In this document: positions 1 through 14,536 of the stretch, piece after piece
How positions within the stretch are numbered: position 1 is the stretch's first letter
Layout: each line of letters starts with the position of its first letter
From: Flavobacteriaceae bacterium
GTDB lineage: Bacteria > Bacteroidota > Bacteroidia > Flavobacteriales > Flavobacteriaceae
Direction of reading: 5' to 3'
Assembly: GCA_013003145.1 (NCBI GenBank)
Contig: JABDLH010000059.1
Coordinates: 1 to 14,536, forward strand
Length of the DNA stretch: 14,536 bases
Translations under genes and position numbers: made by a program
Notes under the pieces: model-generated
Database searches by the model: none
The model's input: only the letters and a program-made list of their open reading frames with translations
Told to the model about the DNA's origin: nothing

Positions 1-1
1 G

Positions 2-988
2 AACTACAGTGACTTTGGATCAACCATAAATTTTAAATTGGCATCCCGCTTTAAAGTGACAGAAAACTTTAATGTAAGGGGAGCCGTGAATACCGGGTTC
101 AGGGCACCTTCCCTGCACCAGATCAACTTTAACTCCACTTCTACCATATTTGATAACCTGGGGAATCCGCAGGAAGTAGGAACCTTTGCAAATGACAGCC
201 GTGCGGCTGATTTGCTGGGTATTCCTGAACTGAAGGAAGAAACCTCCAGGAGTGTAAGCATAGGACTGACCGGTAATATCCCGGATGCTAACTTATCGAT
301 CACGGTAGATGGGTATTTTGTACGGATCAATGACCGAGTGGTATACACGGGGCAATTCCAGGGACCGGGGACGGGAACAGAACTGGATAACCTGTTGCGG
401 CAGGCCAATGCAACGGCAGCTTCCTTTTTTGCCAATGCGATCGATACAGAGTCTAAGGGACTAGATATAGTTTTAACTCACAATGCGACTTTATGGGATG
501 GATGGCGACTGCGATCGGACCTGGCAGGAACATTTTCAAAAACCAAGAAAGTAGGGGATATCAATGCCTCGGACGTCTTGCGAAACGCAGGCTTGGTCGA
601 CACCTATTTTCCTGAAGACAGTCGTGTTTACCTTGAAGAAGCAGTTCCGCGGACCAAGATCAACCTGAGTAACAGCCTCAGCTCGGATGCTTTTGTTTTC
701 TTCCTGAGAAACGTGTATTTCGGGGAAGTGACAGAGGCTACTACCATAGTGGAAAACCAACAGGTATTCGGCACTAAATTGGTTACCGATGTATCTGTTG
801 GATACAAGGCCACGCCGATGCTGACCCTTACCATTGGAGCGAATAATGTATTTGATATCTACCCGGACCGGGCAGACCCGGATTTCGGGAACCGCAGCTC
901 GGGTAGGTTCGACTGGTCCCGACGCGCACAGCAGTTCGGTATCGGGGGACGTTTCCTCTTTGCCAGGGTGAGCTATACGATTAAATAG
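2..988 (+). CDS. TonB-dependent receptor, C-terminal part (5' end outside window)
   Basis: The frame is open from the first bases, so this is the 3' part of a longer gene; a TTG near position 38 is not a true start. The visible 328 residues look like the C-terminal half of an outer-membrane beta-barrel: alternating polar and hydrophobic strands, the G-F-R-A-P-S-L motif typical of TonB-dependent receptors shortly after the window start, a late 'GANNVFDIYPD' motif, and a last strand near 'ARVSYTIK'. Plug domain, TonB box and signal peptide lie upstream of the window. Such receptors import siderophores, vitamins, sugars or peptides with energy from TonB-ExbBD; the substrate cannot be told from this part. 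The final residue is Lys rather than the usual aromatic residue. A strong terminator follows, so it is not co-transcribed with the next gene. Confidence 0.9.
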   Translation, partial: NYSDFGSTINFKLASRFKVTENFNVRGAVNTGFRAPSLHQINFNSTSTIFDNLGNPQEVGTFANDSRAADLLGIPELKEETSRSVSIGLTGNIPDANLSITVDGYFVRINDRVVYTGQFQGPGTGTELDNLLRQANATAASFFANAIDTESKGLDIVLTHNATLWDGWRLRSDLAGTFSKTKKVGDINASDVLRNAGLVDTYFPEDSRVYLEEAVPRTKINLSNSLSSDAFVFFLRNVYFGEVTEATTIVENQQVFGTKLVTDVSVGYKATPMLTLTIGANNVFDIYPDRADPDFGNRSSGRFDWSRRAQQFGIGGRFLFARVSYTIK

Positions 989-1011
989 GCCTAATCTCAT
1001 TAGATTGAAAG

Positions 1012-1041
1012 AGGCTGCCCTTCCCGGGGCAGCCTTTTTTT
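1012..1041 (+). terminator. Rho-independent terminator after the TonB receptor
   Basis: A perfect 9-bp GC-rich stem (aggctgccc at 1012-1020 with gggcagcct at 1027-1035) has a 6-nt loop and runs into seven T residues. A further A/T extension of the stem (1008-1010 with 1037-1039) makes it stronger. A small separate hairpin, ctaat-ctc-attag at 991-1003, sits between the stop codon and this terminator. Confidence 0.93.
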
Positions 1042-1107
1042 ATATGGCAAATCAGATATCCTCCGTATCTTGCCCCGGTGAATCGCCGTTGGCTTTTTAA
1101 TACGCCT

Positions 1108-1533
1108 ATGAATCTTCAACGCTGCAGGAATTTTATACTCTTTGCTCTTACGCTGCTTATTTCTAATATTACTACGGGCCAGGAACAGGATTGCACCCTG
1201 GGGATAGGTGGGAAGGATACATCCCTCATCGTACAGGTTTTTCAATTGAACCAGGAACAACAGTTAAAACTGGAAGAATGGTCAGGGGAATACCAGCTGA
1301 TGCAGAAAGATCACCGGGACAGGGTTAAGAAATTGTTTGATACTCACCCACAGGAGACGCCTTCAGAATTATTGAAGATGTCAGAAAAATTTGCGCTTCT
1401 CAAGGAAGAGCTGGTAACGGCTTCCAAGGCAATAGATCAAAAACTACTGGGTATTTTTAACGAGCGGCAATATATGCGCTATATAGAGCTGTGCGAAGAA
1501 GTAGCGCGCAGACCGATGCAGCGGACTGATTAG
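1108..1533 (+). CDS. Small secreted helical protein, Spy/CpxP-like in appearance
   Basis: I do not recognise a named family. From the ATG at 1108 the protein has 141 residues: a signal peptide with a hydrophobic core at about 8-19 and a likely cut near 'TTGQ' (residues 22-25), then a charged, helix-rich mature part. The segment with 'LNQEQQLKLEEW' resembles the LTxxQ helix of periplasmic Spy/CpxP chaperone-like proteins, and the rest is rich in Lys, Glu, Gln and Leu as expected for a hairpin of helices. Two cysteines (29 and 129), near the ends of the mature chain, could form a disulphide. A GTG at 1078 would add ten residues, but it would put extra charged residues ahead of a good signal peptide, so the ATG is preferred. 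The Spy-like label is an inference from shape only. Confidence 0.7.
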   Translation: MNLQRCRNFILFALTLLISNITTGQEQDCTLGIGGKDTSLIVQVFQLNQEQQLKLEEWSGEYQLMQKDHRDRVKKLFDTHPQETPSELLKMSEKFALLKEELVTASKAIDQKLLGIFNERQYMRYIELCEEVARRPMQRTD

Positions 1534-1595
1534 TAGCTTATATCCGACTGTATTTCTTTTAGAGGCCGAAGCAAGTATGAATAGCTCTAAGTTTG

Positions 1596-1603
1596 TATTT
1601 TTG
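1596..1603 (+). promoter_or_regulatory. Candidate -7 promoter element for pyrD
   Basis: TATTTTTG fits the Bacteroidota -7 consensus TAnnTTTG and ends 20 nt before the pyrD ATG. The -33 element is weak: the best candidate is TATG at 1576-1579 with a 16-bp spacer. Confidence 0.5.
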
Positions 1604-1623
1604 CTCAAAGCTGACAAACCACC

Positions 1624-2673
1624 ATGTACAAATCGATAATCCGGCCCCTCTTCTTTCTTTTCGACCCGGAATCCATCCACCACTTTACTTTCAGATTGAT
1701 CAAAGTGCTTTCCAAACTCGGATTTGGTTCCCTTTTCAGGACTATGTACGAGGTCAAAGATCCATTATTGCAAAGAGAGGTTTTTGGATTGCGATTCAAG
1801 AACCCGGTTGGTCTGGCCGCGGGATTTGATAAAGATGCCCTACTGTACCGTGAACTGGGGAATTTCGGCTTTGGTTTTGTCGAGATCGGGACCCTGACCC
1901 CTGAACCACAAGCCGGTAATCCTAAAAAAAGGCTGTTCCGCCTGAAAGCCGATCATGCCCTGATCAATCGTATGGGGTTCAATAATGGGGGTGTTAAAGA
2001 TGCTGCTGCCCGTCTTAGGAAAGATCCGCGGATCATGGTCGGGGGGAATATCGGGAAGAATAAGGTGACCCCCAATGAGAAAGCCATGGATGATTATCTC
2101 TATTGTTTCAGGGAGCTATTCTCAAAGGTGGATTACTTTGCCGTTAATGTCAGTTCTCCGAATACCCCGGGATTACGTGAATTACAGGATAAGGCTCCCC
2201 TGACAGCCCTGTTAAAAGGTTTGCGTCAAGAGAATTCAAAGTTGGCCGTGGCTCAGCAAATAGATGAAAAACCCATACTCCTTAAGATAGCACCGGACCT
2301 GACAGATTCTCAATTACTGGATATTATAGATATTGTTGCTGAAACGGGGATACAAGGGGTAATCGCCACAAATACAACCCTGGACCGAAGCGAACTGAAA
2401 TCAGGGGAGGAGCTGCGATCAGAAAAGGGCGGTCTTAGTGGAGAGCCTTTAGGGGAGAGGAGTACAGAAGTTATCCGCTTCCTGCATACCCGGAGTAAGG
2501 GAGCCTTCCCCATCATTGGTGTGGGAGGGATACATTCAGCAGAAGATGCACTGCAGAAACTCGAGGCCGGGGCATCGCTGGTACAACTATGGACGGGATT
2601 TGTATATGAAGGTCCGGCACTGGTGAGAAGGATCAATAAAGCAATCCTGCAGAATGAAAGGGCAAAAGCCTAA
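1624..2673 (+). CDS. pyrD: Dihydroorotate dehydrogenase (quinone), class 2
   Basis: This FMN enzyme oxidises dihydroorotate to orotate in pyrimidine synthesis and passes electrons to the quinone pool (menaquinone in this group). The 349 residues match the class 2 length. The N-terminus has the membrane-associating helical extension of class 2 enzymes ('[15 protein letters not shown]'), absent from class 1. Core motifs follow in order: '[10 protein letters not shown]', 'GNIGKNK', '[11 protein letters not shown]' (serines 177-178; class 2 enzymes use Ser as catalytic base), 'LKIAPD', 'ATNTT', 'GGLSGEPL' and 'IGVGGI' for the FMN phosphate. The ATG at 1624 gives the expected N-terminus. Only 3 nt separate its stop from the next gene, so both are likely in one transcript. 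Confidence 0.97.
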
Positions 2674-2676
2674 GCC

Positions 2677-3303
2677 ATGAACTTCGAGATCCTTACTGCT
2701 TTTGTATTCGCTACTGCAGCCCTGGCCATCGCTCCGGGCCCGGATAATATTTATGTGCTGACCCAAAGCATCGCACACGGTCGGAAATTTGGCCTGGCCA
2801 CCACGGCGGGTCTTATTTCCGGTTGTCTCGTACATACCACATTGCTGGCTTTTGGTGTTTCTCTCGTAATCCGGAAGAACGAGGATCTGTATTTTATTAT
2901 TAAATTATTCGGAGCCCTTTACCTGTTCTACCTGGCCTGGATGGTGTTCAGGGCAGATGCTGATATCCGGCTCGATGCAGCTGCCGTTCCAAAAAAATCT
3001 TTGATGCAGCTGTTCAGGCAGGGTTTCATCATGAATGTACTCAACCCCAAAGTGACCATCTTTTTCCTGGCTTTTTTCCCGGGCTTCCTTTTCAGCAGAT
3101 CAATAGACCTGGTATACCAGTTCTATATCCTTGGTTTCATATTTATGGCGGTTTCCTTCGTGATTTTCGGAGCACTGGCCATCTTGGCGGGTAGTATCTC
3201 GGGCTACCTGAGGTCTCATCGCGGTACGGGGATTATACTGAAATGGCTCCAGATACTGGTTTTTACCGGGATAGGGGTGTGGCTGTTAATTTCAGGGAAT
3301 TAG
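2677..3303 (+). CDS. LysE/RhtB-family amino-acid exporter
   Basis: A 208-residue inner-membrane protein with about six hydrophobic segments. It opens with the family signature 'IAPGPDNIYVLTQS' followed by a Gly-rich second segment ('GLATTAGLISG'), then the third-helix stretch 'KLFGALYLFYLAW' and the mid-protein motif 'FRQGFIMNVLNPKVTIFFLAFFPGF', all typical of LysE/RhtB translocators. The family exports amino acids or derivatives such as lysine, homoserine lactone, threonine or leucine; the substrate here cannot be predicted. The ATG lies 3 nt after the pyrD stop, and the next gene starts 30 nt downstream, so it sits in the middle of a short operon without clear functional connection to pyrimidine synthesis. 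Confidence 0.92.
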   Translation: MNFEILTAFVFATAALAIAPGPDNIYVLTQSIAHGRKFGLATTAGLISGCLVHTTLLAFGVSLVIRKNEDLYFIIKLFGALYLFYLAWMVFRADADIRLDAAAVPKKSLMQLFRQGFIMNVLNPKVTIFFLAFFPGFLFSRSIDLVYQFYILGFIFMAVSFVIFGALAILAGSISGYLRSHRGTGIILKWLQILVFTGIGVWLLISGN

Positions 3304-3306
3304 TAC

Positions 3307-3314
3307 TACTTTTG
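3307..3314 (+). promoter_or_regulatory. Possible internal -7 promoter element for HMG-CoA lyase
   Basis: TACTTTTG matches TAnnTTTG and lies 19 nt before the ATG at 3334, in the gap after the LysE-type gene. A clear -33 TTTG is missing (CTG at 3283-3285, spacer 21), so this could be a weak internal promoter or chance. Confidence 0.35.
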
Positions 3315-3333
3315 AGAAAGCAAAGAAAGCCAT

Positions 3334-4200
3334 ATGCCGGATAAGGTAAAGATCATAGAATGCCCGAGGGATGCCATGCAGGGGATAAAGACATTTATCC
3401 CTACCCCGGAGAAAATTTATTACCTGCAATCACTGCTCAATTGCGGATTCGACACCATAGATTTCGGTAGCTTTGTCTCCCCAAAGGCAATTCCGCAGAT
3501 GGCGGATACGGCTGAAGTTCTGGCCGGGCTGGACCTGGGACGTACACAAAGCAAACTCCTGGCGATTGTCGCTAATGTGCGGGGCGCCGAAGACGCCAGT
3601 GTCCACCCGGAGATCGATTACCTGGGATACCCTTTCTCTATATCTGAGAATTTCCAGATGCGGAACACCCATAAGACCATTGCCCAATCCATAGAGGTGT
3701 TACAACAGATCCTCGAGATTGCCGACCAAAGTGGAAAGGAAGTCGTGACTTATATATCCATGGGTTTCGGGAACCCCTATGGCGATCCCTGGAACGTGGA
3801 AATCGTTGGGGAATGGACACAGAAACTTGCGGAAATGGGGGTAAAGATCCTATCCCTTTCCGATACCGTTGGCAGTGCAAGCCCGGCGGATATTGATTAC
3901 CTTTTTTCGAACTTAATCCCGGAATACCCCGGAGTGGAGTTCGGAGCTCACCTCCATACTAACCCAATGAAGTGGCATGAGAAAATTGATGCAGCCTATA
4001 AAGCAGGGTGCCGGAGGTTTGATGGGGCCATTCAAGGTTTTGGAGGCTGCCCTATGGCCAAAGATGAACTTACCGGGAATATGCCGACAGAAAAGATGTT
4101 ATCCTATTTCACTACGGCTAAAGCCGATACCGGTGTGAAGTGGATGGCCTTTGAAACGTCTCATAATAAGGCTACTGACCTCTTTTCAAAATACCACTAG
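3334..4200 (+). CDS. Hydroxymethylglutaryl-CoA lyase
   Basis: It cleaves 3-hydroxy-3-methylglutaryl-CoA to acetoacetate and acetyl-CoA, the last step of leucine breakdown, in the cytoplasm. The 288-residue protein is a DRE-TIM metallolyase TIM barrel. Visible active-site elements are 'ECPRDAMQG' (Arg12 and Asp13, the metal-binding start of the barrel), 'HLHTN' (His206 and His208, metal ligands) and the lyase signature 'GFGGCPMAKD' with the catalytic Cys239. The Cys-containing loop separates true HMG-CoA lyases from homocitrate and isopropylmalate synthases. Length is close to bacterial HMG-CoA lyases (about 300). It is the last gene of the pyrD-LysE run; a regulated promoter for the next operon begins within 35 nt of its stop, with no clear hairpin terminator between. 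Confidence 0.95.
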   Translation: MPDKVKIIECPRDAMQGIKTFIPTPEKIYYLQSLLNCGFDTIDFGSFVSPKAIPQMADTAEVLAGLDLGRTQSKLLAIVANVRGAEDASVHPEIDYLGYPFSISENFQMRNTHKTIAQSIEVLQQILEIADQSGKEVVTYISMGFGNPYGDPWNVEIVGEWTQKLAEMGVKILSLSDTVGSASPADIDYLFSNLIPEYPGVEFGAHLHTNPMKWHEKIDAAYKAGCRRFDGAIQGFGGCPMAKDELTGNMPTEKMLSYFTTAKADTGVKWMAFETSHNKATDLFSKYH

Positions 4201-4207
4201 TATTTTT

Positions 4208-4226
4208 ATTTAAATTAATTCTAAAT
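4208..4226 (+). promoter_or_regulatory. Candidate operator copy 1 (19-bp inverted repeat, Fur-like shape)
   Basis: ATTTA-N9-TAAAT; the two 9-nt halves around the central base match at 7 of 9 positions when one is reverse-complemented. It ends 4 nt before the -33 TTTG of the operon promoter. The 20 bases from 4208 agree with those from 4275 at 17 of 20 positions. The 9-1-9 architecture is that of Fur-family operators; the regulator is an inference. Confidence 0.55.
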
Positions 4227-4230
4227 AAAG

Positions 4231-4261
4231 TTTGAAGGTTTTTCTTCCTGCTATATATTTG
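4231..4261 (+). promoter_or_regulatory. Bacteroidota-type promoter of the DUF4856-imelysin-HTTM-TonB operon
   Basis: TTTG at 4231-4234 (-33) and TATATTTG at 4254-4261 (-7, TAnnTTTG) are separated by 19 bp, matching the Bacteroidota consensus in both boxes and spacing. Transcription should start around 4266-4268, giving a leader of about 35 nt. It is the best promoter in the window and lies between the two operator-like repeats. Confidence 0.82.
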
Positions 4262-4274
4262 CAGCTCGAACATT

Positions 4275-4293
4275 ATTTAAAATCAATCTAAAT
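4275..4293 (+). promoter_or_regulatory. Candidate operator copy 2 (19-bp inverted repeat, Fur-like shape)
   Basis: Second copy of the ATTTA-N9-TAAAT element, again with 7 of 9 half-site matches, lying between the predicted transcription start and the ATG at 4302. Its centre is 67 bp from that of copy 1, so a protein on both sites would bracket the promoter. Confidence 0.55.
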
Positions 4294-4301
4294 ATAAATA
4301 G

Positions 4302-5519
4302 ATGAAGAGAAATCTTTTTCCAGCCATACTTTTAGGTGGTATTCTACTGACCTCTTGCAGTAATGATGATGATAATAATCCAATTGATCAACAAGTTAAT
4401 GCTCCTGCTACTTATTCCTTTGAAAGGGGGGGTGAGTCAACCGTTGATTTTAACGGGCAGACCACTCGTTTGCTGATGGGGGGAGCACTATCAGGTGCCC
4501 TGACAGATCCTACAGAAACTGCTGCGTCCTTAAAGGCGATGTATGCCCATGAAGCCGGGGTTGAAAATTTTGAAAATCCCGATCTGAATACTTCCAATAA
4601 GAATTTAAAGTCCAAAACTGCAGCTTCGGCTGATTTTTATGCTTCCAACACTGCAGACCAGTTTGATGTCCGTGCAGATTTTGATACCTGGATAGATGCT
4701 CAGGCCTCCGAGGTTTTTCCAAGGTGGAATGCTGCGGCGTCTCCCGGGACTGCAGGACAGATCGCTGATGGATCATCCACTCGCTACGTCTCCGGACAAG
4801 GGCTGGAGTATAACCAGGTATTTGTAAAAGGATTGATCGGTGCAGTTATGACAGACCAGGCACTGAACAATTATCTAAGCACCACTGTATTGGACGAGGC
4901 CGGAAATATTACTGATAATGATGCAGGGATCACCGCCGAAGGAAAGAATTATACCAATATGGAGCACAAATGGGATGAGGCTTACGGATATGTATTCGGA
5001 CTGAATGCCGATCCTGCTAATCCTAATAATGATCTCGGGGCAGATAGTTTTCTGAATAAGTACCTGGGAAGAGTAGAGGGCGACAGCGATTTTGCCGGTA
5101 TTTCTGCAGATATTTTCGAGGCCTTTAAATTAGGAAGAGCAGCAATAGTTGCTGGTAATTACGAAGTGCGTGACGTCCAGGCTGAAATCATCCGTGAAAA
5201 AATATCCGAAATCGTAGGAATACGATCCGTGTATTATTTAATCCAGGCAAAAGCTATCCTGGAGCAACCACAACCGGCTTACGGAACCGTTTTCCATGAT
5301 CTTTCAGAGGCGTATGGCTTTATCTACAGCTTACAGTTTACACGTAAACCCGGGACTATGGAGCCGTATTTCAGCAGGACCGAAGTACAGGCCATGCTTG
5401 ATGATCTTATGGATGACGGTGCCAATGGTTTGTGGAATGTACAGCCACAGACCTTACAGGATATGGCAGAGAACATAGCTGCACGTTTTGATTTTACCGT
5501 AACCGAAGCAGGTAGCTGA
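4302..5519 (+). CDS. DUF4856-family lipoprotein
   Basis: First gene of the central operon, 405 residues. The N-terminus is a lipoprotein signal with lipobox 'LTSC' (Cys19), followed by Ser-Asn and a run of Asp; an acidic run right after the lipid-bearing Cys resembles the Bacteroidota signal that sends lipoproteins to the cell surface. The mature chain begins with the 'PATYSFERGG' stretch and is then mostly helical. I recognise it as DUF4856 from this start, 'EGKNYTNMEHKWDEAYGY' at about 213-230 and 'FHDLSEAYGFIYSL' near 331-344. The biochemical role of the family is, to my knowledge, not established. Two H-x3-E-A-Y-G motifs (His222/Glu226 and His332/Glu336) put His and Glu one helical turn apart twice, a plausible metal site. 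Its place before imelysin and a FecA-like receptor suggests a role in iron or metal uptake (inference). Confidence 0.85.
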   Translation: MKRNLFPAILLGGILLTSCSNDDDNNPIDQQVNAPATYSFERGGESTVDFNGQTTRLLMGGALSGALTDPTETAASLKAMYAHEAGVENFENPDLNTSNKNLKSKTAASADFYASNTADQFDVRADFDTWIDAQASEVFPRWNAAASPGTAGQIADGSSTRYVSGQGLEYNQVFVKGLIGAVMTDQALNNYLSTTVLDEAGNITDNDAGITAEGKNYTNMEHKWDEAYGYVFGLNADPANPNNDLGADSFLNKYLGRVEGDSDFAGISADIFEAFKLGRAAIVAGNYEVRDVQAEIIREKISEIVGIRSVYYLIQAKAILEQPQPAYGTVFHDLSEAYGFIYSLQFTRKPGTMEPYFSRTEVQAMLDDLMDDGANGLWNVQPQTLQDMAENIAARFDFTVTEAGS

Positions 5520-5560
5520 AATGATAGTTTTTGAGTTAGTTAGGTTTTTAAGTTGAAGAT

Positions 5561-5603
5561 GGGAAAAGGAACACTTGATTTTCTAAATGGGTGTTCCCTT
5601 CCC
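5561..5603 (+). other. Hairpin between the DUF4856 gene and imelysin gene
   Basis: Left arm 5561-5574 (gggaaaaggaacac) pairs with right arm 5591-5603 (gtgttcccttccc): 7 bp, a 2x1 internal loop, then 5 bp, around a 16-nt loop. No T-run follows, so it is a poor terminator. Its 3' arm touches the next -7 box at 5604, so it may set different mRNA levels for the genes on each side. Confidence 0.6.
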
Positions 5604-5611
5604 TATCTTTG
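5580..5611 (+). promoter_or_regulatory. Candidate secondary promoter for the imelysin gene
   Basis: TATCTTTG at 5604-5611 fits TAnnTTTG exactly. TTTC at 5580-5583 could serve as -33 (one mismatch, spacer 20). Transcription would start near 5616-5618, which leaves a leader of about 25 nt to the ATG at 5642. Confidence 0.5.
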
Positions 5612-5641
5612 CAAATCGAAAAAAATATGATACGTAGACCG

Positions 5642-6769
5642 ATGAAAAGAATTATACCGAGTTTAATCTTATTGGTGACCATCTGGGCATGCTCGTCTGA
5701 TTCTGCAGGAGAACCACAGGTAGATCCGCAACCGGAACCGGTGAGTTTTGAGCGAAGCGAGATGCTGGAAAACTGGGCTGATAATATAATCCTGCCATCG
5801 TACCAGGATTTCAGCACCAGGCTCAATACCATGAATACTATTTATATCGATTTTAAATCTAACCCTTCCGAGGAGCAATTACAGAAATTACGCGATGCCT
5901 GGTTAGATGCTTATTTAGGATGGCAGGCTGTAGCCATGTTCGAGATCGGCCCGGCCGAAACCGTTGGTTACCGGCTGGCTATGAATACTTACCCTACAGA
6001 CGCCAATACACTGGAGGAGTATCTCGCCTCTGGTTCCTATGACCTCAGTCTACCGGCTAATCGTGATGTTAAGGGATTCCCGGCACTGGATTACCTTATC
6101 AATGGCCTTGCTACATCGGATTCACAGATTGTTGCTCGATACCAGGGAGCTGACCAGCAAGCACACTTTGAATACATCGATGCGGTAATCCAAGACATGC
6201 TGTCGCTCACCACCCAAGTGATACAGGGATGGGAGGGAGGATTCCGCGATGCATTTGTCGCTAATGACGGTGCTTCAGCAACCGCATCTACAGACCGGAT
6301 GGTTAATGATTTTATCTTTTATTACGAGAAACATCTGCGTGCAGGAAAAATGGGAATTCCCCTGGGCGTATTTACCGGTTCAAAGGCGCCACAGACCCTG
6401 GAGGCTTATTACAGGACAACGGTAGGTAAAGAACTCTTCCTTGCTGCCACGGTAGCCGTGCAGGATTTCTTTAACGGGAAACACTACGGGAAATCAGCTT
6501 TCGGAAAAAGCCTTGCTTCTTACCTGCAGGACTTAAATACGCTTAAGGATGGGGCGGCGCTTGACGAGATCATCAATGAGCAACTAGACCTGGCGATGGA
6601 ACAGGTCAATGCCCTGGGCGATTTTCGTACAGAAATAGAAAATAACGACCCTCCCAGAGCCATGTTGCTGGCATATGATGAAGTACAGAGGGTAGTTCCC
6701 TTATTCAAGGTGGATATGGTTTCTGCCATGAGTATCAGTGTTGATTTTGTAGATGCTGACGGGGATTAA
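5642..6769 (+). CDS. Imelysin-family lipoprotein
   Basis: Imelysin-like proteins (family M75, no longer seen as clear peptidases) are helical periplasmic or surface proteins tied to bacterial iron uptake. From the ATG at 5642 the protein has 375 residues, a lipoprotein signal ending in 'IWAC' (Cys17), then a helical domain. Family landmarks are 'LRDAWLDAYLGWQAV', 'EIGPAETVGYRLAMNTYPTD', 'KHLRAGKMGIPLGVF' and the C-terminal 'ISVDFVDADGD' common in Bacteroidota imelysins. The classical GxHxxE motif is replaced by Gly145-Phe-Pro147-Ala-Leu-Asp150, so His and Glu are both lost. An ATG at 5627 would add five residues, but would leave only about 10 nt of leader after the local promoter. The stop is 3 nt before the next ATG. 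Unlike the DUF4856 protein, few acidic residues follow the lipid Cys, so it may stay periplasmic. Confidence 0.9.
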   Translation: MKRIIPSLILLVTIWACSSDSAGEPQVDPQPEPVSFERSEMLENWADNIILPSYQDFSTRLNTMNTIYIDFKSNPSEEQLQKLRDAWLDAYLGWQAVAMFEIGPAETVGYRLAMNTYPTDANTLEEYLASGSYDLSLPANRDVKGFPALDYLINGLATSDSQIVARYQGADQQAHFEYIDAVIQDMLSLTTQVIQGWEGGFRDAFVANDGASATASTDRMVNDFIFYYEKHLRAGKMGIPLGVFTGSKAPQTLEAYYRTTVGKELFLAATVAVQDFFNGKHYGKSAFGKSLASYLQDLNTLKDGAALDEIINEQLDLAMEQVNALGDFRTEIENNDPPRAMLLAYDEVQRVVPLFKVDMVSAMSISVDFVDADGD

Positions 6770-6772
6770 CCG

Positions 6773-8140
6773 ATGAAGGCAATCATCCGTACAAAACTGG
6801 AATCACCGCGTGAGGCTGCCCCACTGGCAGTCTTTCGCATTTTGTTCGGTTTCATGATGCTGTTTTCAATTATCCGGTTCTGGTATCACGGATGGATAGA
6901 ATCCCTTTACCTGGAACCTGATTTTCATTTTTCGTATTACGGTTTTGAATGGGTAAAACCCCTTGGGCCTTATACATACCTGATCTTCCTGCTGTGTGCA
7001 CTCTCTTCTGTAGGGATAGCCTTGGGCTATAAGTATCGTTGGTCCAGCATACTGTTTTTCCTGAGCTTTACCTACATAGAACTCGTGGATAAGACCACCT
7101 ACCTGAATCATTATTATTTTATCAGCGTACTGTCCCTGCTAATGATCTTTCTGCCCTTGCAGGCTTACTATTCTGTCGATGCCTGGAAAAAACCAGGCAA
7201 GGCATTCCAGCTGCTTCCTTCATGGCCTGTCCTTTCATTACGTCTCCTGCTGGGAATCGTTTATTTTTACGCTGGCCTGGCAAAACTCAACTCGGATTGG
7301 ATGCTGAAAGCCATGCCCTTGAAGATCTGGTTGCCATCTAAGTTTGATATTCCCATGATCGGCGGTCTCCTGGGCCAGGAATGGGTGCAATATGCTTTCT
7401 CCTGGACGGGTGCACTGTTTGACCTGGCAGTACCATTCCTGCTTTTATCTAAAAGAACTCGTGTACCGGCTTTTATTGTCTTGGTTATATTCCATGTGCT
7501 GACCCGGGTGCTCTTCCCTATCGGGATGTTTCCTTATATCATGATCGTATCCGCGCTCATCTTTTTTCCTGCTTCAGTACATCATAGATTTTTGGAGATC
7601 CTGTCCCGTCTGACAGGAATAATTAAGCAGCGTTTTGATAATGGTCGTAGATTGGTCTCTAATTATGGCTATGCTCATACATTTAAAATGACTTTCTTCG
7701 CACTTTTTTTTGGAGTGCAAATACTGTTCCCATGGCGATACCTGCTTTATCCCGGGGAGCTTTTCTGGACGGAGGAAGGTTATCGATTTTCTTGGAGGGT
7801 AATGTTGATGGAGAAATCGGGTTATGCGCAGTTCAAAGTGGTGGATGAAGACAGTGGGAAATGGGTTTACGTAGACAACTCAGAATTTCTTACTGCTTTC
7901 CAGGAAAAGCAAATGTCTTTTCAACCAGATTTTATCCTGGAATTCGCACATTTCCTGGAAGATCATTACCGTCAGCTGGGATGGGGAGACGTAGGTGTCT
8001 ACGTAGACAGCAGGGTCGCACTCAACGGAAGACTGAGTCGGCCGTTTATCGATCCAAGGGCAGACCTCACCCAATACGAGGATACATTTAAACCGAAAAC
8101 CTGGATATTACCTTTTCATGATACGATTAAAGGATTGTAG
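6773..8140 (+). CDS. HTTM / vitamin K-dependent gamma-carboxylase-like membrane protein
   Basis: A 455-residue inner-membrane protein with seven or eight hydrophobic segments in the first 320 residues and a soluble C-terminal domain. HTTM-family landmarks are 'LNHYYFISVLSLLMIFLP' (about 110-127), 'YFYAGLAKLNSDW' (about 165-177) and 'FHVLTRVLFPIGMFPY' (about 240-255). The C-terminal part has 'FSWRVMLMEKSGY', 'LNGRLSRPFIDPRADL' and matches the layout of human gamma-glutamyl carboxylase (GGCX), which turns protein Glu into gamma-carboxy-Glu using reduced vitamin K. Lys171 in 'AGLAKLNSDW' aligns with the GGCX catalytic base Lys218 in my reading, so activity is possible; flavobacteria make menaquinone (vitamin K2). 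The real substrate is unknown. The start is 3 nt after the imelysin stop, and the 3' end overlaps the TonB receptor start by 23 nt, so all are one operon. Confidence 0.9.
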   Translation: MKAIIRTKLESPREAAPLAVFRILFGFMMLFSIIRFWYHGWIESLYLEPDFHFSYYGFEWVKPLGPYTYLIFLLCALSSVGIALGYKYRWSSILFFLSFTYIELVDKTTYLNHYYFISVLSLLMIFLPLQAYYSVDAWKKPGKAFQLLPSWPVLSLRLLLGIVYFYAGLAKLNSDWMLKAMPLKIWLPSKFDIPMIGGLLGQEWVQYAFSWTGALFDLAVPFLLLSKRTRVPAFIVLVIFHVLTRVLFPIGMFPYIMIVSALIFFPASVHHRFLEILSRLTGIIKQRFDNGRRLVSNYGYAHTFKMTFFALFFGVQILFPWRYLLYPGELFWTEEGYRFSWRVMLMEKSGYAQFKVVDEDSGKWVYVDNSEFLTAFQEKQMSFQPDFILEFAHFLEDHYRQLGWGDVGVYVDSRVALNGRLSRPFIDPRADLTQYEDTFKPKTWILPFHDTIKGL

Positions 8141-10589
8141 TTTTATATGCATACTTATGCTGAGTATGTTCGGATTTGCACAGGGCAGCCTGCAAGGTGT
8201 TATCACAGGGCCGGACGGGAAACCAGTCCCCGGAGCCGAGGTTTTTTTAAGAAATTCAGAAGTCTTATCCGAAGCAGATGAAAACGGGAATTATAGCTTT
8301 AGTTCCCTTGCAGAAGGTACTTATAGTATGGTAGTCTTCGCCTTTGAGTTTAAGGTTTCGGAAATTCAAGTTATGGTTGATGGACCAACGATACAAAACG
8401 TACAGCTTGAACGGCTGAGTGAAGCACTGTCAGAAGTCGTATTGATACAGGAACGGCAACGGGTCTTTGCTCTAAAAAGTTTGAAGAAGGTAGAAGGTAC
8501 GGCCATCTACGCCGGGAAGAAAAGCGAAGTTGTGCTTATGGATCAATTGGTGGCTAACGTCGCAGCTAATAACCCGCGGCAGGTATACAGCCAGGTGGTA
8601 GGGCTCAATATATACGAAAATGGAGATGCCGGGCTGCAACTGAATATCGGGGGACGGGGATTGGATCCCAACCGGACTGCTAATTTCAATACCCGGCAGA
8701 ATGGATATGACATCAGTGCCGATGCCCTTGGGTACCCGGAAAGTTATTATACGCCACCGGCCGAGGCCCTGAGTGAAATACAGGTGGTACGCGGCGCTGC
8801 CTCCCTGCAATATGGGCCGCAATTTGGTGGTTTAGTAAATTTTAAATTCAAACGTCCGGTAACCGACAAAGCAATTGAATGGACCAGCAGGCAGACCGTC
8901 GGATCGTATAACCTCTTTACCAGTTTCAATAGTTTAAGTGGTACGGTAGACGATTTCAGCTACTATACCTATTTCAATTACAAAGAAGGCGATGGTTTCC
9001 GCCCGAACTCTGAATTCAACAGTCGGAATTATTTCGGATCCTTCAATCTGAAACTCAGTGAGGACACTCAACTTACATTTGAAGCTACCGTCCTGGATTA
9101 CCTGGCTAAGCAAGCCGGTGGACTTACGGATGCCCAGTTTGAAGAGGATCCTATCTTCAGTAACCGGGCACGTAACTGGTTCACCGTTGACTGGAAGCTT
9201 TTTTCCCTGCGACTGGACCACCGTTTAAACTCCCGCTCGGATATCAGTTTACAATTATTCACCCTGGAGGCCAATCGCTCTGCCCTTGGTTTCCGTACCA
9301 ACCGCGTATCCCAGCCCGATGACCCATCGGAACCTCGTGAACTCCTGGTCGATGATTTCCGGAATTGGGGAGCAGACTTTCGCTACCTGACCAGGTATAC
9401 TCTGGCGGGAAAGAATTCTGTACTCTTATTGGGTACAAAGTACTACCAGACCGACAATCGCCAGGAACAGGGACCCGGTAGTGCGGCTTCCAACCCGGAC
9501 TTCAATTTTTATACACAGGATTTTCCCAATTACGAGCGGCAATCTTCATTTGAGCTCCCGAATACCAACCTGGCGATATTCGGCGAGAATATCATCGATC
9601 TGAGCCCCAGCTTTTCAATCACTCCTGGTTTTCGTTGGGAATACATAAAGACTGAAAGTGAAGGAGCATACAGGAATATCGTACTGGACCTGGCCGGTAA
9701 TCCTCTTTTGAATGAAGAAGTCACGGATAACCGGACCTTTGAACGTAACTTCTTGCTCTTAGGGCTTGGTGCGGCATTAAAACTTGGTAAAAGCAGTGAA
9801 CTTTATGCAAATATCTCCCAGAATTACCGTTCGGTGACCTTTAGTGATATCAGGGTAGTGAATCCCTCATACCAGGTAGCTGAAGATATCCGGGATGAGG
9901 ATGGATTTACGGCTGATATAGGATTCCGGGGGAATTATAAACGAATTCTTTCCTTTGATCTCAGTGCCTTCAGCCTGCTCTATGATAACCGCCTGGGAGA
10001 GATCTTAAAAAATGAGACCCGTACCAATGCAAATGGCGATGTGGTTGAGACCGGCAGGGTGGTTCGCTTCCGGGGAAATATTGGAACGGCTTTTATGTAT
10101 GGACTGGAAAGCTTCCTGGACTGGAATTTAAAAAGAACATTTGTGCCCAATGCTGAGCGATTACGGGCCAACGTTTACCTGAACCTCGCCTTGACAGACT
10201 CGGAATACCTTGAATCTGAAGAAACCGGGGTAGAGGGGAACAGGGTAGAATTTATTCCGAAGATCAACATGAAGTCCGGCTTACAATTCGGGTATGGTAA
10301 CTTTCTTGGGAGTTTACAATACTCCTATTTGTCTGAACAATTTACCGATGCGACCAATGCGCCCAGGGATGTCAATGACAACCAGCGGGGGATAGAAGGT
10401 GCTATCCCGGCCTACGATATCATGGACCTCTCTTTGTCATACAGCTACCGTAAATGGAAATTGGAAGCAGGGGTCAATAATTTGATGGACAACACTTATT
10501 TTACCCGTAGGGCTACCGGCTATCCCGGACCGGGAATTATCCCTGCAGAGCCGCGAACATTTTACACAGGAATTCAATTCAAACTTTAA
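8118..10589 (+). CDS. FecA-like TonB-dependent receptor
   Basis: An outer-membrane receptor of 823 residues, most like ferric citrate/siderophore receptors. Order of parts: signal peptide (1-21, 'MFGFAQ'), a carboxypeptidase-D regulatory-like beta-sandwich (about 25-100, 'GVITGPDGKPVPGAEVFL'), the plug (about 130-250) and the 22-strand barrel to the end. The plug carries the FecA-type run 'LNIGGRGLDPNRT', then 'EIQVVRGAASLQYGPQFGG', where ferric dicitrate receptors have 'GIRGLNPRRS' and 'VVRGGAGVRYGPQ'. Late barrel motifs include 'AGVNNLMDNTYFTRRATGYPGPG' and 'EPRTFYTGIQFKL'. The ATG at 8118 lies inside the HTTM gene and gives the full signal peptide, which points to translational coupling. 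With the imelysin it supports iron import; the exact ligand is not known. Confidence 0.95.
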   Translation: MIRLKDCSFICILMLSMFGFAQGSLQGVITGPDGKPVPGAEVFLRNSEVLSEADENGNYSFSSLAEGTYSMVVFAFEFKVSEIQVMVDGPTIQNVQLERLSEALSEVVLIQERQRVFALKSLKKVEGTAIYAGKKSEVVLMDQLVANVAANNPRQVYSQVVGLNIYENGDAGLQLNIGGRGLDPNRTANFNTRQNGYDISADALGYPESYYTPPAEALSEIQVVRGAASLQYGPQFGGLVNFKFKRPVTDKAIEWTSRQTVGSYNLFTSFNSLSGTVDDFSYYTYFNYKEGDGFRPNSEFNSRNYFGSFNLKLSEDTQLTFEATVLDYLAKQAGGLTDAQFEEDPIFSNRARNWFTVDWKLFSLRLDHRLNSRSDISLQLFTLEANRSALGFRTNRVSQPDDPSEPRELLVDDFRNWGADFRYLTRYTLAGKNSVLLLGTKYYQTDNRQEQGPGSAASNPDFNFYTQDFPNYERQSSFELPNTNLAIFGENIIDLSPSFSITPGFRWEYIKTESEGAYRNIVLDLAGNPLLNEEVTDNRTFERNFLLLGLGAALKLGKSSELYANISQNYRSVTFSDIRVVNPSYQVAEDIRDEDGFTADIGFRGNYKRILSFDLSAFSLLYDNRLGEILKNETRTNANGDVVETGRVVRFRGNIGTAFMYGLESFLDWNLKRTFVPNAERLRANVYLNLALTDSEYLESEETGVEGNRVEFIPKINMKSGLQFGYGNFLGSLQYSYLSEQFTDATNAPRDVNDNQRGIEGAIPAYDIMDLSLSYSYRKWKLEAGVNNLMDNTYFTRRATGYPGPGIIPAEPRTFYTGIQFKL

Positions 10590-10594
10590 TAAAC

Positions 10595-10616
10595 ATAATT
10601 ACACCAAAGTAATTAT
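10595..10616 (+). other. Hairpin just after the TonB receptor stop
   Basis: Perfect 8-bp stem: ataattac (10595-10602) and gtaattat (10609-10616) with a 6-nt loop, starting 6 nt after the stop codon. It is A/T-rich and has no T-run, so it is more likely an mRNA 3'-end structure than a terminator. Confidence 0.5.
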
Positions 10617-10692
10617 TTCCTGGGCCAAATACGTGCGTTCCACTTATAGTGCCCAATTGGCAGAATAACGGGTATTTTAAAATTATATGAAG

Positions 10693-10727
10693 GAGCACCT
10701 CCCGCGGAACGCAGGAGGTGTTCTTTT
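10693..10727 (+). terminator. Terminator of the central operon
   Basis: A 10-bp stem (gagcacctcc 10693-10702 with ggaggtgttc 10714-10723, one G-U pair), extendable by A-T pairs on the outside, an 11-nt loop, and a T-run from 10724. It ends the TonB receptor transcript, about 100 nt after the stop codon. It may also stop the convergent Cys-rich gene, though the A-run needed for that direction is weak. Confidence 0.88.
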
Positions 10728-10742
10728 ATTTAGATGGGTTTA

Positions 10743-10985
10743 TTACGCCTGTGCACGGGGTGCCCAATGATTACATAACATACCGGGGGCGGCCTTCTGT
10801 GGATTGGCGCAATCCGGGTTGAGGTAACGCGAGCAGGTCGCACAATTCGGGTCGTCTTTTAAGGCTGCCATCATTTCAAAACTATCACAGGTGTAGGCCG
10901 TGCCTACATTGGTTTTATGGTGCATGCAGAAACCTTCACTGTATTTCTCGCAATTCTGGCAACTATTTCCTAATCTGATACTCAT
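10743..10985 (-). CDS. Small Cys-rich protein with a duplicated Cys4 motif
   Basis: I do not recognise a named family. The protein has 80 residues, no signal peptide and eight cysteines in two similar sets: Cys9-x2-Cys12-x7-Cys20-x12-Cys33 and Cys48-x2-Cys51-x7-Cys59-x11-Cys71. Both sets have 'NC-x2-C-x2-Y' at the start and an aromatic residue after the last Cys ('CDSF', 'CNHW'), so an internal duplication is likely. Two CxxC pairs in Cys4 spacing suggest two zinc-ribbon-like sites or iron-sulphur clusters, in the cytoplasm. A shadow ORF is unlikely given this ordered Cys pattern, a candidate promoter upstream and convergent placement against the operon terminator. Its place between an iron-type operon and guaB does not reveal its job. 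Confidence 0.78.
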   Translation of the reverse strand: MSIRLGNSCQNCEKYSEGFCMHHKTNVGTAYTCDSFEMMAALKDDPNCATCSRYLNPDCANPQKAAPGMLCNHWAPRAQA

Positions 10986-11011
10986 AACGCGAAATTTATT
11001 AAGGTGTCTCT

Positions 11012-11042
11012 TAAATTTACGAGCTTTTTATATAGAATGCAA
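11012..11042 (-). promoter_or_regulatory. Candidate promoter of the Cys-rich gene
   Basis: On the minus strand TTG (11042-11040) is followed after 20 bp by TAAATTTA (11019-11012), seven of eight matches to TAnnTTTG. The start codon is 26 nt further on. The -7 region also forms one arm of an AAATTTA/TAAATTT inverted repeat (10992-10998 and 11012-11018). Confidence 0.45.
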
Positions 11043-11136
11043 GCCATATTTGGGGCCTGGACACTTAATGTTTGGCCAGTTTTACATTTATTTTAACCCT
11101 ATCCGGTTTATACTAGCAAGCAGCATTTCAATTAAC

Positions 11137-11155
11137 TATATGCAGGTTGCATATA
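11137..11155 (+). promoter_or_regulatory. Perfect 8-3-8 inverted repeat upstream of guaB (candidate operator)
   Basis: TATATGCA at 11137-11144 and TGCATATA at 11148-11155 around GGT. It covers the place where the -33 element of the guaB promoter must lie, so a bound dimer would block or recruit RNA polymerase. Confidence 0.55.
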
Positions 11156-11161
11156 ATGTGG

Positions 11162-11169
11162 TATATTTG
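11162..11169 (+). promoter_or_regulatory. guaB promoter, -7 element
   Basis: TATATTTG is an exact TAnnTTTG match, 23 nt before the ATG. The -33 box is poor: TATG at 11139-11142 with a 19-bp spacer, inside the upstream inverted repeat. Weak -33 plus a palindrome suggests a regulated promoter. Confidence 0.65.
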
Positions 11170-11172
11170 CAC

Positions 11173-11191
11173 GCAATTAATCCTTAATTGC
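11173..11191 (+). promoter_or_regulatory. Perfect 8-3-8 inverted repeat in the guaB leader
   Basis: GCAATTAA at 11173-11180 and TTAATTGC at 11184-11191 around TCC, ending one base before the ATG. With a transcription start near 11174 the mRNA would begin at or just inside this hairpin, which could limit ribosome access or protect the 5' end; as DNA it could be a second operator. Confidence 0.5.
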
Positions 11192-11192
11192 C

Positions 11193-12665
11193 ATGGAAGC
11201 CCACCTGCACAAAATTTTAGGAGAAGGTCTCACTTACGACGACGTACTCCTGGTCCCCGCATTCTCAGACGTACTCCCAAGAGAAGTGAGTATACAATCC
11301 AGGTTCACCCGGAACATCAGTTTAAACGTGCCTATCGTTTCCGCAGCTATGGATACGGTTACCGAATCCAAGATGGCTATTGCTATGGCGAGGGAAGGTG
11401 GTATCGGAGTTCTTCACAAGAACATGACCATAGAGCAACAGGCGCTCAAGGTACGGAAGGTGAAGCGTGCAGAAAGCGGCATGATCATGGACCCGGTGAC
11501 CTTACCGGAAAACGCAGTGGTCAAGGACGCTAAGGATAGCATGAAAGAACACCGGATCGGGGGTATCCCGATCGTGGATGAGAAGAATACCCTGGTAGGC
11601 ATCGTGACCAACAGGGATCTTCGTTTTGAAAAAAATGATTCCCGACCTATTGCCGAGGTGATGACATACAAGAAGCTGGTAACAGTAAGTGAAGGTACTT
11701 CACTGGAAGAAGCCGAAGTCATACTTCAGGAAAATAAGATCGAAAAACTGCCGGTCACCGATAAGAACAACAAGCTAGTGGGCCTGATCACATTTCGTGA
11801 CATCACCAAACTCACCCAAAAACCAATCGCCAACAAAGACCAGTATGGTCGTTTACGCGTCGCTGCGGCTATCGGGGTTACCGGTGATGCCGTTAAGCGG
11901 GCAGAAGCTCTTGTAAAAGCCGGAGTTGATGCCATAGTGATCGATACCGCCCACGGGCATACCAAGGGAGTGGTACATGTATTGAAAGAAGTAAAGAAAC
12001 ATTTCCCGGACCTGGATGTGGTAGTTGGGAACATTGCTACCGGTGATGCCGCAAGATACCTGGTGGAAGCCGGGGCTGATGCTGTTAAGGTAGGAATAGG
12101 GCCCGGATCTATCTGCACCACACGCGTGGTTGCCGGAGTTGGATTTCCGCAATTTTCCGCGGTATTGGAGGTCGCTGCGGCTATAGCAGACACTGATGTA
12201 CCGGTAATTGCAGACGGAGGTATCCGGTATACCGGGGACATTCCTAAAGCCATTGCTGCCGGAGCAGATTGCGTGATGCTTGGATCGCTGTTGGCGGGTA
12301 CCAAGGAATCACCCGGGGAAACCATTATATACGAGGGAAGGAAATTTAAATCTTACCGTGGTATGGGGTCTGTAGAGGCTATGAAAGAAGGAAGTAAGGA
12401 TCGCTATTTCCAGGATGTAGAGGATGATATCAAGAAACTGGTACCTGAAGGTATTGTAGGTAGGGTAGCTTATAAAGGAGACCTGTACGAAAGTATTCAC
12501 CAATTTGTCGGAGGCTTGCGAGCCGGGATGGGCTACTGTGGGGCTAAGGATATCGAGGACCTTAAAAAGAAAGGTCGTTTTGTAAAAATAACTGCAAGTG
12601 GTATCAATGAGAGTCACCCGCATGACGTGACCATCACCAATGAATCACCAAACTACAGCAGATAA
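11193..12665 (+). CDS. guaB: Inosine-5'-monophosphate dehydrogenase
   Basis: It oxidises IMP to XMP with NAD+, the committing step of guanine nucleotide synthesis, as a cytoplasmic tetramer. The 490 residues are the usual length. The N-terminus has '[20 protein letters not shown]'; two CBS domains follow at about 98-150 and 158-208 ('[19 protein letters not shown]', '[18 protein letters not shown]'), which in this family bind adenine and guanine nucleotides for control. The barrel then resumes with 'DTAHGH', the active-site loop '[11 protein letters not shown]' with catalytic Cys308, '[12 protein letters not shown]', the 'YRGMGS' loop and the mobile-flap 'KDRYFQ' Arg-Tyr pair. The ATG at 11193 gives the standard start. 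Monocistronic by layout: own promoter and a terminator hairpin directly after the stop. Confidence 0.98.
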
Positions 12666-12670
12666 TAAAA

Positions 12671-12695
12671 AAACGGCCTTTTCAAAAGGCCGTTT
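12671..12695. terminator. Bidirectional terminator between guaB and the thioredoxin-like gene
   Basis: Perfect 9-bp stem aaacggcct (12671-12679) with aggccgttt (12687-12695). On the minus strand a run of T follows (A-run 12667-12673 on the plus strand), the better signal and serving the thioredoxin-like gene; on the plus strand the T-tract is broken but still ends guaB. Only 5 nt separate it from each stop codon. Confidence 0.88.
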
Positions 12696-12700
12696 CTCAT

Positions 12701-13222
12701 TTATTTGGTCTGACCGTTATAGGTCTCCCAGTCTTTTTCTTTAAAAATATCACTGCCAAAATATTTGGCGATCTTCAGGAAGGGTTCTGCCTTCTGGTAT
12801 CCCGGAACAGGGGATAACATATTCATTTGCTCATCCAGGAATACTACGGTAGGGTAGCTCATCCTTCCCTGCAGCAATGCAGCGGCTAATTCGTGATAGC
12901 CACGGCGACCCTGTGGAATGAACTTATAAGTCTTACCCTTGAATTCGATGGGATCCTTGCCTTCCGCGTCCAGTTTTACCATGTAGAAGTTCTGGGCCAT
13001 ATAAGCAGATACCTCGGGGTTCTGGAAGGTGTCTTTGTCCATTTTCTTACACCATCCACACCAGTCGGTATATACATCTACGAATATCTTTTTTGGGTTC
13101 TTGTCGGTCTGTGAGCGTTTGACGGCTTCGTCCCAGCTGATCCACGCCACGTCCTGGGCCTGCAAGCCGGTAGACATCAGCGCCATGAACATCAGCATTA
13201 AACCCGTTATCGTTTTTTTCAT
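12701..13222 (-). CDS. Exported thioredoxin-fold protein
   Basis: The 173-residue protein has a signal peptide (about 1-22, 'LMLMFMALMSTGLQAQ') and a thioredoxin fold. The redox motif is Cys55-Gly-Trp-Cys58 within 'YTDWCGWCKKMDKDTF', the form common in the thioredoxin_7/DUF255-like group, with the cis-proline at Pro124 in 'MSYPTVVFLDE'. It likely acts in the periplasm as a thiol-disulphide oxidoreductase or reductant; a partner is not visible nearby. It is preceded on the same strand by lysA with a 93-bp gap that holds its own candidate promoter, so co-transcription is possible but not required. The ATG at 13222 gives a full signal peptide. Confidence 0.92.
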   Translation of the reverse strand: MKKTITGLMLMFMALMSTGLQAQDVAWISWDEAVKRSQTDKNPKKIFVDVYTDWCGWCKKMDKDTFQNPEVSAYMAQNFYMVKLDAEGKDPIEFKGKTYKFIPQGRRGYHELAAALLQGRMSYPTVVFLDEQMNMLSPVPGYQKAEPFLKIAKYFGSDIFKEKDWETYNGQTK

Positions 13223-13258
13223 GTTATATATTTTAGTCCTTTAGTTCAATAACTATAC

Positions 13259-13266
13259 CAAAAATA
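13259..13266 (-). promoter_or_regulatory. Candidate -7 promoter element of the thioredoxin-like gene
   Basis: On the minus strand this reads TATTTTTG, an exact TAnnTTTG match, 36 nt before the ATG. A good -33 TTG is not seen (CTG at 13292-13290, spacer 23). Confidence 0.45.
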
Positions 13267-13315
13267 ACGAAAAAAGAGCTGCTTTATTTCAGTCGGGCTG
13301 CCGGATTATCGCGAG

Positions 13316-14536
13316 TTATTTTAGCTCGACTTTTTCCTTTTTTTGAAGAAAAAGATCTTTGACATCCCGTTGGTTACGGGTAAGGTCCTCGAAAGTTTCA
13401 CGTTCTCGGATCAGTATAGCCCGGCCCTGGTACCAGAGAACTTCCGGTGGCCTGAAACGCGAGTTGTAATTGCTGGCCATGGTGAAGCAATAGGCGCCGG
13501 CATTTTTAAAACACAGTATATCTCCTTCACTGATCTCGTTAATACGCTTATTATTCGCAAAGGTATCCGTTTCACAGATGTAACCCACTACGGAATAGAA
13601 TCGCTCTTTTCCCTCGGGATTGGAAATATTGATGATCTCATGGGTGGCTCCATACAGCATAGGCCGGATGAGGTGGTTAAAACCGGAGTCCACACTGGCA
13701 AATACCGTAGAGGTGGTCTGTTTCACCACGTTCACTTTAGCAAGGAAGTGTCCTGCCTCGGAGACTAGGAATTTGCCGGGTTCAAAAGCGAGGGTCAGGT
13801 CCCGCCCGTATTCCTTACAGAAATCGTTAAACCGCTTCCCGAGTTTTTCTCCCAGCTCTTCTATATTGGTTTGTATATCGCCTGCTTTATACGGCACTTT
13901 AAAACCACTGCCAAAATCAATGAATTCAAGGTCGGGGAAATGTTTGGCCGTATCAAAGAGGATCTCCGAAGCATACAGGAAAACTTCTATATCCAGGATA
14001 TCACTGCCGGTATGCATATGGATCCCGTTAATATTCATTTTTGTCAGCTCCACTATCCTTAACAGGTGCGGGATCTGGTGGATACTTATTCCGAACTTGG
14101 AATCGATATGTCCGACAGAGATCTTGGTATTTCCCCCCGCCATCACATGGGGGTTGATCCTGATGCATACCGGAACTTTAGGATGCTTGCTTCCAAACTG
14201 TTCAAGTATGGAAAGGTTGTCAATATTGATCTGCACTCCCAGTGCAGAGGCTTCTTCAATTTCCTCGAGCGATACCCCGTTCGGAGTAAATATGATATCT
14301 TCAGGGGCAAAGCCGGCCATAAGCCCAAGTCGCACTTCCTGCAGTGATACCGTGTCCAGGCCACTGCCCATACTGTGCATCAGCCGAAGGATCGAAATGT
14401 TAGACAGTGCCTTAACCGCGTAATTCAGTCGCAACTGTGGCACACTACTGAACGCCTTGGTAAGACGATTAAACTGGCTACTGATCTTATCCGCATCGTA
14501 TACATAAACCGGGTCTCCGAAATCCCTGGCTACTTG
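13316..14536 (-). CDS. lysA: Diaminopimelate decarboxylase, N-terminal few residues outside window
   Basis: A PLP enzyme that makes L-lysine from meso-diaminopimelate, the last step of lysine synthesis, in the cytoplasm. The frame runs open to the window edge; 406 residues are visible. They begin 'QVARDFGDPVYVYD', typical of residues about 8-20 of LysA, so only a few are missing. Visible landmarks: 'LNYAVKALSN' with the PLP-binding Lys, 'GIHMHTGSDI', 'IDFGSGFKVPYKAGD' (where many family members have Gly-Gly-Gly), 'FEPGKFLVSEAG', 'GYICETDTFA' with the active-site Cys, and 'NAGAYCFTMASNYNSRFRPPEVLW'. A GTG at 14443 is internal and not the true start. It is upstream of the thioredoxin-like gene on the same strand. 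Confidence 0.96.
   Translation of the reverse strand, partial: QVARDFGDPVYVYDADKISSQFNRLTKAFSSVPQLRLNYAVKALSNISILRLMHSMGSGLDTVSLQEVRLGLMAGFAPEDIIFTPNGVSLEEIEEASALGVQINIDNLSILEQFGSKHPKVPVCIRINPHVMAGGNTKISVGHIDSKFGISIHQIPHLLRIVELTKMNINGIHMHTGSDILDIEVFLYASEILFDTAKHFPDLEFIDFGSGFKVPYKAGDIQTNIEELGEKLGKRFNDFCKEYGRDLTLAFEPGKFLVSEAGHFLAKVNVVKQTTSTVFASVDSGFNHLIRPMLYGATHEIINISNPEGKERFYSVVGYICETDTFANNKRINEISEGDILCFKNAGAYCFTMASNYNSRFRPPEVLWYQGRAILIRERETFEDLTRNQRDVKDLFLQKKEKVELK

Follow-up and report, generated by a model that had tools for sequence, protein, structure and literature searches.

No clear role is known to us for the bacterial relatives of the clotting carboxylase, nor do we know of a mechanism of TonB import that involves a carboxylase-like enzyme. 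In the EfeUOB/EfeUOM iron transporters, an M75 protein (imelysin) acts as a periplasmic or surface iron binder. The PA4370-PA4373-type operon is Fur-linked and, in the part of PMC3143127 that describes it, comprises an imelysin, a DUF1111/DHOR di-haem enzyme and an IPPA-type imelysin. For human GGCX (PDB 9wfn, 9l20, 9bvk and others), the roles of single residues were assigned in PMC12589487: K218 is catalytic, N159 and H160 bind the Glu, and G259 is a tunnel residue.

In R. anatipestifer, Table 4 of PMC5609570 lists a TonB receptor, a vitamin K-dependent gamma-carboxylase (VKGC), an imelysin and a hypothetical protein, presumably DUF4856, in adjacent tags (RAYM_09779-09794). Their expression rose when iron was scarce, and they were classed as putatively Fur-regulated; the rise persisted in the fur deletion, and the Fur-box table of the same paper has no entry for them. 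The passages of that paper concerning these tags did not handle them as one system and left the VKGC unexplained. Because this table lists the adjacent genes as raised under low iron, the set was not unseen; it is already on record. The original prediction, that carboxylase-like enzymes are no known part of TonB import, holds for mechanisms as far as we know, but that table had already placed such a gene next to those of a TonB receptor and an imelysin. Our literature search found no paper that handles the four genes as a system, and none with DUF4856, alone or together with imelysin. The words 'carboxylase', 'vitamin K' and 'imelysin' were absent from the main texts of PMC7221216, PMC7976709, PMC5429918, PMC9331221 and PMC11183961, and neither of the first two was found in the F. 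psychrophilum transcriptome of PMC9723704. Bacteroidota imelysins are mentioned in PMC9478572 and PMC5561996; the carboxylase is not.

The window (the whole stretch of 14,536 nucleotides that was analysed) contained the following features.

4208..4226, no strand assigned: Fur-box-like palindrome 1, directly 5′ of the -33 element; 2-3 mismatches to the R. anatipestifer consensus (PMC5609570)
4231..4261, + strand: Bacteroidota-type promoter-like element from sequence and motif list; TTTG at 4231-4234, 19 bp, TATATTTG at 4254-4261
4275..4293, no strand assigned: Fur-box-like palindrome 2, between promoter and DUF4856 gene; 3 mismatches, either strand
4302..5519, + strand: DUF4856 lipoprotein, 405 aa, lipobox Cys19; Pfam PF16148, 1.7e-146
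5555..5610, + strand: hairpin between the DUF4856 and imelysin genes; -23.1 kcal/mol, z -4.36
5604..5611, + strand: second promoter-like -7 element TATCTTTG before imelysin; consensus match only
5642..6769, + strand: imelysin (IPPA-type M75) lipoprotein, C-terminus Asp-Gly-Asp; Pfam PF09375 (Peptidase_M75), 2e-28, above cut-off
6773..8140, + strand: HTTM protein, VKGC homologue; Pfam and human GGCX structures, E 6e-38
8118..10589, + strand: FecA-like TonB-dependent outer-membrane receptor with a CarboxypepD_reg N-terminus; CarboxypepD_reg and Plug domains, PDB FecA 1pnz 5e-20
10687..10729, no strand assigned: terminator hairpin 3′ of the receptor gene, followed by a T-run; -27.8 kcal/mol, z -7.30

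Gene content, order and coordinates were as originally claimed. The claimed spacings were also confirmed: 71-122 bp between the DUF4856 and imelysin genes, depending on the start codon, 3 bp between the imelysin and HTTM genes, and a 23-bp overlap of the HTTM and receptor genes. The best imelysin start was the ATG at 5642, which the alignment showed to be shared with the starts of most homologues. Cys19 of DUF4856 was invariant in 50 aligned rows, and the predicted structure of this protein was mostly helical (pLDDT 92.6). The imelysin matched PDB entries 4ecg (8.6e-11), 3n8u (1.4e-7) and 3pf0 (1.7e-5). Unlike the EfeUOB/EfeUOM proteins, it had no HxxE but GFPALD at 150-155, without His as in IPPA. 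Neither the EfeU permease nor the EfeB peroxidase was found among the four genes and the three window neighbours scanned. The nearest NCBIfam models of the receptor were siderophore/FecA types, every one under its cut-off, and it was not a FecA ferric-citrate equivalog (NF041676, 100 bits against a cut-off of 1100).

We surveyed the linkage of these genes in 198 Bacteroidota genomes, 46 of which carried a total of 53 lumenal-type VKGC genes. Thirty-eight of these loci had the full order DUF4856-imelysin-HTTM-TBDT, two had imelysin-HTTM-TBDT and 13 VKGC genes lay elsewhere. Among the genomes of named species, all four genes were in order at 68 of the best 80 VKGC loci. In the same 198 genomes, where 10 candidates were scored in most, all 39 matches to the imelysin subfamily (score above 336) adjoined a VKGC. 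DUF4856 by its Pfam model, which misses diverged members, was absent from three VKGC-bearing genomes (G079, G397 and G398), and two DUF4856 loci, L115 and L116, were without a VKGC. An unlabelled 477-aa gene 3′ of DUF4856 in L116 gave no HTTM match; its best hit, TMEM260-like, was weak and under the cut-off. The HTTM gene is therefore not just loosely linked to the other three. These results support the original proposal of one system, with a link to iron and a VKGC that belongs to it throughout, and this conserved set is carried by many marine Bacteroidota, among them the harmless marine strain Zobellia galactanivorans. It shares with the R. anatipestifer tags of PMC5609570 the adjacency of the three genes named there, which in those data rose under low iron.

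The front promoter was bracketed by the two Fur-box-like palindromes, whereas 0.01 matches were expected per window. The consensus used for the scan was that of R. anatipestifer from PMC5609570; PMC7976709 gives a different Fur-box sequence for this species. With up to 4 mismatches, such sites were found upstream of 105 of 111 related operons, compared with 23 of 491 control regions. Judged from their sequence, the two sites in the window may bind Fur. A role of the four-gene set in iron acquisition is well supported, and the set is probably iron-switched. A system for another metal (calcium, copper or a lanthanide) that is merely co-regulated with iron genes seemed to us the least probable of the alternatives. 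Gla classically binds calcium, which would suit such a system. The M75 protein EfeM also binds Cu and Zn according to the relevant part of PMC9174327, which points the same way. However, the Fur-box-like sites before 105 of the 111 operons and the low-iron response tabulated for R. anatipestifer (PMC5609570) both argue for iron.

The element at 4231..4261 is presumably a Bacteroidota-type promoter, and the predicted terminator was indeed present and strong. One strong promoter had been proposed for the whole unit; its front promoter was there, but the hairpin and the second promoter-like site precede imelysin, so that a single transcript from a single promoter is doubtful. By eye, a similar inverted repeat and TATCTTTG were also present in two near relatives, L070 and L122. 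The bare motif TANNTTTG occurred 12 times in the window against 10.6 expected, which is not above chance.

The HTTM protein had the same domains as human GGCX, an HTTM domain (PF05090, 9.5e-81) followed by VKGC_lumenal_dom (PF22777, 6.2e-59), both far over the Pfam cut-off. Its K171, N112 and H113 mapped to K218, N159 and H160 of GGCX, the catalytic Lys and the Glu-binding Asn-His. These three residues, together with W223, G259, F286, F294, F299 and M402 of the quinone pocket and tunnel, were the same in all 40 operon enzymes and in all 80 enzymes of named genomes, a set that overlaps the 40. Most of the vitamin K pocket is thus identical to that of GGCX, although M401 was Val and N290 was Thr in 40/40. 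In addition, K217, which couples substrate binding, was Ala in all 40, and Y395, another Glu-pocket residue, was Phe in nine of the 40. The cysteines of the C99-C450 disulfide were absent. The alignment stopped near human residue 505 of 758, and the Arch domain and part of the propeptide-binding domain of animal GGCX were absent; the protein is without the C-terminal third. From its sequence, the HTTM protein is likely to be catalytically competent.

We found no VKOR in G000 (68% complete) or its congener G130 (100% complete). Of the 40 operon genomes, 7 had a VKOR, compared with 34 of the remaining 158; these frequencies show no association, and VKOR was rejected as the partner of this VKGC. 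In this, and in its iron-uptake setting, the enzyme differs from human GGCX. It could act instead as a quinol-driven ferric reductase, in which menaquinol near K171 reduces lipoprotein-held Fe(III) and Fe(II) is passed on. The six pocket and tunnel residues identical in 40/40 would fit, as would the theme of iron in the Fur-box-like sites and the R. anatipestifer response, and without VKOR, chemistry yielding quinone rather than epoxide would be easier to sustain. However, the residues that grip the side chain of the Glu in GGCX, N159 and H160, show no variation either, and Pfam detected neither a haem nor a metal domain in the HTTM protein. We also know of no GGCX relative that is a metal reductase, and we consider this explanation distinctly unlikely. 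A non-catalytic protein that senses or binds quinone or assists lipoprotein assembly would fit the absence of a VKOR partner and of a recognised substrate. Yet the catalytic and pocket residues are unchanged throughout both overlapping sets, which come from distant families; binding alone does not demand this, which makes such a role very unlikely.

We searched the imelysins for conserved glutamates that could mark carboxylation by comparing 112 distinct subfamily rows with four DHOR-linked rows of the IPPA type, four Tenacibaculum/hybrid rows and 32 of the IrpA type. Among the columns with a conservation of 88% or more across the 112 rows, none was a VKGC-specific Glu: E234 and E259 also occurred in most DHOR-linked imelysins. 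The motif Glu was Asp in 91% of the 112 rows and Glu in 4/4 DHOR-linked and 32/32 IrpA-type imelysins, and the DGD C-terminus was present in 112/112. E336 of DUF4856 was retained in the two VKGC-less loci. These results left the original carboxylase idea with mixed standing. It was strengthened because the catalytic core is fully kept; the imelysin without a VKGC-specific Glu, the missing VKOR and the absence of GGCX beyond ~505 count against it.

The enzyme might alternatively carboxylate, oxidise or decarboxylate a small chelator, the carboxylate ligand of the FecA-like receptor, and thereby free or bind iron in the periplasm. The loss of the GGCX part beyond ~505 while the Glu-type pocket remains is consistent with this, as are the imelysin result and the ferric-citrate FecA as the best solved relative of the receptor. 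However, the FecA models score far under cut-off, the layouts of the loci that were read keep no further gene with the four, and the proteins encoded beside the enzyme are exported, as substrates of the VKGC family usually are. We regard a small-molecule substrate as unlikely.

The enzymes beside imelysins seemed to be exchangeable: DHOR accompanies IrpA-type imelysins and VKGC the IPPA-type described here, with a hybrid in L250. This would be expected of imelysins that each have an oxidative enzyme as their own partner. The locus resembles the PA4370-PA4373 type, as far as described in PMC3143127, in being Fur-linked and in having an IPPA-type imelysin and a redox enzyme among imelysin genes. 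It differs in that VKGC replaces or accompanies DHOR (none was found in G000 or G130), DUF4856 is the first lipoprotein, and a TonB receptor is dedicated to the set.

The reading that we favour, tentatively and at somewhat less than even chance, is a Fur-controlled outer-membrane iron-acquisition system in which an iron-binding lipoprotein of the set is matured by a periplasmic carboxylase that depends on menaquinol. Under low iron, all four proteins would be made, controlled by Fur. A ferric ligand would be imported through the receptor with the help of TonB, and both lipoproteins, imelysin and DUF4856, would bind iron at the outer membrane or hand it on. In the inner membrane, the HTTM protein would be a true GGCX-type enzyme whose active site faces the periplasm. 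With menaquinol, O2 and CO2, it might use Lys171 to carboxylate one or more glutamates of one newly exported lipoprotein, before the latter leaves for the outer membrane, which would give a stronger metal site.

In this gene set, proteins of iron uptake are encoded together with a bacterial relative of GGCX, the vitamin K enzyme by which human clotting factors are activated. Such bacterial relatives thereby gain a close genomic link to iron uptake, with Fur-box-like sites, an intact core and adjoining candidate substrates, and whether bacterial Gla exists and what it is for can now be tested directly at this locus. It is conceivable, although rather doubtful, that menaquinone-dependent protein gamma-carboxylation in bacteria builds iron sites on surface lipoproteins, that iron scavenging is older than the use in clotting, and that several oxidative enzymes (VKGC, DHOR and perhaps the fatty-acid-hydroxylase type of Tenacibaculum) can replace one another in the maturation of imelysins.

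The four genes of the system (4302..10589) lie where the original prediction placed them, as a check of the coordinates on the sequence confirmed. Profile matches assigned them to DUF4856, to Peptidase_M75 (imelysin), to HTTM with the lumenal domain of vitamin K-dependent gamma-carboxylase (VKGC), and to the TonB-dependent receptors with a CarboxypepD_reg N-terminus. The DUF4856 and imelysin products both carry lipoprotein-type signals with a terminal Cys, and Cys22 of imelysin was found in 36 of 36 rows. ATG 5642 is the best imelysin start by alignment, being the starting point of most homologues. The predicted structure of DUF4856 is confident and mainly helical, with a small strand pair; comparison with solved structures gave no clear fold match. 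Its residues C19, K176, Y254, Y312 and E336 were invariant in 50 aligned rows and H332 nearly so, and this conservation suggests that they are likely to form the functional centre. The host assembly has 309 contigs and is 68% complete. Among the VKGC matches listed, the closest named relatives were Zeaxanthinibacter sp. PT1 (98% identical) and Muriicola jejuensis (83%).

The original prediction treated the four families as one system whose co-occurrence should be surveyed, and two surveys bear this out. In 198 Bacteroidota species genomes, the Pfam model found DUF4856 in 33, and in 31 of these VKGC lay a few kilobases away, as judged by position. The two exceptions, genomes G109 and G128, had DUF4856 without any lumenal-type VKGC. 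Matches to the lumenal domain numbered 53, spread over 46 genomes, and all 53 neighbourhoods were read with home-made HMMs of the four families, which recovered diverged DUF4856 genes absent from the Pfam search (e.g. at loci L097, L100 and L103). The order DUF4856-imelysin-HTTM-receptor, on one strand, was seen at 38 of the 53 loci; two had imelysin-HTTM-receptor only (L105, at a contig end, and L095, a true case) and 13 showed other settings. Therefore, the system is present in 40 of the 198 genomes, with G136 having it divided between two contigs. When the imelysin profile was run on the same genomes, with the best 10 candidates scored in most, all 39 matches scoring >336 were in VKGC operons. 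In the second survey, at least 576 VKGC relatives were confirmed in named genomes; at the best 80, the four genes stood in order at 68 loci, and contig ends interrupt three of the 12 incomplete ones (L126, L152 and L183). The surveys overlap (L158 with L067; L181 with L243), so their counts are not additive.

Several loci were rearranged. In Roseivirga (L136, L140), DUF4856-HTTM stood alone, with imelysin and receptor adjacent to each other elsewhere in the same genomes. DUF4856 was not found anywhere in the whole genomes of the Flavobacterium loci L169 and L176, and it sits on a separate contig in the L181 genome. At L194, a different gene precedes HTTM-receptor. In Tenacibaculum dicentrarchi/finnmarkense (L180, L187, L191), VKGC has moved behind the receptor and the order is DUF4856-imelysin-325 aa-receptor-HTTM; a family scan of the L180 copy (3427-4404) placed the 325-aa gene in the fatty-acid-hydroxylase family. 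At L116 (G128:C54, in a genome without lumenal-type VKGC), DUF4856 adjoins a TonB receptor; next come genes for a membrane protein that looks polytopic and for a flavin amine oxidase.

The window VKGC aligned with human GGCX over human residues 53 to 505 (E 6e-38), and the portion after residue 505 is missing. According to the available part of PMC12589487, K218 of GGCX is the base, K217 couples substrate binding, N159, H160 and Y395 hold the Glu, and F286, F294, F299, H160, V210, M401 and W223 line the quinone ring. Nine residues (K218, N159, H160, W223, G259, F286, F294, F299 and M402) were identical in 40 of 40 operon enzymes and in 80 of 80 named-genome enzymes (the best 80 of at least 576). 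Y395 was Tyr in 31 and Phe in nine of the operon enzymes, and Tyr in 54 and Phe in 26 of those best 80, where K217 was Ala in 78 and Thr in two. All 40 operon enzymes had K217 replaced by Ala, M401 by Val, N290 by Thr and N158 by Leu. Because of these identities and the missing portion, the catalytic heart is retained and much of the recognition part lost, as would be expected if the substrates differ from the animal ones.

In the tree, the operon enzymes clustered with the solitary L093 (G108:C1) in one supported group (n=41), and a second VKGC type (n=8) formed its own well-supported group; GGCX is a long branch of unsure placement. Genome G108 has no DUF4856 by the Pfam model; an operon of imelysin, di-haem oxidoreductase (DHOR) and imelysin lies elsewhere in it. 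The second type occupies eight loci in the 198 genomes and keeps K218, N159 and H160, with Y395 replaced by His. At L090, it stands between genes for FAD synthetase/riboflavin kinase and seryl-tRNA synthetase; the other seven loci have an upstream gene of similar size, and five of them also a similar downstream gene. One of the eight is in the host genome itself, as its second full VKGC homologue (G000:C19; L088, 1476-2816, minus strand).

We also compared the upstream region with the Fur-box consensus of Riemerella anatipestifer, taken from the available part of PMC5609570. Two matches flank the promoter, against 0.01 expected in the whole window.

Fur-box-like sites beside the promoter
4208-4226, site 1, one side of the promoter, consensus match
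4275-4293, site 2, other side of the promoter, consensus match

The 250 bp upstream of DUF4856 were scanned at 111 loci also holding VKGC, near copies among them. The best site had four or fewer mismatches in 105, compared with 23 of 491 control regions lying in front of other genes at these loci. At the 0.05 level, it outscored its 40 shuffled versions in 108 of the 111 (exceptions L083, L135 and L153). In R. anatipestifer, according to the portion of PMC5609570 available, the adjacent RAYM_09779 (TonB receptor), 09784 (vitamin K-dependent gamma-carboxylase), 09789 (imelysin) and 09794 (hypothetical, which we infer to be DUF4856) are classed among putative Fur-regulated genes. Their -Fe/+Fe ratios were 2.11, 2.64, 3.07 and 2.41 in the wild type; without fur they were 2.70, 2.77, 2.92 and 3.07. 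Two things speak against a simple Fur switch: the iron response persists in the fur deletion, and the Fur-box table, in that portion of the paper, has no entry for these genes.

The proposed single transcript from one promoter is not certain, as a hairpin and a promoter-like element precede imelysin. The hairpin (5555-5610; -23.1 kcal/mol, z -4.4) overlaps the TATCTTTG promoter-like element (5604-5611), and by eye both are kept in L070 and L122. In L064 and L125, inspection by eye shows in this gap a repeat resembling a terminator, with a T-run, together with a TACTTTTG promoter-like element and half of a Fur-box-like site. TANNTTTG, a motif that is weak evidence alone, occurred within 140 bp upstream of DUF4856 at 79 of 109 loci and in the gap to imelysin at 41 of 109. 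The lipoprotein encoded first, DUF4856, may be produced in excess.

Imelysins without VKGC often adjoin DHOR. Around strong DHOR matches at 20 loci, imelysin was adjacent in 16, one gene away in two and absent in two (L238, L241); L117, L118, L119 and L240 read imelysin-DHOR-IPPA-type imelysin. The VKGC and DHOR modules are neighbours in L072, L076, L169, L176, L181 and L245. L250 (G254:C184) is a hybrid joining the classical and VKGC imelysin modules in a single run, imelysin-DHOR-imelysin-HTTM-receptor, and its VKGC keeps K218, N159 and H160. In copper uptake, MbnH acts on MbnP. By analogy, these neighbourhoods fit oxidative enzymes serving imelysin-type proteins. Against this, the imelysin alignment revealed, among columns at least 88% conserved, no Glu special to VKGC-linked imelysins, and VKOR, which reduces the quinone epoxide in the vitamin K cycle, does not accompany the system. 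Weighing the neighbourhoods against these two absences, we consider that carboxylation of Glu in a partner iron-binding lipoprotein is a tentative reading, somewhat short of an even chance, and that a more modest one, in which the genes form an acquisition set linked to iron and the VKGC is catalytically competent, is quite probable.

Asp-Gly-Asp (6758-6769 in the window) was the exact C-terminus throughout the VKGC-linked imelysin subfamily, in 112 of 112 distinct rows, and also in four DHOR-linked IPPA-type rows chosen by that very ending. The Glu of the GxHxxE motif (residue 155 of the window imelysin) was Asp in 91% of this subfamily, and Glu in 4/4 DHOR-linked IPPA-type and 32/32 IrpA-type rows.

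Text searches of open-licence PMC papers found none on DUF4856, alone or together with imelysin. Among the five papers listed by one such search, VKGC, imelysin and TonB receptor came together only in PMC5609570, as table rows in its available part. The four-gene set is best placed with the imelysin-type iron-uptake operons already known, and its chemistry may be new.
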